Part shown: positions 1 to 64,000 of the stretch, piece after piece | Numbering within the stretch: position 1 is the stretch's first letter | How the letters are laid out: each line of letters opens with the position of its first letter | NCBI GenBank assembly: GCA_021850095.1 | Contig: JAJZRX010000001.1 | Location: forward strand, 62,001 to 126,000 | Direction: 5' to 3' | DNA length: 64,000 nt | DNA from: Deltaproteobacteria bacterium | GTDB lineage: Bacteria; Desulfobacterota; Desulfuromonadia; Geobacterales; Pseudopelobacteraceae | Made by a program: the position numbers and the translations under genes | Notes under the pieces: generated by a model | What the model saw: only the letters and a program-made list of their open reading frames with translations | Database searches by the model: none | What the model was told of the DNA's origin: nothing

Positions 1-9
1 AACAAAAAT

Positions 10-44
10 GGCAGGATCCGGGCGGAAAACCGCCAGACCCTGCC
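10..44 (-). terminator. Rho-independent terminator
   Basis: Read on the minus strand, a nested hairpin (GGCAGG...CCTGCC around GGCGG-TTTT-CCGCC) is followed by ATTTTTGTT. It lies downstream of the leftward small gene and ferritin-like gene and would end that unit. Confidence 0.6.
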
Positions 45-116
45 AAAATTGAGTACTATAACTTCAGAGATGCAATTTTTATGATGTAACCGATTCGAAC
101 GTAACCGGTTTGAGTG

Positions 117-314
117 TCAATGAATCATTTCGGAGCACTCCCTGCGCTCCCACGAATCAAGCTCGCCGTTTTCAAGACGAACCTGAACCGTTTCTCCCTC
201 CAGGGTACAGCCGAACGAGATACCTTTTTCACCGGTTTTGACGTTTGTCAATACTACGCCTTCATCACGCTGTTCGGTCCGGTAGCAGACCTGCTGATAG
301 TTTTGAACTCTCAT
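117..314 (-). CDS. small hypothetical protein
   Basis: A 65-residue soluble protein of unknown function. The start is ATG at 314 (MRVQNYQQ...), preceded by the good Shine-Dalgarno AAGGAAGG about 7 nt upstream; the longer ORF-track start lacks this. The composition (repeated VxLxNxxTGE, Glu-rich) suggests a small beta-rich fold, but no family is recognised. It lies 42 nt downstream of the ferritin-like gene on the same strand and is probably cotranscribed, ending at the hairpin at 10-44. Confidence 0.6.
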   Translation of the reverse strand: MRVQNYQQVCYRTEQRDEGVVLTNVKTGEKGISFGCTLEGETVQVRLENGELDSWERRECSEMIH

Positions 315-356
315 GGCACACCTTCCTTTCTGAAAACTGATTGCCGTGTCGCGCAA

Positions 357-851
357 TCAGAGTGAACGCAAATTGGAAAACTCTCCCCACTCCAGATAGC
401 AATCCGGAGCTTCCACAAAATCGTAGATTCCTTCGACTTCTTTCAGGTGATGTTTCTCATTTTCGGCCAGCCAGGTCAGAAGCGCCTTGGTGTTCAGATT
501 GGGCTCGGCCCTGGCCATCCCTTCGCACAGCCTGATCATCTCTTCTTCGGCCTGCAGGACATGATCAAAAGCGTCCCGGTCGCGCCGCATCGCTTTGGTG
601 ATATCGTGGGTGAACAACAGCTCCCGGAAACCGTTCATGACATGAGCGGCCCGTTCCACCAGTTCCGACTCGGCATCGGCGCCGCGGGCGGCTTTCCTGG
701 CCGCTTCCAGGGCATCCATATGCTTCCTCTGGCTGTCTGCCAGAAGGCGGTACAACTCGCTCAATTCGCGATCCTGCACATCCTTGCCGAGAGTTTCATA
801 AAAGCGCAGGCAGTCATCTTCGAATCGTGTCATAAAATCCAGTGCGTTCAT
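357..851 (-). CDS. ferritin-like / rubrerythrin-type diiron protein
   Basis: A 164-residue all-helical protein of the ferritin-like superfamily, probably binding a di-iron centre. Pairs of Glu with downstream Glu/His recur as in rubrerythrin-type four-helix bundles (RFEDDCLRFYE near residue 10, QRKH near 42, QAEEEMIRL near 100, ENEKHHLKE near 130). No C-terminal rubredoxin CxxC knuckle is present, so it is not a classical rubrerythrin. The start is ATG at 851 behind AAAGGAGGTGAG; the ORF-track start is a GTG three codons upstream that overlaps the SD. A role in iron handling or peroxide stress is inferred from the fold only. Confidence 0.7.
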   Translation of the reverse strand: MNALDFMTRFEDDCLRFYETLGKDVQDRELSELYRLLADSQRKHMDALEAARKAARGADAESELVERAAHVMNGFRELLFTHDITKAMRRDRDAFDHVLQAEEEMIRLCEGMARAEPNLNTKALLTWLAENEKHHLKEVEGIYDFVEAPDCYLEWGEFSNLRSL

Positions 852-1001
852 AAAACTCACCTCCTTTTATGAAGTGAGTATACCACAATCGGATAAACAA
901 GACTATAAAAGTCTTCTATTGATTCGCTAATGCTGATTGATGTGCAAAAGAATCATGGTTGGTTGTGCGGATCAGGGGAATCGGGAAGAAATGACGCCGG
1001 G

Positions 1002-1826
1002 CTAGTCATAGGTTTTCCTTACAAGGTGGGCCAGCAGCGCGATCAGCAGCATGACCGATACGGCCAGGGCTCCGGCTATCTTGCGCCGCTGGACGGCCTG
1101 GTCCCATTCGGTCAGAACAGCCTGGATCTTCTTCAGTTCAAGCTGAATCCGGGCCGCTTGCTTGTTGACCGTTTCCAGATTGACGTTGTGAAACAGGGAG
1201 TGGAAGCTGTTGCGCAGGGAAAACAGCTCCTTTTCCAGCTTCTCGGTGTTGCTGCCGATCTTTTTAAAGTCGTTCAGGCGGGTTTCGGTCGCCACGAGCA
1301 GCCCTTCAGTTTCCTGCATGGCAGCCCGGATCGTGCGGGCCCGCTCGTAGCTGTGGCAGCGGCTGCAGCTTTTTTCGTTGATCAGTTCCAGTGTGGCCTT
1401 TAGAACCTGGTGATTGCCGTGGCAGGTGACGCAAGTTGGGCCGCCCCGGCCCAGGGCCAGGCCGTGGGCGCTGGCCAGATAATCCCTCATCACGCCCACA
1501 TGGCAGCGGCCGCAGAAGGCCGGGATGTCCGGTTCCTGGGGGACACCCAAAAAGCCGCGCTGCGGGTTCATGGCGTTGGCGGCGTCCTGCGGGTCACCAC
1601 CGTGGCAGTCATGGCAGGCGATGTCGTTTTCGGCATGGATGCTGCCCCGCCAGAGCCGAATCGGCTGGCTGTATATTTCCGGCAGACCAGAGTGGCACTG
1701 GATGCAGACGATTTCGGCCGTCTCCTGGGCCAGGCCGGGCCGCGTCAGCAGGAGTGCGATCAGAATCAGTGGAATCAGGCTGAAAAGCCGCATGAAGTTT
1801 GCCATGATTATTTCCCGATACCTCAT
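1002..1826 (-). CDS. pentaheme c-type cytochrome of a bc-type complex
   Basis: About 274 residues. An N-terminal hydrophobic signal/anchor (LFSLIPLILIALLL) is followed by five CXXCH haem-binding motifs (CIQCH, CHDCH, CGRCH, CVTCH, CSRCH). Next come a long charged helical, probably coiled-coil, stretch and a C-terminal membrane segment (ALAVSVMLLIALLAHLV). It probably receives electrons from the Rieske/cytochrome b pair encoded upstream. The start at 1826 overlaps the cytochrome b stop (ATGA), indicating translational coupling; an internal ATG at 1805 (MANFMRL) is an alternative. A multihaem c subunit replaces the monohaem c1 of mitochondrial-type bc1, a pattern known in Geobacter relatives. 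Confidence 0.85.
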   Translation of the reverse strand: MRYREIIMANFMRLFSLIPLILIALLLTRPGLAQETAEIVCIQCHSGLPEIYSQPIRLWRGSIHAENDIACHDCHGGDPQDAANAMNPQRGFLGVPQEPDIPAFCGRCHVGVMRDYLASAHGLALGRGGPTCVTCHGNHQVLKATLELINEKSCSRCHSYERARTIRAAMQETEGLLVATETRLNDFKKIGSNTEKLEKELFSLRNSFHSLFHNVNLETVNKQAARIQLELKKIQAVLTEWDQAVQRRKIAGALAVSVMLLIALLAHLVRKTYD

Positions 1827-2926
1827 GAGTAGTGCCCCCAGATGCCGAGCCCGATCCAGAGCAGCAGACCGGCGATAAAACAGGCCAAAAACAGCGGTCG
1901 TTTGAGCGGATGCCGCTGCCGGCCCCGGTCGATGAACGGCAGCAGCGCCAGGAAGGTCATGGCGGCCCCCTGCAGCGACAGGCCGATCAGCTCGTTCGGG
2001 AATAGTTTCAGGGTCTGGTAGTTGGCCAGAAAGTACCACTCCGGCTTGATGTGGGCCGGGGTCACAAAGGGATTGGCCGGTATGAAGGCATCTTTGGGGA
2101 AAAACAGGTAGGGGTCGAAAAAGAGCACTGCCAGGAAACAGGCCAGGTAGAGCGCGATCGAACGCAGATCTTCCAGGGCATAGTTGGGGAAGAAGGGAAT
2201 GCCGCCGGGGTGGTCTTCGTAACGATAGCTGTCGGCTGGCGGCGGAATTGGTGTCTCCGGCTGTCCGAAAGGGGGTGTCGACACGCCGGTTCGTTTCAGC
2301 AGGAACAGGTGCGCCCCGATCAGCGCGGCGATCAAGAGCGGAATGACCGCCACATGCAGGGCGAAGAAACGCCCCAGGGTCGGCGGCCCAACCAGCACGC
2401 CTCCCCGCAGAAATTCCACCAGATAGGGACCGATCAGCGGGATCGCACTGGCGCTGTTGGTGGCCACGGTGGTGGCCCAGAAGGAGAGCTGGCTCCAGGG
2501 GAGCAGATAACCGGTCAGGGAGATGCCCTGCACCAGACTGAAGAGGATGAAGCCGGTCAGCCAGTTCAGCTCACGCGGGCGTTTGTAGCTTCCCATCAGC
2601 AGTACCGAAAGCATGTGCAGCAGCAGGGCCAGCACCATCATGTTGGAGCCGACCGCATGGAACATGCGAATCAGCCAGCCGAAGGGAACCTCGTTCATGA
2701 TCTGGCTGACGCTTTTGAAAGCTTTGTCGGCATCCGGCACATAATAGATCAGCAGCAGAATACCACTCAGCACCTGCAGGGCGAAGGCGACCAGTAGAAT
2801 GCTCCCCATTGAATACCAGGCATTGATGTTGCGCGGCAGCAGATAACCGGTCAGCTCTTTCCGTACTATTTCACGCACACCGATGCGCAGATCGATCCAA
2901 TCAACAATCTTTTTCAGCAGCGTCAT
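1823..2926 (-). CDS. cytochrome b subunit, quinol oxidase bc complex
   Basis: 367 residues, a single-chain cytochrome b with the N-terminal four-helix haem domain and the C-terminal subunit-IV-like part. The Qo-site signature PEWYF is visible (KPEWYFLANYQ), as are paired His in the haem helices (FHAVGSNMMVLALLLHML, FALHVAVIPLLIAALIGAHLF). The start is ATG at 2926 behind GGGGGAAG; the upstream part of the ORF-track protein is a shadow of the Rieske gene. It is the quinol-oxidising membrane core and lies between the Rieske gene (23-nt gap) and the pentaheme cytochrome (4-nt overlap). Confidence 0.92.
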   Translation of the reverse strand: MTLLKKIVDWIDLRIGVREIVRKELTGYLLPRNINAWYSMGSILLVAFALQVLSGILLLIYYVPDADKAFKSVSQIMNEVPFGWLIRMFHAVGSNMMVLALLLHMLSVLLMGSYKRPRELNWLTGFILFSLVQGISLTGYLLPWSQLSFWATTVATNSASAIPLIGPYLVEFLRGGVLVGPPTLGRFFALHVAVIPLLIAALIGAHLFLLKRTGVSTPPFGQPETPIPPPADSYRYEDHPGGIPFFPNYALEDLRSIALYLACFLAVLFFDPYLFFPKDAFIPANPFVTPAHIKPEWYFLANYQTLKLFPNELIGLSLQGAAMTFLALLPFIDRGRQRHPLKRPLFLACFIAGLLLWIGLGIWGHYS

Positions 2927-2949
2927 TGAGCTTCCCCCGAAAAATCCGT

Positions 2950-3366
2950 TTATCCTACGGTGATGTTTCCGCCACTCACACTGAAGGGGATTTTTGCCAG
3001 CGGCTTGGGTGGCGGACCGGCGATGACGACACCATCGGTGCTGAAACGTCCAGCATGGCAGGGACAGAGGAAGTCCTGGCTCTCCTTCTGCCATTGCACG
3101 ATGCAGCCCAGATGGGTGCAGACCGCCGAGAGCGCAACCAGGCCGCCGTCCCGCTTGCGCACCAGCACCGCCGACGAACCGGCGTACTCGAAAAACCTGG
3201 CTCCGCCTTCCGGGATGTCACCTTCCGGTACCACAACCTTTCCGGCCGCTTCCCTGCTTGAACGGGGTGCCAGATAGCGGAACAACGGCCAGCCGACCGC
3301 CGCTGCCGCCAGCGCCCCCAGTCCGGCCAGACCTATGCCGAGGAACGTCCTTCTTTTGTGGTCCAT
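2950..3366 (-). CDS. Rieske [2Fe-2S] protein of bc complex
   Basis: 138 residues. A Tat-like N-terminus (KRRTFLGIGLAGLGALAAAA) serves as signal/anchor and is followed by a Rieske domain with both cluster motifs, CTHLGC near residue 83 and CPCHAGRF near 102. The start is ATG at 3366, with GGGAG 5 nt upstream, rather than the GTG at 3372. It is the first gene of the three-gene bc operon and would pass electrons from quinol at the Qo site to the pentaheme cytochrome on the outer face of the inner membrane. Confidence 0.92.
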   Translation of the reverse strand: MDHKRRTFLGIGLAGLGALAAAAVGWPLFRYLAPRSSREAAGKVVVPEGDIPEGGARFFEYAGSSAVLVRKRDGGLVALSAVCTHLGCIVQWQKESQDFLCPCHAGRFSTDGVVIAGPPPKPLAKIPFSVSGGNITVG

Positions 3367-3481
3367 ATTCACTCCCGGACGGCAAATTTGTGAGAAACTA
3401 TAAACCTTGATCGGGGATTTGCAAACAGTTGCGGCGGGTCGCGTCGGTCAAGGATCTTCAACCATCGCTGCTCAACTCGAC

Positions 3482-4534
3482 CTACCCGCCATTGCCGAAG
3501 ATCGTCAGGCAGTTCTTGCCACCCCGTTTGCTGGCATACATGGCCTCGTCGGCATTGGCCATCACGGCACGCACATCATCACCATCCTCGGGATAACCGG
3601 CCAGTCCGGCCGAAAGTGTGGTCGTGATAGTAGTGCCCTCAAAATCGAAGGGAGTTGCCTCCATCCCCCTGACGATACGTTCCACAGCAACGGCCACATC
3701 CTGTTTGCACGTTTCGTTGAACATGATCACGAATTCATCGCCGCCGTAACGGGCACAGATATCAGAACTACGTACGTTTTCGGTTATCATCCGGGCCACT
3801 TTCTGGATCAGCAGTGTTCCGGCCAGGTGACCATGCCGATCGTTGATCTTTTTGAGGTTGTCGGCGTCGATCATGCAGATCGCATAAGGCCGGGTATAGC
3901 GCCGGGCCAGCTTTTCCTGGATATCCGACAGCAGAAAGAAATTACGCATGTTGTTGATGCCGGTGACCTCGTCGGTCAGGGACAGCCGTTCCACCTCCTG
4001 GCGGGCGCTTTCGCCTTCGCCGGCCAGCATGGCTCCCAGATGGGCGATCAGCATGAAGGGAAATACTTCCAGCAGGTTGGACAGGTAATAGCTGCTTTCG
4101 CGAATCTCGGCTGAAGCAAGCAGCGCGTAGGAAGCTATCGCCAGTCCGGCCATGAAATAGGTTACCCGCCGCCCCTGGGTCAGGGCGGAGGCCATCAGGA
4201 TCAGGTAGATCAGCGACATGAACGGACTGGACAGCTTGCCGGTATGCCAGCAGACCGCCACGATAAATGCCAGAAAGACCATCAGATCGGTAAAAGTCTT
4301 GAAAGCGCTGTATCTGCGGGAGAGCAGTCCGTAGCGCGCGTTCAGGTTATAGAAGAATAGCACGATGCAGAAAAGTGCCAGAAATATAGTGCCGGAAGCG
4401 TCGCCCGGTAGCAGCTTGATGTCCAGAACCACCAGCACAATCAGCAACCAGGAGATATTGCCCATGATGCGGTCATAGCCTTTGTAGCGCTGCTGGGAGG
4501 GACGGGTGGTGTCAGGCTGGGGCGTTTCGTTCAC
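3482..4534 (-). CDS. membrane GGDEF diguanylate cyclase
   Basis: 350 residues. About six membrane segments fill residues 25-165, followed by a short helical linker and a GGDEF domain (LTDEVTGINNMRNFF to the C-terminus) with an intact YGGDEF signature near residue 262, so it is probably active in c-di-GMP synthesis. The membrane part could sense a ligand but matches no family I can name. The start is GTG at 4534 behind AGGAGGA; a downstream ATG (MGNISWLL) is possible. It lies 25 nt from the YqaA-like gene on the same strand. Confidence 0.85.
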   Translation of the reverse strand: MNETPQPDTTRPSQQRYKGYDRIMGNISWLLIVLVVLDIKLLPGDASGTIFLALFCIVLFFYNLNARYGLLSRRYSAFKTFTDLMVFLAFIVAVCWHTGKLSSPFMSLIYLILMASALTQGRRVTYFMAGLAIASYALLASAEIRESSYYLSNLLEVFPFMLIAHLGAMLAGEGESARQEVERLSLTDEVTGINNMRNFFLLSDIQEKLARRYTRPYAICMIDADNLKKINDRHGHLAGTLLIQKVARMITENVRSSDICARYGGDEFVIMFNETCKQDVAVAVERIVRGMEATPFDFEGTTITTTLSAGLAGYPEDGDDVRAVMANADEAMYASKRGGKNCLTIFGNGG

Positions 4535-4559
4535 GGCAAGTATCCTCCTGGAGTTCTGT

Positions 4560-5009
4560 TTATCCGGCGCTTTTCAGAGTTATCAGCGCGACTGCCGCAT
4601 AACGGGCCAGCTTGCCGATGACCACCAGCAGCGAAAACAGGCCGAAATTGACCTTCAGCATACCGCCCGCCAGGCAGAGCGGATCGCCGACCACCGGCAG
4701 CCAGGAAAAAAGCAGCGAATAGGCGCCGTAGCGTTGATAATAGTCGTGGGCGCGCTGCTGCTGATGGGGGGAAACCCGCAGCACACGCTCGATCAGCCAC
4801 CGGCCGCCCCACAAGCCGACCAGGTAGGTGACCACCGCCCCCAGATAGTTGCCGAAAGTGGCCACCGCGACCGTCGGGAGCGGCTCGTAGCCTCCGGCCA
4901 GCATCATCACCAGCAGCCACTCCGAACCGAGCGGCACAAGGGTTGACGCCAGAAAGCTCATGCAGAACAGGGACAGATAACCGGGCTGGTTGAGCCAGTC
5001 GTGTAGCAT
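4560..5009 (-). CDS. YqaA/DedA-type (SNARE-associated) membrane protein
   Basis: 149 residues with four to five hydrophobic segments, typical of the YqaA branch of the DedA/VTT superfamily. Landmarks are LASTLVPLGSEW, GNYLGAVVTYLVG and the half-helix SWLPVVGDPLCLAGGML, which matches the re-entrant-loop motif (F/W-x-P-x-x-G-D). Its molecular function is uncertain; the superfamily is linked to lipid transport and membrane homeostasis. The start is ambiguous: the ATG at 5009 gives the usual family N-terminus, but no clear SD precedes it. The ORF-track start at 5048 is a TTG. Confidence 0.75.
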   Translation of the reverse strand: MLHDWLNQPGYLSLFCMSFLASTLVPLGSEWLLVMMLAGGYEPLPTVAVATFGNYLGAVVTYLVGLWGGRWLIERVLRVSPHQQQRAHDYYQRYGAYSLLFSWLPVVGDPLCLAGGMLKVNFGLFSLLVVIGKLARYAAVALITLKSAG

Positions 5010-5126
5010 GACAGTATATGTCAGAAATGTATTGTCAAAGACGCTCAAATACTTACAATGCTCCCTGTTTCCGATGCAATTTTGCGTTTATTGTAGCGAT
5101 AAATTCAGTTTCGGCAAGGAGGAAGC

Positions 5127-6176
5127 ATGCAGAAGGGAAAACCGTCCAAAAAATATTCCCAGGCGGGAAGACTGCACTCGATCATCCGGCTGCTGGAAAC
5201 CAGGCGCGGTCTGACGCTGGATGAACTGGCCGAAGAGTGCCGGGTTGACCGGCGCACGATCCACCGCGACCTGAATGCGGTGGAGGAGGCCGGCTACACC
5301 CTGACATCCGAATGGTGCGAAGGTAAAAAAGTCTACAGCTTTCTCAACAGATCGCGCAACATTCCCCCGATCACCTTTTCCCTGCAGCAGATGATGTCGC
5401 TCTACCTGCTCCGGTCGCTGGGTTCCCATCTGGCCGGTACCCCTTTTCTGGCCGAAATCGACGATCTCTTCCGCTCGATCAACTCGGTTCTGCCGGATCG
5501 TTACGCCGCCCACCTGGAGCGGATTGCGCGGGTGTCGCTGCCAATTTTGCACGGAGCCCGGGATTATTCCCGCTCGGCGGCCCATCTGGCGGAGCTGCAG
5601 CGGGCGCTGCTGCACCAGTACCGCATCCGCCTCAGTTACGCCAAAAAGAACAAGGGCGAGCCCGATCAGTACCAGCTCGATCCCTATACCCTGGTTTTTC
5701 ACAAGGGGGGCATTTATCTGCTGGGGAATGCCCATAATCGCAGTGCCCTGCGTCTCTTTGCGCTGGAGCGGATCTGCGGTGTGGAGGTCACTCGTCAGCG
5801 TTTCGAGATTCCCAAGGAGTACCAGCCGGAAGAGCATTTCAGCAGTGCTTTCGGCCTGGTCCGTGACAAACAGTTCAAGGTGCGGGTGCGATTTTCAGCC
5901 GATGTGGCTCATGCCATCCAGGATCGGATCTGGATGCCTGGACAGACGACCAGCAGCGACGGCGAAGGGCGGGTAACGGTCGAGTTTGAGGCGGCCGGGC
6001 AGATGGAATTGGCTTCCTGGGTGCTTTCCTATGGCGCCCACGCCGAGGTGCTGGAACCGCCCGAACTGCGCCGGGAGGTCAAACGTCAGGTCAAGGAGAT
6101 GCGCGAGTTCTACCGCAGCAAGGAGAAGGAGATCGACAAGAGTGAGAAGAAGGGCAAGCGCCTGCAGCTGCGCTAG
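5127..6176 (+). CDS. HTH/WYL-domain transcriptional regulator
   Basis: 349 residues. The N-terminal winged HTH (residues about 12-65, LDELAEECRVDRRTIHRDLNAVEEAG) resembles DeoR/HTH_11. A WYL domain (about 140-225, with YQLDPYTLVFHKGGIYLLGNAH) and a C-terminal WCX extension follow. The start is ATG at 5127 behind AAGGAGGAA. WYL proteins often bind nucleotide or nucleic-acid ligands and control stress or defence genes, but no obvious target lies next to it. It ends in a hairpin shared with the convergent dcuB. Confidence 0.85.
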   Translation: MQKGKPSKKYSQAGRLHSIIRLLETRRGLTLDELAEECRVDRRTIHRDLNAVEEAGYTLTSEWCEGKKVYSFLNRSRNIPPITFSLQQMMSLYLLRSLGSHLAGTPFLAEIDDLFRSINSVLPDRYAAHLERIARVSLPILHGARDYSRSAAHLAELQRALLHQYRIRLSYAKKNKGEPDQYQLDPYTLVFHKGGIYLLGNAHNRSALRLFALERICGVEVTRQRFEIPKEYQPEEHFSSAFGLVRDKQFKVRVRFSADVAHAIQDRIWMPGQTTSSDGEGRVTVEFEAAGQMELASWVLSYGAHAEVLEPPELRREVKRQVKEMREFYRSKEKEIDKSEKKGKRLQLR

Positions 6177-6194
6177 GCTGTTACCTGATAACAC

Positions 6195-6223
6195 AAGGCC
6201 GCACCCGAACCGGATGCGGCCTT
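6195..6223. terminator. bidirectional terminator between WYL regulator and dcuB
   Basis: AAGGCCGCA and TGCGGCCTT form a 9-bp stem. It lies between two convergent genes and probably ends both. Confidence 0.7.
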
Positions 6224-6248
6224 TGAATTTAGTGCTTGAGATGACTGC

Positions 6249-7577
6249 CTAAAAAATCATCCTCGAAATCGCATAGGCCACCACGGTTGAAACGCTGACC
6301 CCTACAAGCCCTGGAATCATGAAGCTGTGATTGAGCAGGTACTTGCCGATGCGGGTTGTGCCGGTGCGGTCCATGTTGATTGCGGCCAGGTCGCTGGGGT
6401 AAAAGGCGAAGAAGAAGTAGGCGTAGCTGGCCGGCATCAGGCCCAGCAGCAGCGGGATCGGCAGTCCCAGCGCCAGTCCCAGCGGCAGCGTGATGGCCAG
6501 CGTGGCGGCCTGACTCTTGACAAAGGCCGAGATGCAGAAGGTAGCGATGGCAAAGGTCCAGGGGGCGATCTTGACCATGATGCCGATATTGTCCACCAGG
6601 AATTTCTTGTTGGCCGAGATGAAGGTGTCGCTCATCCAGGCGATGCCAAAGATCGATACGACCGCGATCATGCCGGCGATGAAGACGCTGGAGTGGGCGA
6701 TGTCCTTGGCCTTGACATCGGCGGTAAACATGATGAAGGCGCCGTAGGCCAGCATGACGAACTGTACGACCGTTGTCATGGCAACCGGTTTCTTGTCGGC
6801 CGTCAGCGGCAACAGCTCGGGAAGACTTGCCAACAGAATGATCGAGCCGACGCCGGCGAAGAACAGCGCCACCGAGATCTTGGCGGTGGTGGAGATCTTT
6901 TTGTTCAGGGTCGTCACATCCGCATCCAGTGCTTTCTTGAAATCCGGATCCTGCAGGCGGGCCTGGAATTCGGGATCCTTGTTCAGGTCTTTGCCGCGGT
7001 TGAAACTCCAGGCGGCCGCCGCCAGCACGCCGATCACGCCGGCCGGCATGGTGACCGAGATGATATCGATCAGTGTCACCGGATAGCCGGCCTTGGCGGC
7101 AAAGCCGAGGAAGAAGGTCACTGCCGCCGCCACCGGACTGGCGGTGATGCCCATCTGCGAGGCGACGCTGGAAATGGCCATCGGCCGCTCGGGGCGGATG
7201 CCGGTTTTGAGCGCTACGTCGGAAATAACCGGCAGCAGCGCATAGACGGCATGGCCGGTGCCGCAGCAGACCGTCAGGAAGAAGGTCGAAAGCGGCGCCA
7301 GGATCGTTACGTATTTGGGGTGGGCACGCAGCAGCTTTTCGGTCAGCTGCACCAGATAGTCCAGGCCGCCGGCCACCTGCAGCGTGGCCGAGGCGGTCAC
7401 CACCGCCAGGATGATCAGCATGACCGCGATCGGCGGCTCGGAAGGTGGGCTGCGGAAGCCCAGCACCAGCAGCGAAACGCCCAAGCCACCGATCAGGCCG
7501 AGCGCGACGCCGCCCCGGCGGATACCGATCAGAACAGCTCCCAGCACCAGCACGAATTGAACCCAGAACATTAGCAT
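6249..7577 (-). CDS. dcuB: anaerobic C4-dicarboxylate transporter, DcuA/DcuB family
   Basis: 442 residues with 10-12 membrane segments. It has the DcuA/B family pattern: an N-terminal GxxxGGxxLGLxGGLGV region, ATLQVAGGLDYLV, HPKYVTILAPL, CGTGHAVYALLPVI and SSVASQMGITASPVAAAV. It should exchange or import fumarate, malate and aspartate against succinate in the inner membrane. The start is ATG at 7577 behind GGAGG, not the upstream GTG. It is controlled by a sigma-54 promoter at 7649-7665 with three palindromic sites further upstream, and faces a kinase/activator operon. Distinguishing DcuA from DcuB is not possible here; DcuB is inferred from the regulated context. Confidence 0.9.
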   Translation of the reverse strand: MLMFWVQFVLVLGAVLIGIRRGGVALGLIGGLGVSLLVLGFRSPPSEPPIAVMLIILAVVTASATLQVAGGLDYLVQLTEKLLRAHPKYVTILAPLSTFFLTVCCGTGHAVYALLPVISDVALKTGIRPERPMAISSVASQMGITASPVAAAVTFFLGFAAKAGYPVTLIDIISVTMPAGVIGVLAAAAWSFNRGKDLNKDPEFQARLQDPDFKKALDADVTTLNKKISTTAKISVALFFAGVGSIILLASLPELLPLTADKKPVAMTTVVQFVMLAYGAFIMFTADVKAKDIAHSSVFIAGMIAVVSIFGIAWMSDTFISANKKFLVDNIGIMVKIAPWTFAIATFCISAFVKSQAATLAITLPLGLALGLPIPLLLGLMPASYAYFFFAFYPSDLAAINMDRTGTTRIGKYLLNHSFMIPGLVGVSVSTVVAYAISRMIF

Positions 7578-7648
7578 AACGACCTCCACGGCGAGGGATG
7601 AGATTGGCGGGACGGTCAGGTCTCCGCATTGTTTCTGTTCTGATGCAG

Positions 7649-7665
7649 AGCAGGGAGAGTGCCAA
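7649..7665 (-). promoter_or_regulatory. sigma-54 promoter of dcuB
   Basis: The minus strand reads TTGGCACTCTCCCTGCT, with the -24 element TGGCAC and the -12 element CTGC. The invariant GG and GC are separated by exactly 10 nt. The predicted transcription start is near 7640, about 60 nt before the dcuB ATG. Confidence 0.75.
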
Positions 7666-7741
7666 TCCGGCCAAATCTTGCAAGATCCTGAAACAACTAG
7701 GTAAAGTGCGGTTGGCTGGATTGAGTGAAATGGAAAATGTC

Positions 7742-7846
7742 ATAACCGGCAGTTATGACGAGCAGGCGCTATTCGGGTTATGTCCTTTAATTTCATTTGG
7801 TTAGCTGTCAATATAACCGCTGGTTATGGTTATAACCTCTGGTTAT
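7742..7846. promoter_or_regulatory. three ATAACC-N3-GGTTAT palindromes (probable activator binding sites)
   Basis: The three 15-bp inverted repeats are ATAACCGGCAGTTAT (7742-7756), ATAACCGCTGGTTAT (7813-7827) and ATAACCTCTGGTTAT (7832-7846). The last two overlap a central GGTTATAACC, and a half-site GGTTAT lies at 7776-7781. Centres fall about 110, 180 and 200 bp upstream of the predicted dcuB start site, the usual distance for enhancer-binding proteins. The best candidate ligand is the Fis-type HTH of the response regulator at 8317-9732; this is inference. The rest of the 7578-7991 gap shows no other clear element. Confidence 0.7.
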
Positions 7847-7991
7847 GGGGTGCGGAGGAGTCGGCAGGGGCTCGTTTCCGGGTAGATGCAAATGGCGCAG
7901 GTTACAATTGCTACTTTCAGAAAATTGTGTCTTTGATGCTGCAAAATTGTCCATTGAACTGCAGACGGGTTAGAGCGAAAGGAAAGTATCC

Positions 7992-8297
7992 ATGGGAATT
8001 GAGGTCTATGTGGGGCAGATTTCCGGGCTGGTGACGGAAGATGAAGTGCGGAAATTGTTCTCCGTGGTGGGGACGGTGGAGTCGATCCATCTGGTGATCG
8101 ATTCGGACTCAGGTGAATTCAGGGGCTGCGGATATGTCCGGATGTCAAGCGAGGAAGAAGCACGGGAGGCGATCGATCTGTTGAACGGAGCCCTGCTGGG
8201 CGACCGCCAGATTGTCGTAAAAAACGCCCCTCCCAAAAGCAGCCAGAAAAGCGGGGCATCCGGCGGCGGTCGGAGCGGCCGTGGCGGAATAAAGTAA
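7992..8297 (+). CDS. RRM-domain RNA-binding protein
   Basis: 101 residues. A single RNA-recognition motif spans residues 3-82, with RNP2 (VYVGQI) and RNP1-like (FRGCGYVRM) segments. A Gly/Ser/Arg-rich tail follows (SGASGGGRSGRGG). Bacterial glycine-rich RRM proteins are often cold- or stress-induced RNA chaperones. In RNP1 the usual aromatic (GFGFV) is replaced by Cys (GCGYV), which may weaken stacking. The start at 7992 has AAGGAAAG upstream. It diverges from dcuB and converges on the activator gene. Confidence 0.85.
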   Translation: MGIEVYVGQISGLVTEDEVRKLFSVVGTVESIHLVIDSDSGEFRGCGYVRMSSEEEAREAIDLLNGALLGDRQIVVKNAPPKSSQKSGASGGGRSGRGGIK

Positions 8298-8316
8298 ATC
8301 CGGCGCCGGGTATCCC

Positions 8317-9732
8317 TCACTCCTTCAGCATCTTCAAACGCTTGGAAAGGGCCGGCTGGGAGATGCCCAGAAGCCGTGCCGCCAGGGTCTGGTTGCCGCC
8401 GGCCCGCTCCATCGCCTCCAGCACCAGAAAGGCGGCCGCATCGCTGAAGGTTGGCAGTTCGTCGAACCCGGCAAAAGGGTTCTGGCGGGCCGAGTTGGCC
8501 CCGGTCGTCGGGCATTCGGACTGCAGCCGTTCAACCGACTTGACGAAAGTTTCCATCGAAAGCATCCGGTCGCGGTGCACGCTGACCGCATCGTAGACCA
8601 GCGCCTTCAGTTCGCGGACATTGCCAGGAAAACAGTAGGTCGCCAGATACTGGGCCAGCCCCTTGGGGGGCGTCGGTTTCTTCTTGCCCAGGGCCCGGGC
8701 CGCTTCATCCAGAAAGTGATCCAGCAGCAGCGCGATATCACCCCGCCGTTCACGCAGCGCCGGCAGCTGCACCTGATGGGTCCGCAGCCGGTAGTACAGG
8801 TCGCGTCGGAAGATCCCGCTGCGCTCCTTCTCGGGCAGGTTCTGGTGGGTGGCGACGATTACACGGGCTTTGAGCCGCTTGGGCAGGTCGCTGCCGAGCG
8901 GGAAATATTCACCCTCCTGCAGCAGCCGCAGCAGCTTGACCTGGGAAGGGATGCTCAGGTCGCCGATCTCGTCCAAAAACAGCGTGCCGTCGGCAGCTTC
9001 CTCCACCATCCCCCGCCGGGCCTGCTCGGCACCGGTGAAGGCACCCCGGACATGACCGAAGAGCGTGTCGGCAAAAACGGTGTCATCCAGCCCGGCCACG
9101 TTGACCGTCACCAACTTGCCGCGACAGCCGCTCAGGCTGTGGGCGGCCTTGGCGATCAGCTCCTTGCCGACTCCGCTTTCGCCGGTGATCAGCAGCGGCT
9201 GGGGGCTTTTGGCGACCGCCTCCACGTAGGAAAAAATATCCAGCATGGCCCGGTCGGCGGTGACGATCCCGGTAAAAGCCTCGGGATGGCGCAGTTCCCG
9301 CGAAACCAGGCGGCTGGACATCTCCTGGTAATCCCGCCGCATCTCCACCATCCTGACCGCCCGCAGCACCGCCCCCACGATCCGGTCTTCCTCGTCGGTC
9401 TTGACGCAGTAGTCGAAGGCGCCCAGCTTCATGCAGCGCACCGCGGTTTCCAGCTGGTTGAGGCCGCTGACGACAATCACCAGCATTTCGGGATGCCGTT
9501 CGGCGATCTGTTCCAGCAGTGCCTCCCCCGACAGGTGCGGCATGGTCAGGTCCAGCAGCACCAGCCCGACCTGGCCGCCATCCAGGACCGTCATGGCCTG
9601 GCGGCTGTCGCTGCAGGTCAGGATGTTGCTGATGTTGGCGCAGGACTCCAGTGTCAGCGAGAGCGAACCGAGCCAATCCGGCTCGTCATCGACCAGCAGA
9701 ACGCTGAAATCGGGGTAGGTCGCGTTTTTCAT
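8317..9732 (-). CDS. sigma-54-dependent response regulator (NtrC/DctD type)
   Basis: 471 residues. The N-terminal receiver (about 8-125, LLVDDEP and LLDLTMPH with the phosphoacceptor Asp) is followed by a sigma-54 AAA+ domain (about 155-390). That domain has Walker A GESGVGKE, an intact GAFTGA loop and Walker B LFLDEIGD. A C-terminal Fis-type HTH reads NQTLAARLLGISQPALSKRL. The start ATG overlaps the kinase stop by 4 nt, so they are translationally coupled partners. It should activate sigma-54 promoters, and the dcuB promoter 650 bp away is the obvious candidate. Confidence 0.92.
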   Translation of the reverse strand: MKNATYPDFSVLLVDDEPDWLGSLSLTLESCANISNILTCSDSRQAMTVLDGGQVGLVLLDLTMPHLSGEALLEQIAERHPEMLVIVVSGLNQLETAVRCMKLGAFDYCVKTDEEDRIVGAVLRAVRMVEMRRDYQEMSSRLVSRELRHPEAFTGIVTADRAMLDIFSYVEAVAKSPQPLLITGESGVGKELIAKAAHSLSGCRGKLVTVNVAGLDDTVFADTLFGHVRGAFTGAEQARRGMVEEAADGTLFLDEIGDLSIPSQVKLLRLLQEGEYFPLGSDLPKRLKARVIVATHQNLPEKERSGIFRRDLYYRLRTHQVQLPALRERRGDIALLLDHFLDEAARALGKKKPTPPKGLAQYLATYCFPGNVRELKALVYDAVSVHRDRMLSMETFVKSVERLQSECPTTGANSARQNPFAGFDELPTFSDAAAFLVLEAMERAGGNQTLAARLLGISQPALSKRLKMLKE

Positions 9733-11480
9733 CTGTTCTCCTCCTCTGGGACGGTTGGCAGTGTCAGCGTGACGTCCGTTCCGCGGCCGGGGATCGAATC
9801 GAATTCCAACATGCCGCCATGCTCCTTGACGATGCCGGCCGAAACCGACAGCCCCAGTCCGGTGCCTCCCGTGTCACGCTTGGTCGTGAAAAACGGGTCG
9901 GTCAGGCGCGCCAGATTTTCAGGCGCAATGCCGCTGCCCTCGTCTCGCAGCCGGAAGGTGACGGTGCCGCGCTCCCGGTCGTAACTGGTGGTCAGCTGGA
10001 TGGCCCGGCTGATGTCCGGCAGGGCCTGGCAGGCGTTCAGGATCAGGTTGACCAGTACCTGCTCGATGCGCTGGCTGTTGCCGCGAATCCCGGGCAGCTC
10101 CTCGGCATACACGGCAGAGAAACGAACCGTGGCCTTGCGGATCGAGGGCTCCACCAACCGTACGGCCGCCTGGGCCACGGCGTTCAGGTCGACGATCTCG
10201 TTAAGCGAGCTGTTTCCCTGGCGGGCAAAGTCCTTCAGGTCATCCACGATCCGTTTGATGCGCTTGCCGGCCTCCTGCAGCTTCTCCAGGCTGCGCGGCA
10301 CCTCCTCCCGCATGCGCGAATAAGGCAAGCCACCGCAACTGAAGTCGCCGTTCTCGCGGTAATACTGTTCCAGCACCTTGGCCGCATCGGCCTGGAAACG
10401 CTTCAGCGTCGGCACTTCCAGCAGGATCAGGCCGGTCGGGTTGTTGATCTCGTGGGCCACCCCCGAAACCAGCACCCCCAGGGCGGCCATCTTGTCGGCC
10501 TGCAGCAACTGCTGCTGGTTCAGACGCAGCTCCTCCTCGGCGTGCCGCCGCTCGGCGATCTCGCGGGTCAGGTCGGCGGTGCGCAGGGCCACCTGGCCGT
10601 GCAGGGTCCGCGACCAGAGCGCAAAACCGCCCAGAAGCAGGATCAGCGGCACCACGACAATCGCCGCGTACCTGGCGATCGTGCGCAGATCCACCGGCTG
10701 CGGTTCCAGCACCCCCAGCCATTTGTTGTAGATCAAGCTGTACTGGCCGGTTTTCTTCAGAATCGCCAGCCCTTCATTGAAGCGCGAAAGCAGCTCGGTG
10801 TTGCCCTTGCCAACCGCATAGCAGTAGCGCTGGGTAGCCACGTTGCGCACGACCGGAATCAGGTTGGTCAGCTTCAGTTCACGGATGATGTACATGCCCG
10901 GCACGATCGCCACGATGGCGTAGTCGGTCGTGCCGGCCGCCAGTTGGCGCAGCGCATCGGCCGGGGTCTCGGTCAGGGTCAACCGGCCGCTGAATTTATG
11001 GCTGACCAGGTAGTCGTGCATGATTCCGCCCCGGTGGACGGCCACCGTTCTTCCTTCCAGTTCATCCAAGGCGTTGACGTTGGGGGAATCGCGGCGGGCG
11101 AAGACGGCGTGATTGACGATCGTGTGGGGCAGTGAAAAATCGACCTGGCCGGCCCGCTCCTCGGAATAGGACATGCCCTGCAGCACATCGATTTTCCCAC
11201 GCTGGAGAGCTTCCCGCATTTCGGCCCAGCTCCCCAGGCGGAACTGAACCTTGATGCCCATAACCTCGGCGATTGCCTTGGTCAGTTCGACGTTGTAGCC
11301 GCTGGGCTGGCCGTCTTTATCGATGAATTCATAGGGGGGATAGTCGCGGTCGCCGCCGACGACGATGACCGGGATTTTTTCGGTGGGAGGTGGTACGGCT
11401 GCAGCCGTGATCGGAAAGAAGAAGCACAGGCCGATTATCAACAGCAACCGCCAGACCTGTGCTTCTCCCGGGAACAGCAT
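9729..11480 (-). CDS. sensor histidine kinase with periplasmic solute-binding domain
   Basis: 583 residues. A signal peptide (LLLIIGLCFFFPITAAAV) leads into a family-3 solute-binding domain (about 35-255, DYPPYEFIDKDGQPSGYNVEL). A membrane helix follows near 275-295, then HisKA (GVAHEINNPTG, phosphoacceptor His) and HATPase_c (N-box LILNACQ, G boxes DEGSGIAP and GGTGLGLSVS). The binding-protein fold suggests direct sensing of an amino or dicarboxylic acid in the periplasm. The start ATG shares one base with the nadA stop (TGATG), and the 3' end overlaps its cognate regulator. Confidence 0.9.
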   Translation of the reverse strand: MLFPGEAQVWRLLLIIGLCFFFPITAAAVPPPTEKIPVIVVGGDRDYPPYEFIDKDGQPSGYNVELTKAIAEVMGIKVQFRLGSWAEMREALQRGKIDVLQGMSYSEERAGQVDFSLPHTIVNHAVFARRDSPNVNALDELEGRTVAVHRGGIMHDYLVSHKFSGRLTLTETPADALRQLAAGTTDYAIVAIVPGMYIIRELKLTNLIPVVRNVATQRYCYAVGKGNTELLSRFNEGLAILKKTGQYSLIYNKWLGVLEPQPVDLRTIARYAAIVVVPLILLLGGFALWSRTLHGQVALRTADLTREIAERRHAEEELRLNQQQLLQADKMAALGVLVSGVAHEINNPTGLILLEVPTLKRFQADAAKVLEQYYRENGDFSCGGLPYSRMREEVPRSLEKLQEAGKRIKRIVDDLKDFARQGNSSLNEIVDLNAVAQAAVRLVEPSIRKATVRFSAVYAEELPGIRGNSQRIEQVLVNLILNACQALPDISRAIQLTTSYDRERGTVTFRLRDEGSGIAPENLARLTDPFFTTKRDTGGTGLGLSVSAGIVKEHGGMLEFDSIPGRGTDVTLTLPTVPEEENR

Positions 11481-12394
11481 CAGTCTCTCGGAATTGCCAG
11501 CATCCGGTCCAGCGCCCCTTTGGCCTTGAGTCGGATATCCTCCGGAACGCTGACAACCGGTGACAGGGTCTGGAGTGACAGCAGTACGTCCTCCAGCGAG
11601 GTCAGCTTCATGTTGGGGCAGAACAGGGCCGGGGAGGCCAGGATGAATTCCTTGTCCGGGCTGTCGAGCCGCAGCTTGTAGAGGATGCCGGCTTCGGTGC
11701 CGACGATGAACTTTTTGGCCGGGCTGGTGCGGCAGTAGTCGTACATGCCGCTGGTGGAGCAGACGTGGTCGGCCAGAGCCGAAACCTCCGGCGAGCTTTC
11801 AGGATGGCAGATGAAGAGCGCATCCGGGTGCTCCGTCTTTTTCTGCAGCACGGCCTGGACCGTCATGCGCTCGTGGGTCGGGCAGAAGCCTTCCCAGAAA
11901 ATGAACTTCTTCTCAGGTACGAACCGGGCGATCCAGCGCCCCAGGTTGCGGTCCGGCACGAAAATCAGCTTTTCTTCCTTAAGAGATCTGACGACTTTAA
12001 GGGCATTGGCAGAAGTGCAGCAGATGTCGGAATGGGCTTTGACCTCGGCCGACGAGTTGACATAGGTCACGACCGGCACGCCCGGGTGCTGCGCCCGGAG
12101 CTGTTCCAGTTCTTCGGCGGTGACCATGTCGGCCATCGGACAACCGGCGTCGGGACGCGGCAGCAGCACCGTCTTGCCGGGCGACAGGATCGCGGCCGAT
12201 TCGGCCATGAAGTGCACCCCGCAAAAAACGATTACATCGGCATCGGTTTTGGCGGCCTCAATTGACAGCGCCAGGGAATCGCCGGTGATTTCGGCAATCT
12301 CCTGCACTTCGTCGCGCATGTAGTTATGGGCCAGCAGCACGGCGTTGTGCTTTTGAAGAAGTTCCCTGATCTGCTGCTTGATTGCTTCGCTCAT
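11480..12394 (-). CDS. nadA: quinolinate synthase A
   Basis: 304 residues, the normal length for NadA. It condenses iminoaspartate with dihydroxyacetone phosphate to quinolinate in de novo NAD synthesis, using one [4Fe-4S] cluster. The three conserved cluster cysteines lie in [22 protein letters not shown] and CPNM/CRTS-type contexts; HNYMRDEVQ and DAGCPMADM are also family motifs. The start at 12394 has AGGAGG upstream. It is placed first in an apparent operon with the kinase/regulator pair, which is unusual for a biosynthetic gene. nadB and nadC are not in the window. Confidence 0.92.
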
Positions 12395-12599
12395 CGTTCA
12401 ATGATCCTCCTGCCGGGTCTTTGCTGCCGGCAAGAGTGCCATAAAAAACAGATAAAAACAACCGAGGTTACTTGAAAAAAACGGACGGCGGCAAGAACGG
12501 CAAAATTTCCGAACATAGTGACATGAACTGTAAAGAAACGGTTCAGATGTGGATGTACAAACACAAGCGCCCCGTCGGTAGACGCCCGCAGCTTGACAG

Positions 12600-12720
12600 C
12601 CAAGTCTGTAGCCGCCCGGATTGATCCGGTGGTGCGAAAGCCGGTCGGGCGACCTTACCGCCCTAGCCGGACGACTGGCCGGCTGACCCTCTGTTCGTCA
12701 GAGGGTGAAGCTCCAGGCCA
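12600..12720. other. hairpin-rich intergenic segment, possible structured RNA
   Basis: The gap 12395-12787 holds no credible gene; the ORF at 12391-12603 has no family and no good start. Within it, 12600-12720 is packed with short inverted repeats: CCGG-ATTGAT-CCGG, GGGCG-ACCTTAC-CGCCC, AGCCGG-N8-CCGGCT and CCCTCTG-TTCGT-CAGAGGG. I cannot match it to a known riboswitch or small RNA, and the strand is unknown. It could be the nadA leader on the minus strand or an independent RNA on the plus strand. Confidence 0.3.
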
Positions 12721-12727
12721 GATTAAC

Positions 12728-12756
12728 TAAAAAAAGCCCGGCAAAAAACCGGGCTT
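12728..12756 (-). terminator. Rho-independent terminator after Met-rich small gene
   Basis: The minus strand reads AAGCCCGG-TTTTTTG-CCGGGCTT followed by a T tract, a strong intrinsic terminator 31 nt after the stop of the small gene at 12788-12958. Confidence 0.75.
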
Positions 12757-12787
12757 AAAAATACTATGTTTTATTTAATAGACATTA

Positions 12788-12958
12788 TCATTTGCGTCCT
12801 TTCCGGCCCAGCATCATCTTCCCGTGGTGGGTGATGACATGAACGTTGTGGTTCGGTTCAAACCGGATCATTTTTTCATGCTTTGCAAGCATGACCGGCA
12901 TCATGTTTTTCAACGGCATCATTTTACGTCCCGGAATCATCATTTTCATGATTTTCAT
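12788..12958 (-). CDS. methionine-rich basic small protein (56 aa), not in ORF track
   Basis: ATG at 12958 is preceded by the strong SD AAGGAGGTGA and opens a 56-codon frame (MKIMKMMIPGRKMMPLKNMM...) ending TGA at 12788, just before a textbook terminator. It contains 12 Met, many as MM pairs, with 5 His and about 14 Lys/Arg, and no Cys or Trp. A TATACT -10-like element lies at 12997-13002 on the same strand, without a convincing -35. The SD, the terminator and the short unit argue it is expressed. Met/His clustering suggests metal (Cu/Ag) binding or a nucleic-acid-binding peptide, but no family is recognised. Confidence 0.65.
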   Translation of the reverse strand: MKIMKMMIPGRKMMPLKNMMPVMLAKHEKMIRFEPNHNVHVITHHGKMMLGRKGRK

Positions 12959-13099
12959 GACAGTCACCTCCTTGTTATATTAATTTCTACACACAAAGTA
13001 TATCACTATCAGATGAACTTGGGAGGATAATTTTAGAGATAAGATCATAAACATCTTATTTTGTGATGGCAGTTACTGGAATCGATATGCGTGTTATCC

Positions 13100-13960
13100 T
13101 TATCTCAACGCAGCCTCTAAAAAATCGGTCAGCCTGCGTCGGTATGGCGAATCCGGAGATAGAAGTGCCTCGGTGTGGTTTCCCCCCTCAATCCGCCAGT
13201 AGGTTTTGGGCTGTCCGGCGCGCTCCATCAGCCATGTGCCGTGCTGGAAAGGAACAACCTGGTCGGCGCTGCCGTGGATCAGCAGAATCGGAATCGGCGC
13301 TATCCGGCCGATATAATCGGCCGGACTCAAGTCATTGCCGATCAGCAGTTTCGAGAGCGGCGATTTGACGAAGGCAAGCAACGGCATTGTGCCGATGACA
13401 TCTCTGACGATGCTCTGGTAGGAGAAGAAGGCAGAATCAGCAACTACCGCCCTGATTCCCTGCTTGTCGCCATCTCCCACAACTACAATTGAAACGGCAC
13501 CGCCCAGACTCTGTCCCAGCGTAAACAGCTTTGCAGGGTCGATGTCCCGGCGGGAACGCACATACTGCAGAGCTGCCTGGGAGTCCTCGTACACTCCTCT
13601 GCGGTTTGGCGTCCCTTCAGATTCTCCGTATCCCCGGTAGTCGAAGACAAACAGGTTGAAACCTGCGACCGGCAGCCAGGAGACAAAGGCGAAGTGGGCC
13701 GTCATGTTCTGGGCGTTGCCGTGAAAATGAATGACGGTTCCCTTCGGGGTTCCGACGGCAGGAATGAACCAGCCGGAAAGCCTTGTTCCGTCCCGACTGG
13801 CAAAGCGTACCGGTTCGTACTTCAAGCCGTGACTCGCCGGAGTATCATAAACCAGCGAGTCCGGGTAATAGAACATCTCCTTGACCCGCCAGCGGGCAAT
13901 CACCAGCAGCAGAGCCAGCAACAGAAGAATTCGCATGATCCGTCCCCGCAGGATATCCAT
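13100..13960 (-). CDS. membrane-anchored alpha/beta hydrolase (YfhR/BEM46-like)
   Basis: 286 residues. An N-terminal hydrophobic segment (ILLLLALLLVIA) acts as signal or anchor. The alpha/beta-hydrolase fold that follows has an oxyanion region HFHGNAQN, nucleophile elbow GQSLGG (Ser near residue 148), acidic residue in HGSADQVVPF, and catalytic His in GGNHTEAL. The overall pattern matches the BEM46/YfhR serine-hydrolase subfamily, with unknown substrate. The start may be ATG at 13960 or the internal ATG nine codons in (MRILLLL), which has GGGGACGGA upstream. The next gene downstream on the strand is the Met-rich small gene. Confidence 0.8.
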   Translation of the reverse strand: MDILRGRIMRILLLLALLLVIARWRVKEMFYYPDSLVYDTPASHGLKYEPVRFASRDGTRLSGWFIPAVGTPKGTVIHFHGNAQNMTAHFAFVSWLPVAGFNLFVFDYRGYGESEGTPNRRGVYEDSQAALQYVRSRRDIDPAKLFTLGQSLGGAVSIVVVGDGDKQGIRAVVADSAFFSYQSIVRDVIGTMPLLAFVKSPLSKLLIGNDLSPADYIGRIAPIPILLIHGSADQVVPFQHGTWLMERAGQPKTYWRIEGGNHTEALLSPDSPYRRRLTDFLEAALR

Positions 13961-14029
13961 TTCAAAGCCCTGACTGACCCTCGCACTGATAAAATGGTTT
14001 TCACTGCCGCCAGCGACCCCAGGGTGAAG

Positions 14030-14461
14030 TTACACGTCCAGCACCACAACTCCCTTCCAGAGGTTTTCCGCGAACGCGACCTGCAGGCGGTGCAGAGTGA
14101 CCGCCTTGACATCCACCAGCAGTCGATGGCGTCCGGCATCGATCTGCTCACCGCTGACCATCGCCTCCAGGAAGAAACCTTCCCCGTGTTCTTCAATACG
14201 CACACGCTCGGCATGCAGCAGCAGACGACGGGCATCCTTGTAGAAAATCAGTTCCTGCAGGAAGGAGAGCAGCAGCAGATCCAGTTCTTCATGCTCCAGT
14301 CGCAGGACCAGATCCTGTTTCCGCAGCACCTGTTCCGGCGCGTCAACCATTGTGCGCAGCAGGGCGGCGGCGCTGGCCATGAACAGTTCCTCCCGTGTTT
14401 CTCCCCAGGCCTCGAAAGCGACATCGGCAGTGGCGATCTCTTCCAGAAAGCGAAATGGCAT
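14030..14461 (-). CDS. archease, RtcB activator
   Basis: 143 residues covering the archease family. The conserved acidic N-terminus (MPFRFLEEIATADVAFEAWG), EELDLLLLSFLQELIF and the C-terminal VKAVTLHRL...WKGVVVLDV match the family that carries the metal-binding Asp/Asp pair. Archease promotes multiple turnover and NTP flexibility of the RNA ligase RtcB. It lies 17 nt downstream of rtcB on the same strand, the classical pairing. The second residue of the usual HTAD motif is changed (ATAD), so the first conserved His is missing. Confidence 0.85.
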   Translation of the reverse strand: MPFRFLEEIATADVAFEAWGETREELFMASAAALLRTMVDAPEQVLRKQDLVLRLEHEELDLLLLSFLQELIFYKDARRLLLHAERVRIEEHGEGFFLEAMVSGEQIDAGRHRLLVDVKAVTLHRLQVAFAENLWKGVVVLDV

Positions 14462-14478
14462 GGATTACTCCACTAAAA

Positions 14479-15936
14479 TCAACCCTTGATGTTGCCGATC
14501 GGCACCAGCTTGGCGACCCTTCTGCTCAATCCGGCCTCTTCCGTGGCCCGCGCCACGACGTCTATATCTTTGTAGGCCAGGCCGGCTTCTTCGGCCAGAC
14601 CACCGTAGGAGGCGGTACGCACATGGATTCCGCGCTGCTCCATCTCACCCAGCAGCTTGCGCCCCTGGACCATCTTTTTGGCCTGGTGCCGGCTCATGGT
14701 CCGGCCACTGCCATGGGCGGTGGTACAGAAGGTGGGGGCGGAGCTGGCCTGTCCGGCCAGCAGGTAGGAACCGGTCTCCATGCTGCCGCCGATGATAACC
14801 GGCTGGCCGGTTTCCCGGTAGCAGTCGGGCAGGCCGGGCATGCCCGGCCCGAAGGAACGGGTGGCCCCCTTGCGGTGGACCAGCACCTGCCGCAGCTGCC
14901 CGTCAATCAGATGCTGCTCCAGTTTGGCGGTATTGTGGGCCACATCGTAGACCATACGCATCCCCAGATCCTCGGGTGAACGCCGGAAGAGCCGGGAAAA
15001 CACCTCGCGGATACGGTGCAGGATCACCTGGCGGTTGGCAAAGCCCATGTTGGCGGCACACTTCATGGCGGCAAAATAGGCCTGCCCTTCGGGAGAGCGG
15101 AAGGGGGCGCAGGCCAGCTCCCGGTCATACAGCTTAATCCCGTATTTGCCGGTCATGACCTTCAGAAAGGTCTGCAGGTAGTCGGTGGCCACCTGGTGGC
15201 CGAAACCGCGGCTGCCGCAGTGAAACATGATCACGATCTGGTTGGGGATCGTGATGCCGAAGGCTCGGGCGGTTGTTTCATCAAAGATGTTTTCCGGACG
15301 GGCCACCTGGATCTCGCAGTAGTGGTTGCCCGAACCCAGCGTACCGATCTGGTCGAAGCCCCGTTCGATGGCTTTGTCGCTGCAGGCGTCGGCGTCAGCG
15401 CCTTCGAAGCAGCCCCCCTCCTCGGTCATCTCCAGGTCTTCCGGCAGCGCCAGGCCGTTCTCCAGGCACCAGCGGGAGCCGTGCTCAATGACACGCCGGA
15501 ATTTACTCCGGGAACAACGCACGAAACCGCTGCAGCCGACCCCGGTCGGAATCGCCAAGAACAGCTGGTCCACCAGTTCGCGGATGCGCGGCCGTACTTC
15601 CTCTTCAGTCAAAGTAGTCAGAACCAGTCGCATGCCGCAGTTGATGTCGAAGCCGATCCCTCCCGGCGAGATCACGCCGCTGTCCGGGTCAAAAGCCGCC
15701 ACGCCGCCGATCGGAAAGCCGTAACCCCAGTGACCGTCCGGCATGCACCAGGAGTAGTTGATGATGCCGGGCAGACAGGCTACGTTGGCGGCCTGCTCGA
15801 AGACGCCGGCCTCCATGCCGTCCAGCAGCGATTCCGTGGCGATGATCCTGGCCGGGACCCGCATGCCCTCCTTGAAGCTGACCGGCAGTTCCCACACGGT
15901 GTCAGATATTTTATTCAGTTGAGGGGGGAGTGACAT
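14479..15936 (-). CDS. rtcB: RNA-splicing ligase RtcB
   Basis: 485 residues, full length for RtcB. It joins RNA 2',3'-cyclic or 3'-phosphate ends to 5'-OH ends using GTP and Mn2+. Visible metal and active-site motifs are GGIGFDINCGMR (Cys ligand), MFHCGSRGFGHQV (His ligands), YDVAHNTAK and HRKGATRSFGPG (the His before RKGATR is the expected guanylylation site). The start is ATG at 15936 behind GGAGGAACAGG. It forms an operon with archease. No RtcR regulator or sigma-54 promoter was found upstream; the 5' side abuts a degraded transporter remnant. Confidence 0.93.
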   Translation of the reverse strand: MSLPPQLNKISDTVWELPVSFKEGMRVPARIIATESLLDGMEAGVFEQAANVACLPGIINYSWCMPDGHWGYGFPIGGVAAFDPDSGVISPGGIGFDINCGMRLVLTTLTEEEVRPRIRELVDQLFLAIPTGVGCSGFVRCSRSKFRRVIEHGSRWCLENGLALPEDLEMTEEGGCFEGADADACSDKAIERGFDQIGTLGSGNHYCEIQVARPENIFDETTARAFGITIPNQIVIMFHCGSRGFGHQVATDYLQTFLKVMTGKYGIKLYDRELACAPFRSPEGQAYFAAMKCAANMGFANRQVILHRIREVFSRLFRRSPEDLGMRMVYDVAHNTAKLEQHLIDGQLRQVLVHRKGATRSFGPGMPGLPDCYRETGQPVIIGGSMETGSYLLAGQASSAPTFCTTAHGSGRTMSRHQAKKMVQGRKLLGEMEQRGIHVRTASYGGLAEEAGLAYKDIDVVARATEEAGLSRRVAKLVPIGNIKG

Positions 15937-15977
15937 GGCCTGTTCCTCCGTGGTAAGGCTGCGGTGCATCTGCATGT

Positions 15978-16342
15978 TCATTGTTCCCTGACGCGCATAC
16001 CGTCGTCCAGCTGGTTGGAAGGGTGCAGCACGACCGTTTCTCCCTTGACGAGGCCGTTCAAGATCTCGGCCTCGACCTGGTTACGGTGCCCGACCGTGAC
16101 CGTCCGGCGTTGGACCCGGCCCTGCTGCAGCACAAAGGTGCACCAGTTCACGACCCGCTCGCTCTTTTTCAGAACCCGCAGTACCGGCCCGTTTCGAGGG
16201 GGGGGCGCAGGCTGATGGTTCGCCCGCCGCCGGTCTGTCCCGGTTCGGCGGACAGCAGGGCCGCCCGGGCTTCCTGCAGCTGGGCCGTTGCCGCCCTGGT
16301 CCGGTAGTCGGCCGCCTTGAACGTGTTGGTCGCATGCTGCTC
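15978..16342 (-). pseudogene. HlyD/MacA-type periplasmic adaptor, truncated and frameshifted
   Basis: The 3' part of an efflux adaptor protein is recognisable in two frames. One frame gives the helical-hairpin region ([33 protein letters not shown]); the next gives the C-terminal barrel ([13 protein letters not shown]...LNGLVKGETVVLHPSNQLDDGMRV). The frame changes near a run of eight G (plus strand 16198-16205), so a slippage indel is likely. The N-terminal half is absent, replaced directly by an ABC ATPase start. It is nonfunctional as an adaptor; an intact MacA is encoded at 31252-32487. Confidence 0.75.
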
Positions 16343-16536
16343 GGCACATCCAATCCCCCCAGGATGTTGAGCAGGGTGGATTTTCCGCTGCCCGAGGCCC
16401 CCAGGATCACGACGAACTCCCCGGCCCACAGGTCGAAATCGACCCCCCGCAAGGCGTTGGCCTGCACATCTCCCATGGTGTAGATCTTGGAGATGTTGTG
16501 AATGTGAAAGAGTGCCTGACTTGACTCGTTGGCCAC
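16343..16536 (-). pseudogene. MacB-type ABC ATPase, N-terminal fragment
   Basis: The first about 64 residues of a MacB/LolD-type ATPase ([38 protein letters not shown]) include Walker [10 protein letters not shown]. Homology then stops at LGGLDVPS and runs out of frame into adaptor sequence. The signature motif, Walker B and everything after are missing. Normally the adaptor gene precedes the ATPase, so ATPase-then-adaptor order implies a deletion or recombination joining two transporter operons. Confidence 0.75.
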
Positions 16537-16551
16537 CGCAGATCAACCTCC

Positions 16552-17643
16552 TTAAGACGGCCCGCCGGCACCGAAGGATGCTGACAGGGCAGGATGGGTG
16601 ATCTTCCCCTGGTGAACGTTCACCGCCGTTGCCAAGCCCGGGTTCCCGGCAATGGCCCGTTCCACCCCCTGGTCGGCAAGCATCCGGATGTACGGCAGCG
16701 TGGCGTTGGTCAGTGCCAGGGTGGATGTACGGGGGTAGGCTCCCGGCATATTGGCAACCGCATAATGGACGATACCGTCCACCAGGTAGGTCGGATCATC
16801 GTGTGTTGTGGGACGGGTCGTCGCGACGCACCCTCCCTGGTCGACAGCCACATCGACGATTACGGTCCCTTTTTTCATCTCTGTGAGCATCTCGCGGGAG
16901 ATGAGCAGCGGGGCCCTGGCTCCCGGAATCAGGGCCGCCGTGATAATCACATCCGCATCGCGTATCTCTGCCCGGATGTTTTCCGCTGCCAGCATGCCGG
17001 TCCGCACCCTTCCACCAGTCAATTCGTCGATCCGCCGCAGGCTTTCAATGCCCCTGTTGAGAACAACCGTTTCCATGCCGAGGCCCAGCGCAACCCGGGC
17101 GGCATGGCGGCCGACAATGCCTGCGCCGAGGATGAGCGCCCTGGCCGGCCTGACCCCCACCATCCCCATCGGAAGAAGACCTGATCCTTCCGTGATCCTT
17201 TGCAAGCACCAGGCCGCCGCCAGAGGGGCCATCAGCCCCGCCACCTCACTCATGGGCGCCAGCAGGGGAAGCGAGCCATTGACCTCCAGTGTCTCATAGG
17301 CGAGTGCCGTTATCCCTCTCTCCATCAAAAACGTCGTCAACCCCCGGTTTGGGGCCAGATGCAGATAGGTGAAGAGAGCCTGACCCTGCCGGAGAAGCCC
17401 AAACTCCTCCGGAAGCGGCTCCTTGACTTTGACGATCAACTCTGCTCCCCGAAACAGCTCTTCGCGACTGACCAGCACAGCTCCGCTCTGCCGATAGCTG
17501 TCGTCCGGGAAACCGCTCCCGTGCCCCGTGCCGTTCTCCACGAACAGCTTATGACCGGCTGAAACGAGCTCCGCTGCACCGGCCGGTGTGATGGCGGCCC
17601 GGTACTCCTCTCGCTTAATCTCCTTCGGAATGCCGATGATCAT
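16552..17643 (-). CDS. ald: alanine dehydrogenase
   Basis: 363 residues. It catalyses NAD-dependent oxidative deamination of L-alanine to pyruvate and ammonia. The N-terminal MIIGIPKEIKREEYRAAITP is diagnostic of the Ald/PNT family. The pyruvate-binding Lys (IVKVKEPLPEE) and catalytic His (LFTYLHLAPN) are present, as is the Rossmann GAGIVGRHAA. The start is ATG at 17643 behind GGAAAGGAAA. Neighbours are an FeS protein and NAD-salvage genes upstream and transporter debris downstream; a link to NAD supply is only contextual. Confidence 0.92.
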   Translation of the reverse strand: MIIGIPKEIKREEYRAAITPAGAAELVSAGHKLFVENGTGHGSGFPDDSYRQSGAVLVSREELFRGAELIVKVKEPLPEEFGLLRQGQALFTYLHLAPNRGLTTFLMERGITALAYETLEVNGSLPLLAPMSEVAGLMAPLAAAWCLQRITEGSGLLPMGMVGVRPARALILGAGIVGRHAARVALGLGMETVVLNRGIESLRRIDELTGGRVRTGMLAAENIRAEIRDADVIITAALIPGARAPLLISREMLTEMKKGTVIVDVAVDQGGCVATTRPTTHDDPTYLVDGIVHYAVANMPGAYPRTSTLALTNATLPYIRMLADQGVERAIAGNPGLATAVNVHQGKITHPALSASFGAGGPS

Positions 17644-17671
17644 TGGATTTTCCTTTCCGCGTCCCTGCCGT

Positions 17672-17911
17672 TCATAGCCCTGTTTCCCCTGCATTCGCCT
17701 GCGCCAATGCCTCAATGTTCAAGGGGACCCCTTTGTGCGGGTCCAGAACGAGAGAGATGCCCCCATTCCGACATTTGCTTTCGCAGATGCCACACCCGAA
17801 ACATCTTTCGCGGATCACATGGCATCTCTTCCGACCGGAGCCGACTTCCGAAACCGGGAGAAGTTCCATGGCGTCGAACTGACAGTAGATGAGAGTCGTG
17901 AATAATGACAT
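17672..17911 (-). CDS. small single-cluster 4Fe-4S protein (possibly a truncated ferredoxin domain)
   Basis: 79 residues. One complete CX2CX2CX3C motif is present (CFGCGICESKC near residues 37-47), but the Pro that usually follows the last Cys is Arg (KCRNGG) and no second cluster motif exists. It starts at ATG 17911 behind GCGAGGACG. The short N-terminus (MSLFTTLIYCQFDAMELLPVSE) does not look like a ferredoxin start, so this may be the surviving C-terminal piece of a larger FeS oxidoreductase. Its position next to ald could suggest a redox role, but I have no evidence for it. Confidence 0.55.
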   Translation of the reverse strand: MSLFTTLIYCQFDAMELLPVSEVGSGRKRCHVIRERCFGCGICESKCRNGGISLVLDPHKGVPLNIEALAQANAGETGL

Positions 17912-17930
17912 ATCGTCCTCGCTGTTTCGT

Positions 17931-18305
17931 TCACTCTCCGGATGATGTACGACGATGACTCCAGAGTCGCGCATAGATGGCCAAATTGACCAGCAAAACC
18001 GTGAGTCCGAACACAAGCTGTGTGTGACGCGTCAGGCCGAGAGGGTAAAGGAACGGCTCCAGATAGCGCTCAATAAAGGTTACGTTGTAGCCGGCACCTC
18101 CGCCCAGCCGGCGGAGGTGATTTTCCAGATAGGTCAGCGGGCATATCCAGCCGCCCAGCTCTATGGCTGCTCCCCAGAGTGCTGCAGGAAGATGGAGCCA
18201 GGCCATACGTCTCCAACGCAGTACCGCCAACCCGCCCGCGAGAACGAAGAGAACAAAACAGGCATGCACGAGAAGCACCAGGTCGGCAAGTAACAGGTAG
18301 CGCAT
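17931..18305 (-). CDS. DUF2784-family membrane protein
   Basis: 124 residues with three to four membrane helices. The DUF2784 landmarks are present: LVHACFVLFVLAGGL near the N-terminus, HLPAALWGAAIELGGWICPLTYLENHLR, and FIERYLEPFLYPLGL. Function is unknown for this family; it usually appears as a small inner-membrane protein. The start at 18305 lies 1 nt after the pncA stop, so it is cotranscribed with the nicotinamide-salvage genes. Confidence 0.8.
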   Translation of the reverse strand: MRYLLLADLVLLVHACFVLFVLAGGLAVLRWRRMAWLHLPAALWGAAIELGGWICPLTYLENHLRRLGGGAGYNVTFIERYLEPFLYPLGLTRHTQLVFGLTVLLVNLAIYARLWSHRRTSSGE

Positions 18306-18306
18306 A

Positions 18307-18903
18307 CTATGGCTCCGACAGTACCAGCCCCTCCACGGTGGCCAGCTGTGCGCCGGCGCTTGCCATCTCCTCGATTGCCGCGGCCGATGCACCGGGGATG
18401 ATGTCCACCCCGGCCACGGCATCGGTCAGCAGCGTAACCTCGAAACCGCTGCGCACTGCTTCACGGGCCGTGCAGAGGACACAGTAGTCCGTGGCAAGGC
18501 CGCTGATATAGAGCTTCCGCACCTGCAGCTCGCGCAGCAGTTCCGCCAGCATCCGGCCGTCAGCGGTGACCCCCTCGAAGGCCGAATAACCGTTCAGCTC
18601 CGGGTTTATCCCCTTGGAGAGCACCACGGTTCCTTCTGGCAGGTGCAAGGCGGGATGGAAGGCGGCCCCCTGGGTTCCCTGGACGCAATGAACCGGCCAG
18701 GGACCCCCGAATTCACGAAAATGTTTTGAATCCGCCGTGTGCCAGTCCCGGCTGGCCAGTACCGGTAGCCCGGCAGCGGCAAAAAGCTGCGCCGCGCGGT
18801 TGATCGGTCCAACCACCCGGTCTCCATTGGTAATCTGCAAAGCACCGCCGGGGCAGAAGTCGTTCTGCACATCCACTATCAGTAACGCCGCGTTCTTTTC
18901 CAT
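18307..18903 (-). CDS. pncA: nicotinamidase
   Basis: 198 residues of the isochorismatase-like cysteine hydrolase family. The catalytic triad is visible as Asp in LLIVDVQNDF, Lys in VLSKGINPE and Cys in GLATDYCV. The metal-site pattern DWHTADSKHF is that of PncA. It deamidates nicotinamide to nicotinate, the substrate of the adjacent pncB product. Its start lies 3 nt after the pncB stop. Confidence 0.92.
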   Translation of the reverse strand: MEKNAALLIVDVQNDFCPGGALQITNGDRVVGPINRAAQLFAAAGLPVLASRDWHTADSKHFREFGGPWPVHCVQGTQGAAFHPALHLPEGTVVLSKGINPELNGYSAFEGVTADGRMLAELLRELQVRKLYISGLATDYCVLCTAREAVRSGFEVTLLTDAVAGVDIIPGASAAAIEEMASAGAQLATVEGLVLSEP

Positions 18904-18906
18904 AGT

Positions 18907-20334
18907 TCATGCCCTTTCACTGCGCACCGTTTCAATCAGCCGGTTCCTCAGCTCGTTCAGCCCTGCGGAAATGGAGACCTTGTAGCGGTGGGGGTTGATG
19001 AAGCGCAGACAACCCTGCGGCAGTCCGGCCAGCTGACCTGCACTCCGTTCGGCCATTGCGTCCAGCGTTTCGGGGAGTGCAGTTCGAGAGCCCTTTTCCA
19101 TCACGATACGGCGCAATTCGTGAAAGGTCACCTGTGCCGGGAGTTTCGTCTGCTGGAGCGGATTGCAGGGATCGTAGATCGTATCGCCGCCGCACACATT
19201 ATCCTGCTCCAGGCAGATCACATCCTGCAGCAGACCGCCATCCGCTCCCAGCACCCTCAGGACACGTTTCTTTCCCGGCAGGGTGGCTTTGGCGATGTCG
19301 CTGGTGACTTTGAATTTTGGCACGCCGTCCACCGACACCAGCTTGTAAACCCCGCCCAGTGCCCCGCCTCCCGGTCCGCTGCAGGTGGCCAGTTTCGTGC
19401 CGACACCATAGATGTCCACCCGTCCCCCTTCGGCCCGGATTGAATTGATTACGAACTCGTCCAGTTAGTTGGAGGCCACGATCTTCACTTCCGGGAAACC
19501 GGCTTCGTCAAACATCCGGCGACTCTCGCGGGAGAGATAGGCGAGATCTCCGGAATCCAGACGCACACCGCGCAGTTCATGGCCACGGGTTCGCAGTTCG
19601 CCGGCCACGGTAATGGCATTGGGAATTCCGCTCCCGAGGGTGTCGTAGGTATCCACCAGCAGGATGGTACTGTCGGGGAATGCGTCTGCATAGGCCCGGA
19701 AAGCAGCCAGTTCGTTCGGGAAGGCCTGCACCCAGCTATGGGCGTGGGTCCCGCGCAGCGGCACTCCATAGAGCATCCCGGCCTGCACGTTGCTTGTGCT
19801 GCGCACGCCACCCACGCAGGCTGCCCGGGCGCAGGAGACCCCGCCGTCCGGTCCTTGGGCCCGGCGCAGGCCGAACTCGATTACCTCCGCTCCGGCTGCC
19901 GCATGATTGATGCGGGCCGCCTTGGTGGCCGCCAGGGTCTGGAAGTTGATGATATTCAGCAGTGCCGTCTCGACGAACTGCGCCTCGGCCAGGGTGCCTT
20001 CAACGGTCACCAGTGGCTCGTTGGCGAACACCGCTGTTCCCTCCGGCGGCGCAGTCACCGTTCCGCGAAAACGAAATTCGCGCAGGAACTCGATAAAGCG
20101 GGTTTTGAATATTCCAAGATTCTGCAGGTATACCAGCTCTTCCGAAAGAAAATACAAATCTTCCAGATAGTTAAGGGCCGGTTCCAGTCCGGCAAAAACG
20201 GCGTAGCCCCCCTCGAAGGGATTTGTGCGGAAGAATAGGTCGAAAACCGCCGGTTTTTCAGACATCCCCTCCTCCAGGTATCCGGCCAGCATGGTCATTT
20301 CGTACAGATCTGTCATCAATGGAGAATAGCGCAT
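18907..20334 (-). pseudogene. pncB: nicotinate phosphoribosyltransferase, interrupted by one in-frame TAA
   Basis: The two ORFs 19465-20334 and 18907-19419 are in the same frame and together make a full-length, about 475-residue enzyme ([19 protein letters not shown] ... LRNRLIETVRSERA). Family motifs include [28 protein letters not shown] and [12 protein letters not shown]. Only the codon at 19465-19467 breaks it: ...KIVASN-TAA-LDEFVINSIR, where active homologues have a residue between ASN and LDE. A single C-to-T change (CAA to TAA) would explain it. It could be a fresh nonsense mutation, a sequencing error, or read-through; no further damage is seen. Product role: NAD salvage with pncA. 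Confidence 0.8.
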
Positions 20335-20394
20335 GTCATCACCCCTCGGTCCTTATCAGATGCTCCTGAATTATTATTTCGTACCGTCTGCCGG

Positions 20395-20535
20395 TTATCG
20401 CTCCACATAAGGATTGTACCGGCCTGTACCAGCGATGGCGTCGCCGTAACCGGTGCAGCTGCCGTTGACAAAACATGGACACTTCTCGGATGTATTAGTT
20501 TCGGTTAAATTTACCAGACAATCACGGATGGTCAA
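20395..20535 (-). CDS. possible small Cys-containing protein (46 aa)
   Basis: TTG at 20535 behind GGAGCGGACG opens a frame LTIRDCLVNLTETNTSEKCP... ending YNPYVER, with four Cys (DC, KCPC, SC). It lies downstream of the hemerythrin terminator and upstream of pncB. The composition is protein-like rather than random, but no family is recognised and the start codon is weak. The rest of the 20335-20621 gap holds only the hemerythrin terminator. Confidence 0.3.
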   Translation of the reverse strand: MTIRDCLVNLTETNTSEKCPCFVNGSCTGYGDAIAGTGRYNPYVER

Positions 20536-20555
20536 TACGTCCGCTCCGTTTCCCC

Positions 20556-20593
20556 AAAAAAGCAAAACCCGCCAGGGAATCAACCGTGGCGGG
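20556..20593 (-). terminator. Rho-independent terminator after hemerythrin gene
   Basis: On the minus strand CCCGCCA ... TGGCGGG forms a 7-bp stem followed by TTTTGCTTTTTT, about 28 nt after the hemerythrin stop. Confidence 0.75.
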
Positions 20594-20621
20594 CAATGGT
20601 GCAAGAGCTCCCTTGTGAGGT

Positions 20622-21029
20622 TTACGCAGCGCTTTCCTGCTGGTGGATAAAGCGGCTGTAGCTCTGGTCGGTTCCCTTGATGTGGCAGACCAGCCAGTCC
20701 ACCAGAAAATCGAGGACATTTTCACTCATCTCGTGGCCATCGTTATAGCTGGATTGAATATCCTTCAGGCGCGCGACAAACAGATCGTGCTCCTTGCGGT
20801 GTGAAACCAGGCCGGGAAAATGGCAGGCCAGCATCAGGCGCTCTTCTTCAGAGAAATGTTCGGTCACATAGCTGATGAGCTTCCAGATAATTTCGCCGAC
20901 CGCTTCAGCCCCGTCACCTCGTTTGACCGCCTCATTCAGGCTGTTGACCCAGCCGAAAAGCGCCTTGTGCTGATCATCGATGGTTTGAATACCCAGTGCA
21001 ACGCTGTCATCCCACTCAAATTTTGCCAT
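20622..21029 (-). CDS. bacteriohemerythrin
   Basis: 135 residues, a single hemerythrin domain. All di-iron ligands are seen: His in FEWDD-(x)n-IDDQHK, His/Glu in TEHFSEEER, His pair in HRKEHDLF, and His/Asp in VCHIKGTDQ. It binds O2 (or NO) reversibly and probably acts as cytoplasmic oxygen sensor, carrier or scavenger. The start at 21029 lies inside the end of the upstream M16 gene (14-nt overlap) and has GAGGTGA upstream. It is the last gene before a terminator. Confidence 0.93.
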   Translation of the reverse strand: MAKFEWDDSVALGIQTIDDQHKALFGWVNSLNEAVKRGDGAEAVGEIIWKLISYVTEHFSEEERLMLACHFPGLVSHRKEHDLFVARLKDIQSSYNDGHEMSENVLDFLVDWLVCHIKGTDQSYSRFIHQQESAA

Positions 21030-22467
21030 TTCGATTCACCTCGTTTGGAATATTCAGCTTCAAATCCAGTTCCCGTACGCTTCCCAGCGAGGAAAGCGGC
21101 GCGTCAAATTTGCCTGCGTCGCCGACCACCACCAGCTTGAAAGCGCCCGGTTTCAGATATTTTTGGGCTGCTTTGAGCACATCCTCCCTGGTTACTCTGG
21201 CAATGGCGCTGCGGTAATTTTCAAGATAATTGTCCGGATAACCGTAGAACTCCAGCCTGGCCCGCTGCGACACGATCGAAGCCGGACTGGTGAAGCCGAA
21301 CATGAAGGAGTTTATCATGTAATCGCGGGCCGCGTTCAGTTCCTGCTCGCTGACCGGTTCTTTGGTTATGCCGCTGATGATCTCCTTCATCAGCCCGATG
21401 GCCTTGATCGTCGATTCGGCCTTGGTTTCGGTCTCGGCGATAAAGCTGCCGGCGAAGCGGCGGCCGATATCGAAGTGACTGCCGACATTGTAGGCCAGAC
21501 CCCGATTGGTGCGGATCTCCATCGTCAGGCGGGAGGTGAAGCTGCCCCCCAGGATGTAGTCCAGCAGCCGGACGGCGTAGATGTCGGGACTGTCCTTGGT
21601 CAGGCCCAGGTGTCCCATGCGGATAACGGTCTGGTTGACATCCTTCTTGCCGTAGATGACTTCGGGCTGGAACAGCTGCCGCGGCTGCGGTATTTCGGGC
21701 AGCGCCGCCGGCTTGCCCGTGGGGGCCGCTCCGAAGAGCGTATTCAGGGTTTTGATCAGAGCATCCCGCTCAAAATCGCCGGAAACAGCCAGCAGCATGT
21801 TATCGGGTCGGTAAAAGCGGCGGTGAAAGTCGATCAGATCCTGGCGGCTGATGGCGTTGATGGTTTCAAAGGTTGGGATATCACCCAGCGGATGGCCGGC
21901 GTAGATCGCCCGGGCCACTTCGCGATCGGCGATCATCTTGGGGTCGTCGTTTTGCCGCCGCAGTCCTTCGATGGCCTGTTTGCGGGCCATCTCGAGCCGT
22001 TGTTCGCTGAAATCGGGCCGGAGCAGCACATCCCGGAAGACCGTCAGGGTACGCTCCAGGTTCTTGGTCAGGGTCGTCAGCCCAACGCTGCCCATGTCGC
22101 TGCCGATGCTGCTTTCCACGGCTGAGGCCATGAATTCCAGCTCGTCGTCCATGTTTTCCGGGGACAGTCCGCCGGCTCCGCCGCTGCGCATGACAACGCC
22201 GGTCAGGCCGGCCAGACCGGACTTGGCGGCCGGCTCATAAACCGAGCCGGTACGGACCATGGCGGTCATGGTGATGATCGGCAGTTCGCTGTCGCGCAGC
22301 AGATAAACCGGCATGCCGCACTCCAGGACGATCCGCTCGGCCTTTGGAATTTCGAAGCGCAGTTCGGGGAACGTCATGCTGCGGGGATCGGCCAGGGCCG
22401 GTTCTCCGGCCAGGGCCGAAGTCATGGAAAGGATGATAAAGCAGAGGGAAAGGATCAGGCGTTTCAT
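21016..22467 (-). CDS. M16 peptidase-like subunit without zinc motif
   Basis: 483 residues. A signal peptide (LILSLCFIILSMTSALA) is followed by two M16 half-domains. The HXXEH zinc motif is replaced (GLTGVVMRSGG where HLLEHMLF would be), while the C-terminal M16 features LLAVSGDF, YILGGSFTSRLTMEIR and TNRGLAYNV remain. It is therefore the noncatalytic partner of the active peptidase encoded directly upstream, with which it overlaps by 4 nt. The pair is expected to act in the periplasm as a heterodimer, like other two-subunit M16B proteases. Substrate unknown. Confidence 0.88.
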   Translation of the reverse strand: MKRLILSLCFIILSMTSALAGEPALADPRSMTFPELRFEIPKAERIVLECGMPVYLLRDSELPIITMTAMVRTGSVYEPAAKSGLAGLTGVVMRSGGAGGLSPENMDDELEFMASAVESSIGSDMGSVGLTTLTKNLERTLTVFRDVLLRPDFSEQRLEMARKQAIEGLRRQNDDPKMIADREVARAIYAGHPLGDIPTFETINAISRQDLIDFHRRFYRPDNMLLAVSGDFERDALIKTLNTLFGAAPTGKPAALPEIPQPRQLFQPEVIYGKKDVNQTVIRMGHLGLTKDSPDIYAVRLLDYILGGSFTSRLTMEIRTNRGLAYNVGSHFDIGRRFAGSFIAETETKAESTIKAIGLMKEIISGITKEPVSEQELNAARDYMINSFMFGFTSPASIVSQRARLEFYGYPDNYLENYRSAIARVTREDVLKAAQKYLKPGAFKLVVVGDAGKFDAPLSSLGSVRELDLKLNIPNEVNRNGKI

Positions 22468-24008
22468 TTCAGCTCACCCCCCTTTGTGGTGATGAAGCCC
22501 ACCGAGCGGTTCTCGCGGGTGAAGTACTCTTTGGCCACGCGCTGGATGTCGGCCGCGGTGACTGTGGTAACCTTGCCACGGTATTCGGTCATGTAGCGCC
22601 AGTCGCCGGCCACCGCTTCGTATTCGGTCAGGTTGCGGGCTAGTCCGCCGTTGGTTCCCATGCGGCGGGCCTCCTCATATTCGATCTTGTTCAGGATGCG
22701 CTGCAGGTCACGTTCGGCCACCGGTTCATTTTTCAGCAGTTCCAGTTCGGCCAGGATGGCCGTCTCGACTTCGGCGGCCGTGTGTGGCGAACGGGGAGTG
22801 GCGCTGACGATGAACAGGCTGGGAAAACGGCTGCCGGGTGCGTCAAAAACACCCACATCGGCGACAATCTGTTTTTCGATCACCAGTTTTTTATACAGGC
22901 GCGAGGTGCGGCCATTCCCCAAAATCATGCTGATCACATCGAAAACATAATCATCCCGGGCCAGGATGGCCGGCTTGTGGAAAGCGATCATCAGGGTCGG
23001 TTCCGCTTCGGCCACCAGTTCGATGCGCCGCTCACCGGCCTGCTTCGGCTCTTCGGCCGTGACCGGCGCCAGCTCCTTGCCGGGCGGGATAGAACCAAAA
23101 TAGCGCTCCACCAGATTGATTGCCGCCTGGCTGTTGATGTCGCCGACAATGGCCACAATGGCGTTGTTGGGGGCGTAGTAGCTGCGGAAGAACTGCTCGG
23201 CCTTGCTGCGGGTCAGATTCTGTATGTCGGAGCTCCAGCCAATGGTCGGCTGGCCGTAGGGATGGGTCAGAAAAGCGGAGGCCAGGAAAGTTTCCCACAG
23301 CTTGCTTTCCGGGTCGGCGTCGTAGGAACGGCGCCGTTCCTCCATCACCACCGAACGTTCGGTGTAGAATTCCCGCAGCACCGCATTCTTGAGCCGGTCG
23401 GATTCGATGGCCGCCCACAGCTCCAGTTTGTTGGAGGGGAGGCTGATCAGGTAGGTGGTGCCGTCGCGGCTGGTGAAGGCGTTGTAGCCAACCCCGCCGT
23501 TCTTTGAGTAAAGTTCGAAAAACTCATCCTTGATGACGAATTTGGCCGCTTGCGCCTCCAGTTCGGCCAATCGCTTTTCCAGTTCGGCCACTTTGCCCTG
23601 GTCAGCTTTGCCGCGTCTGGACTTTTCCAGCGTCAACGCCTGGGCGGTTTCCTCGATCTTGTCCAGAATCGGTTTTTCGGCGGCATAATCACTGGTTCCC
23701 AGGGTTGTGGTCCCCTTGAAGAGCATATGCTCAAGCAGGTGAGCGATGCCCCGTTCGTCGCTTCGTTCATCGACGCTGCCGACCCGGAAGCGGATCCAGG
23801 CTGAAACGGTCGGGGAGCTGTGCCGCTCCACCAGCAGCAGCTTCATGCCATTCTTCAAGGTATGCTCGACAACCTTCTCCTCCAGCCCTTTTCTTGATTC
23901 TGTCGAGGAGGGTGACGTGAGAAAGGTTGAAGGATCTGCCGCCTGCAGGCCAGGGGAAAACAGGCAGAGCGCTGCAGCTACTAATATCATGCGTACCATG
24001 CTGTACAA
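22464..24008 (-). CDS. M16 zinc peptidase, catalytic subunit
   Basis: 514 residues. A signal peptide (MILVAAALCLFSPGLQA) is followed by M16 domains. The inverted zinc motif HLLEHMLFKGTTTLG (HXXEH) lies near residue 90, and the distal Glu probably sits in the ERRRSYDADPESKLWE region. A long charged insertion (ALTLEKSRRGKADQGKVAELEKRL) follows the first helix. The start at 24008 has AAAAGGAGTTGTAC upstream. It is coupled to the zinc-less partner and lies 6 nt downstream of the MCE protein gene, so it probably shares the Mla transcript. Confidence 0.88.
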   Translation of the reverse strand: MYSMVRMILVAAALCLFSPGLQAADPSTFLTSPSSTESRKGLEEKVVEHTLKNGMKLLLVERHSSPTVSAWIRFRVGSVDERSDERGIAHLLEHMLFKGTTTLGTSDYAAEKPILDKIEETAQALTLEKSRRGKADQGKVAELEKRLAELEAQAAKFVIKDEFFELYSKNGGVGYNAFTSRDGTTYLISLPSNKLELWAAIESDRLKNAVLREFYTERSVVMEERRRSYDADPESKLWETFLASAFLTHPYGQPTIGWSSDIQNLTRSKAEQFFRSYYAPNNAIVAIVGDINSQAAINLVERYFGSIPPGKELAPVTAEEPKQAGERRIELVAEAEPTLMIAFHKPAILARDDYVFDVISMILGNGRTSRLYKKLVIEKQIVADVGVFDAPGSRFPSLFIVSATPRSPHTAAEVETAILAELELLKNEPVAERDLQRILNKIEYEEARRMGTNGGLARNLTEYEAVAGDWRYMTEYRGKVTTVTAADIQRVAKEYFTRENRSVGFITTKGGELK

Positions 24009-24014
24009 CTCCTT

Positions 24015-25097
24015 TTAGAAAACCGAAAACTTGATGTATTTGCGGGGATGCTCCTTGAAATCCTTTACCAGTGCATCCACATCTTCAACCATGCGGTTCA
24101 TCTGTTCATACAACTGCTTGTCATTGACCAGTTTCGCGGCGGTTCCGTCGCCGTTTTTAATGCGTGCCGTTACCTCTTCGATTGATTTGACGGAGCTGTC
24201 GGCCCGGGACAGCAGTGCGATGCCCTTGTCGTAGAACTCGCGGTCGTTCAGCAGCAGGCCGATCGTGCCCTCCTTGGAGGTGATCTTCTTGTTCAGGTCG
24301 CTGACCACATCGGCGGCCTGGTTGCTTTTGTCGGCCAGCAGGGAGAGTTTGGTATACAGTCCCTTGTCGTAGATCAGTCGGTTGAGTGTGCCGTCGGCGG
24401 CCTGGATGTCCTGCAGGGTTCGGTCGGCGCGGTTGAGGATGCCGAGCAGCTTGTTGAAGGGTTCCGGATCGCGGTTCAAACGGCCCAGGGTACCATCGCC
24501 GCGGTTGATGGTGGTCATCAGATCTTTCATTTCGACCGCCAGGCGGGCCGCATTGGTGTAGAGAGTTTCGTCCTTGTTGAGCCGGCCGAGGGTGCCCTTG
24601 CCCTGGTTGATATTGTCGATGATGCCGTTGATCTTGTCGAAGCTGGCGCTGGCTTTCTGAACCACATCATCCAGTTTGGCGACCGGAGTGCCGCGCAAGG
24701 TTGTGGGCGGCGTTTCCGAATACTGGCTGGAGGGGGTGATATCAACATACTTCTCCCCCATCAGACCGCGAGTCTTGATCGAAATTCGGGAATCAGGGCC
24801 GATCTTCTTCAGGGCGGCGCTGTCAACTTCGGCCGCTATTTCCACTTCGTTGCTGTGTTTGGGGTCCGCGAAACGGATGTCATTGACCAGGCCCACATCC
24901 ACGCCGGCCAGCCAGACCGGCGCGCCGACCTTCAGCCCCAGCACGTCATCCATAACAATCGTCAGACTCTTCTTGTCCACGAACATCTTGGTTTTCTGGC
25001 CCATCATGACGATGGCGACCGCCAGCAGGACCAGCGCCGTAAAAATGAAGACCCCGGCCCGCACCTGGGCCCAGCCGATCTGATTGCTGCGTTTCAT
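24015..25097 (-). CDS. mlaD: MlaD/MCE-type lipid-transport protein
   Basis: 360 residues. One N-terminal membrane anchor (VFIFTALVLLAVAIVMMG) is followed by an MCE domain (about 38-120, VLGLKVGAPVWLAGVDVGLV and GLMGEKYVDI). A long C-terminal region carries five imperfect repeats of G-[DKE]-G-T-[LIA]-x-x-L-x-x-D. MCE proteins form periplasmic rings that carry phospholipids between membranes with an MlaE/MlaF ABC importer. The start is ATG at 25097 behind GGAGGAGATG. The ATPase gene lies 13 nt upstream. Confidence 0.88.
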   Translation of the reverse strand: MKRSNQIGWAQVRAGVFIFTALVLLAVAIVMMGQKTKMFVDKKSLTIVMDDVLGLKVGAPVWLAGVDVGLVNDIRFADPKHSNEVEIAAEVDSAALKKIGPDSRISIKTRGLMGEKYVDITPSSQYSETPPTTLRGTPVAKLDDVVQKASASFDKINGIIDNINQGKGTLGRLNKDETLYTNAARLAVEMKDLMTTINRGDGTLGRLNRDPEPFNKLLGILNRADRTLQDIQAADGTLNRLIYDKGLYTKLSLLADKSNQAADVVSDLNKKITSKEGTIGLLLNDREFYDKGIALLSRADSSVKSIEEVTARIKNGDGTAAKLVNDKQLYEQMNRMVEDVDALVKDFKEHPRKYIKFSVF

Positions 25098-25110
25098 CGC
25101 ATCTCCTCCA

Positions 25111-25866
25111 TCATACAAACAGCGACTGTTCCGTCGGCAGCAGAAACTCGCGCACCTCGGGAATAGCGCAGGCCCGCATCTCTTCCTGGCTGCCGTCGAA
25201 CAACAGCCGGCTCTGGTGCAGAAAGGTGAATCTCTGGGACGTGGCAAAGGCGGTCGCCAGATCGTGGGTTACCATCAGGGTGGTTTTGCCGTCGGCCTGC
25301 AGGCGCTGCATCAGGCTGCAGATATTGTAGACCCCGATCGGATCCAGGCCGGTGGTCGGCTCGTCGAAAAAGATGTAATCCGGGTCGGCCGCCAGGGCCC
25401 GGGCGATGGCGACCCGTTTCTTCATGCCGCCCGAAAGCTCGGCCGGATAAAGATCCAGGGCCGGCTCGACGCCCACAAAGCGCAGCTTTTCACGGACGAT
25501 CTCCTCGATCTCCCTCTCCGGCAGCCATCCCTCTTCGAACAGGCGATAGCCCACATTCTCGCCCACGGTCATGGAATCGAACAGGGCTCCCCCCTGAAAA
25601 ACGATGGCGATTTTTTTGCGCTGCTGGCGGTATTGGGCTTCCTTCAGGCCGGTGATGGTCAGGCCGTTGATCGTGATCCGGCCGGACTGGGGCTCCAGAA
25701 GTCCCAGGGCCAGCTTCAGGATGGTGGTCTTGCCGGCCCCGCTGACCCCCAGGATCGTACGGTTGACCCCCTGTTCCAGCAGCAGGTCGAAATCGGTCAG
25801 GATCGTGCGCCCCCCGACCGCATAGCAGACCTTGTCCATCCGTATGCAGCGCTTTTCCTCCGTCAT
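25111..25866 (-). CDS. mlaF: MlaF-type ABC transporter ATPase
   Basis: 251 residues. A complete ABC ATPase shows Walker A GVSGAGKTT, Q-loop VFQGGALFDSMTV, signature ELSGGMKKRVAIARA, Walker B YIFFDEPTTGLDP and H-loop VTHDL. GALFDS and the MKKR after the signature are typical of the MCE-linked (Mkl/MlaF) subfamily. The start is ATG at 25866 overlapping the EVE gene stop (ATGA). It powers lipid transport with MlaE (27153-27923) and MlaD. Confidence 0.9.
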   Translation of the reverse strand: MTEEKRCIRMDKVCYAVGGRTILTDFDLLLEQGVNRTILGVSGAGKTTILKLALGLLEPQSGRITINGLTITGLKEAQYRQQRKKIAIVFQGGALFDSMTVGENVGYRLFEEGWLPEREIEEIVREKLRFVGVEPALDLYPAELSGGMKKRVAIARALAADPDYIFFDEPTTGLDPIGVYNICSLMQRLQADGKTTLMVTHDLATAFATSQRFTFLHQSRLLFDGSQEEMRACAIPEVREFLLPTEQSLFV

Positions 25867-26330
25867 GGAGCCAGACCGCCCAGGATCAGGATGATGCGCC
25901 ACTCTTCGGGGCTGACCGGCTGGACCGACAGGCGGCTGCGGTTGACCAGCGGCATCCCGGCCAGGAGTGGGTTGGCCCTGATGGCAGCCAGCGTCACCGG
26001 TTTGGGCAGATCGGCCCGGTAGCGCACATCCACCATGTACCAGATCGGATTGGCTGGCGAAGCCTTGGGATCGAAATGCTCCCCGTCCGGATCCAGGGCG
26101 GTAAAATCGGGATAGCCGCCCCGGACGACATCCACGACGCCGACTACCGCCGGTTCGGCGATGCTGCTGTGATAGAACAGGGCCCGGTCGCCGGCCTTGA
26201 TGGCATCCCGCAGAAAGTTGCGGGCCTGGAAATTGCGCACCCCGTCCCAATGCTCGGTCATTTCCGGGCGCCCTTTGAGCATCTCGAACGAGAAACAGCC
26301 CGGTTCGGTTTTCAACAGCCAGTAGTTCAT
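25863..26330 (-). CDS. EVE-domain protein
   Basis: 155 residues. The PUA-like EVE domain is complete: N-terminal MNYWLLKTEPGCFSFEML, HWDGVRNFQARNFLRD, GDRALFYHSS, and WYMVDVRYRADLPKPVTL. EVE domains bind modified bases in nucleic acids, and stand-alone thymocyte-nuclear-protein-1-like members are common in bacteria. The start ATG at 26330 has only a weak SD. It sits between mlaE and mlaF with its stop overlapping mlaF, an unusual insertion into a lipid-transport operon. Confidence 0.85.
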   Translation of the reverse strand: MNYWLLKTEPGCFSFEMLKGRPEMTEHWDGVRNFQARNFLRDAIKAGDRALFYHSSIAEPAVVGVVDVVRGGYPDFTALDPDGEHFDPKASPANPIWYMVDVRYRADLPKPVTLAAIRANPLLAGMPLVNRSRLSVQPVSPEEWRIILILGGLAP

Positions 26331-26337
26331 GCTTTGC

Positions 26338-26541
26338 TCACAATAAAATGTTAATTTCCCGCATCGGCGAAAAATATCGAGGGGCATGGTTGATAAATGA
26401 ATTGTAACTGTCAAGGAAAGCAATCACCTCGTCGGCACTTGGCGGGTTAAAACGGACATTGCGGAGTTGTTGACAATCATGCCGCAACGTCTCCGGATCT
26501 GTGCCAACCAGCAGGTTGTCTTTATTCTGACAGCTGAACAT
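26338..26541 (-). CDS. small hypothetical protein linked to nucleotidyltransferase
   Basis: 67 residues (MFSCQNKDNLLVGTDPETLRHDCQQL...), soluble, with no recognised domain. Its start lies 20 nt inside the end of the nucleotidyltransferase gene, and the two move together in the operon. The C-terminal half (NPPSADEVIAFLDSYNSFINH) looks like a conserved helix. It could be the partner subunit or antitoxin of the nucleotidyltransferase; this is inferred only from overlap. Confidence 0.5.
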   Translation of the reverse strand: MFSCQNKDNLLVGTDPETLRHDCQQLRNVRFNPPSADEVIAFLDSYNSFINHAPRYFSPMREINILL

Positions 26542-27079
26542 CGTATGCTTTCCTCATTCTGTCAAAGGTTTCCATCAAACCAAAAAGTTCGAAATACCCT
26601 TCGATTCGCATCCAATCCAGAGAACTGCCGAATATTTTCATTAATGCTTCGATGTCGGCCATATCTAGCGGTGTGCGGGCAGGGTCATTATTAATAGCCT
26701 GTACTTTCAGACCGATCAGATCCTCCGGCTGTAGTACGGCGATGGTTTGTTCACCATCGAAAATAATTTTGTGGGCAGCCCGTTCCAACATCGAAAGTGA
26801 CGCAGGACGAAAGGCGTGCAAAAAGTCAAGGCTGCCTTGGCGTTTGTCGTTGGAGGTAAATTGAGTTACATTCTCAGTGGCGTGAATGCATTGATATCCC
26901 AGACTTTCGACAATCTGCCTCACCTTTGCCATGTCATTGCGATTGACAAGAAAATCAATGTCAACCGTAGAACGCTGATACCCCCACAAGCTGACGGCAA
27001 ATCCGCCAATAAGGGCATAGCTGACCTGATTCTGTTCCATGGCAGTTAGCAGATTGGATGTTACCGTCTTGAAGTCCAT
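26522..27079 (-). CDS. nucleotidyltransferase, AbiEii/MNT-like
   Basis: 185 residues of the nucleotidyltransferase superfamily. The GG-S-like core reads YALIGGFAVSLWGYQRSTVDIDFLV: GGxA(V)S followed by the metal-binding DxD (DID). LQPEDLIGLKVQAI and DMADIEALM continue the family pattern (DUF6036 or AbiEii-like). Such proteins are often toxins or enzymes of toxin-antitoxin or defence pairs. It lies between mlaE and the EVE gene; base composition looks more AT-rich than the flanking mla genes, suggesting later insertion. Confidence 0.8.
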   Translation of the reverse strand: MDFKTVTSNLLTAMEQNQVSYALIGGFAVSLWGYQRSTVDIDFLVNRNDMAKVRQIVESLGYQCIHATENVTQFTSNDKRQGSLDFLHAFRPASLSMLERAAHKIIFDGEQTIAVLQPEDLIGLKVQAINNDPARTPLDMADIEALMKIFGSSLDWMRIEGYFELFGLMETFDRMRKAYDVQLSE

Positions 27080-27152
27080 TTTTTTCCGTTACACGCGTTA
27101 GTCATAATTGTCTGCAGAGATTGTCTATGCGCTTTTTGAGGGCAGCAGACTA

Positions 27153-27923
27153 CTATCTGAAAACGACGATGATCTTGGCGATAAAAAAGTCGCACATCAG
27201 GATCATGATTGATGAAGCCACGACCGCTTTTTTGGCGGCGCTGCCGACCCCCTCGGCGCCCCCTCCGGTTGCCAGACCGACGTAACAGCCGGTCATGGAG
27301 ATCAGGCCGCCGAACACCAGCGGCTTGATCAAGCCTTCCAGGTAGTCCATGGGAACGATGAACTGGGTGAAAGCCGACAGGTACATGGTCGGGTTGATGC
27401 CGTAACCGGCGGCGATGATATAGCCCCCCAGCAGCGAGAGCACATCGGTCAGTATCGTCAGCAGCGGCATGGCCAGTAGCATGGCTTTCAGGCGCGGCGT
27501 CACCAGGCGCTGGATGATGTCGGTTCCCTCCACCCGCATGGCGTCAACCTGCTCGGTCACCATCATGGTGCCCAGTTCGGCGGTGATGGCCGAGCCGACC
27601 CTTCCGGCCACCATCAGCGAGGCCAGCACCGGCCCCAGCTCCTTGATCATGGTAACCGCCACCATACCGCCCACATAGCTGGTGGCGGCGAAGGGCTTGA
27701 GCTGGATGATGAACTGCAAGGCCATGACCATGCCGGTAAACAGTCCGGTCAGCAGGCAGATGAAGAGCGAGCCGAAACCCAGTTTGTCAAATTGCACCGC
27801 AAATTCACGATAGTAGCCGGGCTTGCGGAATATACGTGCAACGGCGCGGCACGACAGCAGGCACAACCCCTGCAGGTCGCCGAAAAAGCGGATCAGCAGG
27901 CTATCGATGACGGCGATGTTCAT
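27153..27923 (-). CDS. mlaE: MlaE-type ABC transporter permease
   Basis: 256 residues with five to six membrane helices. Family landmarks are VQFDKLGFGSLFICLLTGLFTGMVMALQ, the conserved TMIKELGPVLASLMVAGRVGSAITAELGTM block (MlaE EQ-loop) and VDAMRVEGTDIIQRLVTPRL. It is the membrane channel of the MCE lipid-transport ABC system. The start lies 3 nt after the lon stop, so it is cotranscribed with lon. Its ATPase partner is 1.3 kb downstream, separated by the nucleotidyltransferase pair and EVE gene. Confidence 0.9.
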   Translation of the reverse strand: MNIAVIDSLLIRFFGDLQGLCLLSCRAVARIFRKPGYYREFAVQFDKLGFGSLFICLLTGLFTGMVMALQFIIQLKPFAATSYVGGMVAVTMIKELGPVLASLMVAGRVGSAITAELGTMMVTEQVDAMRVEGTDIIQRLVTPRLKAMLLAMPLLTILTDVLSLLGGYIIAAGYGINPTMYLSAFTQFIVPMDYLEGLIKPLVFGGLISMTGCYVGLATGGGAEGVGSAAKKAVVASSIMILMCDFFIAKIIVVFR

Positions 27924-27926
27924 CTG

Positions 27927-30242
27927 TTACAGCGCCGCCGCCAGTGCCTCGGCCGCCTCGTTGATGAAGATGAACTGCAATTCAGCGCGCACATTGTCGG
28001 GGATATCCTCCAGGTCGTCGCGGTTGCGTTCCGGGGCCACGATGGTGCGCACGCCGGCCCGGTGCGCCGCCAGAACCTTTTCCTTCAGACCGCCGATGGC
28101 CAATACCCGGCCGGTCAGCGTGATCTCGCCGGTCATGGCGACATTGCGCTTGGCCGGTTTATCGGTCAGAAACGATACCAGCGCCGTCACCATCGTTACC
28201 CCGGCCGAAGGGCCGTCCTTGGGAATCGCCCCGGAAGGGACGTGGATGTGGATGGTGCGGTTTTCAAAAGCCTCCGCCTGGATGCCGAATTCTGCGGCGT
28301 GGGCCTCGATATACGAAAGCGCCGCCCGGGCCGATTCCTTCATCACGTCGCCCAGCGAACCGGTCAGGATCAGCTCGGCTTTGCCCGGCATGGCGGTGAC
28401 CTCCACGAAGAGGATGTCGCCTCCGGTCTCGGTCCAGGCCATGCCCGTCACAACACCGATCCGGTCGTTCTCGGCCGCCACCTCGTTGTAGAATTTCTTC
28501 GGGCCCAGCAGCTCGGCCACGCTCTCGGGGGTGATCTGGGTGCGCGGCTCCTTGTTCTGGGTGATTTCCTTGGCCACCTTGCGGCAGATCGAGCCGATCG
28601 TGCGCTGCAGGTTGCGGACCCCCGCCTCGCGGGTGTAGTCGCTGATAACCTTCTGCAGGGCCGCATCGCTGAATTCGGGTTCGCGCCCCTGCAGGCCGTT
28701 TTCTTCGGTCTCGCGGCGGATGATGAAGTTGCGGGCGATGTGCAGTTTTTCCTCGCTGCTGTAGCCGGCCAGACGAATGACCTCCATGCGGTCTTTTAAG
28801 GGGCCGGGGATCGGGTCGAGCTGGTTGGCGGTGGTGATGAACATGACTTTGGACAGGTCGAAGGGCACGTCCAGGTAATGGTCGTTGAAGGAGAAATTCT
28901 GTTCCGGGTCCAGCACCTCCAGCAGGGCCGAAGCCGGGTCGCCGCGGAAGTCGTTGCCCAGTTTGTCAATCTCGTCCAGCATGAAGATCGGGTTGTTGGC
29001 GCCGCAGCGGAAAAGCTCCTTGATGATGCGCCCCGGCAGGGCGCCGATGTAAGTGCGGCGGTGGCCGCGTATCTCGGCCTCGTCGCGCACCCCCCCCAGG
29101 GAGATACGGATGAACTTGCGCCCCAGGGAACGGGCGATGGATTTGCCCAGGGATGTCTTGCCGACGCCGGGCGGTCCGACGAAGCAGAGCACCGGCCCTT
29201 TCATGTTGTCCTTCAGCGAGCGCACCGCCAGAAACTCGAGAATCCGTTCCTTGACTTTTTTCAGATTGTAGTGGTCTTCGTTTAAGATCTCTTCGGCCCG
29301 GTTGATGTCCAGGCTGTCGGTCGTGCCGCTGTTCCAGGGCATTCCGGCCAGATAATCCAGGTAGGTGCGTGAGACGTTGTATTCCGGCGAAGCCTGGTTG
29401 ATCCGCTCCAGGCGCTTCAGCTCCTTGTCGGCCACCTTTTTGACATCCTCCGGCAGGCCGGCTTCCTCGATCCGCTTGCGCAGTTCATTCATGTCGGCCG
29501 TGCGCGGATCCTCATCCCCCAGCTCTTCCTGAATGTGCTTCATCTGCTCACGCAGGATGTATTCCTTCTGGTTCTTGCCGACCCGTTTGGTAACCTCGCC
29601 GGCGACTTCATTTTTTACCTGCATGCGCTGCACTTCATTGGTCAGATACACATACACCTTTTTCAGTCGTTCCAGCGGATCGACGGTCTCCAGCAACTCC
29701 TGCAGGTCGCTGGCCGGCAGGTTGACGTACAACGCCACCAGATCGGAAAGCCGGGCCGGATTGTCGATGTAGTCGATCATTTTCATGACGTCGTCCGGCA
29801 GCGGCTTGCCATGGGACAAGGCAATCTTCAGCAGGGCGTTCAGGCTCTGCACCAGCGCTTCCGAAACCAGGTTCTTCTCGACGAACTCGCGCACGATCTC
29901 GCAGTGAGCCAGGGTGATGGCGCCGCTCCGTTCGGTATCCAGAATCCGCAGACGGGTGACCCCCTCCAGGGAAACCTTGTAGCGGCCGTCGTCCAGTTTC
30001 CTGACCTGGTTGACCTTGCAGAGTGTGCCGATTGCGCTGCGCAGGCCGGGAGATCCTGTGTTGGCGTTTTCAGGCGTTTCGAAAACAAATACCAGATAGC
30101 TTTCATAGTTTTTCGCTTCGCGGAAGGTTGCCATTTCCTTTTCGCTGACAAATACCGGAAAGAGCATATAGGGAAATACGACCATCTCCTGTTGGATATA
30201 CAGCGGCAGTTTTTCGGGTATTTCTATGGTTGTATGCGGCAT
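27927..30242 (-). CDS. lon: ATP-dependent Lon protease
   Basis: 771 residues. The N-terminal LAN substrate domain (LPLYIQQEMVVFPYMLFPVFV), a coiled region and the AAA+ module (Walker A GPPGVGKTS, Walker B IFMLDEIDK) are followed by the protease domain. The Ser-Lys dyad lies in PKDGPSAG and GLKEKVLAA. It degrades misfolded and regulatory proteins in the cytoplasm. The start is ATG at 30242 behind AAAGGAT; the longer ORF-track start has no support. The first Mla gene follows directly. Confidence 0.94.
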   Translation of the reverse strand: MPHTTIEIPEKLPLYIQQEMVVFPYMLFPVFVSEKEMATFREAKNYESYLVFVFETPENANTGSPGLRSAIGTLCKVNQVRKLDDGRYKVSLEGVTRLRILDTERSGAITLAHCEIVREFVEKNLVSEALVQSLNALLKIALSHGKPLPDDVMKMIDYIDNPARLSDLVALYVNLPASDLQELLETVDPLERLKKVYVYLTNEVQRMQVKNEVAGEVTKRVGKNQKEYILREQMKHIQEELGDEDPRTADMNELRKRIEEAGLPEDVKKVADKELKRLERINQASPEYNVSRTYLDYLAGMPWNSGTTDSLDINRAEEILNEDHYNLKKVKERILEFLAVRSLKDNMKGPVLCFVGPPGVGKTSLGKSIARSLGRKFIRISLGGVRDEAEIRGHRRTYIGALPGRIIKELFRCGANNPIFMLDEIDKLGNDFRGDPASALLEVLDPEQNFSFNDHYLDVPFDLSKVMFITTANQLDPIPGPLKDRMEVIRLAGYSSEEKLHIARNFIIRRETEENGLQGREPEFSDAALQKVISDYTREAGVRNLQRTIGSICRKVAKEITQNKEPRTQITPESVAELLGPKKFYNEVAAENDRIGVVTGMAWTETGGDILFVEVTAMPGKAELILTGSLGDVMKESARAALSYIEAHAAEFGIQAEAFENRTIHIHVPSGAIPKDGPSAGVTMVTALVSFLTDKPAKRNVAMTGEITLTGRVLAIGGLKEKVLAAHRAGVRTIVAPERNRDDLEDIPDNVRAELQFIFINEAAEALAAAL

Positions 30243-30325
30243 GGGGGCTGATCCTTTGGTTGTCTTGGGTTGCTCTCTGATTTCAAGCTTGCCACAATAG
30301 CACAATTGAAGCGGTAATTAAAGCG

Positions 30326-30907
30326 TCAGACCGGCTGACCCTCGCGCACCCTGGCGGCAACCACCCGAACGCGGGCCGAAGAACCGTACAGTTCACGGTA
30401 CAGCAGGGTCAGAAAACGGAGCGTGACCAGCTTGTGTATGGCGGCCTGGGTCAGGCGGTACAGCCAGAAACGGGTGCGGGATGGGGTGGGGCTGCCCAGG
30501 AGCAACGGGCAAAAGTCACTGAGCTGCAGCGAAACGCGTACGCCTTCCCGATCGGGAGCAACCGTGAAACGTAGTTCGCCGCGGTGGCACTGGCGAGGCT
30601 GCACCAGAAATCCGCCGCAGATGCGGATAACCAGATCGTCCTTTTCAAGCGCGGGGGGGAGGAAGCTGATCAGACTCAGGCGGCTGCCCAACAGGCGGAA
30701 TTCGATGCCGTTATTCAGCTGCAGCGGGCGGATGACCGAAAGGGTGCAGCTGCGGATATAATCCAGATAGCGCGTCATCAGCTCTTGTGGGGAAAGGGCG
30801 CCGGCAATATCGGAGGGGAAGACGCTCCACTGAACCGAGAAAACCGAGTTGTCGTCCAGCAGCACCTGCTGGCAGGATATTTCCTGATCCGAAGAAGTTG
30901 ACATCAT
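30326..30907 (-). CDS. hypothetical protein
   Basis: 193 residues, soluble, family not recognised. The middle part alternates beta strands (IEFRLLGSRLSLISFLPPAL, LRFTVAPDREGVRVSLQLSDF) and the C-terminal part is helical and basic (FWLYRLTQAAIHKLVTLRFLTLLYRELYG). The pattern recalls a START/SRPBCC-like fold, but this is only an impression. It lies 83 nt upstream of lon on the same strand. Confidence 0.6.
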   Translation of the reverse strand: MMSTSSDQEISCQQVLLDDNSVFSVQWSVFPSDIAGALSPQELMTRYLDYIRSCTLSVIRPLQLNNGIEFRLLGSRLSLISFLPPALEKDDLVIRICGGFLVQPRQCHRGELRFTVAPDREGVRVSLQLSDFCPLLLGSPTPSRTRFWLYRLTQAAIHKLVTLRFLTLLYRELYGSSARVRVVAARVREGQPV

Positions 30908-30969
30908 GGGCCATATTCTGCCAGCTGCTTCAAATATTGCAATCTAAATTACGGAGATGATTTTCAGGC

Positions 30970-30997
30970 TTGACAAGTTTCAAAATTGTATTAAGAT
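30970..30997 (+). promoter_or_regulatory. sigma-70-type promoter of small unit
   Basis: TTGACA at 30970-30975 and TAAGAT at 30992-30997 are separated by 16 nt. Transcription would start near 31004, just before the small ORF at 31025. Confidence 0.6.
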
Positions 30998-31024
30998 AAA
31001 TATCATCTTGTTAGGAATCAAATC

Positions 31025-31111
31025 ATGAACCGAAAGGAGACCCTGCCAATGTGGACTGATAGATTCAGGATTCGTCCGGTATCCCACTGTAAAGAGGGTT
31101 GCCATAGTTAG
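31025..31111 (+). CDS. possible 20-28-residue peptide
   Basis: ATG at 31025 or 31049 opens a short frame ending TAG at 31109. The shorter form, with AAAGGAGA 9 nt before its ATG, begins MWTDRFRIRPV and ends SHCKEGCHS, with a CxxxC pair. It is preceded by a good promoter and followed by a GC-rich stem-loop and terminator, so it forms its own transcription unit of about 175 nt. No family is recognised. It could equally be accidental coding in a structured RNA. Confidence 0.35.
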   Translation: MNRKETLPMWTDRFRIRPVSHCKEGCHS

Positions 31112-31113
31112 CC

Positions 31114-31179
31114 CGCCGCCAACCGGCTGCGGGCGTCCAGAAGCGAGAAGCCCCGGCCCGAAACCGGGGCTTTTTTTTT
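31114..31179 (+). ncRNA. stem-loop and terminator resembling IS200/IS605 right end (omega-RNA 3' end)
   Basis: GCCCGC-N12-GCGGGC is followed by AGAAGCGAGAAG and a hairpin AGCCCCGG...CCGGGGCT with a T9 tail. The AAGCGAGAAGCCCC block just before a GC hairpin is the pattern I know from the 3' ends of TnpB genes and their guide RNAs. No tnpB or tnpA remains here, so it may be a relic or a domesticated RNA. The terminator itself is certain. Confidence 0.4.
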
Positions 31180-31251
31180 GTCGGTGGATGATTAATCTGT
31201 TATGATGCGCCCCGACACAGCTTGAGACTACATTCCGACGAAGAGAACAGT

Positions 31252-32487
31252 ATGAAAAAATATCTGATTATTCTGGCTGCCGTCCTTGCCATAGCCGCGA
31301 CGGGCGGCTATTTTTTCTACAAACGCACCCCCGAGATAACCTACCGAACCGCCAGAATCGAACGCGGTACGGTCGTTTCCACCGTCGCCGCCACCGGCAA
31401 CCTGTCGGCCGTGACAACGGTCCAGGTCGGCACCCAGGTTTCCGGCACGATCCAGAAGCTCTACGTTGATTTCAATTCGCGGGTCAAAAAGGGGCAGGCG
31501 ATTGCCGAGATCGACCCTTCGCTGTTCAACGCCTCGGTGGAACAGTCGCGGGGCAACTTTCTGACCGCGGAAGCCAACCTGCAGAAGGCCAAAGTCGCTT
31601 TGGCGGATGCCGAGCGGACTGTGGGGCGCAACCGGAAGCTGCTGGCCGACGGCATTATCTCCCAGGCGGACTATGACGTTTCCGAAACCGCCCTGCAATC
31701 GGCCAAAGCATCGGTCAAGGCTGCCGAGGGGAGTGTGGCCCAGACCCGCGGCTCACTGATGCAGTCCGGCACCAACCTGCGTTATTCCGTCATCCGCTCG
31801 CCGGTGGACGGCGTCGTTATCTCCCGAGCGGTGGATGTCGGCCAGACCGTGGCGGCCTCCTTTTCGACCCCGACCCTCTTCACCATCGCCAAGGATCTGA
31901 CCAAGATGCAGATTGAAGTCAGCGTGGACGAGGCCGACATCAGCCGTATCCAGCTCCATCAGCAGGTCACCTTCACGGTTGATTCCTATCCGGAGCAAAA
32001 CTTCCATGGCCAGGTCGTCCAGATCCGCAGTGCGCCGATCATTACCCAGAATGTGGTTACCTATGTGGTGGTGGTCAATGTCGACAACAGCGACCTGAAG
32101 TTGAAACCAGGCATGACCGCCAATGTTTCGATCGAAATCGCCAAAAAGGATGATGTTCTCAAACTTCCGCCGGCTGCCCTGCGTTTCAAACCCAAGACAA
32201 AAGCTGACGAGTCGAAAGCCAGAAGTGGCGGAGAACGCAATGGCTCCGGCATGCAGCGCCCGGCATCCCCCGGCGGCGGCCGTAAGGCGGGTGTCGGCCA
32301 GCAGGTCTACATCCTCAAGGACAACAAACCGACCGCCGTGCCGGTCAAGACCGGCATCGCCAACAACAGCAGCATCGAGCTGCTCGAGAGTACCTTGAAG
32401 GAAGGAGACGAGGTCGTGGTCGAGCAGAGCGGCGGAGAAAACAACAAGAAGAAATCCGCCGGTTCACCGATGGGGCGGCCGTTCTAG
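31252..32487 (+). CDS. macA: MacA-type efflux periplasmic adaptor
   Basis: 411 residues. An N-terminal membrane anchor (YLIILAAVLAIAATGGYFFY) is followed by the HlyD/RND-type order: lipoyl half (VQVGTQVSGTIQKLYVDFNSRVKKGQAIAEIDP), helical hairpin, second lipoyl half (VIRSPVDGVVISRAVDVGQTV), beta barrel and membrane-proximal domain. A low-complexity Ser/Gly/Lys insertion (residues about 325-355) is unusual. The start is ATG at 31252 behind GAAGAGAA. It is first in a tight operon with the ATPase and permease. Confidence 0.9.
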   Translation: MKKYLIILAAVLAIAATGGYFFYKRTPEITYRTARIERGTVVSTVAATGNLSAVTTVQVGTQVSGTIQKLYVDFNSRVKKGQAIAEIDPSLFNASVEQSRGNFLTAEANLQKAKVALADAERTVGRNRKLLADGIISQADYDVSETALQSAKASVKAAEGSVAQTRGSLMQSGTNLRYSVIRSPVDGVVISRAVDVGQTVAASFSTPTLFTIAKDLTKMQIEVSVDEADISRIQLHQQVTFTVDSYPEQNFHGQVVQIRSAPIITQNVVTYVVVVNVDNSDLKLKPGMTANVSIEIAKKDDVLKLPPAALRFKPKTKADESKARSGGERNGSGMQRPASPGGGRKAGVGQQVYILKDNKPTAVPVKTGIANNSSIELLESTLKEGDEVVVEQSGGENNKKKSAGSPMGRPF

Positions 32488-33171
32488 ATGAATCATGTAA
32501 TCAGCCTGACCGATATCCGCCGCGTTTTTACCATGGGCGAGCAGCAGTTCGAGGCGCTCAAGGGGGTTTCCTACAGCGTGGCGGCCGGTGAATTCGTCGC
32601 CATCATGGGCGCCTCCGGCAGCGGTAAATCCACCTGCATGAACATCCTGGGCTGCCTGGATCGCCCCACCTCCGGCCAGTACCTGCTGGACGGGCTGGAT
32701 GTGGGGGGGATGGACGGCAATCAGCTGGCTGAAATCCGCAACCGCAAGCTCGGTTTCGTCTTTCAGGGTTTCAATCTGCTGGCCCGCACTCCGGCGCTGG
32801 AGAATGTGGAGCTGCCGCTGGTCTACGCCGGGTTTTCCTCAAAGGAAAGGAATATAAAAGCCCTGGCGGCCCTGGAGCAGGTCGGGCTGGCCGGCAAGGA
32901 AAACAACCATCCCAGCCAGCTTTCCGGCGGGCAGCAACAGCGGGTTGCCATCGCCCGGGCACTGGTTAACGCTCCGGCCGTGATCCTGGCCGATGAACCG
33001 ACCGGCAACCTGGACAGCGCCACCACCGAAGAGATCATGGAGCTTTTCACGAATCTCAACCGCCAGGGGATTACGATCATCATGGTCACCCACGAGCACG
33101 ACGTGGCGGCCTATGCCAGCCGCCAGATCACCTTTCGCGATGGCCACATCATCGCCGATACGACCAGATGA
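32488..33171 (+). CDS. MacB-type ABC transporter ATPase
   Basis: 227 residues. Complete nucleotide-binding domain: Walker [11 protein letters not shown]-loop FVFQGFNLL, signature [16 protein letters not shown], Walker [14 protein letters not shown] and H-loop VTHEHD. This is the LolD/MacB subfamily. The start follows the adaptor stop directly (0-nt gap) and its stop overlaps the permease start by 4 nt. In Geobacter-type systems the ATPase and permease are separate, unlike fused MacB of E. coli. Confidence 0.92.
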
Positions 33172-34397
33172 TGGACTTTCTCCAGACCTTCAAAATAGCC
33201 CTGCGGGCCCTGCGCACCAACAAGATGCGCTCCTTTCTGACCATGCTGGGCATCATCATCGGCATCGCCGCCGTGATCGCCATGATGGCGGTCGGCTCCG
33301 GGGCCAGCTATGTCATCTCGCAGCAGATCGCCAGCATCGGCAGCAATATCATCCTGGTCATCCCCGGCTCCACCACCAGCGGTGGTCTGCGCACCGGCAG
33401 CGGCGGGGCCCAGACTCTGACCAGTGACGATGTCAAGGCGATCATGAGCGAATGCCCCTCGGTGGCCCTGGCGGCCGGAACGGTGCGCTCGTCCGGCCAG
33501 GTGGTCTACGGCAACATGAACTGGTCGACCGTGATCATGGGGGGCGGGCCGGAGCTGTTCGAGATCCGCGAATGGGGTGTTTCCAACGGCCGCAGCATCA
33601 GCCAGCAGGATGTGGACGGGGCCGTCAAGGTCTGTCTTCTGGGGCAGACCGTGGCCGACAACCTCTTCGGCGCGGCCGACCCGGTCGGCAATATCATCCG
33701 CATCAAAAAGATCCCCTTCACGGTCATCGGTGTTCTGGAGAGCAAGGGGCAGTCCCCCCAGGGGGTGGACCAGGATGATACGGTTTTTGTTCCGCTGCGG
33801 ACGGCCCAGCGCAATCTGGTGCGGGCCCAGCGCACCAACAGTGTCGGGGCCGTGATGGTCAAGGCCAGGAGCGAAGAGCTGCTGGCCAAGGCTGAAGAGG
33901 AGATCAACGCTCTGCTCAACCAGCGCCACCGCATCACCGGCGGCAAGGAGCCGGATTTCTCGACCCGCAACCTGTCCGAGATTCTGGCGGTGGCGGAGCA
34001 ATCCTCCAAGGCCATGTCGCTGCTTTTGGGGGCGGTGGCTTCCATCTCGCTGATCGTGGGAGGCATCGGCATTATGAACATCATGCTGGTGTCGGTCACC
34101 GAGCGTACCCGCGAGATCGGCATCCGCATGGCGATCGGCGCCAAGAAAAACGATATCCTGCTGCAGTTCATGACCGAGGCGGTGCTGCTGACGCTGCTGG
34201 GGGGGGTGATCGGCATCGCCCTGGGCGCCGCCGGCGCCACGGTTGTGTCACATATGCTGGAGTGGCCGACCCTGATTTCACTTCCCTCAATCACGGTCGC
34301 TTTCTTTTTCTCCGGCGCGGTCGGAATCTTCTTCGGTTTCTACCCGGCCAAAAAAGCGGCCGGTCTCAATCCAATCGATGCCTTGAGGTATGAATAA
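33168..34397 (+). CDS. MacB/FtsX-type ABC transporter permease
   Basis: 409 residues. The order is an N-terminal helix (MLGIIIGIAAVIAMMAVGSGA), a large periplasmic MacB-PCD domain (about 50-255), then three helices ending PAKKAAGLNPIDALRYE, the classical MacB C-terminus. Together with the adaptor it forms a tripartite mechanotransmitting exporter for macrolides, peptides or lipids; the substrate is unknown and no outer-membrane TolC-type gene is in the window. Confidence 0.92.
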   Translation: MMDFLQTFKIALRALRTNKMRSFLTMLGIIIGIAAVIAMMAVGSGASYVISQQIASIGSNIILVIPGSTTSGGLRTGSGGAQTLTSDDVKAIMSECPSVALAAGTVRSSGQVVYGNMNWSTVIMGGGPELFEIREWGVSNGRSISQQDVDGAVKVCLLGQTVADNLFGAADPVGNIIRIKKIPFTVIGVLESKGQSPQGVDQDDTVFVPLRTAQRNLVRAQRTNSVGAVMVKARSEELLAKAEEEINALLNQRHRITGGKEPDFSTRNLSEILAVAEQSSKAMSLLLGAVASISLIVGGIGIMNIMLVSVTERTREIGIRMAIGAKKNDILLQFMTEAVLLTLLGGVIGIALGAAGATVVSHMLEWPTLISLPSITVAFFFSGAVGIFFGFYPAKKAAGLNPIDALRYE

Positions 34398-34398
34398 T

Positions 34399-34812
34399 AT
34401 GAGCTATTGTCCGATGTGTCAGCGCTGGGAGCATGACAGTGATCTGCGGATCATTGAAATGAAGCATTCCTACGTCGTCCTCAACCGTGACCAGTTTTTT
34501 CCCGGCTATACCCTGCTGTTTACCAAAATCCACGCCATCGAGCTGTTTCAGCTGGATCAGGCGGTGCGCTCGGAACTGATGGAGGAGGTCAGCCGGGTGG
34601 CCCAGGCGCTCCACAGCGTTTTTGCCCCCGACAAGATCAATTATGAATTGCTGGGCAACATGGTGCCGCACATCCACTGGCACATCGTGCCGCGCTTTGC
34701 CTCGGAGGCGCTCTGGCCGCGTCCGATCTGGGCCGAGCAGCATGATGAGGTTCTTATGACTCCGGAAGAATACCAGCAGCGCATCGAAACCATCAGGAGC
34801 GCGCTGACATGA
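34399..34812 (+). CDS. HIT-family nucleotide hydrolase/transferase
   Basis: 137 residues. The histidine triad HIHWHIVPR lies near residue 95, and the N-terminal CPMCQRW resembles the zinc-ribbon-like start of many HIT proteins. HIT proteins cleave nucleotidyl-phosphate bonds (for example Ap4A or AMP-linked substrates). The start at 34399 gives a better SD spacing than the ATG at 34390, which overlaps the permease stop. Its 3' end overlaps the M16 gene by 4 nt. Confidence 0.88.
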   Translation: MSYCPMCQRWEHDSDLRIIEMKHSYVVLNRDQFFPGYTLLFTKIHAIELFQLDQAVRSELMEEVSRVAQALHSVFAPDKINYELLGNMVPHIHWHIVPRFASEALWPRPIWAEQHDEVLMTPEEYQQRIETIRSALT

Positions 34813-36104
34813 TCAGACCATTTCTGCATACGCTGCCGAACGGCCTGCGGGTGGTCTGTGTCGAAATGCCCCATCTGCATTCCGTCGAATTGTCGGTTTA
34901 TCTGAAGGTCGGCGGCCGCAACGACCCTCCCGGCCGGGAGGGACTTTCACATTTTCTGGAGCACATCCTGTTCCGCGGCACGGCCGACTTCGGTTCGTCG
35001 CTGGCGCTGGAAGCGGCTTTCGAAGCGATTGGCGGCGCTCCCAATGCCGCCACTGACACCGAGTCCACCTGCTACTATTCCCGCATCCACCCCGAACATG
35101 TCGGGCGCGGCATGGAGATCTTCGCCTCCATGATCCTGCGGCCGCTGCTGGAAGGGATCGAGATCGAAAAGAAGATCATCGCCGAGGAAGCCCGTGAGGA
35201 TCTGAACGAGCAGGGGCAGGAGATCAACCCGGACACGATTGTCAGCCGTCTGCTCTGGCCGCGTCACCCGCTGGGAATGCCGACCATCGGCACGCTGGAA
35301 AGTATTGCCGCCATTGAGCGCAGCGATCTGGAACAGCATCTGCGGAATTACTACGTTCCTTCAGCGGCGGTTTTGACGGTTTCGGGGCCGGTTAACAGCC
35401 ACGAAATTTTTGCGGCGGCGCTCGAGACCTTCGGCGCCTGGCAGGGGGGCGCCCCGCCGGCCACCCGGCTGGTGGACGTGCAGCAGCTGCCGCGCAGACC
35501 CCAGGTGCGCTGTGTGCAGGATTCGGACAGCCAGATGAGCCTGCAGATTGCTTTCCTCGGCCTGGCGCGCGATGACAGCCGCTTTATGGCGCTGCGCTTT
35601 TTACGCCGCATTCTGGCGGGGGGCGGCAGTTCGCGTCTGTACCTGCGGCTGCGGGAAGAGCTGGGGATCATCTACTCGGTCGAAGGGGCCATTGGCGCCT
35701 ATGACGAAACCGGCTGTCTGGCATTCGACCTGTCCACCGCACCCGAAACGCTGATTCAGGCGGTGGAGTCTACCCTGGAAGAGCTGCTGAAGATCTCCCG
35801 GACAATGGTTCCGGCGGTGGAGCTGGAGCGGGTGCGCCATTCCTATATCTTTGACCTGGACTACAGCCGGGATTCGGCCTACGAGATGGGGGGGCGATAC
35901 GGCTGGGGGGAATTGATGGCGGTTGTCAAGAGCATCGAGGAGGATCAGGCCGAAGCTCGCGGGGTCACCTCCGCCCTGCTGCTGGAGGTTGCCCGAAGTT
36001 TGTTTGCACCGGAAAACCTGCGCCTGGTGGCGGTGGGACCCTGGAAGCGGGGAATGAAAAAGAAACTGCGGGAGCTGGTTGATCGCTATGCGGAGCGCTT
36101 TTGA
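34809..36104 (+). CDS. M16 zinc peptidase (cytoplasmic, PqqF/YmxG-like)
   Basis: 431 residues without a signal peptide. The zinc motif HFLEHILFRGTADFG is near residue 46, with the distal Glu region IIAEEAREDLNEQGQEI. The second half (LRFLRRILAGGGSSRLYLRLREELGIIYSVEGAIGAY) is the noncatalytic M16 half. This arrangement matches bacterial processing-peptidase homologues such as YmxG. It overlaps the HIT gene (ATGA) and closes the macA operon. Confidence 0.9.
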   Translation: MIRPFLHTLPNGLRVVCVEMPHLHSVELSVYLKVGGRNDPPGREGLSHFLEHILFRGTADFGSSLALEAAFEAIGGAPNAATDTESTCYYSRIHPEHVGRGMEIFASMILRPLLEGIEIEKKIIAEEAREDLNEQGQEINPDTIVSRLLWPRHPLGMPTIGTLESIAAIERSDLEQHLRNYYVPSAAVLTVSGPVNSHEIFAAALETFGAWQGGAPPATRLVDVQQLPRRPQVRCVQDSDSQMSLQIAFLGLARDDSRFMALRFLRRILAGGGSSRLYLRLREELGIIYSVEGAIGAYDETGCLAFDLSTAPETLIQAVESTLEELLKISRTMVPAVELERVRHSYIFDLDYSRDSAYEMGGRYGWGELMAVVKSIEEDQAEARGVTSALLLEVARSLFAPENLRLVAVGPWKRGMKKKLRELVDRYAERF

Positions 36105-36146
36105 CAGAGCCACGGACCCTGCTTGGCATGCTGGCAAAACCGGCCG

Positions 36147-36842
36147 TCAGGCGATCAGACGATCCGGGTCAAACTCCTTTCTTGATTTAAGCACTTTTGC
36201 CAGCGCCGCTTCAGTCGCCTCATCCAGGCCGTTGAAACTGACCCCGATGCCGGGCGCGTAGCGCTGCCCCCAGGGCCTGGTCCAGCAAATGGCGGCTTGG
36301 ATTTCCAGATTGAATTCCGGCAGGAAGATTCCTATGTCGGCATTGTCAGAAAACTTTTCAGCCGAGACATCCACAATAAACGCACCGCCCCACCCCAGGT
36401 TGAGGGTAAAGCCGCGGTACTGCTCCCCGCTGCAGGTCACTATGGTGGCAAGGCAGGCCGTGTGCCGCCGGAAAGCCCTCAACGTCCGCGCTGCAAATCC
36501 CGGGCAGGTCAGATTCAGGAAGTCATTCAGGCTTTTGTCCTGCTTGGCGCTGCCCGGCATGGTCATCGGTACCAGAACCGAGCCCAGCGCCCTGACCCGC
36601 AGGGTCGGGAAAAAGTTGGCCAGTGTCCAGGCAACAATCTTTTCCTCACCCTTTGACTTGATTATCGACGGCAGATCCACCAGCAGTCCGCTGTAAAGAC
36701 CCTCCAAAGCCAGTTTTTCAGCTTCGCAGAACGTTCGGCAGGCCACCGCTGTCGCAGCGTTGTCCTTCAGCGTGGCCGCCAGGGCTGTCCGCACGTCATC
36801 GACATACGAAACCACCAGTATCGGGTGTGGGGGTAAGGGCAT
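36147..36842 (-). CDS. PilZ-like c-di-GMP-binding protein with receiver-like N-terminus
   Basis: 231 residues. Residues 5-110 resemble a receiver fold (HPILVVSYVDDVRTALAATLK) without a clear phosphoacceptor Asp cluster. A PilZ-type barrel follows (about 120-225): RRHTACLATIVTCSGEQYRGFTLNLGWGGAFI, with the usual (D/N)xSxxG replaced by NLGWGG. Binding of c-di-GMP is therefore uncertain. The start is ATG at 36842; the GTG at 36905 inside cheX would add 21 residues. It lies downstream of the CheX-like gene. Confidence 0.7.
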   Translation of the reverse strand: MPLPPHPILVVSYVDDVRTALAATLKDNAATAVACRTFCEAEKLALEGLYSGLLVDLPSIIKSKGEEKIVAWTLANFFPTLRVRALGSVLVPMTMPGSAKQDKSLNDFLNLTCPGFAARTLRAFRRHTACLATIVTCSGEQYRGFTLNLGWGGAFIVDVSAEKFSDNADIGIFLPEFNLEIQAAICWTRPWGQRYAPGIGVSFNGLDEATEAALAKVLKSRKEFDPDRLIA

Positions 36843-36871
36843 AGAGAAAGCTCTGTCGCGCGGTTTATGTA

Positions 36872-37375
36872 TCAGTCTTCGAGGGAAAGCGAAACCATGA
36901 ACCACTCCTGATCAGTGGCGAATTTGAGGGTGATATTCTCGACATCGCCGGCGGAGGTGACGGTGTAGTCCGAGCCGTTGACGACCGAGGGGGTCGAAAG
37001 CTGAATGTCTTTTCCCCCTTTGGAGAAGTGCTGCTTGAACGAGCCGGCGATCATGTTGGCGATCTCTCCCATGGCGTCGTTGACGTCATCGTCGATCTCG
37101 GTCACTTCCATGCCCAGCATCAGGGAGGTGAATGAAAGCGCCAGCGGCCAGGGGACATGGATGCTGACCAGACCGCTGTGGGAGCCGGCCAGTCCGACCA
37201 TGGCGGTCAGGCAGTTGGTGAAATGGCTGGTCAGATCCATCTGGGGCGGCAGGTACATGATATCCTCCACTCCCACCATGGAGGAGAAAATTTCCTGCAC
37301 ATCTTTGGTGAGGACTTTGGTCAGCTGCTCTTCAGTTGTGTTCAGCGCCTCCACGGTTTCGGCTCGTAATGGCAT
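36872..37375 (-). CDS. CheX-like chemotaxis phosphatase
   Basis: 167 residues of the CheX/CheC-like phosphatase family. The catalytic ExxN signature is present in DAMGEIANMIAGSFK (near residue 102). CheX removes phosphate from CheY-type receivers. The start at 37375 has GGAGAGGAAG upstream. It is followed by the PilZ-like gene with receiver-like N-terminus, suggesting a small signalling module, though no che operon is in the window. Confidence 0.8.
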   Translation of the reverse strand: MPLRAETVEALNTTEEQLTKVLTKDVQEIFSSMVGVEDIMYLPPQMDLTSHFTNCLTAMVGLAGSHSGLVSIHVPWPLALSFTSLMLGMEVTEIDDDVNDAMGEIANMIAGSFKQHFSKGGKDIQLSTPSVVNGSDYTVTSAGDVENITLKFATDQEWFMVSLSLED

Positions 37376-37420
37376 AAGCTTCCTCTCCTTGCACGTGCGT
37401 TCGCTTGATTATTATCAGCT

Positions 37421-38866
37421 TCAGTATTTTGTGTCCAGCACGGTGATCTTGATTCTGCCGATGATGGAGACTAGCGGCGACAGATCCTCCGGCAGATGCC
37501 CTTCCAGCAGTTTCAGGTGAGTGGGGTCAGCCGGCAGCTGGTTGTAGGTCGGGTCGACCGAAACCCAGCGGTCACCAATGAAGCTCTCGGCCCAGCTGTG
37601 ATACAGGAAACCCTTGTCTTCCAGGTAAACCAGTCCGGATACGAAACGGGTCGGCAGGCCGGCGGCCCGCGCCAGGGCGGTGTACAGGCGGGCATGGGTC
37701 TGGCAGTTGCCGGAGCGGGATCTGAAGCTTTCAGCGGCGCTGCCGCCGTCATCGACACTGTCTTTCAGCCAGTCCGCAGTCCAGGACGCCGTAGTCCGGG
37801 CCAGTTCCTCCTGATTTGCGGCCGCTGCCGCCAGGGTTTTGGCCTGGGCCACTATTTCAGGCGCCTCGGATTCGATCTTGTCAGCCGGCTTCAGATAGAT
37901 CTCCGGCAATTTGGTCACTTTTGGTTCCTGTTCCGCCGGAACAAAAGTTCCGGTCTTGATCTGCACGGTTCCCGCAGCCCGTTTTTCGGCCAGTTGGCCC
38001 CCCTCCTGCAGCATCGGCAGTAGGTCGTTCCAACCACTGATCTCAACCGCCAGGGCGGTCAGTTTCTTTGGCTCCCTGATGGGGGACGCGATCCGCACCA
38101 GGCTGAAGTCGTAGATCAGATCCTTTTTGGCCAGGGCCAGGTCTTTGATAAAGGTTCCCAAAAGCTTCGGATCCTCACGCCTGGTGATCACCAGTCCTTC
38201 CCGCACCGATTCCAGCAGCGTCGTACCCTGACGGTCAATCCAGATATCGTTATTGACAAACGGGTACAGGTTGTTCCGCAGCCGGATGGCCGGGATTCCT
38301 TCGGGAGTGGTTTCCTCCCCCAGCACAGTAATCTTTACTTCCTTGATTTTGAGTTCTTCCGGATCAAAAGCTGACAGCTTGTAGGACTTGCCGGGCGATA
38401 CGTCGTGCAGCAGCGGGTATATGTTGAGGGCCGGGCCGGGGAAAAGCTCGCTCCTGAATTTAAGCTGCCTGTCGCTGACCTTGCCGCCCGAACTGTTTTT
38501 AAGGCGCAGAATACCGCCGGCCGCTGTTCCGCTGACGCGTGACGACGCTCCATTGATGGTTTGCTCTACTTCAAAGGAGCGCAATCCCAGCTCCTTTGAC
38601 ACCAGGTAGGTTTCGCGCATGGAGGCTTCTTTCGAGAACCCCATGACGTTCATCCGGACGCTACCGTAGCCCTCCATGCGATAGCCGTCGGGTGACGGGC
38701 TGATGACCTGGCGGTAAAAGCCGACCCGGTCGTTATCGACGTAGATACCGAACCAATTTTCCGACATCGGGGGGGCGGAAATCATACCGGCTGTTTTTGC
38801 GAAAACAGTTGTGGCGCTGCAGAGTGCCACAAAAAAAATGATAACAAGCGTGAAGCGTCCGGTCAT
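37421..38866 (-). CDS. exported transglutaminase-like cysteine protease-fold protein
   Basis: 481 residues. A signal peptide (LVIIFFVALCSATTVFA) is followed by an N-terminal beta-rich region of about 300 residues and a C-terminal transglutaminase-like domain. The catalytic Cys is in RSGNCQTHARLYTALARAAGLPTR, the His in YHSWAESFIG and the Asp in WVSVDPTYNQ. Such proteins hydrolyse or crosslink peptide bonds in the periplasm; the exact target is unknown. The start is ATG at 38866 behind AAGGAATG. It is the next gene upstream of the CheX/PilZ pair. Confidence 0.85.
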   Translation of the reverse strand: MTGRFTLVIIFFVALCSATTVFAKTAGMISAPPMSENWFGIYVDNDRVGFYRQVISPSPDGYRMEGYGSVRMNVMGFSKEASMRETYLVSKELGLRSFEVEQTINGASSRVSGTAAGGILRLKNSSGGKVSDRQLKFRSELFPGPALNIYPLLHDVSPGKSYKLSAFDPEELKIKEVKITVLGEETTPEGIPAIRLRNNLYPFVNNDIWIDRQGTTLLESVREGLVITRREDPKLLGTFIKDLALAKKDLIYDFSLVRIASPIREPKKLTALAVEISGWNDLLPMLQEGGQLAEKRAAGTVQIKTGTFVPAEQEPKVTKLPEIYLKPADKIESEAPEIVAQAKTLAAAAANQEELARTTASWTADWLKDSVDDGGSAAESFRSRSGNCQTHARLYTALARAAGLPTRFVSGLVYLEDKGFLYHSWAESFIGDRWVSVDPTYNQLPADPTHLKLLEGHLPEDLSPLVSIIGRIKITVLDTKY

Positions 38867-38990
38867 GTAGGCATTCCTTATTGGGGCGGATACAAAAAAA
38901 CCACCAGTCATTCAGCCAGTTTCCTGAAAGATTGCGGTGGCGTTATTAATGTGATTGAAACATTCATTTTTACACAAAATGGCGCCGTCT

Positions 38991-39917
38991 TCAGGATTCG
39001 TGAAACTCGACCCGGTTGCGTCCGTTGGTTTTGGCGCGGTACAGGGCATCGTCGGCCAGTTTGATGAAAGCGTCGACCGTGGCTATGCCGGCCACAGGAA
39101 AACAGGCTACTCCCAGGCTGGCGGTGATATTCAGCGGAGAAAGGTCGCCGCTGAACTTGAGCGCCTGCACCGAAAGCCTGATCCGGTCGGCAACGAAAAC
39201 GGCCTCCTTGAGGGTGGAGTCGGGCAGAATCGAAATGAATTCCTCCCCCCCGTAACGGGCGGCGCAGTCGTAACTGCGCAACTCCTTCTGCAGCTGGGTC
39301 GCCACCCGCTGTAGCACCACATCGCCCTGCAGGTGGCCGTAGGTGTCGTTGACCTGTTTGAAATGGTCGATATCCAGCATGATCAATGAAAGCGGGCCGT
39401 TTTTGCGGACGGAGCGCTGCAGTTCCTTGTCCAGCGCCTCCATCATGTAGCGCCGGTTGAACAGGCCGGTCAGGTGGTCGGTGTTTGACAATTCCAACAG
39501 AAGTTCGTTGGAGCGCTTGAGATCATCCTGCAGATTTTTGATCTTGAGATGGACTTTTACCCGTGCAATCAGCTCTTCGGGGTCAAAGGGCTTGGTGATG
39601 TAGTCGCTGGCACCCTGGTCAAGCCCCTTGATTTTCAGCTCGCGGTCGTTCATGCCGGTCAGGATCAGAACCGGCACATCCTGCAGATCGGGGCGGGATT
39701 TGAGCATGCTCAAAAACTTGAAGCCGTCGATGCGCGGCATCTCCAGGTCGCACAGGATGATGTCGACCGGAGCCGAAAGCAGCTTCTTGAATCCTTCCAG
39801 ACCATCCTCCGCCTCGTAATAGCGCGAAAACAGGTCCGTCGATTCAAGGGTCTTGATGATCCGTTCACGAATCGTGCCGGAATCATCTATGATCAAAACG
39901 CTGTTAGACATGGCCAC
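38991..39917 (-). CDS. response regulator with REC-GGDEF (PleD-like diguanylate cyclase)
   Basis: 308 residues. The receiver (about 5-125: LIIDDSG, phosphoacceptor ILCDLEMPRIDG, Lys in ITKPFDPEEL) is followed by a GGDEF domain with active-site YGGEEF near 242. The I-site RxxD five residues before GGEEF is not clear (RSYDCAARYGGEEF). It synthesises c-di-GMP upon phosphorylation. A GTG at 39917 has GGAG 8 nt upstream and is preferred over the ATG at 39911. No partner kinase lies next to it. Confidence 0.9.
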   Translation of the reverse strand: MAMSNSVLIIDDSGTIRERIIKTLESTDLFSRYYEAEDGLEGFKKLLSAPVDIILCDLEMPRIDGFKFLSMLKSRPDLQDVPVLILTGMNDRELKIKGLDQGASDYITKPFDPEELIARVKVHLKIKNLQDDLKRSNELLLELSNTDHLTGLFNRRYMMEALDKELQRSVRKNGPLSLIMLDIDHFKQVNDTYGHLQGDVVLQRVATQLQKELRSYDCAARYGGEEFISILPDSTLKEAVFVADRIRLSVQALKFSGDLSPLNITASLGVACFPVAGIATVDAFIKLADDALYRAKTNGRNRVEFHES

Positions 39918-39988
39918 GAACTTTACTCCAATCGGGGGCGAAACTCAATTTCTAAAATGAATAATCCGTCTGAAAATTCACGATAAAA

Positions 39989-40654
39989 TCAGAGCAGCGG
40001 TTCTTTGGCCAGCCGTTTCATTTCGAGGATCGTCGCCCCGTAGTCGCTGCTGCCGAAAACGGCGCTGCCGGCAACGAAAACATCGGCTCCGGCGTGGGCG
40101 ATACGGGCGATGTTGGACGCCTTGACTCCGCCGTCCACCTCCAGTTCAGCCTCGCAGCCGCGCCGGTCGAGCATGGCCCGCAGGGCATGGATTTTCGGCA
40201 GGCAGGCTTCGATAAAGCTCTGTCCGCCGAAGCCGGGATTGACGGTCATCAGCAGCACCAGATCCAGCTCTTCGAGAACGTAGTCGAGTACGTTCAGGGG
40301 GGTGGCCGGATTGAGTGACACGCCGGCTTTTTTGCCGAGCGATTGTATCAGCTGGACGGTACGGTGCAGGTGATTGACCGCTTCGGCGTGGACGACGATG
40401 ATGTCGGCCCCGGCCGCGGCGAAATCCGGGATGTAGCGATCCGGGTTCTCGATCATCAGATGCACGTCCAGCGGCAGCGCCGTCACCCTGCGGGCAGCGT
40501 CCACGATCAGGGGGCCGATCGTAATGTTGGGAACGAAATGGCCGTCCATGACGTCGATATGGATGTAGTCGGCGCCGGCCGCTTCAACGGCGCGGATTTC
40601 ATCGCCCAGGCGCGAAAAGTCGGCCGAAAGTATGGAGGGTGCGATTTTCTTCAT
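39989..40654 (-). CDS. rpe: ribulose-phosphate 3-epimerase
   Basis: 221 residues, complete TIM-barrel epimerase interconverting ribulose-5-P and xylulose-5-P. Signature segments: [52 protein letters not shown] and VDGGV. These hold the metal-binding His/Asp and catalytic Asp residues. It lies 18 nt downstream of rsmB on the same strand and is probably cotranscribed. Confidence 0.94.
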
Positions 40655-40672
40655 TCAATGCTCCGTAGGTCG

Positions 40673-42046
40673 TTAGTACTGTCTGCGAATGCGCGCCGCA
40701 AAGAAGCCGTCCATGCCGTGGCGCTGCGGCCAGGCCCGGAACATGCCGTAAAACTCGAACAGCTCTTTCCAGGCCGGGAACAGGTCGTTCAGGTTTTCTA
40801 GCACAAAATCGGGGTGATGCGAAAGAAAATCCTCCACCACCTCCTCGTTTTCCTCGATGGAGGTGGAACAGGTCGAGTAGAGCAGTACGCCGCCCGGCTT
40901 CAGCAGTGCCGCGGCGTTTTTGAGCAGAATCTTCTGGACAGCCGCCAGACGGGTTATATCTCCGATCGTCAGGCGCCATTTTGCCTCCGGGTTGCGGCGA
41001 ACCACCCCCAGCCCGGAACAGGGCGCATCCAACAGGATCCGGTCGAACTGTCCGTGCGGCAGCGAATCGGTCTGGTGCAGATCGGCGGTTGCGGTCTTCA
41101 GGCAGCTGATTCCCAGACGGCGGGCATTTTCCTGGACGATGGACAGCTTTGAGCGGGAAATATCGGTTGCGATCAGCTCGCCCCGGTCATCCATCTGCTG
41201 GGCCAGGTGACAGGACTTGCCGCCCGGGGCGGCACAGGCGTCCCAGATCCGCTCTCCCGGCTGGGCCCCCAGCAGCAGCCCGGCCAGCTGGGATGACTCG
41301 TCCTGCACGGCAAACAATCCGGCTTCATACCCCGGCAGAGTGGCTACCGCATGGCGGCCGGCAACGGTGATGCCGTCGGGAGAGAAGCGGCAGGCGCGTG
41401 CCTCGATCCCCTGCATCTCGAATTCACCCAGCAGCTCTGTCCGCCCGCTGCGCAGTCTATTGACCCGCAGGGTCAGGGGCGGCTGCTGCGAGGACACCTC
41501 GGCCAGGCGACCAGCCTCTTCGAACCCCAGTTGGGCAAGCCAGTGTTCGGCCAGCCATTCCGGTTGGGAGTGGCGGGCGGCTATCGCGGCGACCGGCTCG
41601 GTGGCCGGATCGGGAAAGGTGATTGCGTCCCGTTTCCGCAGGTAGCTGCGCAGGATCGCATTGACCAGCCCGCTGGTGCGGGGGGTGATGATCTTGGCCA
41701 GATTGACCGATTCGTTGACAGCGGCCGACTCGGGAATCCGGTCCAGACAGGTCAGTTGATACAGGCCGATCCGCAGAATGACCAGTGCCTGGGGATCGAG
41801 CTCTTTCAGCGGTTTTTCAAGCAATTGGACGAGGATATGATCCAGGGTTCCCTGGCGTCGCAGAACGCCGAAAACCAGTTCGGCAAACAGACCCCGGTCG
41901 GGTCCGACCAGGGCTCCGGAAACCAGTTCGCTGTCGATCAGACGATCGGCGAAACCGCCCTGCTTGCTGATGCGCAGCAGCGTCTGGCAAGCGGCTTGAC
42001 GCGGATTGGAGGAATGTTCGTTCGTGCTGGCGCGTCTTATAATCAT
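40673..42046 (-). CDS. rsmB: 16S rRNA m5C967 methyltransferase
   Basis: 457 residues. An N-terminal NusB-like RNA-binding domain (about 15-150) is followed by the Rossmann SAM-methyltransferase domain with DACAAPGGKSCHLA. Both catalytic Cys motifs are present: LDAPCSGLG and LLYSTCS. It uses SAM to methylate C967 of 16S rRNA. The start ATG at 42046 has GAGGATCC upstream. rpe follows. Confidence 0.93.
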   Translation of the reverse strand: MIIRRASTNEHSSNPRQAACQTLLRISKQGGFADRLIDSELVSGALVGPDRGLFAELVFGVLRRQGTLDHILVQLLEKPLKELDPQALVILRIGLYQLTCLDRIPESAAVNESVNLAKIITPRTSGLVNAILRSYLRKRDAITFPDPATEPVAAIAARHSQPEWLAEHWLAQLGFEEAGRLAEVSSQQPPLTLRVNRLRSGRTELLGEFEMQGIEARACRFSPDGITVAGRHAVATLPGYEAGLFAVQDESSQLAGLLLGAQPGERIWDACAAPGGKSCHLAQQMDDRGELIATDISRSKLSIVQENARRLGISCLKTATADLHQTDSLPHGQFDRILLDAPCSGLGVVRRNPEAKWRLTIGDITRLAAVQKILLKNAAALLKPGGVLLYSTCSTSIEENEEVVEDFLSHHPDFVLENLNDLFPAWKELFEFYGMFRAWPQRHGMDGFFAARIRRQY

Positions 42047-42242
42047 GGATCCTCGCTCATTCTAGGTTCAGTGCGGCTGAAAAGACAAGTTTCCATCATA
42101 GTCAGCATGTCCTGAAAGTGCAAGCGCACTTATTGCCGGCAGGCTCCGGAAAGTCAGTAAATCAGCTATTTCCCTTGCATAGCCACCCCTGATTTGCTAC
42201 ATTTCCCAACTCTTCAAATTTCATGAAAGAATCGAACTGATA

Positions 42243-44717
42243 GTGATAAATCTCCTGGCCATCGAAAAACCTGCCCGCTACATGGGCGGAGAAATGGGCT
42301 CCATCAGCAAGGATGCCGCTGATCTGCGTTTTGCCCTGGCATTTCCGGATGTGTATGAAGTCGGCATGAGCCACCTGGGTTTGCGTATCCTGTACCATGT
42401 GCTGAACGGGGTTGACGGCATCGCCGCAGAACGGGTCTTTGCCCCCTGGCCGGACATGGAGACGCAGCTCAAGGAAGCGGGAGACCGGCTGTCAACCCTG
42501 GAGAGCGGCACGCCGCTGGCGGCCTGCGACATCATCGGTTTCACGCTGCAGTACGAGCTGTCCTACACCAATATCGTCAATATGCTGCGCCTGGCCGGAA
42601 TCCCGCTTCTGGCCGCCGAACGGAGCGCTGCTTTTCCCCTGATCATTGCCGGCGGCCCCTGCGCCTACAACCCCGAACCGCTGGCTCCCTTTCTGGATGC
42701 GGTTCTTTTGGGCGACGGCGAAGAGGCGGTGCTGGAGATCGCCGGGGCGGTGCTGGCCTCAAAGGCAGCTGGCAGTAGCAAAGCCGAGCTGTTGGAACGT
42801 CTGGCCGCCATTGAGGGGGTCTATGTCCCCGCGCTGTTCGAGCCGCACTATCATCCCGACGGCACCCTCTCCGCGATAACTCCTCACAAGCCCGGATACA
42901 CCTCCGTTCGGCGCCGCTTTTTGTCCGATCTCGATACGGCTCCCTATCCGGCATCTCCGGTCGTGCCGTTCATGAAAACCGTGCATGACCGGGTGGCGGT
43001 GGAAATCGCCCGCGGCTGCACCCGCGGCTGCCGTTTCTGCCAGGCCGGCTATATCTATCGCCCCCTGCGGGAGCGCTCTCCCGACACGATCCTCAAGCTG
43101 GTGGAAGATGCGTTGCAGGCCACCGGCTATGACGAAGTCTCGCTGCTGTCGCTCTCGACCGGTGATTATTCCTGTGTGGCGCCCCTGATCAGCGAGCTGA
43201 TGACCCGTTATGCCGAGGCGCGGGTGGCGGTGTCGCTGCCGTCGCTGCGGGTCGGAACCCTTACGGACGGGCTGATCGAAGACATCAGGAAAGTGCGCAA
43301 AACCGGCTTCACCCTGGCGCCGGAAGCGGGCAGCGCCCGGATGCGGCGGGTCATCAACAAGGGTATCACCGAGGCCGATCTGATTGCCGGCGCCGCCAGT
43401 ATCTACAGCGCCGGCTGGCGGCTGATCAAGCTGTATTTCATGATCGGGTTGCCGGGTGAAACCGTCGATGACGTGACCCAGATCTCAACCCTGGCGCGCA
43501 AGGTCAAGGATCAGGCCAAGGCGGTCGGCGCAAGCGGTGATGTCAATGTGGCCGTCAGCACCTTTGTTCCCAAGGCCCATACTCCCTTTCAGTGGGAGCC
43601 GCAGATTTCGATGCAGGAAACCCTGGATCTGCAGTACCAGCTGCATTGCGAGCTGAAGAAACGCAAGCTCCGCTTCAAGTGGCAGGATGCTCCGCTGTCG
43701 CTGATGGAAGGTGTCTTTGCCCGCGGCGACCGCCGCCTGGCGCCGGTGCTGGTTCGGGCGGTCGAGTTGGGCTGCCGCTTTGACGGCTGGCATGAACATT
43801 TTTCCCTGCAGCGCTGGCAGCAGGCTTTCCGCGATTGCGGCATAGAGCCGGAGTGGTATCTGCGCCGGCGCGGGCTGGACGAAATCCTGCCCTGGGATCA
43901 TCTGGATTGCGGCGTGACGCGCGAGTTTCTGCTGGCTGAACGGGAGCGGGCCTTGGCTGAGGCCGCCACCGAGGATTGCCGTAACGGAGCTTGCAGCGCC
44001 TGCGGCGTCTGTGATTTCAAGGATGTGGCCACCAGGTTGGCTCAGAAAACGGAACTGCCGCCCACTCCGGCGACAGAAAATCCCGAACAGCAGCCGACCC
44101 GGATGCGGCTCCGTTTTGCAAAAACCGGCGCCATGATCTATCTCAGTCATCTGGAACTGATCACCGTTTTCACCCGGGCCGTCAGCCGCGCCGGAGTGCC
44201 GATCCTCTTTTCGCAGGGTTTTCATCCCCATCCCCGTTTTTCCTTCGGCACGGCCACCTCGGTGGGGGTCGAGTCCCAGGCCGAGTATATGGATATGTTT
44301 ACTGCGTCCGGCATGCCCGCCGGGGAGGTGCGGGAGCGGCTCAACGCCGTTCTTCCCGAGGGGCTGCAGGTTCTGGAGGCGTTGGAAGTGGATCTCAAGG
44401 CGCCCTCCATCTCAACCTTGATCGAGTCCACCCGCTACCGTATAACTATTGCTAAAATGACCGCCGAAGCGCTGCGGGAAGGGCGTGTGCAGTTTTTGGC
44501 ACATGATTCTTTCGTGATCGAGCGGCATAAAAAGGGCGAGACGCAGAAGGTGGATTTGAGGAGTGAAACGATCTCGCTGATGGCTGACGGACAGGTTCTG
44601 GAGCTGCTTGCCAAAAGGGGCAAGCCGCTGGAGTTTGCCCGGGCCATCAGTGGTGACGACGCACTCAAGGGCGAGGATGTCCGCATCGAAAAGCTGGACG
44701 TTGTCTTCGCCCCCTGA
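42243..44717 (+). CDS. radical SAM protein, TIGR03960 type with C-terminal DUF2344 domain
   Basis: 824 residues. An N-terminal B12-binding-like domain (about 1-190), a radical SAM domain with CTRGCRFCQAG (CxxxCxxC, near residue 259) and a C-terminal TIGR03936/DUF2344 domain (from about residue 615, RLRFAKTGAMIYLSHLELITVFTRA). A cysteine group CRNGACSACGVC lies between. The reaction is unknown; homologues sit beside RNase G, rplU and rpmA, suggesting an RNA or ribosome connection. The start is a GTG with weak SD. RNase G follows 42 nt downstream. Confidence 0.88.
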   Translation: MINLLAIEKPARYMGGEMGSISKDAADLRFALAFPDVYEVGMSHLGLRILYHVLNGVDGIAAERVFAPWPDMETQLKEAGDRLSTLESGTPLAACDIIGFTLQYELSYTNIVNMLRLAGIPLLAAERSAAFPLIIAGGPCAYNPEPLAPFLDAVLLGDGEEAVLEIAGAVLASKAAGSSKAELLERLAAIEGVYVPALFEPHYHPDGTLSAITPHKPGYTSVRRRFLSDLDTAPYPASPVVPFMKTVHDRVAVEIARGCTRGCRFCQAGYIYRPLRERSPDTILKLVEDALQATGYDEVSLLSLSTGDYSCVAPLISELMTRYAEARVAVSLPSLRVGTLTDGLIEDIRKVRKTGFTLAPEAGSARMRRVINKGITEADLIAGAASIYSAGWRLIKLYFMIGLPGETVDDVTQISTLARKVKDQAKAVGASGDVNVAVSTFVPKAHTPFQWEPQISMQETLDLQYQLHCELKKRKLRFKWQDAPLSLMEGVFARGDRRLAPVLVRAVELGCRFDGWHEHFSLQRWQQAFRDCGIEPEWYLRRRGLDEILPWDHLDCGVTREFLLAERERALAEAATEDCRNGACSACGVCDFKDVATRLAQKTELPPTPATENPEQQPTRMRLRFAKTGAMIYLSHLELITVFTRAVSRAGVPILFSQGFHPHPRFSFGTATSVGVESQAEYMDMFTASGMPAGEVRERLNAVLPEGLQVLEALEVDLKAPSISTLIESTRYRITIAKMTAEALREGRVQFLAHDSFVIERHKKGETQKVDLRSETISLMADGQVLELLAKRGKPLEFARAISGDDALKGEDVRIEKLDVVFAP

Positions 44718-44759
44718 CAGATATTCGGAAATTTCACTTTACTATACGGAGAAATCACC

Positions 44760-46286
44760 ATGGGAGCAGAGTTAGTAATCAATGCCGCTTCCCACGAAAC
44801 CCGCATCGCGTTGATCGAGAACGGCACCATTGCCGAACTTTACATCGAGCGCAGCCGTGAAAAGGGGATCGTGGGCAATATTTACAAGGGGCGCGTGATC
44901 CGGGTGCTGCCCGGCATGCAGGCCGCCTTTGTGGACATCGGCCTCGAGAAGGCCGCCTTTCTGTATGTGGCGGACGTTTTTGATGCGATTGAAGAGTATG
45001 AGTCGATGCTGGAAAGCGGCAGCAAAAAGGAAGAAGAGCCCCATGATGAGCAGGAATCGGGCGCCCATCCCGAATACCGGCCGCTGCACCCGATCGAGGA
45101 TCTGCTGCAGGAAGGGCAGGAGCTGCTGGTGCAGATTTCCAAGGAACCGCTGGGTACCAAGGGGGCCCGCATAACATCGCACATCTCCCTGCCCGGCCGT
45201 CATTTGGTGTATATGCCGACGGTCGATCACATCGGCATTTCACGCCGGATCGAAGACGAAGAGGAGCGCGAGCGCTTGCGTGAGGTCGTCGAACGGCTCA
45301 AACAGCCCGGCTCGGGCTACATCGTCAGAACGGTGTCGGAAGGCAAGAGCGAAGAAGATCTGGTTGCCGACATCCAGTACCTTTCCACCCTCTGGAGCGA
45401 AATCACCACCCGCAAGGACAAGGCGGCCGTGCCGTCGCTGCTGCATTCCGACCTGGACGTGGTTCAGAAGGTCGTGCGCGACATCGTTACCGAACAGGTG
45501 GACCGGATTGTGGTTGATTCCAAACCTGATTATGACCGCATCGTGCAGTTCATATCGACCTTTGCCTCCAAGATGAAGTACGCGATCGAACTGTATGACG
45601 AAGAGGAACCGATCTTCGATCACTACGGTCTGGAAGTCGAGATCAGCCGGGCGCTGGGGCGCAAGGTCTGGCTCAAATCGGGCGGTTATATCATTATCGA
45701 ACAGACCGAGGCGCTGACCGCCATCGATGTCAATACCGGCCGCTTTGTCGGCAAGCACAACCTGGAAGACACGATCCTGAAAACCAACCTGGAAGCGGTC
45801 AAGGAGATCGCCTACCAGCTCCGCCTGCGCAACATCGGCGGGATTATCATCATCGATTTCATCGACATGGAGAAAGAGGTCAACCGCGAGAAAGTCTTCG
45901 GCGCGCTGGAAGAAGCGCTCAAAGCGGACAAGTCGAAAACCAATATCCTGAAAATATCCGAGCTGGGACTGGTTGAAATGACCCGGAAGCGGGTGCGGGA
46001 AAGCATCGGCCGCATGATGTGCGAGCCCTGCACCTACTGCGAAGGGCGCGGCTATATCAAATCCAAGACGACCATCTGCCACGAGATATTCCGGGAATTG
46101 CGCCGCGAGATGCTTGATATTCGTGGAACCAAGGCGACCGTCACGGTTCATCCGCTGGTGGCCGATCTGCTGTACGACGAGGAGCGGCGCGGGCTGGAGG
46201 AACTGGAGAAGAAGTTCAAAAAACGGATTACCGTGCGAGCCAAGCCCGGTTTTCATCAGGAGCAGTTTGAAATTCTGATCAATTGA
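44760..46286 (+). CDS. rng: ribonuclease G/E
   Basis: 508 residues. The N-terminal S1-like domain has a family insertion (IEEYESMLESGSKKEEEPHDEQ, acidic), followed by the RNase H-like and DNase I-like catalytic parts. The metal-binding motif reads TAIDVNTGRFVG and IIIIDFIDM, and the zinc-link CEPCTYCEGRG is intact. It cleaves single-stranded RNA 5' ends and precursors such as 16S rRNA. The length fits Rng rather than full RNase E; there is no C-terminal degradosome scaffold. The start at 44760 has ACGGAG upstream. Confidence 0.93.
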   Translation: MGAELVINAASHETRIALIENGTIAELYIERSREKGIVGNIYKGRVIRVLPGMQAAFVDIGLEKAAFLYVADVFDAIEEYESMLESGSKKEEEPHDEQESGAHPEYRPLHPIEDLLQEGQELLVQISKEPLGTKGARITSHISLPGRHLVYMPTVDHIGISRRIEDEEERERLREVVERLKQPGSGYIVRTVSEGKSEEDLVADIQYLSTLWSEITTRKDKAAVPSLLHSDLDVVQKVVRDIVTEQVDRIVVDSKPDYDRIVQFISTFASKMKYAIELYDEEEPIFDHYGLEVEISRALGRKVWLKSGGYIIIEQTEALTAIDVNTGRFVGKHNLEDTILKTNLEAVKEIAYQLRLRNIGGIIIIDFIDMEKEVNREKVFGALEEALKADKSKTNILKISELGLVEMTRKRVRESIGRMMCEPCTYCEGRGYIKSKTTICHEIFRELRREMLDIRGTKATVTVHPLVADLLYDEERRGLEELEKKFKKRITVRAKPGFHQEQFEILIN

Positions 46287-46310
46287 GCCTGGCTGACAGG
46301 ACAGTCTGAA

Positions 46311-46346
46311 ACGACAAAAGGCGGGTTTTACCCCGCCTTTTGTCGT
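46311..46346. terminator. bidirectional terminator between rng and RHH gene
   Basis: ACGACAAAAGGCGGG-TTTTA-CCCCGCCTTTTGTCGT is a near-perfect long inverted repeat with T runs on both sides of the GC stem, between convergent genes. Confidence 0.85.
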
Positions 46347-46365
46347 TCAAATTTTGCGTTGCGGA

Positions 46366-46551
46366 TTATGCTGCTTTGCGATTGAGGGTGTCCTGCTGAT
46401 GGTGCGCGGTGAAATACTCCATCGCTTCACGCATGATTACGGAAATGCTCTTGTTGGTGGTGTTCATCAGGTTTTCCAGATGCTCACGCTCTTCGTCACT
46501 GACTCTCATTGATATTACGTTGTAACGCGGATTCTCTCTCATTCTTCCCAT
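46366..46551 (-). CDS. ribbon-helix-helix DNA-binding protein
   Basis: 61 residues, an Arc/CopG-type RHH protein: the N-terminal beta strand RYNVISMRVSDEE, then two helices (REHLENLMNTTNK and SISVIMREAMEYFTAHH). It should dimerise and bind DNA. The start ATG at 46551 has AGGAGGAAG upstream. A sigma-54 promoter at 46618-46635 drives it. No toxin partner is adjacent, so it may be a free-standing regulator. Confidence 0.8.
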   Translation of the reverse strand: MGRMRENPRYNVISMRVSDEEREHLENLMNTTNKSISVIMREAMEYFTAHHQQDTLNRKAA

Positions 46552-46617
46552 GGTTTTCTTCCTCCTGGCTTTTTTATGGTTTGTTTCGTGCGTTTTCGAC
46601 GAATGTAACGTTTACAT

Positions 46618-46635
46618 AAGCCAGTATCGTGCCAA
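46618..46635 (-). promoter_or_regulatory. sigma-54 promoter of RHH gene
   Basis: The minus strand reads TTGGCACGATACTGGCTT: -24 TGGCAC and -12 TGGC with the GG and GC exactly 10 nt apart. The predicted start is near 46608, about 57 nt before the RHH start codon. The imperfect inverted repeats TGTGCC-ACAAAA-GGCGCA (46718-46735) and GTGCG...CGCAC (46770-46796) lie upstream at enhancer distance. Confidence 0.65.
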
Positions 46636-46806
46636 TTTTCATTATAGACTTAATTGTTAATTAAAACAGCACCTTGTAAATCGGACTTAAAAGATCCGCA
46701 AGCGGGTTCCGGAAAAAGTGTGCCACAAAAGGCGCATATATGGCCAAAAGTATACACAATTTTATAACAGTGCGCAGATCGGACACCCTGTCGCACAAGG
46801 CGGGCG

Positions 46807-49083
46807 TCACTCGGCGTGTCGTGAAGAGCGGACAACCTGTATGCCGTGTTTTTCAAGCATGCGGTAGAAGGTGCGGCGGGGAACGTTGGCCAGGCGGGCC
46901 GCCTTGGCCACATTGCCGCCGGTTTCCTCCAGGTAGCGGGAAATTATGTTCTTCTCCGTGCGCCCCACCTGCAGTTCGCGTTCGGCCTTGAACGAGACCC
47001 GCCGGCGGCTGACGTCGTCGTCCTGGCAGGATTCGTAGGTGCTTCTGAAAATGGTCGGCAGCGTTTCCAGGCGGATCGGCCCCTCCTTGGTCAGCACCGC
47101 CGCACGCTCGATCACATTCTGCATTTCGCGGATGTTGCCGGGCCAGGGATAATGCTGCATGGCTTTGATGGCTCGCTCTTCGATGCCGGCGATTGACTTG
47201 TTGAGCTTCTTGCGGGCCTTGTCGATAAAGTGCAGCGCCAGTTCCGGCACAGACCCGACCCGCTCGCGCAGCGGCGGCAGGGCGATGCAGAATACATTCA
47301 GGCGGTAATACAGATCTTCGCGAAACCATCCTTCATGAACACCCTGCTCCAGATCCTTATTGGTGGCTGCAATCAGGCGCACATCCACCTTGCGGGCGTT
47401 GACGCCCCCGACCGGGCGGACTTCGCCCAGATCCAGCACCCGCAACAGTTCGGCCTGCAGCTTGGGGGTTATGTCGCCGATCTCGTCAAGAAAGATCGTG
47501 CCGCCGTTGGCCGCCTCAAAAAGTCCTTTCTTGTCCGACGTGGCGCCGGTGAAGGCTCCTTTTTTGTGGCCGAAAAGCTCGCTTTCCAGCAGTGAATCGG
47601 TGATGGTCGTGCAGTTGACGGTCATCAGCGGCTTGTCGTTGCGCAGGCTCATGCGGTGGATGGCGCGGGCGGTCAGTTCCTTGCCGGTTCCGGTTTCACC
47701 CCGGATAAGCACGGTTGTCGGCGTGGGGCCGACCTGGCTGATCAGCTCCATCACCTCCTGGATGCCGGGATCGCTGCCGATGATCAGATCGTCTCCGGCC
47801 TGACGATCCAGCTCGCGCCGGATCAACTCGTATTTCTGCATCAGGTGAACGCGGTCTTCGTCGATCTTCTGCATGTTGTGGGGGAGGCACATTTCGGTGT
47901 CGGCCAGCCCCTGGAACACGGCCACCGCATGTTCGCGGCAGGTGTTGTAGCCGCAGGCGCGGCAGTTCAGCTCATCGCCTTGCGTGAATTTGTTGGTGGA
48001 ATGCAGGATGCGTTTGACGTCGTCCTTGCCGGGACTGGGTAATTTAAGTGACTTGTCGGAATAGGAGCGGGAAAGATCCGGCAGCAGCACCGCCGATTGA
48101 TAGTGGGGGGCGGTGTCGTAGAGCAGCTTGCTGTTGTGGTGGCAGACGATCAGTTTGCGCTTGTAAAAATGATTGAGTTCGATGTCGCGGGTCGGGCCGT
48201 CCACGCAGCCGCCGTCGCAAAAGCGGAGATCCACAAAGGAGGGCGAAATCCGCCCGGCGGCCAGATCGCGGATAATCCCGATGGTGTGGGCCTCCCCCTC
48301 GGCGCTGACGGTTTCGGTGTCCAGAAGGTCAGGATCGATGCCGAACACCTTCAGCGGGCCGCCGGTCAGGGTGAAAAGCCGCCCTTGGCCGGGGTCGAGC
48401 CCGTCGAACGGCATTTCGGGCAGGCTTGACGGCGTGATGCGCCGGTTTTTGAGAAGCTTGTCAATCTCCAGATAGGTCAGCACCACGTCGATGGCGCCTG
48501 ATTCTTCGGCCTGAATCTCGAATTTGGCCGCGATGCAGCTGCTGACATACACGACCTTGGTGTCCTCACCCAGAACATTCTTGATAAAGCGCCCCATGGC
48601 AATCATGGGGGAAACAATCGGCATGATGTTCGGCAGCAGTGTCGGAAAATGGCGTTCGATCAGGTCGACCACCGCCGGACAGTGCGAAGAGATCAGCGGT
48701 TTATCAGCCTTCTGCAGGGCTTCGTGGTAGCTGCCGGAGATCATCTTGGCCCCGTAGGCCCCCTCGTGCACTTCGCAGAAACCGAGGCTTTTCAATGCCG
48801 CGACCAGTTGGCCCGGCATCAGAGAATGGAAAAAAGCGGGGAACGAACAGCCCAGAACTGCCACCACCGGCATGCCTGAAGCCAGCATCTCCTGGGTTTT
48901 GACCATGCGGTCGACCACGACTTTGGCTTTTTGCGGGCAGCTCAAGCAGTTGCCGCAGCCGATGCAGCGTTCGTACATTATCTGGGCAAAACCCTGATCG
49001 ACCTTGATGGCCTTGACCGGGCAGCTGCGCACACAGGAATAGCAGCGTCGGCAGCGCTCTTTATACGTGATGATCGGTTCCAT
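46807..49083 (-). CDS. sigma-54 activator fused to Fe-only-hydrogenase-like sensor
   Basis: 758 residues. Residues 1-55 carry ferredoxin motifs (CRRCYSCVRSCP, CIGCGNCLSCP). About 60-350 resemble the large-subunit H-cluster domain of Fe-only hydrogenase (VLGCSFPAFFHSL, SSHCPAVVDLIERHFP, VYVSSCIAAKFEI, FCDGGCVDGPT). A further FeS motif (CRACGYNTCREHAVAV) follows near 395. The AAA+ domain has GETGTGKE, GAFTGA and LFLDEIGD-type Walker B (IFLDEIGD); a Fis HTH closes the protein. It probably senses redox state or H2 and activates sigma-54 promoters, with the RHH promoter next door as candidate. The 49084-49188 gap shows no distinct element. Confidence 0.88.
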   Translation of the reverse strand: MEPIITYKERCRRCYSCVRSCPVKAIKVDQGFAQIMYERCIGCGNCLSCPQKAKVVVDRMVKTQEMLASGMPVVAVLGCSFPAFFHSLMPGQLVAALKSLGFCEVHEGAYGAKMISGSYHEALQKADKPLISSHCPAVVDLIERHFPTLLPNIMPIVSPMIAMGRFIKNVLGEDTKVVYVSSCIAAKFEIQAEESGAIDVVLTYLEIDKLLKNRRITPSSLPEMPFDGLDPGQGRLFTLTGGPLKVFGIDPDLLDTETVSAEGEAHTIGIIRDLAAGRISPSFVDLRFCDGGCVDGPTRDIELNHFYKRKLIVCHHNSKLLYDTAPHYQSAVLLPDLSRSYSDKSLKLPSPGKDDVKRILHSTNKFTQGDELNCRACGYNTCREHAVAVFQGLADTEMCLPHNMQKIDEDRVHLMQKYELIRRELDRQAGDDLIIGSDPGIQEVMELISQVGPTPTTVLIRGETGTGKELTARAIHRMSLRNDKPLMTVNCTTITDSLLESELFGHKKGAFTGATSDKKGLFEAANGGTIFLDEIGDITPKLQAELLRVLDLGEVRPVGGVNARKVDVRLIAATNKDLEQGVHEGWFREDLYYRLNVFCIALPPLRERVGSVPELALHFIDKARKKLNKSIAGIEERAIKAMQHYPWPGNIREMQNVIERAAVLTKEGPIRLETLPTIFRSTYESCQDDDVSRRRVSFKAERELQVGRTEKNIISRYLEETGGNVAKAARLANVPRRTFYRMLEKHGIQVVRSSRHAE

Positions 49084-49200
49084 GGATGTCTGCTTTCATA
49101 ATAGGCTTGGATAACGTTTTGACAATACACCAGACTGTTGATATGTGCAAGAAATGACACATGCTCGGGGGGCGGAGAATGGGATCACTGTGTGACTACA

Positions 49201-49257
49201 ACCATAAGCTGTCAAAATTGACATTATATGCCTGTTTTTCCATTGACACTTTATGCC
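49201..49257. repeat. left-end motif array (3 copies of CATAwnnTGTCAA)
   Basis: The copies are ACCATAAGCTGTCAA (49201-49215, plus strand), GGCATATAATGTCAA (49218-49232, minus) and GGCATAAAGTGTCAA (49243-49257, minus). The first two form the palindrome TGTCAA-AA-TTGACA. These look like transposase-binding sites. Confidence 0.7.
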
Positions 49258-49521
49258 TTTTTTGGGGATCAAATTTTCGACAGGCTTCAACTTGCCCGGA
49301 ATTACATTAGAAATCAATTCTGGGCTTTGAGGGAATGCCGAGATGAATAAGGTCAATGGGCCGGGCTTGTCGTTAGGAAAGAAAAATAATAATGGTGTGA
49401 AAGGGAATCGTTGATGATGACCTATGGTTTACAGAAATGGATATTTATGATCGAGATGGTTCTAAAACTCAGGAGACGGTCCCCACCGCTTCAAATTTAA
49501 ACATCCAACCCCGCCCCATTT

Positions 49522-50340
49522 AGCCGCCAGCTTTGAATGGCAGACCACCTGTGCCTTGAAGCCGTCGGGGAGGATATTGTCTATGTAATGTGTCACCAGG
49601 TCGCGGGCAATGGCTGCAATACGCTGCTCGGCTTCCAGAATGTCACCGCTGGCACCGTACTTCTTTTTGATGGCGGCCAGATCTTCTTCGCTCCGGTTAC
49701 GGAACAGGTCCTCGAACTTGGTGTCGAAGCCGTGCTTGTCCTTGATGGCAGTATCCGCTGTACGCCCTTCATAGAGAATCTGCAGCGTAGCGCCGTCATG
49801 CACCGCGTCCATCAGCTTGTAGGTGTCAATGTATTCACCAAAACGCTTCACCGTACGCTTGGTACCGTGCTGCTCGGTAATGAGCGGGGTGCCGGTGAAA
49901 GCGATGCGGGTGGCGTTGGGGAAGGCCTCAAAGATGTTTTCACCAAGGTCGGAGCCTTGCGTCCGGTGCGCTTCGTCAATCATCAGCAGGATCCGCTCAG
50001 ATGGATTGACCACACCGAAGGTTGATCCGGACGGCGGCGGGCGATAGCTGGCCAGTGCTTCGGCTACAATCGGCGGCAACTCCTCGGCCCGTTCCATAAA
50101 CTTGTGTACCATCACCATGTTGATGTCAGAGGCATCGGTACTCAGATGCTCACGCAGCTCCGTCGTGCTCTCGATAACGTTCACCTTGCCGCCGATCAGC
50201 TTTGCCGTGGCGGCGAGTTGCTCTTCCAGATCAACACGGTCGTTTACCAGCAGAATCTTGAAATCTGCCAGGTCTTTCGATGCCCGCAGCATCCTGGCTA
50301 CGAAATCCGCCCGACTTACCGTTTTGACGCATCGTGTCAA
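49522..50340 (-). pseudogene. hsdR fragment (type I restriction, helicase part)
   Basis: About 270 residues correspond to the middle of a type I restriction R subunit: NDRVDLEEQLAATAKLIGG, VMVHKFMER, LLMIDEAHRTQGSDLGENI (DEAH box) and IAFTGTPLI. The N-terminal nuclease and Walker A part and the C-terminal part are missing. Homology starts abruptly at about 50340, joined to a different gene fragment, and ends near 49522 after VVCHSKLAA. It lies within the TIR element; no hsdM or hsdS is in the window. Confidence 0.8.
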
Positions 50341-50595
50341 GGGACAGTGCCACAGGCGGTCTGCGCGTTCCTTGAGTCAACAGATTTTGAAAGTGCCATC
50401 AGACTGGCAATTTCTCTTGGCGGCGATTCCGACACTCTGGCGAGCATTACCGGCAGTATCGCCGAAGCTTTTTATGGTAGCGTCCCCAGACCGATTGCCA
50501 GTGTGACTTTGAAATATCTTGATGAGCAGCTGTTAGAAATAATACAGGATTTTGTTACAAAATTTGATTTACCCGGATGTTTTGAAGATCAGTGA
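50341..50595 (+). pseudogene. ADP-ribosylglycohydrolase, C-terminal fragment
   Basis: About 84 residues (TVPQAVCAFLESTDFESAIRLAISLGGDSDTLASITGSIAEAFYG) match the conserved C-terminal half of ADP-ribosylglycohydrolases, including the metal-binding GGDSDT motif. The N-terminal domain with the other Mg ligands is absent. The fragment abuts the hsdR fragment at 50340 with no spacer, showing an illegitimate junction inside the element. Confidence 0.8.
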
Positions 50596-50643
50596 ATTTT
50601 GCCAGCTTTGCCGAGTCACATTCATGCCGTTGCTGAATGCGAT

Positions 50644-50776
50644 TAACCAATTTATGCTTTTATTTTCTACTCTGTGCCATTTTATGGTTTTATAAAAAAG
50701 AACCGCGCTACCTTTTTGAGCAAGCTGCGGCATTTTTTTTGCCATATTATGGTTTTTTGTTTTACCAGCTTATGCC
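50644..50776 (-). repeat. right-end motif array (4 copies of CATAAnnTGG)
   Basis: On the minus strand the copies are GGCATAAGCTGGTAA (50762-50776), ACCATAATATGGCAA (50739-50753), ACCATAAAATGGCAC (50674-50688) and AGCATAAATTGGTTA (50644-50658). All share the same orientation relative to the end, as expected for transposase-binding sites. The region is otherwise AT-rich and noncoding. Confidence 0.7.
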
Positions 50777-50845
50777 TGTAGTCACACACTGCCTGACGGG
50801 GAGCAGCGAACTGCCCCGGTCGGGGGAAGGCAGCAGATAAAGCAC

Positions 50846-50876
50846 AAAAAAACCCGGCTGATGGCCGGGCTTTTTT
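50846..50876. terminator. bidirectional terminator
   Basis: CCCGGC-TGATG-GCCGGG with A7 before and T6 after; it ends the DUF3617 gene on the minus strand and any rightward transcript leaving the element. Confidence 0.75.
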
Positions 50877-50891
50877 ATGCCGTAAAGAGAT

Positions 50892-51296
50892 TCAGGGACA
50901 ATTCCCCAGCCGCTTGGCCTTGACCTTCATATTCATGGTCTGCCCCTGGGTCTGCATTTTCATGGTCGAATCGTAGGCATCCCCCCTGAAGACCGTCTCG
51001 CCGCTGAATACTCCGGCATGTTCACCGGTACACTTCATCTTCCAGCTGACTTTGTTGCCGGACTGCTTTAAATCGGTAACGGTACAGTTCTTGTCGGTGG
51101 AAATGACTCTTTTCTGGTCCTTGACATCCTCTTTGGTATAGCAGTGCTTTACTTTCGTGGGCGCCATTTTTACCGGCATGCCGGGCATATCCATGGTGGT
51201 GGTCAGCTCCCAGTAGCCGTCACGCATGGTGTCGGCGGCAAAGCCGGTAACGGGGAGGGCCAGGGCGAACAGAAGAGCGGTGAGTCTTGTTTTCAT
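50892..51296 (-). CDS. exported DUF3617-family protein
   Basis: 134 residues. A signal peptide (LTALLFALALPVTGFAA) is followed by a DUF3617 domain: MRDGYWELTTTMDMPGMPV, KHCYTKEDV, CTVTDLKQSGNKVSWKMKC. The conserved cysteines probably form disulfides in the periplasm. Its function is unknown. The start at 51296 has AAAGGAGA upstream. It lies next to the right end of the TIR element. Confidence 0.85.
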   Translation of the reverse strand: MKTRLTALLFALALPVTGFAADTMRDGYWELTTTMDMPGMPVKMAPTKVKHCYTKEDVKDQKRVISTDKNCTVTDLKQSGNKVSWKMKCTGEHAGVFSGETVFRGDAYDSTMKMQTQGQTMNMKVKAKRLGNCP

Positions 51297-51641
51297 AAGC
51301 AGATCTCCTTTGTTTCAAAAATGGCGCACCGTCTCCAATGATGGTGGCGCCTTTGCCATACCGCATACGCTGAATATTACCTGCTGCGATTTTTTTTAGC
51401 AAAGACATTCCATCTTGCTTTTACGGCACGTTATAGCTGCCACGGCCATGTTTTGCTCAAATGTGGGCAGCGGCGCTGTGCATCTGGCAAGCAGCGCGGC
51501 AATCGGATCGAAATCAAAGCTGTAGCCAGGGTGGCGAGTATTGCAGCCGCCGCCCAGCAGATTGCTTTGTTAAAATGTTCGGTTATACTGTGAAACTGTA
51601 CGAAGCCTGTTTCCAGTTCAGCGCACCAGGGGGCGTTCCGT
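51297..51641. other. intergenic region without recognised feature
   Basis: 345 bases between divergent DUF3617 and kinase genes. The overlapping ORFs (51431-51898 minus, 51461-51649 plus) look like shadows. I see no hairpin, repeat or convincing promoter. Confidence 0.5.
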
Positions 51642-54128
51642 ATGACTGACCGGCATGAAGCAAGTCCGGCAATAAATCTCCAAACCGGAAAAAGGCTGCG
51701 GCTGATAACACTGCTGATTTTTCTCGGTCTCTCAAGCCTCTGTGTTGTTGCAATCCTGTTAATCGAAAAACACTCCGTTTCCGAAAAACGTATCCAGGCT
51801 GCCAACCTCGCCCAAACCCATCTGCGTGGACTCTCCACCAACATCAACCAGGCCCTTTCGGCAACGTATGCCCTTTCGGCGCTTGTAATACAGGGCAACG
51901 GGGAAGTGTCGGATTTTGAAAAAATCGCCGGCGAAATGCTGCCTCTCTATCCGGGAGTGGGGGCCTTGCAGCTGGCGCCATCCGGAATCATCAGGCAGAC
52001 CGTGCCGCTGGCCGGAAATGAGAAGGCGATCGGACATGATCTGTTGAAAGACCCGGCCCGCACCAAAGAGGCCTTTCTGGCCCGCACCACCGGGAAACTG
52101 ACCCTGGCCGGCCCATTCAAGCTTGTCCAGGGAGGACTTGGCGCGGTCGGTAGGTTGCCGGTTTTTCTGACGGACAGTACTGGAGAAAAACGCTTCTGGG
52201 GATTTACCGCCGTCCTGATCCGCTTCCCGGAAATTCTGGAGGCGGCCGGATTACCGGACATCGCCAAGAGTGGCTACAACTACGAACTCTGGAGGATCCA
52301 TCCCGACAGCGGGAAAAAGCAGATAATTTCATCATCGCTGGAAACACCGCTGGAAAATCCTGTCGAAATTCCGCTGGCGCTTCCCAACGGCGAATGGACC
52401 CTTGGAGTAAGGCCGGCCGCAGGATGGCACAACACTGTTTCAATCGTCGTAAGCGGCCTGATTGGACTGTTTATCAGCCTGCTGTGCGCTTTCATGCTGT
52501 ATATGCTGTTGCGGCAACCGGTCAAGCTGCGGCAGGAAGTCGCGGAGCGTACCCGCGAGCTTTTGGAGAATCAGGCCATACTGAACGAAAGTGAGCAGAA
52601 ATTTCGGCTGGCCTTTGAAAATGCCAACACCGGCATGTGCCTGGTGGATATGTCCGGCAACCTGGTGCGCGTGAACAATAAAATGGCTGAAATTTTCGGA
52701 TATGCCAAAAACGAGCTGGAGCAGATGACGGTCAACTCTCTGGCTGTGCCGGAAGATCGTGAGCTTAGTGGCAATTACATGAATAAAGCGCTTGCGTCCG
52801 AGCAAGGCGCGGCCGCATTTGAAAAACGTTATTACCACAAGGACGGACATGTGGTCTGGGGGCAGGTTGCCAGTTCGCTGGTGCGCAATGCCGCCGGTGA
52901 ACCGGACTACTTCATTTCACAGATCCAGGACATCACCATCCGCAAGCAGATGGAAGACGAGCGCATCACCATGGAGCGTCAATTGCTGCATTCTCAAAAA
53001 CTGGAAAGCCTGGGGGTGCTGGCAGGCGGCATTGCCCACGATTTCAACAACATCCTGACGTCGGTGATTGGCAATGCCGATCTGGCGCTGATGCGCATGG
53101 ACGCGCAATCACCGGCGGCGGACAACCTGCGGCGGATTGTGCAGGCCTCGGAACGGGCCACCGACCTTGCCAGACAGATGCTGGCCTACTCGGGCAGGGG
53201 CAGGTTTGTCATCGGCGCCATCGAACTCAACCAGCTGGTGGAGGAGATGGCTCACATGCTGGAAGTTTCAATTTCCAAGAAGGCCCGTCTGCAACTCGAC
53301 CTTGCCAGGCCACTGCCGCTGGTGGAGGCCGATGCCACGCAATTGAACCAGGTCATCATGAATATGGTCATCAACGCCTCCGAAGCTATCGGAGACCAGA
53401 GCGGCGTCATCATCATCACCACCGGCTGCATGGATTGCGATAGCGGCTATCTCAAGGAAGCCTGGATGAATGAACCACTACCGGGCGGCCACTATGTTTA
53501 TCTTGAAGTCTCCGACAATGGCTGCGGCATGGACCATGAAACCATGTCCAAAATTTTCGATCCGTTCTTCACCACCAAGTTTACCGGGCGGGGCCTGGGA
53601 ATGGCCGCCGTGCTGGGCATTGTTCGAGGGCACAAGGGAACCATAAAAGTCTACAGTGAACCGGGCCAGGGGACCAGCTTCAAAGTGTTCTTGCCGGCCA
53701 GCGCCAGTCAGAGTCAGCCTGGAGATTCCAATGCCGGCGACAGGCGCTTATCCGGCTGGAAGGGGAGTGGAACCGTGCTGCTGGTTGATGATGAGGAGAG
53801 TATTCTGAAAACCGGCGGCGAAATGCTGCGTGAGCTCGGCTTTGAAGTAATCACGGCCTGCGACGGGCGCGAAGCGCTGAACGTGTTTCAGGCAAACCGG
53901 CAGAAGATCAACTGCACAATCCTCGACCTGACCATGCCGGACCTGGATGGCGCACAGACCTTTCAAGAGCTGTGCCGGCTTGATCCGGAGGTGCAGGTGG
54001 TAATGTCCAGCGCCTACAATCGGCAGGAGATCGTCAAGAAATTTGCCGGAAAACGATTGGCCGGATTCATTCAAAAGCCGTACCGGCTTTCGGAACTGGC
54101 CGAAGTACTCCAGAAAATCAGCGGCTGA
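51642..54128 (+). CDS. hybrid histidine kinase (CHASE-PAS-HisKA-HATPase-REC)
   Basis: 828 residues. A membrane helix (about 20-42) leads to a periplasmic CHASE domain (about 60-220, ALSALVIQGNGEVSDFE and GRLPVFL) and a second helix (about 268-290). A PAS domain (FRLAFENANTGMCLVDMSG), HisKA (GGIAHDFNNIL, phosphoacceptor His), HATPase_c (MNMVINASEA, DNGCGMD, GRGLGMAAVLG) and a C-terminal receiver (LLVDDEES, ILDLTMPDLDG) follow. CHASE domains sense small extracellular ligands. The start at 51642 has a weak SD. Its stop overlaps the convergent YjjJ gene by 11 nt. Confidence 0.9.
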   Translation: MTDRHEASPAINLQTGKRLRLITLLIFLGLSSLCVVAILLIEKHSVSEKRIQAANLAQTHLRGLSTNINQALSATYALSALVIQGNGEVSDFEKIAGEMLPLYPGVGALQLAPSGIIRQTVPLAGNEKAIGHDLLKDPARTKEAFLARTTGKLTLAGPFKLVQGGLGAVGRLPVFLTDSTGEKRFWGFTAVLIRFPEILEAAGLPDIAKSGYNYELWRIHPDSGKKQIISSSLETPLENPVEIPLALPNGEWTLGVRPAAGWHNTVSIVVSGLIGLFISLLCAFMLYMLLRQPVKLRQEVAERTRELLENQAILNESEQKFRLAFENANTGMCLVDMSGNLVRVNNKMAEIFGYAKNELEQMTVNSLAVPEDRELSGNYMNKALASEQGAAAFEKRYYHKDGHVVWGQVASSLVRNAAGEPDYFISQIQDITIRKQMEDERITMERQLLHSQKLESLGVLAGGIAHDFNNILTSVIGNADLALMRMDAQSPAADNLRRIVQASERATDLARQMLAYSGRGRFVIGAIELNQLVEEMAHMLEVSISKKARLQLDLARPLPLVEADATQLNQVIMNMVINASEAIGDQSGVIIITTGCMDCDSGYLKEAWMNEPLPGGHYVYLEVSDNGCGMDHETMSKIFDPFFTTKFTGRGLGMAAVLGIVRGHKGTIKVYSEPGQGTSFKVFLPASASQSQPGDSNAGDRRLSGWKGSGTVLLVDDEESILKTGGEMLRELGFEVITACDGREALNVFQANRQKINCTILDLTMPDLDGAQTFQELCRLDPEVQVVMSSAYNRQEIVKKFAGKRLAGFIQKPYRLSELAEVLQKISG

Positions 54129-55485
54129 TTAACAGACGAGGCCCGGCACGCAGTTCATCGACCATGTTATGGTTCTCCGAACAAATCACTCGGAACTCTT
54201 TAGAAATACGGGGATCGGACTTTGTTCGCTCCCAGAATCGGCCGGCACTTTCCAGGGCTGAGGGCCACTCGTCAGGTGCGGCGGAAACAACAGCAGGAAC
54301 CGCGAGGTGTCTTGATGAAACAGCGCCGTCTAGCGGCTTATAAAGCATCGGAAGCACATCATAGGCCGGAGCAAGCCTGTATAGCCTGCTGCCATCAAGC
54401 ATAATCAAAGAGACATTGCCAAAGTGCTGATCATTGTTGCCGATCAGGCTGCCAAAAACCGAGAGCCACTTGAGAGAGCTGGCATCCTGAGTTGACAACC
54501 TTCCATCGCTTGCCATTCTGTTTGCGGCATTAACCCAGTTGTCCTGAAAGCCGTAAAATTCATTATCAATCGCTCGTAATGAAATAATGGGCAGGCGCCC
54601 CATTAATCCGGTTCTGTCAAAACGGACCACTTCCAGAAACACTCGCCCTCCCGCTTCGATTATGGTGCTTTGGGCTGCACTGATACCGGAGCTTTTTACA
54701 ACTTCCAGGGCATGATGCTCGCAGATAAGGAGATCAGCCCATCGCCTTCCCTCAATGGTGCTGACAGGTGGAGAAAACTTAACCAGTACATTCCGAACCG
54801 CTCCCGAACGCTCGACAATGGCGGTAAATTTGGGTTGCTCTCCGCCTGCGGATGATCCTACCGGTTGGCCGTCCATGGCCTCCTGGGCAAACCTCGGATA
54901 CGTATCGGGAATTGCTTGTTCCCGAATCGGCGCGGGTAGCTCACGAGCCATGCGAAAGTATCGCTCAATGGATTCCCGGCCAATGACAAGATCCCCCATG
55001 GTGTCCTCGCCTCGACGTGCCAATGCGGACAACACGTGATCTTCGTTCCAGTCAAGACTGCGAGGAGGAAGGCCTAATTCCATGTGTAATTGACGGACGA
55101 AAGCGCGGCCGACAAAGCCTTCCGGGTGGAGGTCGGCAATGAACCATGGGAGGCTGCGGAATAGTTGCTCACGAGCATTCAGGGGGGACCAGAGAAAATG
55201 GTCCTGCGCAACAGCGTATAATGTTCCGATCTGGTGGGCATTGCCTTCGGCGTCAATTTTAAAAACGGGGAATTCTCCGCCAAGACCCCGCACGTCACGT
55301 ATTCTCGTGTAGCGCCGTGCCCGTGCGCTCCCGATAGCGATTACCCTGTCGCCCAGTTGCGCAAGCAAGCGGGAAACCGTCGGTTGACTGAGGCGAAAGC
55401 GTCGCTGGATTTCCGGTGAGGAATATATTCCTGTGCTTAAGAATGACAGTAACCGGTCTGGATTGTCGAGGGTGCTGACCCGCAT
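54118..55485 (-). CDS. HipA-family kinase, YjjJ type with N-terminal winged HTH
   Basis: 455 residues. The N-terminal HTH (about 10-55, YSSPEIQRRFRLSQPTVSRLLAQLG) is followed by a HipA-like kinase. Nucleotide-binding and catalytic motifs are GSSAGGEQPKF, NNDQHFGNVSLI (catalytic Asp/Asn) and APAYDVLPM (metal Asp). YjjJ proteins stand alone, lacking a separate HipB, the fused HTH perhaps giving autorepression. HipA kinases phosphorylate translation factors such as GltX and cause growth arrest. An AT-rich palindrome lies just upstream at 55521-55546. Confidence 0.85.
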   Translation of the reverse strand: MRVSTLDNPDRLLSFLSTGIYSSPEIQRRFRLSQPTVSRLLAQLGDRVIAIGSARARRYTRIRDVRGLGGEFPVFKIDAEGNAHQIGTLYAVAQDHFLWSPLNAREQLFRSLPWFIADLHPEGFVGRAFVRQLHMELGLPPRSLDWNEDHVLSALARRGEDTMGDLVIGRESIERYFRMARELPAPIREQAIPDTYPRFAQEAMDGQPVGSSAGGEQPKFTAIVERSGAVRNVLVKFSPPVSTIEGRRWADLLICEHHALEVVKSSGISAAQSTIIEAGGRVFLEVVRFDRTGLMGRLPIISLRAIDNEFYGFQDNWVNAANRMASDGRLSTQDASSLKWLSVFGSLIGNNDQHFGNVSLIMLDGSRLYRLAPAYDVLPMLYKPLDGAVSSRHLAVPAVVSAAPDEWPSALESAGRFWERTKSDPRISKEFRVICSENHNMVDELRAGPRLLISR

Positions 55486-55520
55486 TGGCGATGCCCTTTT
55501 TGAATAGATTTTGAATATAA

Positions 55521-55546
55521 AAAATACAATAAAAAAACTGTATTTT
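55521..55546. promoter_or_regulatory. AT-rich palindrome upstream of YjjJ gene (probable operator)
   Basis: AAAATACA-N10-TGTATTTT, an exact 8-bp inverted repeat, lies 36-61 nt upstream of the YjjJ start in a very AT-rich stretch. The N-terminal HTH of YjjJ is the likely binder (inference). Confidence 0.55.
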
Positions 55547-55630
55547 CAATATATTGTTGTCTATACAGTACGGGCCTGTGAATAATAATAAGAATTGTTA
55601 CTGAATGGATATACCGTCTTGGGACTTAAT

Positions 55631-55677
55631 GGGGGCAGGCACCAATTGGCTGGTCCCTTTTTCAAGGGCCTGTCCCC
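55631..55677. repeat. REP-like inverted repeat (GGGGGCAGGC...GCCTGTCCCC)
   Basis: Outer arms GGGGGCAGGC and GCCTGTCCCC pair with one mismatch, with inner CCAATTGG and GGTCCC...GGGCC pairs. This GGGGnCAGGC repeat type is known from REP-associated Y1 transposase elements. It marks the left end of the cassette array and directly abuts the flavin-reductase stop. Confidence 0.55.
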
Positions 55678-56226
55678 TTATTGTCCGATACCATCTGGAA
55701 TCTTTGATCGCATCATTTCTCTTCGATTCAACCTGCGCCCATCCGTTACGAACGTTCCATCGCCAATTGCGTGAACAGTTCGCTTCTCTTTTCGTGAATT
55801 GTCAAAGTACGCAGCGAGGCCTTCAAGCACAACGATATTGTGCTTTTCGACGATATCGATAATTTTACATTCGATATTCGCCAGGCATTCCTTAATCAAG
55901 GGCGCCCTGACATGTTTTCCCTTCACAGGAGTTAGCCCGAACATTTCAAATTTGTCTGTGTCAGCGCCGGAACATGTTCCCACTCCAACAACTGTATCAA
56001 GCAGGTCAACAGTGGGAATTGAAATTACACAATCTTTCGATTTCAAAAGTGCGGCATAAGAATAGTTCCATGGCCCAGTGGTTATGGCAAACCTCGGCGT
56101 AAAGTCCATCACCATCGTCCACGAGATCGTCATGATGTTGTTCTTCTTTCCATCATGTGTCGTAACGAAGACAACGGGGCCTGGTTCTATCAGCATGAAC
56201 GCTTTGCTGATTTGCATCCTCTCCAT
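55678..56226 (-). CDS. flavin reductase-like FMN-binding protein
   Basis: 182 residues of the flavin-reductase/DIM6 family (split beta-barrel). Typical elements: VVFVTTHDGKKNNIMTISWTM, FAITTGPWNYSY and DCVISIPTVDLLDTV. It likely binds FMN and takes part in reductase or oxygenase chemistry; the substrate is unknown. The start at 56226 has GGAGG upstream. It is the leftmost cassette gene; its 3' end runs into the REP-like repeat, and no attC follows it, so the cassette may be truncated there. Confidence 0.75.
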   Translation of the reverse strand: MERMQISKAFMLIEPGPVVFVTTHDGKKNNIMTISWTMVMDFTPRFAITTGPWNYSYAALLKSKDCVISIPTVDLLDTVVGVGTCSGADTDKFEMFGLTPVKGKHVRAPLIKECLANIECKIIDIVEKHNIVVLEGLAAYFDNSRKEKRTVHAIGDGTFVTDGRRLNRREMMRSKIPDGIGQ

Positions 56227-56230
56227 AAAC

Positions 56231-57031
56231 TCAAACCCTCCTATCCGGTTTGATTAACGGTTCACGTGGTGTGCGGCTGGCCGCACCACCCCGATGTTGT
56301 GCATTGAATGTAGCAACAATAGGATTGTGGTCACTCATGTCACTCCATCCTTCGGTATGCACCTCGCACGATTCGAGGTAGCGGAACCATGAAACCGGAA
56401 TAAATATTCCGTCACAGTGGTACGGCGCATTCATATTTCCTGTCCAACGGAGCGTTTGCGGTAAGTTTTGGTTTGGATTGATGGCTTGCCAAGCGTTGAT
56501 GAGGCCAAAATCGCTTTTGAGGCGGCGAAGAATGGAGAGTTCAGTTTTCGTGTTGTTTAATTCTTCGGAGGGGTGTCGAACAGCTGTAGTAATATTGAAG
56601 TCACCTCCGATCAGGAGGTCGCAGTCTTGAGTGTCTTTCTGTATAAAATCAAGAATATCATTTACTTTCTTTTCATAAGGACCGGGCGAAGGCGCATGAA
56701 CACTGAAAACCATTACAGGTCTCGCCACTCCTCCGATGGAGAAGTCTGGAATCAAGCCTCCAGCTACCCACCCTTCAAACGCCGTAGGCACTGAAACATC
56801 TTCGATTTTATGTTGCGGTGCAAGTATTGCGCTTCCCCACTTCGAGGGTAATGACTGCCAAACTATGGAGCCTTCAAATTTCTTATTCTCACTCTCCGGG
56901 ATATACACTGACGGGTGAAATGATTCCTGAACAAGAACCAAATCCGGTGCAAATTCACTGATGATCCTTTGCCAGTGGTTTCCTGTTTTGGTATGTCCGC
57001 CGTAGTGAAGGTTGAAGGTTACGATTTTCAT
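56231..57031 (-). CDS. endonuclease/exonuclease/phosphatase-family protein
   Basis: 266 residues of the EEP fold. The catalytic residues are seen in order: Asn in MKIVTFNLHYGG, Glu in LVLVQESFH, GGDFNITT and DMSDHNPIV (terminal SDHxP). It could hydrolyse nucleic acid, nucleotide or phospholipid phosphodiesters. There is no signal peptide. The start has AAAGGAAAT upstream, right after the attC site at 57043. Its last about 20 residues (GGAASRTPREPLIKPDRRV) are encoded by an attC-like hairpin, a sign of cassette fusion. Confidence 0.85.
   Translation of the reverse strand: MKIVTFNLHYGGHTKTGNHWQRIISEFAPDLVLVQESFHPSVYIPESENKKFEGSIVWQSLPSKWGSAILAPQHKIEDVSVPTAFEGWVAGGLIPDFSIGGVARPVMVFSVHAPSPGPYEKKVNDILDFIQKDTQDCDLLIGGDFNITTAVRHPSEELNNTKTELSILRRLKSDFGLINAWQAINPNQNLPQTLRWTGNMNAPYHCDGIFIPVSWFRYLESCEVHTEGWSDMSDHNPIVATFNAQHRGGAASRTPREPLIKPDRRV
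56252..56302 (-). other. degenerate attC-like site
   Basis: Between flanks GATTAAC and GTTGTGC lies a 10-bp stem, GTGGT..GCGGC-TG-GCCGCACCAC, with two unpaired bases. The flanks resemble but do not fully match RYYYAAC and GTTRRRY. It separates the EEP and flavin-reductase cassettes. Confidence 0.5.
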
Positions 57032-57042
57032 TTATTTCCTTT

Positions 57043-57101
57043 CTGCAACGGGCCGGGAGAACACCGGCGGTTTTTAGGCCGGTGCTTCTTCCTGGTTGAA
57101 C
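57043..57101 (-). other. attC recombination site
   Basis: A 59-bp imperfect palindrome: CTGCAAC-GGGCCGGGAGAACACCGGC ... GCCGGTGCTTCTTCCTG-GTTGAAC. GTTGAAC fits the GTTRRRY core, and it is clearly related to the site at 58062-58122. Read on the minus strand, its GTTCAAC complements the GTTGAAC at the start of the two-gene cassette, as the cassette model requires. Confidence 0.8.
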
Positions 57102-57775
57102 AGATGTTCCGCAGAATTTGTTTTCGTATCCAACTCTTTGTATCGTTCGATTAGGCTTTCCAATGTCAACTGTACTTGTGAAAGCAAATTTTTTGTAATC
57201 ACTGAATCAAATAAGAGGTAATTGTAGAAAAAGGTAATCCCAATTTCTTGTTTTCCCCAAGCCGTTATTTTACGCCTGCTCTTTTCGTTTAGCATATCCA
57301 AACGACCATTTACATGTGCTATTGCATGGCGAAGTTCTGCAAGCATTTTAATGCACTGCCAAGCTTCATTGTCGCTACACAACTCAAATCTGAGGATGTT
57401 TTTGTAGTACTTACTTGCCCGCTCAAGAAAGTCGCCCCTGAGGTCATTAATCCCTATTTCTTGACCTTGTGATTTCTGTAGTAGAGAAGCGATTTCGGTT
57501 ACACCCGTTTCAAACGCTGCATATAAAGCCACAATATATGGCCCCCAGAAAACCCGAGGCAAAAGAAATTCAACTTTGTGCTCACATTCCTGTCGAGCGA
57601 AATCCCATTCAGGATCTTCGGGGGTTAAATTTTCTCTTTTTAGGTATTCCAGCAGAGTTGCTTCTTCTGCCTCTTTTAGGTGTAAAAGCTGATTATTTAT
57701 GAGTTCGTAATGATCCTTAAGAGCATAAAGCTCTAAGGAAACATCAAGTAATCGGAAATCAACATTTATCTTCAT
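57074..57775 (-). CDS. HEPN-motif hypothetical protein (cassette gene)
   Basis: 233 residues, almost wholly helical. It contains ELRHAIAHVNG, an RX4H motif characteristic of HEPN ribonuclease domains, near residue 150. The N-terminal helices (YALKDHYELINNQLLHLKEAEEATLLEYL) and the C-terminal helix resemble MAE_28990/RiboL-PSP-type HEPN proteins. The function could be RNA cleavage in defence or stress. The last codons lie inside the attC. It shares a cassette with the small membrane protein upstream; there is no MNT partner. Confidence 0.6.
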   Translation of the reverse strand: MKINVDFRLLDVSLELYALKDHYELINNQLLHLKEAEEATLLEYLKRENLTPEDPEWDFARQECEHKVEFLLPRVFWGPYIVALYAAFETGVTEIASLLQKSQGQEIGINDLRGDFLERASKYYKNILRFELCSDNEAWQCIKMLAELRHAIAHVNGRLDMLNEKSRRKITAWGKQEIGITFFYNYLLFDSVITKNLLSQVQLTLESLIERYKELDTKTNSAEHLFNQEEAPA

Positions 57776-57809
57776 GGGTTCTTTTCTTTCATGGCACCCT
57801 TAACTGTAA

Positions 57810-58046
57810 TCATGCACCGGGCTTATCACTTCTGAAGCCTTCCACTACCCAAGCGATTCCTCTAACAATCCAGAAAGGGAAGAAAAAACTGGTGGGTAAT
57901 CCAGCAAATAGGATTAACCAGCCCTGCAATTCAATTGAGTTGGCGTTCTTGAAAAACTCTGTCACGACTAAAGCAAAGATGATCCACCCCAACAAGCCGA
58001 GGAGTCCCAGCAGGATTGACAAGCGGCGTATTCCTTCTGTTCTCAT
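57810..58046 (-). CDS. small two-helix membrane protein (cassette gene)
   Basis: 78 residues with two hydrophobic segments (LSILLGLLGLLGWIIFALVV and GWLILFAGLPTSFFFPFWIVRGIAWVV). The start is ATG at 58046 behind GGAG; the TTG at 58067 lies within the attC core. No family is recognised. It forms a two-gene cassette with the HEPN-motif gene 34 nt downstream, with no attC between them, so the two may function together (for example membrane effector plus nuclease). Confidence 0.6.
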   Translation of the reverse strand: MRTEGIRRLSILLGLLGLLGWIIFALVVTEFFKNANSIELQGWLILFAGLPTSFFFPFWIVRGIAWVVEGFRSDKPGA

Positions 58047-58061
58047 TTCATTCTCCTTCTT

Positions 58062-58122
58062 GTTCAACGGGTCGGGAGATCACCGGGCGGCATTTCGGCC
58101 AGGTGCATCTCCCTGGTTAGGC
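58062..58122 (-). other. attC recombination site
   Basis: A 61-bp imperfect palindrome: GTTCAAC-GGGTCGGGAGATCACC ... GGTGCATCTCCCTG-GTTAGGC. Both ends fit RYYYAAC and GTTRRRY exactly, and the stem has single unpaired bases, as in true attC sites. On the minus strand its GCCTAAC is complementary to the GTTAGGC that begins the next cassette at 58610, showing the pair belongs to one mobile cassette. Confidence 0.88.
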
Positions 58123-58132
58123 TTTCCTTGAA

Positions 58133-58594
58133 CTATCTTCGAGCTTTACCGCTAATCCGGTCGATTTCTATTTTGAAGACCTTTGTAATCTTGTCTTTTT
58201 GCTCAATGTAGCGTTTGCTCTCTTCGATAAAGTCAGAACAGTATTTCTCCAACAGCCACATCAAAGCGTCATGTCTCACGGCGCCATGCACCTCTGAAGC
58301 TCGGCCAAACACCACGACACTTTCGTATTCTGTGCCAAATTTATCTGGCAGAATCTTGGTCTTGCCAACCACGCAAAAAGATACCTTTGCGTTGTGCTCG
58401 ATATTTTCGAGTTTATGGCCGCTGATGGCACAGTGGAAATAGATGGAATCTCCCTTGTAAACGTAACTCAACGGCACGCCATAGGGTTGTCCGTCGTTGC
58501 CGACCGTCGATAAAACTCCATATTCGGCGGAATCGAGGATGTTTATTGATTCTTGTCGGGTTATTTCTCGGTCACTTCTCCGAACTTCCTTCAT
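58133..58594 (-). CDS. pyridoxamine 5'-phosphate oxidase-like FMN-binding protein (cassette gene)
   Basis: 153 residues of the PNPOx-like split-barrel family: AEYGVLSTVGNDGQPYGVPLSYVYKGDSIYFHCAISGHKLENI and VSFCVVGKTKILP. Homologues bind FMN, F420 or haem and act as reductases or resistance factors (NimA-like); the HCAISGHK region resembles NimA. The start at 58594 has AAAGGAAG upstream and immediately follows GTTAGGC, the cassette start. Confidence 0.8.
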   Translation of the reverse strand: MKEVRRSDREITRQESINILDSAEYGVLSTVGNDGQPYGVPLSYVYKGDSIYFHCAISGHKLENIEHNAKVSFCVVGKTKILPDKFGTEYESVVVFGRASEVHGAVRHDALMWLLEKYCSDFIEESKRYIEQKDKITKVFKIEIDRISGKARR

Positions 58595-58609
58595 TCGTTC
58601 TTCCTTTAT

Positions 58610-58654
58610 GCCTAACTCCTTATTCACCGGTTCACGCGCGTGCGCGCGTGAACC
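58610..58654 (-). other. attC-like site at the right edge of the array
   Basis: GCCTAAC is followed by GGTTCACGCGCG-TG-CGCGCGTGAACC, a perfect 12-bp stem with 2-nt loop. On the minus strand it ends GTTAGGC just before the PNPOx gene. The outer RYYYAAC box is not clear, and no attI or integrase is found further right. Confidence 0.6.
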
Positions 58655-58704
58655 GCTCATCCCCCCAAACGGAACATTTATACCGTTACCTAAAAATCAA
58701 ATCC

Positions 58705-59808
58705 TCACACCCTGACCAACTCGTACTTCCTGCTCCCCAGACCGATTTTCTCGCCATGCTCCAATTGCACCTCCCAGGGGATCTCCGGCCAGCATCCCCG
58801 GAACTTGTCGCCGCCCGGTTCATGACCGCTCTGCAGCGCCGAGCCCTCGTTGCCGCGGGCGCCGTTGACCAGATCGGCGCAGGCCTGGTCGATCGCGACC
58901 GGGTCTTCGGAAACACAGATGCCGATATCGTTGACGATCGGGGCGTCGGCATGGCCGTAGCAGTCACAGGCTGGGGAGACCTGGGTAATGAAGTTGATAT
59001 AAATTGCCTTGCCGCTTTTGCCGGTCAGGGCGCCTTTGGCGTATTCGGCCATCTTGCGCATGACCAGATCGGCGGCTTCGTTCCACTGGATGTTGATGGC
59101 CTTGACCGGGCAGATCGTGATGCAGCGCGAGCAGCCGGTGCATTTTTGCGGATCAATAACCGCTTTGCCGCCGGTGATCAGGATCGCGTCGTGGGCGCAG
59201 GAACGGGGGCAGATGCCGCAGCCGGTGCAATGCTTGGCGGATACCACCGGCGCAACGGTGGAGTGCTGCACCAGTTTGCCCTTGCGGCTGGCGCAGCCCA
59301 TGCCCAGGTTCTTGATCGCGCCGCCAAAGCCGGTCAGCTCATGACATTTGAAATGGGTCATGGCCACCAGAGAATCGGCCTCGATGATCTCGGTGCCGAT
59401 ATAGGTTTTCTTCAGCAGTTCTCCCTCGATGGCAACCTCGGTTTCGGTCACTCCGCGCAGACCATCGCTGATGATCAGCGGCGCCCCGACGCAGGCATAG
59501 CCGAAACCGTTCTCGATTGCGCAGGTCAGGGCCGACACCGCCTCTTTGCGCTGGCCGGGATACAGCGTGGATGAGTCGGTCAGAAAGGGGAGCGCCCCCA
59601 GCTTCTTGATCTCCTCCACCACCTTGCGGGCAAAGACCGGCCGGATGTAGGTGTGGTTGCCCTTCTCGCCGAAATGGATCTTGACGGCGGTCAGATCCCC
59701 CTCTGAAACATGGCGGGCCAGGCCGGCCAGGGAGAGCAGTTTGGCGATCTTGTCGAACAGGTTTTCCTTGTGGCCGGCGCGCATATCACTGAAATAGACT
59801 TTGGACAT
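58705..59808 (-). CDS. DUF362 protein with two 4Fe-4S clusters
   Basis: 367 residues. A DUF362 domain (about 1-180 and 260-367: KVYFSDMRAGHKEN, VKIHFGEKGNHTYIRP, FLTDSSTLYPGQR, SPACDCYGHADAPIVNDIGI) encloses a ferredoxin insert with CTGCGICPRSCAHDA and CTGCSRCITICPVKA. Such proteins are often redox partners or metallocentre-assembly proteins. The start ATG at 59808 has AAGGAGAAG upstream. It diverges from hcp across a shared HcpR-like operator, suggesting the pair function together. Confidence 0.85.
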   Translation of the reverse strand: MSKVYFSDMRAGHKENLFDKIAKLLSLAGLARHVSEGDLTAVKIHFGEKGNHTYIRPVFARKVVEEIKKLGALPFLTDSSTLYPGQRKEAVSALTCAIENGFGYACVGAPLIISDGLRGVTETEVAIEGELLKKTYIGTEIIEADSLVAMTHFKCHELTGFGGAIKNLGMGCASRKGKLVQHSTVAPVVSAKHCTGCGICPRSCAHDAILITGGKAVIDPQKCTGCSRCITICPVKAINIQWNEAADLVMRKMAEYAKGALTGKSGKAIYINFITQVSPACDCYGHADAPIVNDIGICVSEDPVAIDQACADLVNGARGNEGSALQSGHEPGGDKFRGCWPEIPWEVQLEHGEKIGLGSRKYELVRV

Positions 59809-59833
59809 TGAACTTCTCCTTAAATGTATTTTT

Positions 59834-59847
59834 TTGACAAGCGTCAA
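59834..59847. promoter_or_regulatory. HcpR/FNR-type operator between DUF362 gene and hcp
   Basis: TTGAC-AAGC-GTCAA is a perfect palindrome matching the TTGACnnnnGTCAA type reported for HcpR in deltaproteobacteria. A TATAGT -10 element lies at 59868-59873, putting the site centre near -41 of the hcp start, a class II activation position. Confidence 0.7.
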
Positions 59848-59947
59848 GTAATATTCAGAAAATCGGGTATAGTGTTTCTACCACATTGACCGGAAAAATC
59901 CACCAATCGAGTTCACTCGAACACTACAGCACAGGGAGGAAACACAC

Positions 59948-61549
59948 ATGAGCATGTTTTGTAACCAATGCGAGCAGGCAGCAAACGGAGTCGGTTGTAA
60001 TATTTCGGGCGTATGCGGCAAGAAGCCGGATGTGGCGGCGCTGCAGGATCATCTGTTGTACGGCTTGAAGAGCCTGGCGCTGTATGCCGACAAGCTGGGG
60101 CGCAACGCCGAGATCGATCGCTTTACGATCGAAGGACTTTTCACCACCGTCACCAACGTCGATTTTGAGCCGGCCCGCATCGCCGCTCTGATCAAGCGCT
60201 GTTACGAGCTGAAGGAAAAAGCCAAAGCATTGTCGGGCGCAACCATTTCCGGCCCGGTGGCTGACTGGAAGCCGGTCGACGATCTGGCCGGCCTGGTCGC
60301 CCAGGGCGAGGCCCACGGCATCAATACCCAGCATGTCAACGAAGACATCCGCTCCGTGATCGAAATCGTGATGTACGGCCTGAAGGGCATGGCGGCCTAT
60401 ATGGATCACGCCATGATCCTGGGGCGCAGCGATGACGAGGTAATGGCCTACTTCCAGAAGGCGCTGGCCGCCACCACCGACGCCAGTCTGGGACTGATGG
60501 ACTTCGTCGGCTTGGCCATGGAGTGCGGCAAGCACAACCTGACCGTGATGGGGCTTTTGAACACCGCCCACACCGATACCTACGGCCACCCGGTTCCGAC
60601 TCCGGTGCAGCTGGGCACCAAGGCCGGCAAGGCCATCCTGGTATCCGGCCACGACCTGAAGATGCTTGAAGAGCTGCTCAAGCAGACCGAAGGCAAGGGC
60701 ATCAACATCTACACTCACGGCGAGATGCTGCCGGCCCACGGTTATCCCGGTCTGAAGAAGTACCCGCACCTGGTCGGCAACTTCGGCGGCGCCTGGCAGG
60801 ATCAGGCCAAGGAGTTCGCCAATTTCCCCGGCGCGATCATCTTCAACACCAACTGCATCCAGAAACCGGCCGACAGCTACAAGGACCGCCTTTACACCTG
60901 GGGCCTGGTGGCCTGGCCGGATGTCAAACACGTTGACGGCTGGGATTTCTCGGCGGTCATCAACAAGGCCCTTGAACTGCCCGGTTTCCCGGACAATCCC
61001 GGCCAGGAGATTCTGACCGGTTTCGGCCACAACGCCGTGCTGGGCGTGGCCGACAAGGTGGTCGCCGCCGTCAAATCCGGCGCCATCAAGCACTTCTTCC
61101 TGATCGGCGGCTGCGACGGCGCCAAGTCAGGTCGTAACTACTACACCGAATTTGCCGAGAAGCTGCCCCAGGACACGGTCATCCTGACCCTGGCCTGCGG
61201 CAAGTACCGCTTCAACAAGCTGGAGTTCGGCGATATCGGCGGCATCCCGCGCCTGCTGGATGTCGGCCAGTGCAACGACGCCTACTCGGCCATTCAGATT
61301 GCGGTGGCCCTGGCGGGCGCCTTCAATTGCGGCGTGAACGACCTGCCGCTCTCGATGATCCTTTCCTGGTACGAGCAGAAGGCGGTCGTGATTCTCTTGA
61401 CCCTGCTGCACCTGGGGATCAAGAATATCAAGCTGGGACCGACGCTGCCGGCCTTCATCACCCCCAACGTGCTCAACTTCCTGGTTGAGAACTTTAACAT
61501 CGGACCGATCACGACGGTCGAAGCCGACATGAAGGCGATTTTGGGGTAG
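59948..61549 (+). CDS. hcp: hybrid-cluster protein (hydroxylamine reductase)
   Basis: 533 residues. The N-terminal cluster motif CNQCEQAANGVGCNISGVC provides four Cys for a [4Fe-4S]. The hybrid-cluster ligands occur in HGEMLPAHGY, FNTNCIQKP, GGCDGAKSGR and LACGKYRFN. It reduces hydroxylamine or NO in the cytoplasm and serves in nitrosative-stress tolerance. The start at 59948 has AGGGAGGAAA upstream. The HcpR-like palindrome at 59834 and the divergent DUF362 gene suggest NO- or nitrite-responsive control. Confidence 0.95.
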   Translation: MSMFCNQCEQAANGVGCNISGVCGKKPDVAALQDHLLYGLKSLALYADKLGRNAEIDRFTIEGLFTTVTNVDFEPARIAALIKRCYELKEKAKALSGATISGPVADWKPVDDLAGLVAQGEAHGINTQHVNEDIRSVIEIVMYGLKGMAAYMDHAMILGRSDDEVMAYFQKALAATTDASLGLMDFVGLAMECGKHNLTVMGLLNTAHTDTYGHPVPTPVQLGTKAGKAILVSGHDLKMLEELLKQTEGKGINIYTHGEMLPAHGYPGLKKYPHLVGNFGGAWQDQAKEFANFPGAIIFNTNCIQKPADSYKDRLYTWGLVAWPDVKHVDGWDFSAVINKALELPGFPDNPGQEILTGFGHNAVLGVADKVVAAVKSGAIKHFFLIGGCDGAKSGRNYYTEFAEKLPQDTVILTLACGKYRFNKLEFGDIGGIPRLLDVGQCNDAYSAIQIAVALAGAFNCGVNDLPLSMILSWYEQKAVVILLTLLHLGIKNIKLGPTLPAFITPNVLNFLVENFNIGPITTVEADMKAILG

Positions 61550-61572
61550 TCTGACCAGTGACATGCGGTAAT

Positions 61573-61608
61573 AAAAAAGGCGTGGGGCTTAGGCTCCTCG
61601 CCTTTTTT
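61573..61608 (+). terminator. Rho-independent terminator after hcp
   Basis: AAAAAAGGCG-T-GGGGC...GGCTCC-T-CGCCTTTTTT forms a stem with T6 tail 25 nt after the hcp stop. Confidence 0.85.
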
Positions 61609-61767
61609 GTTTAAACGGGGTCAAAACTGTGGCGCGGGTGGCGGTATATGATGTATTCTGCCGGTGATTAAACATATTAAGTAGTGTAAAATCATATGGT
61701 TTTGAAGTGTATCATTCCATCCGGTTTGTAAGCAGGTAGGATGAAGCTGACTGCGAAAGGGGGCGGC

Positions 61768-62037
61768 ATGCCAATCATCAGTATGTTTTACGGGATCATC
61801 GTCTATATGTATGCACTGGACAACCGCCAGCACCATCAAGCCCATATCCATGTGGAATACCAGGGTGCGGAGGCTGTTATCGCCATACCCGGCGGAGATG
61901 TTCTTGCCGGAGAATTGCCGACGAATAAAATGAAACTGCTTCAGGCATGGATAGAAATTCATCATGAAGAGTTGCTGGCTGATTGGGCTATTGCCGTAAA
62001 GGGCGGCGAAATCTTCCGGATCGAGCCTCTTCACTAA
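61768..62037 (+). CDS. DUF4160 protein
   Basis: 89 residues. The DUF4160 pattern is complete: MPIISMFYGIIVYMYALDNRQHHQAHIHVEYQGAEAVIAI ... LQAWIEIHHEELLADWAIAV. The start at 61768 has GGGGGCGG upstream; the ORF-track start lacks an SD. It pairs with the DUF2442 gene 11 nt downstream. This pair is common in genomes and behaves like a toxin-antitoxin or mobile accessory pair, but the biochemical role is unknown. Confidence 0.85.
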   Translation: MPIISMFYGIIVYMYALDNRQHHQAHIHVEYQGAEAVIAIPGGDVLAGELPTNKMKLLQAWIEIHHEELLADWAIAVKGGEIFRIEPLH

Positions 62038-62048
62038 CGGAGATTGTT

Positions 62049-62342
62049 ATGAATCCACGCGTAAAGGATGTGCAACCCCTGGAGAATTTCCGTCTCCGGC
62101 TTACCTTCGTCAATGGCGAAAAGCGACTTTTCGATGTATCTCCTTATCTCGTTTATCCCGCTTTCAAGCGCCTGGCCAATCCGGCTTTTTTTTCGCTGGG
62201 TCATGCCGATCATGGGACTGTTGTTTGGCCGGACAATATAGATTTATGCCCGGATACACTCTATCTGGATAGTGTGAAAGAGCGACAGGAAGGCTATTCG
62301 CCTGATTCACCGGATAAGGTTGAGGGGGAGATAGTTGTGTAA
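62049..62342 (+). CDS. DUF2442 protein
   Basis: 97 residues. DUF2442 pattern: VKDVQPLENFRLRLTFVNGEKRLFDVSPYL and HADHGTVVWPDNIDLCPDTLYLDS. The start has ACGGAGATT upstream. It is the partner of the DUF4160 gene; DUF2442 proteins may bind DNA and act as the antidote or regulator. AT-rich sequence on both sides suggests transfer. Confidence 0.85.
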   Translation: MNPRVKDVQPLENFRLRLTFVNGEKRLFDVSPYLVYPAFKRLANPAFFSLGHADHGTVVWPDNIDLCPDTLYLDSVKERQEGYSPDSPDKVEGEIVV

Positions 62343-62430
62343 CATGGGGATCAAATTTTCAAGCCACGGGGAATGCTTGTGGCCTTTTTATTGCGGACAG
62401 GCGGGATGAACATGAACGATGTTGGTGCCC

Positions 62431-63312
62431 TCACCACTGCAGCACGCGCTCCGATATAAACTCCCGCAGTCCGCCGCTGATCGGATCCCGGAATCTGACC
62501 GAACGGGCAATCAGCTGAAGCGGTTTGTCGAAGTTGTCGGCGCTTTCCGGTTGCAGTTCAGGATAATAACGGTCGTTCAGAATTCCGAATCCGATCCCGC
62601 TCATGTGAACCCGCAGCTGGTGGGTTTTGCCGCTGATCGGCTGCAGATTAAAGAGACTCCTGCCCTCTTTTGTCTCCATCAACCTGACCTCGGAGCGGGC
62701 GTTGACCGTTCCGGGAACGCTCCGCATGCGGAACCACGGCTCGCCGCGCTCGATTCTGTTCTCAATCGTCCATAATGTCCTGTTGTCAGCCGCTTGACCG
62801 GCCGATACGGCTTGATAGCTCTTTTCGAGCCCGCCCTTCAGGATCAGTTCTCCGTAGCGGCCGCGGGTCTGCGGATTGGCCGAAAACAGGACGATTCCGG
62901 CTGTCTCGCGGTCGATGCGGTGGAGCGGCGCCAGATCCCGGATTCCGGTACTGCTGCGCAGCCGGTTCAGCAGGCACTCGTTTACATAACGCCCGCCGGG
63001 GGTGACCGGCAGAAAGTGCGGCTTGCAGGCCACCAGGAGATGCTCGTCACGGTACAGTATCTTTTCGGCAAACGGGATGTGCGGTTCACTGGCGACTTCA
63101 CGAAAATAGAAGATCCGCTCCTGGGGGACGTATTCGCTGGACAGCGTAATCGGGATGCCGCTATCGTTCAGAACCTTGCCCCCCAGAATGCGCTGCTCCC
63201 ACGTTTCGCGGGTGACGGCTGGAAACCTGCTGTCCAGGAAGTCGAGGATCGCGGGGTAGGGGCGTTCAGTTTTCGGCAGTGTCAGCACGGACGGGCAGGG
63301 TGATATTCCCAT
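62431..63312 (-). CDS. RluA-family pseudouridine synthase
   Basis: 293 residues. The N-terminal S4-like part is short and followed by the RluA domain. The catalytic Asp lies in APLHRIDRETAGIVLF (motif HRLD-type), with GLEKSYQAV and GKTHQLRVHMSGIGFGILND later. It isomerises uridine to pseudouridine in rRNA or tRNA. The start at 63312 has AAGGAAC upstream. Which site it modifies cannot be read from sequence. Confidence 0.9.
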   Translation of the reverse strand: MGISPCPSVLTLPKTERPYPAILDFLDSRFPAVTRETWEQRILGGKVLNDSGIPITLSSEYVPQERIFYFREVASEPHIPFAEKILYRDEHLLVACKPHFLPVTPGGRYVNECLLNRLRSSTGIRDLAPLHRIDRETAGIVLFSANPQTRGRYGELILKGGLEKSYQAVSAGQAADNRTLWTIENRIERGEPWFRMRSVPGTVNARSEVRLMETKEGRSLFNLQPISGKTHQLRVHMSGIGFGILNDRYYPELQPESADNFDKPLQLIARSVRFRDPISGGLREFISERVLQW

Positions 63313-63426
63313 TTCAGGTTCCTTGGAAGAATTCAGGCGATTCGCTTCAATGTATGCATATTCATGTATGTTCTGCCATTGACAATTGTACGATTATTCT
63401 TTAGCATCCAACTACACTTACTTGCC

Positions 63427-63771
63427 ATGCGAATCACATTACACCACATAACCGCAGCACTCCTGCTGATCATAAGTTTAATCATGCCGCTCGCCTGCGA
63501 TGCCTCCCGCCTGCTGGATCTGTCCGATTCGGCGGTTGCCGTGCACAGCCAGTCTGCCGCCGACGCCAGCGAAGGACACAGCCCCTGCCCGAAGTGCCCC
63601 GTTGGCCATCATTGTGAAAACGACTGCTGCTCCAGCTATGCTCCCGTGATTCAGGATCAGACGCTCGCCTATTCGCCGGCTCTCGGCTTTCTGCGCCTGG
63701 TCAGTATAAACAGTAAACCTCCGCAGGTCTATTTTTCCATTTTTGTCCCGCCCCAGAACCATGTCGCCTGA
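63427..63771 (+). CDS. small exported Cys-rich protein
   Basis: 114 residues. A signal peptide with lipobox-like end (LLLIISLIMPLACDAS) suggests export, possibly as lipoprotein (L-A-C). A cluster PCPKCPVGHHCENDCCSSY carries six Cys and could bind a metal or disulfide. The C-terminal FLRLVSINSKPPQVYFSIFVPPQ is hydrophobic. It lies 93 nt upstream of resB and may relate to cytochrome c maturation or metal delivery; unknown family. The start at 63427 is preferred, but SD is weak. Confidence 0.55.
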   Translation: MRITLHHITAALLLIISLIMPLACDASRLLDLSDSAVAVHSQSAADASEGHSPCPKCPVGHHCENDCCSSYAPVIQDQTLAYSPALGFLRLVSINSKPPQVYFSIFVPPQNHVA

Positions 63772-63864
63772 CGTCTGAAATTCGTTCGACTGGTTCAGAT
63801 TCTCTCGCGCAGCGCAGCCCCGTGGCTGCGGCCGAATTTGCGACGCTAAAAGGAGTTCCTTATC

Positions 63865-64000
63865 GTGACACATACCAAAAACGATTTTTTACATTCCCTG
63901 TGGGATTTTTTCTGTTCACTCAAACTGACGATGGCGCTGTTGATCGGACTGGCCCTGATTTCGATCATCGGCACGATCATCCCGCAGGGCAACCTGCCGC
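63865..64000 (+). CDS. resB: ResB/CcsB cytochrome c biogenesis protein (N-terminal part)
   Basis: The first 45 residues of a membrane protein (GTG start at 63865 behind AAAAGGAG), running off the window. The sequence LWDFFCSLKLTMALLIGLALISIIGTIIPQG is the characteristic N-terminus of ResB: a short amphipathic helix followed by the first membrane helix ending in IIGTIIPQ. With ResC/CcsA it handles haem delivery for c-type cytochromes, in line with the multihaem cytochrome genes in this organism. Confidence 0.85.
   Translation, partial: MTHTKNDFLHSLWDFFCSLKLTMALLIGLALISIIGTIIPQGNLP

Follow-up and report, generated by a model that had tools for sequence, protein, structure and literature searches.

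The dcuB gene of this deltaproteobacterium, which encodes a fumarate/succinate exchanger, is preceded by a set of palindromes and a sigma-54 promoter element. Which protein reads these palindromes, which signal does it answer and what keeps it from the sites of a closely related regulator? The window, as the term is used here, is the whole stretch of DNA that was analysed, 64,000 nucleotides in length, and all positions refer to it. It is considered highly probable that dcuB has an enhancer and promoter driven by the adjacent two-component system, and that the spacer of its operators is matched to the class of the activator.

In Escherichia coli, dcuB is under the two-component control of DcuS/DcuR, and in rhizobia the DctB/DctD pair exerts two-component control over dctA through a sigma-54 activator. 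The dcuB gene of Geobacter sulfurreducens (GSU2751) is essential for fumarate respiration and is transcribed from an RpoN-dependent -24/-12 promoter mapped by primer extension, with a gene for an enhancer-binding protein upstream (Leang et al. 2009, PMC2725144). The locus described here resembles it in having both the -24/-12 element and an activator gene upstream. No operator was found in the main text of that paper, from which the terms 'palindrom', GSU2753 and GSU2755 are absent. In Geobacter bemidjiensis, both dcuB and dctA follow, on the 3' side, a sensor-regulator pair of their own. The two pairs are similar, each consisting of a kinase of the periplasmic-binding type and a response regulator, and have been proposed as parallel signalling pathways; the section of the genome paper on this organism mentions no operators, sigma-54 array or spacer difference (PMC2996986). 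For Geobacter, then, both this type of promoter and a sensor-regulator pair linked to it have been published, and it is the operators that appear to be new. A sequence-only reading of the locus had called their consensus unlisted, and neither the operators nor a 15/14-bp difference between them turned up in a search confined to the text of open-access papers.

The dcuB promoter and its operator array

The features of the promoter region are as follows.

6249–7577, minus strand: dcuB, gene for a 442-aa anaerobic C4-dicarboxylate exchanger, with its ATG at 7577
7650–7664, minus strand: sigma-54 -24/-12 element TGGCACTCTCCCTGC (TGGCAC-N5-CTGC), assigned from sequence and conservation
7742–7756, no strand assigned: operator O3, ATAACTGCCGGTTAT on the minus strand, one mismatch, centre at about -111, conserved at 71 bp from O2
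7776–7782, plus strand: lone half-site GGTTATG, assigned from sequence, direct-repeat family D4
7813–7827, no strand assigned: operator O2, exact ATAACC-N3-GGTTAT, centre at about -182
7832–7846, no strand assigned: operator O1, exact ATAACC-N3-GGTTAT, centre at about -201, 4 bp from O2

The dcuB product matches Pfam DcuA_DcuB (E 2.5e-140) and exceeds the cutoffs of the NCBIfam models NF009136 (626 bits, cutoff 396) and TIGR00770 (462, cutoff 331), which identifies it as a Dcu-family exchanger. The sigma-54 element is read from 7664 to 7650, lies 72 nt 5' of the dcuB ATG and has a gap of exactly 10 nt between GG and GC that is kept in orthologues, nearly all of the orthologous dcuB genes inspected having TGGCAy-N5-yTGC at about -87 from the ATG. 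As a bare consensus the element is not rare, the window containing 50 matches with up to two mismatches against about 82 expected and thus no enrichment, and its weight comes from its position and conservation. Operator positions are counted from a predicted transcription start, 12 nt downstream of the GC. On this count the palindromes fall where the sequence-only reading had placed them, at about -110, -180 and -200, and its sigma-54 element with exact 10-nt spacing is likewise borne out. It had also spoken of three palindromes of identical type, which is true of the type; the sites themselves are two exact copies and one with a mismatch.

Further conserved or repeated sequences surround these elements. 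An inverted repeat, CAATCCGGCCAA / TTGGCTGGATTG at 7663–7674 and 7712–7723, overlaps the upstream edge of the sigma-54 element. The dcuB promoters of relatives contain a conserved block of roughly ATTnnnGnnnnTTACAnA about 25–45 bp upstream of the -24 motif (about 7675–7705 in the window), and a second one, CTATCnnnnTGAAAT, just inside O2. Both blocks are possibly DNA-bending sites; a by-eye comparison with the IHF consensus was not convincing.

A comparison of about 140 genomes supports the reading of promoter, operators, activator and sensor kinase, and with it the sequence-only view of the region and most of the mechanism that this view had proposed. In four related families of Geobacter-type bacteria the array is kept at the majority of dcuB promoters, with two or three palindromes upstream at nearly all inspected dcuB promoters linked to close orthologues of this activator (class A, see below). 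Its geometry is close to fixed throughout the bacterial order: O1 and O2 are 19 bp apart in 28 of 34 dcuB arrays, O2 and O3 71 bp apart in 25 of 33, and the distance from O2 to the sigma-54 element is 161–165 bp in 31 of 34. Enhancer sites for sigma-54 activators are usually thought to tolerate movement, which makes such rigid spacing notable. Within the dcuB operators the arms are conserved and the three central bases variable. The palindromes also precede a second Dcu carrier that is only about 45% identical, and one genome (G043) has degenerate operator sites only.

A few sites lie in other settings. In G051 (locus L056), exact 15-bp sites at 9478 and 9604, 126 bp apart, directly follow a class A activator gene; the stretch fetched contains no dcuB, and the dcuB of that genome lies elsewhere with an array of its own. 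At two loci (L064 and L065) a single 15-bp-type site is found about 200–400 bp upstream of the kinase gene, which possibly reflects autoregulation of the kinase-activator genes.

The sequence-only reading had proposed a genome search for the operator pattern, and this found the exact 12-letter form twice in the 3.4-Mb genome, both times at dcuB. None of eight other sites with one mismatch has a second site in an array, and a sigma-54-like element accompanies just one of them within the stretch checked, at a distance of about 320 bp. As they lack an array, and nearly all lack a sigma-54 element, these eight are treated as chance matches and rejected as further regulon members. In this genome dcuB appears to be the only member of the regulon. 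Within the window, AAAACCGCCGGTTTT at 20243–20257 matches the operator pattern with two mismatches and is without a partner site. The exact pattern is present at least once in 30 of 76 genomes from the family, and the reversed control pattern in 4. A scan of 84,980 species with a 24-letter paired pattern gave 27 records, all from Geobacter-type bacteria or Deltaproteobacteria/Desulfuromonadales.

The adjacent kinase and activator

Upstream of the array lie three further genes.

7992–8297, plus strand: gene for an RRM-domain protein (Pfam RRM_1), separating the activator gene from the dcuB promoter
8317–9732, minus strand: class A sigma-54 activator with receiver, AAA+ (GAFTGA) and Fis-type helix-turn-helix domains (Pfam Response_reg, Sigma54_activat, HTH_8)
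9729–11480, minus strand: sensor histidine kinase with a periplasmic SBP_bac_3 domain (Pfam SBP_bac_3, HisKA, HATPase_c)

The kinase and activator genes overlap by 4 bp and are read in the same direction as dcuB. The 3' end of the activator gene is 653 bp from the -24 element, in agreement with the roughly 650 bp given by the sequence-only reading, and the kinase with a solute-binding sensor domain that it had seen near dcuB is matched by Pfam as a family-3 (Venus-flytrap) SBP_bac_3 protein. A receiver, an AAA+ domain with GAFTGA in the translation and a Fis-type helix-turn-helix make the regulator an activator of the NtrC type. The label 'DctD-like' given to it earlier describes its mode of action well but not its membership, as the best NCBIfam models are AtoC and NtrC, both below cutoff, and DctD is not among the 25 best matches. 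The system shares with rhizobial DctB/DctD the two-component organisation, the sigma-54 activator and a dicarboxylate carrier as target, but differs from it in its SBP_bac_3 sensor and in having no DctD model among those matches. Two-component control of dcuB is common to this locus and to E. coli DcuS/DcuR; unlike a DcuR-type regulator, which has no AAA+ domain, the regulator here has a full sigma-54 AAA+ domain (the contrast is also drawn in PMC2725144).

In the proposed mechanism the kinase would respond to a ligand in the periplasm, most likely a C4-dicarboxylate, and pass the signal on by phosphorylating the activator. Dimers of the activator would then bind the 15-bp sites O1 and O2, which form a side-by-side pair, as well as O3, 71 bp nearer the promoter, and the bound activators would assemble into an AAA+ ring. 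By looping to sigma-54 polymerase at 7650–7664, the ring would start transcription of dcuB.

The signal may be approached through the sensor domain, whose closest solved relative is PDB 3h7m (E 1.8e-101), presumably the HK29 domain of G. sulfurreducens, a related domain of a different protein. In the amino-acid binding pocket of family-3 proteins an Arg binds the carboxylate and an Asp the alpha-amine. An alignment of 87 sensors with AncQR, an ancestral amino-acid binding protein, shows Arg109 in every one of them, whereas 86 have Ala in place of the amine-binding Asp (Ile or Met at this position in pairwise alignments). Given the missing Asp and the targets DcuB and DctA, a C4-dicarboxylate, as the sequence-only reading had predicted, is the best guess for the ligand and most likely the correct one, the missing Asp being compatible with a dicarboxylate without proving it. 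The circuit might also be built as described and its sensor answer an amino acid such as aspartate, or some other cue. The sensor does belong to the family-3, amino-acid type of solute-binding domain, and the HK29 domain has been reported as closed and unliganded in a BvgS paper (PMC4352136); a sensor unable to open is conceivable. A cue of this kind is nevertheless considered unlikely in view of the pocket residues and of the fact that both classes of target are C4-dicarboxylate carriers.

Operator length across activator classes

Class A is made up of activators linked to dcuB that share about 74% identity or more with the one described here and are its close orthologues. Class B comprises paralogous activators, 67–73% identical, that lie mostly beside dctA, the gene for the C4-dicarboxylate symporter. 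In the stretches fetched, class A loci contain 87 exact sites of the 15-bp type and one of the 14-bp type, and class B loci 56 of the 14-bp type (ATAACC-N2-GGTTAT) and one of the 15-bp type, counts that do not represent independent events because the two classes are mostly two large clades. Class B arrays have the same layout, with O1 and O2 mostly 18 bp apart, O2 and O3 mostly 69 bp apart and the sigma-54 element 159–164 bp from O2; at dctA promoters O3 is often degenerate. In a tree of 95 activators the 15-bp and 14-bp types fall on opposite sides with the exception of L163, and a few activators have no operator sites in the stretch fetched. L163 (G083) is a class A locus with a mixed array near locus position 5985, upstream of a dcuB-like gene, in which a 14-bp O1 is accompanied by two 15-bp sites with one mismatch each. 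The genome studied here has no detected dctA and no class B activator in an assembly that is 90% complete, and it yields fewer matches to the 14-bp pattern than to the reversed control; a 14-bp circuit was rejected for this genome on these grounds.

A third class, C (L175, L176, L178, L179, L188 and L191), has TTAAC-N4-GTTAA sites at all six of its loci, ten in total and with no ATAAC-type site among them, and its activator adjoins dctA in four of the six. Around the remaining activators (L138, L180, L174, L074, L177 and others) a de novo scan detected no operator array; the same scan recovers the arrays of L035, L069 and L178 but misses that of L188, whose sites were seen by eye.

The clearest separation of gene from activator is provided by one genus (G060, G063, G067, G069, G072 and G073). 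Its dcuB is nested among the 15-bp dcuB genes, but a search of these genomes for a class A activator found none, and the activator beside or near dcuB has the signature residues of class B. All exact operators found upstream of dcuB are 14-bp sites, three in four of the genomes and two in the other two. A gene of the 15-bp type is thus combined with a class-B-type activator and 14-bp operators, which argues that length follows the activator and not the gene. The activator tree places these activators within class B, but an AU test does not reject a single clade of all dcuB-linked activators (p-AU 0.226, lnL 16.5 lower); a regulator swap at dcuB in this genus is therefore favoured and not proven.

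In the proposed scheme the class A activators of dcuB would read 15 bp and the class B activators of dctA 14 bp with the same half-sites, in which case a difference of one base pair would probably insulate one circuit from the other. The difference could also be a by-product of two old promoter lineages that does not prevent cross-binding. The division of A and B into mostly two large clades and the outcome of the AU test are in line with a by-product, but in the genus above, whose dcuB is nested among genes of the 15-bp type, the exact sites found are all 14-bp, arrays with shortened operators mostly retain the 4 bp between O1 and O2, and both circuits coexist with differing operator lengths within one genome (e.g. 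G010, G018, G001 and G025). The by-product reading is accordingly held to be doubtful, though it deserves some credence.

Since operator length follows the type of activator, the adjacent activator is very probably the protein that binds the palindromes. Their occupation by some other DNA-binding protein, with the activator binding elsewhere, is very unlikely; examples of such a protein would be a repressor and the WYL regulator whose gene spans 5127–6176. The WYL gene adjoins dcuB, and binding of the activator here is itself a prediction, but where orthologous loci retain the sites, no WYL homologue above the 40% cutoff is found next to them. Moreover both the length of the operators and their outer base follow the activator type, including in the genus with 14-bp dcuB operators and in class C, and positions from -110 to -200 at a fixed distance from the sigma-54 element fit an enhancer. 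That the sites serve the RRM gene and not dcuB is hardly credible. The two genes diverge from a common intergenic region, and the RRM gene occurs in this genome and two close relatives, with L035 and L036 among the loci that have it, but most other orthologous loci lack it and still preserve both the operators and their spacing from the sigma-54 element of dcuB. The RRM gene is probably outside the dcuB circuit, and as circuit partners both it and the WYL regulator were rejected because they are not conserved alongside the operators.

Spacing, letters and a probable separation of paralogous circuits

If the activators do bind these sites, their DNA-binding domains may be expected to hold the reason for the difference in length. 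Classes A and B scarcely differ at residues 451–462, and their recognition helix is essentially identical. Within the DNA-binding domain, the positions that separate the two most consistently are 423, 425 (E/R), 434 (A or G/E), 435 (F/L) and 450 (L/I), while the helix-turn-helix of class C is changed at N447V, T449A and Q459A/P. In an alignment with Fis, extended by the same offset, 434/435 lie opposite Fis 60/61, in a helix that in Fis helps to build the dimer, and 447, 449 and 459 lie opposite Fis 73, 75 and 85, which are known DNA-contact positions. This placement suggests that one part of the domain sets the spacing and a separate part the letters, as judged from few evolutionary events.

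It is proposed that the recognition helix would specify the letters of the half-site (ATAAC or TTAAC) and that residues of the helix before it (434/435), together with 425 and 450, would specify the spacing, 15 or 14 bp. Taken jointly with the insulation of the DcuB and DctA circuits by 1 bp and the conversion of the dcuB array under a class-B-type activator, this two-part code is considered somewhat more probable than not to hold in full.

These palindromes may be the operator that has been missing for dcuB, and they reveal a nearly fixed enhancer geometry in a class of promoter that is usually regarded as flexible. They also touch on the long-standing question of how duplicated regulators avoid each other's sites. 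Shared half-sites, a near-identical recognition helix, a spacer difference of 1 bp and at least one lineage in which the operators have changed together form a matched natural set, to which the third class adds a changed helix with changed letters, and this makes specificity by spacing directly testable.
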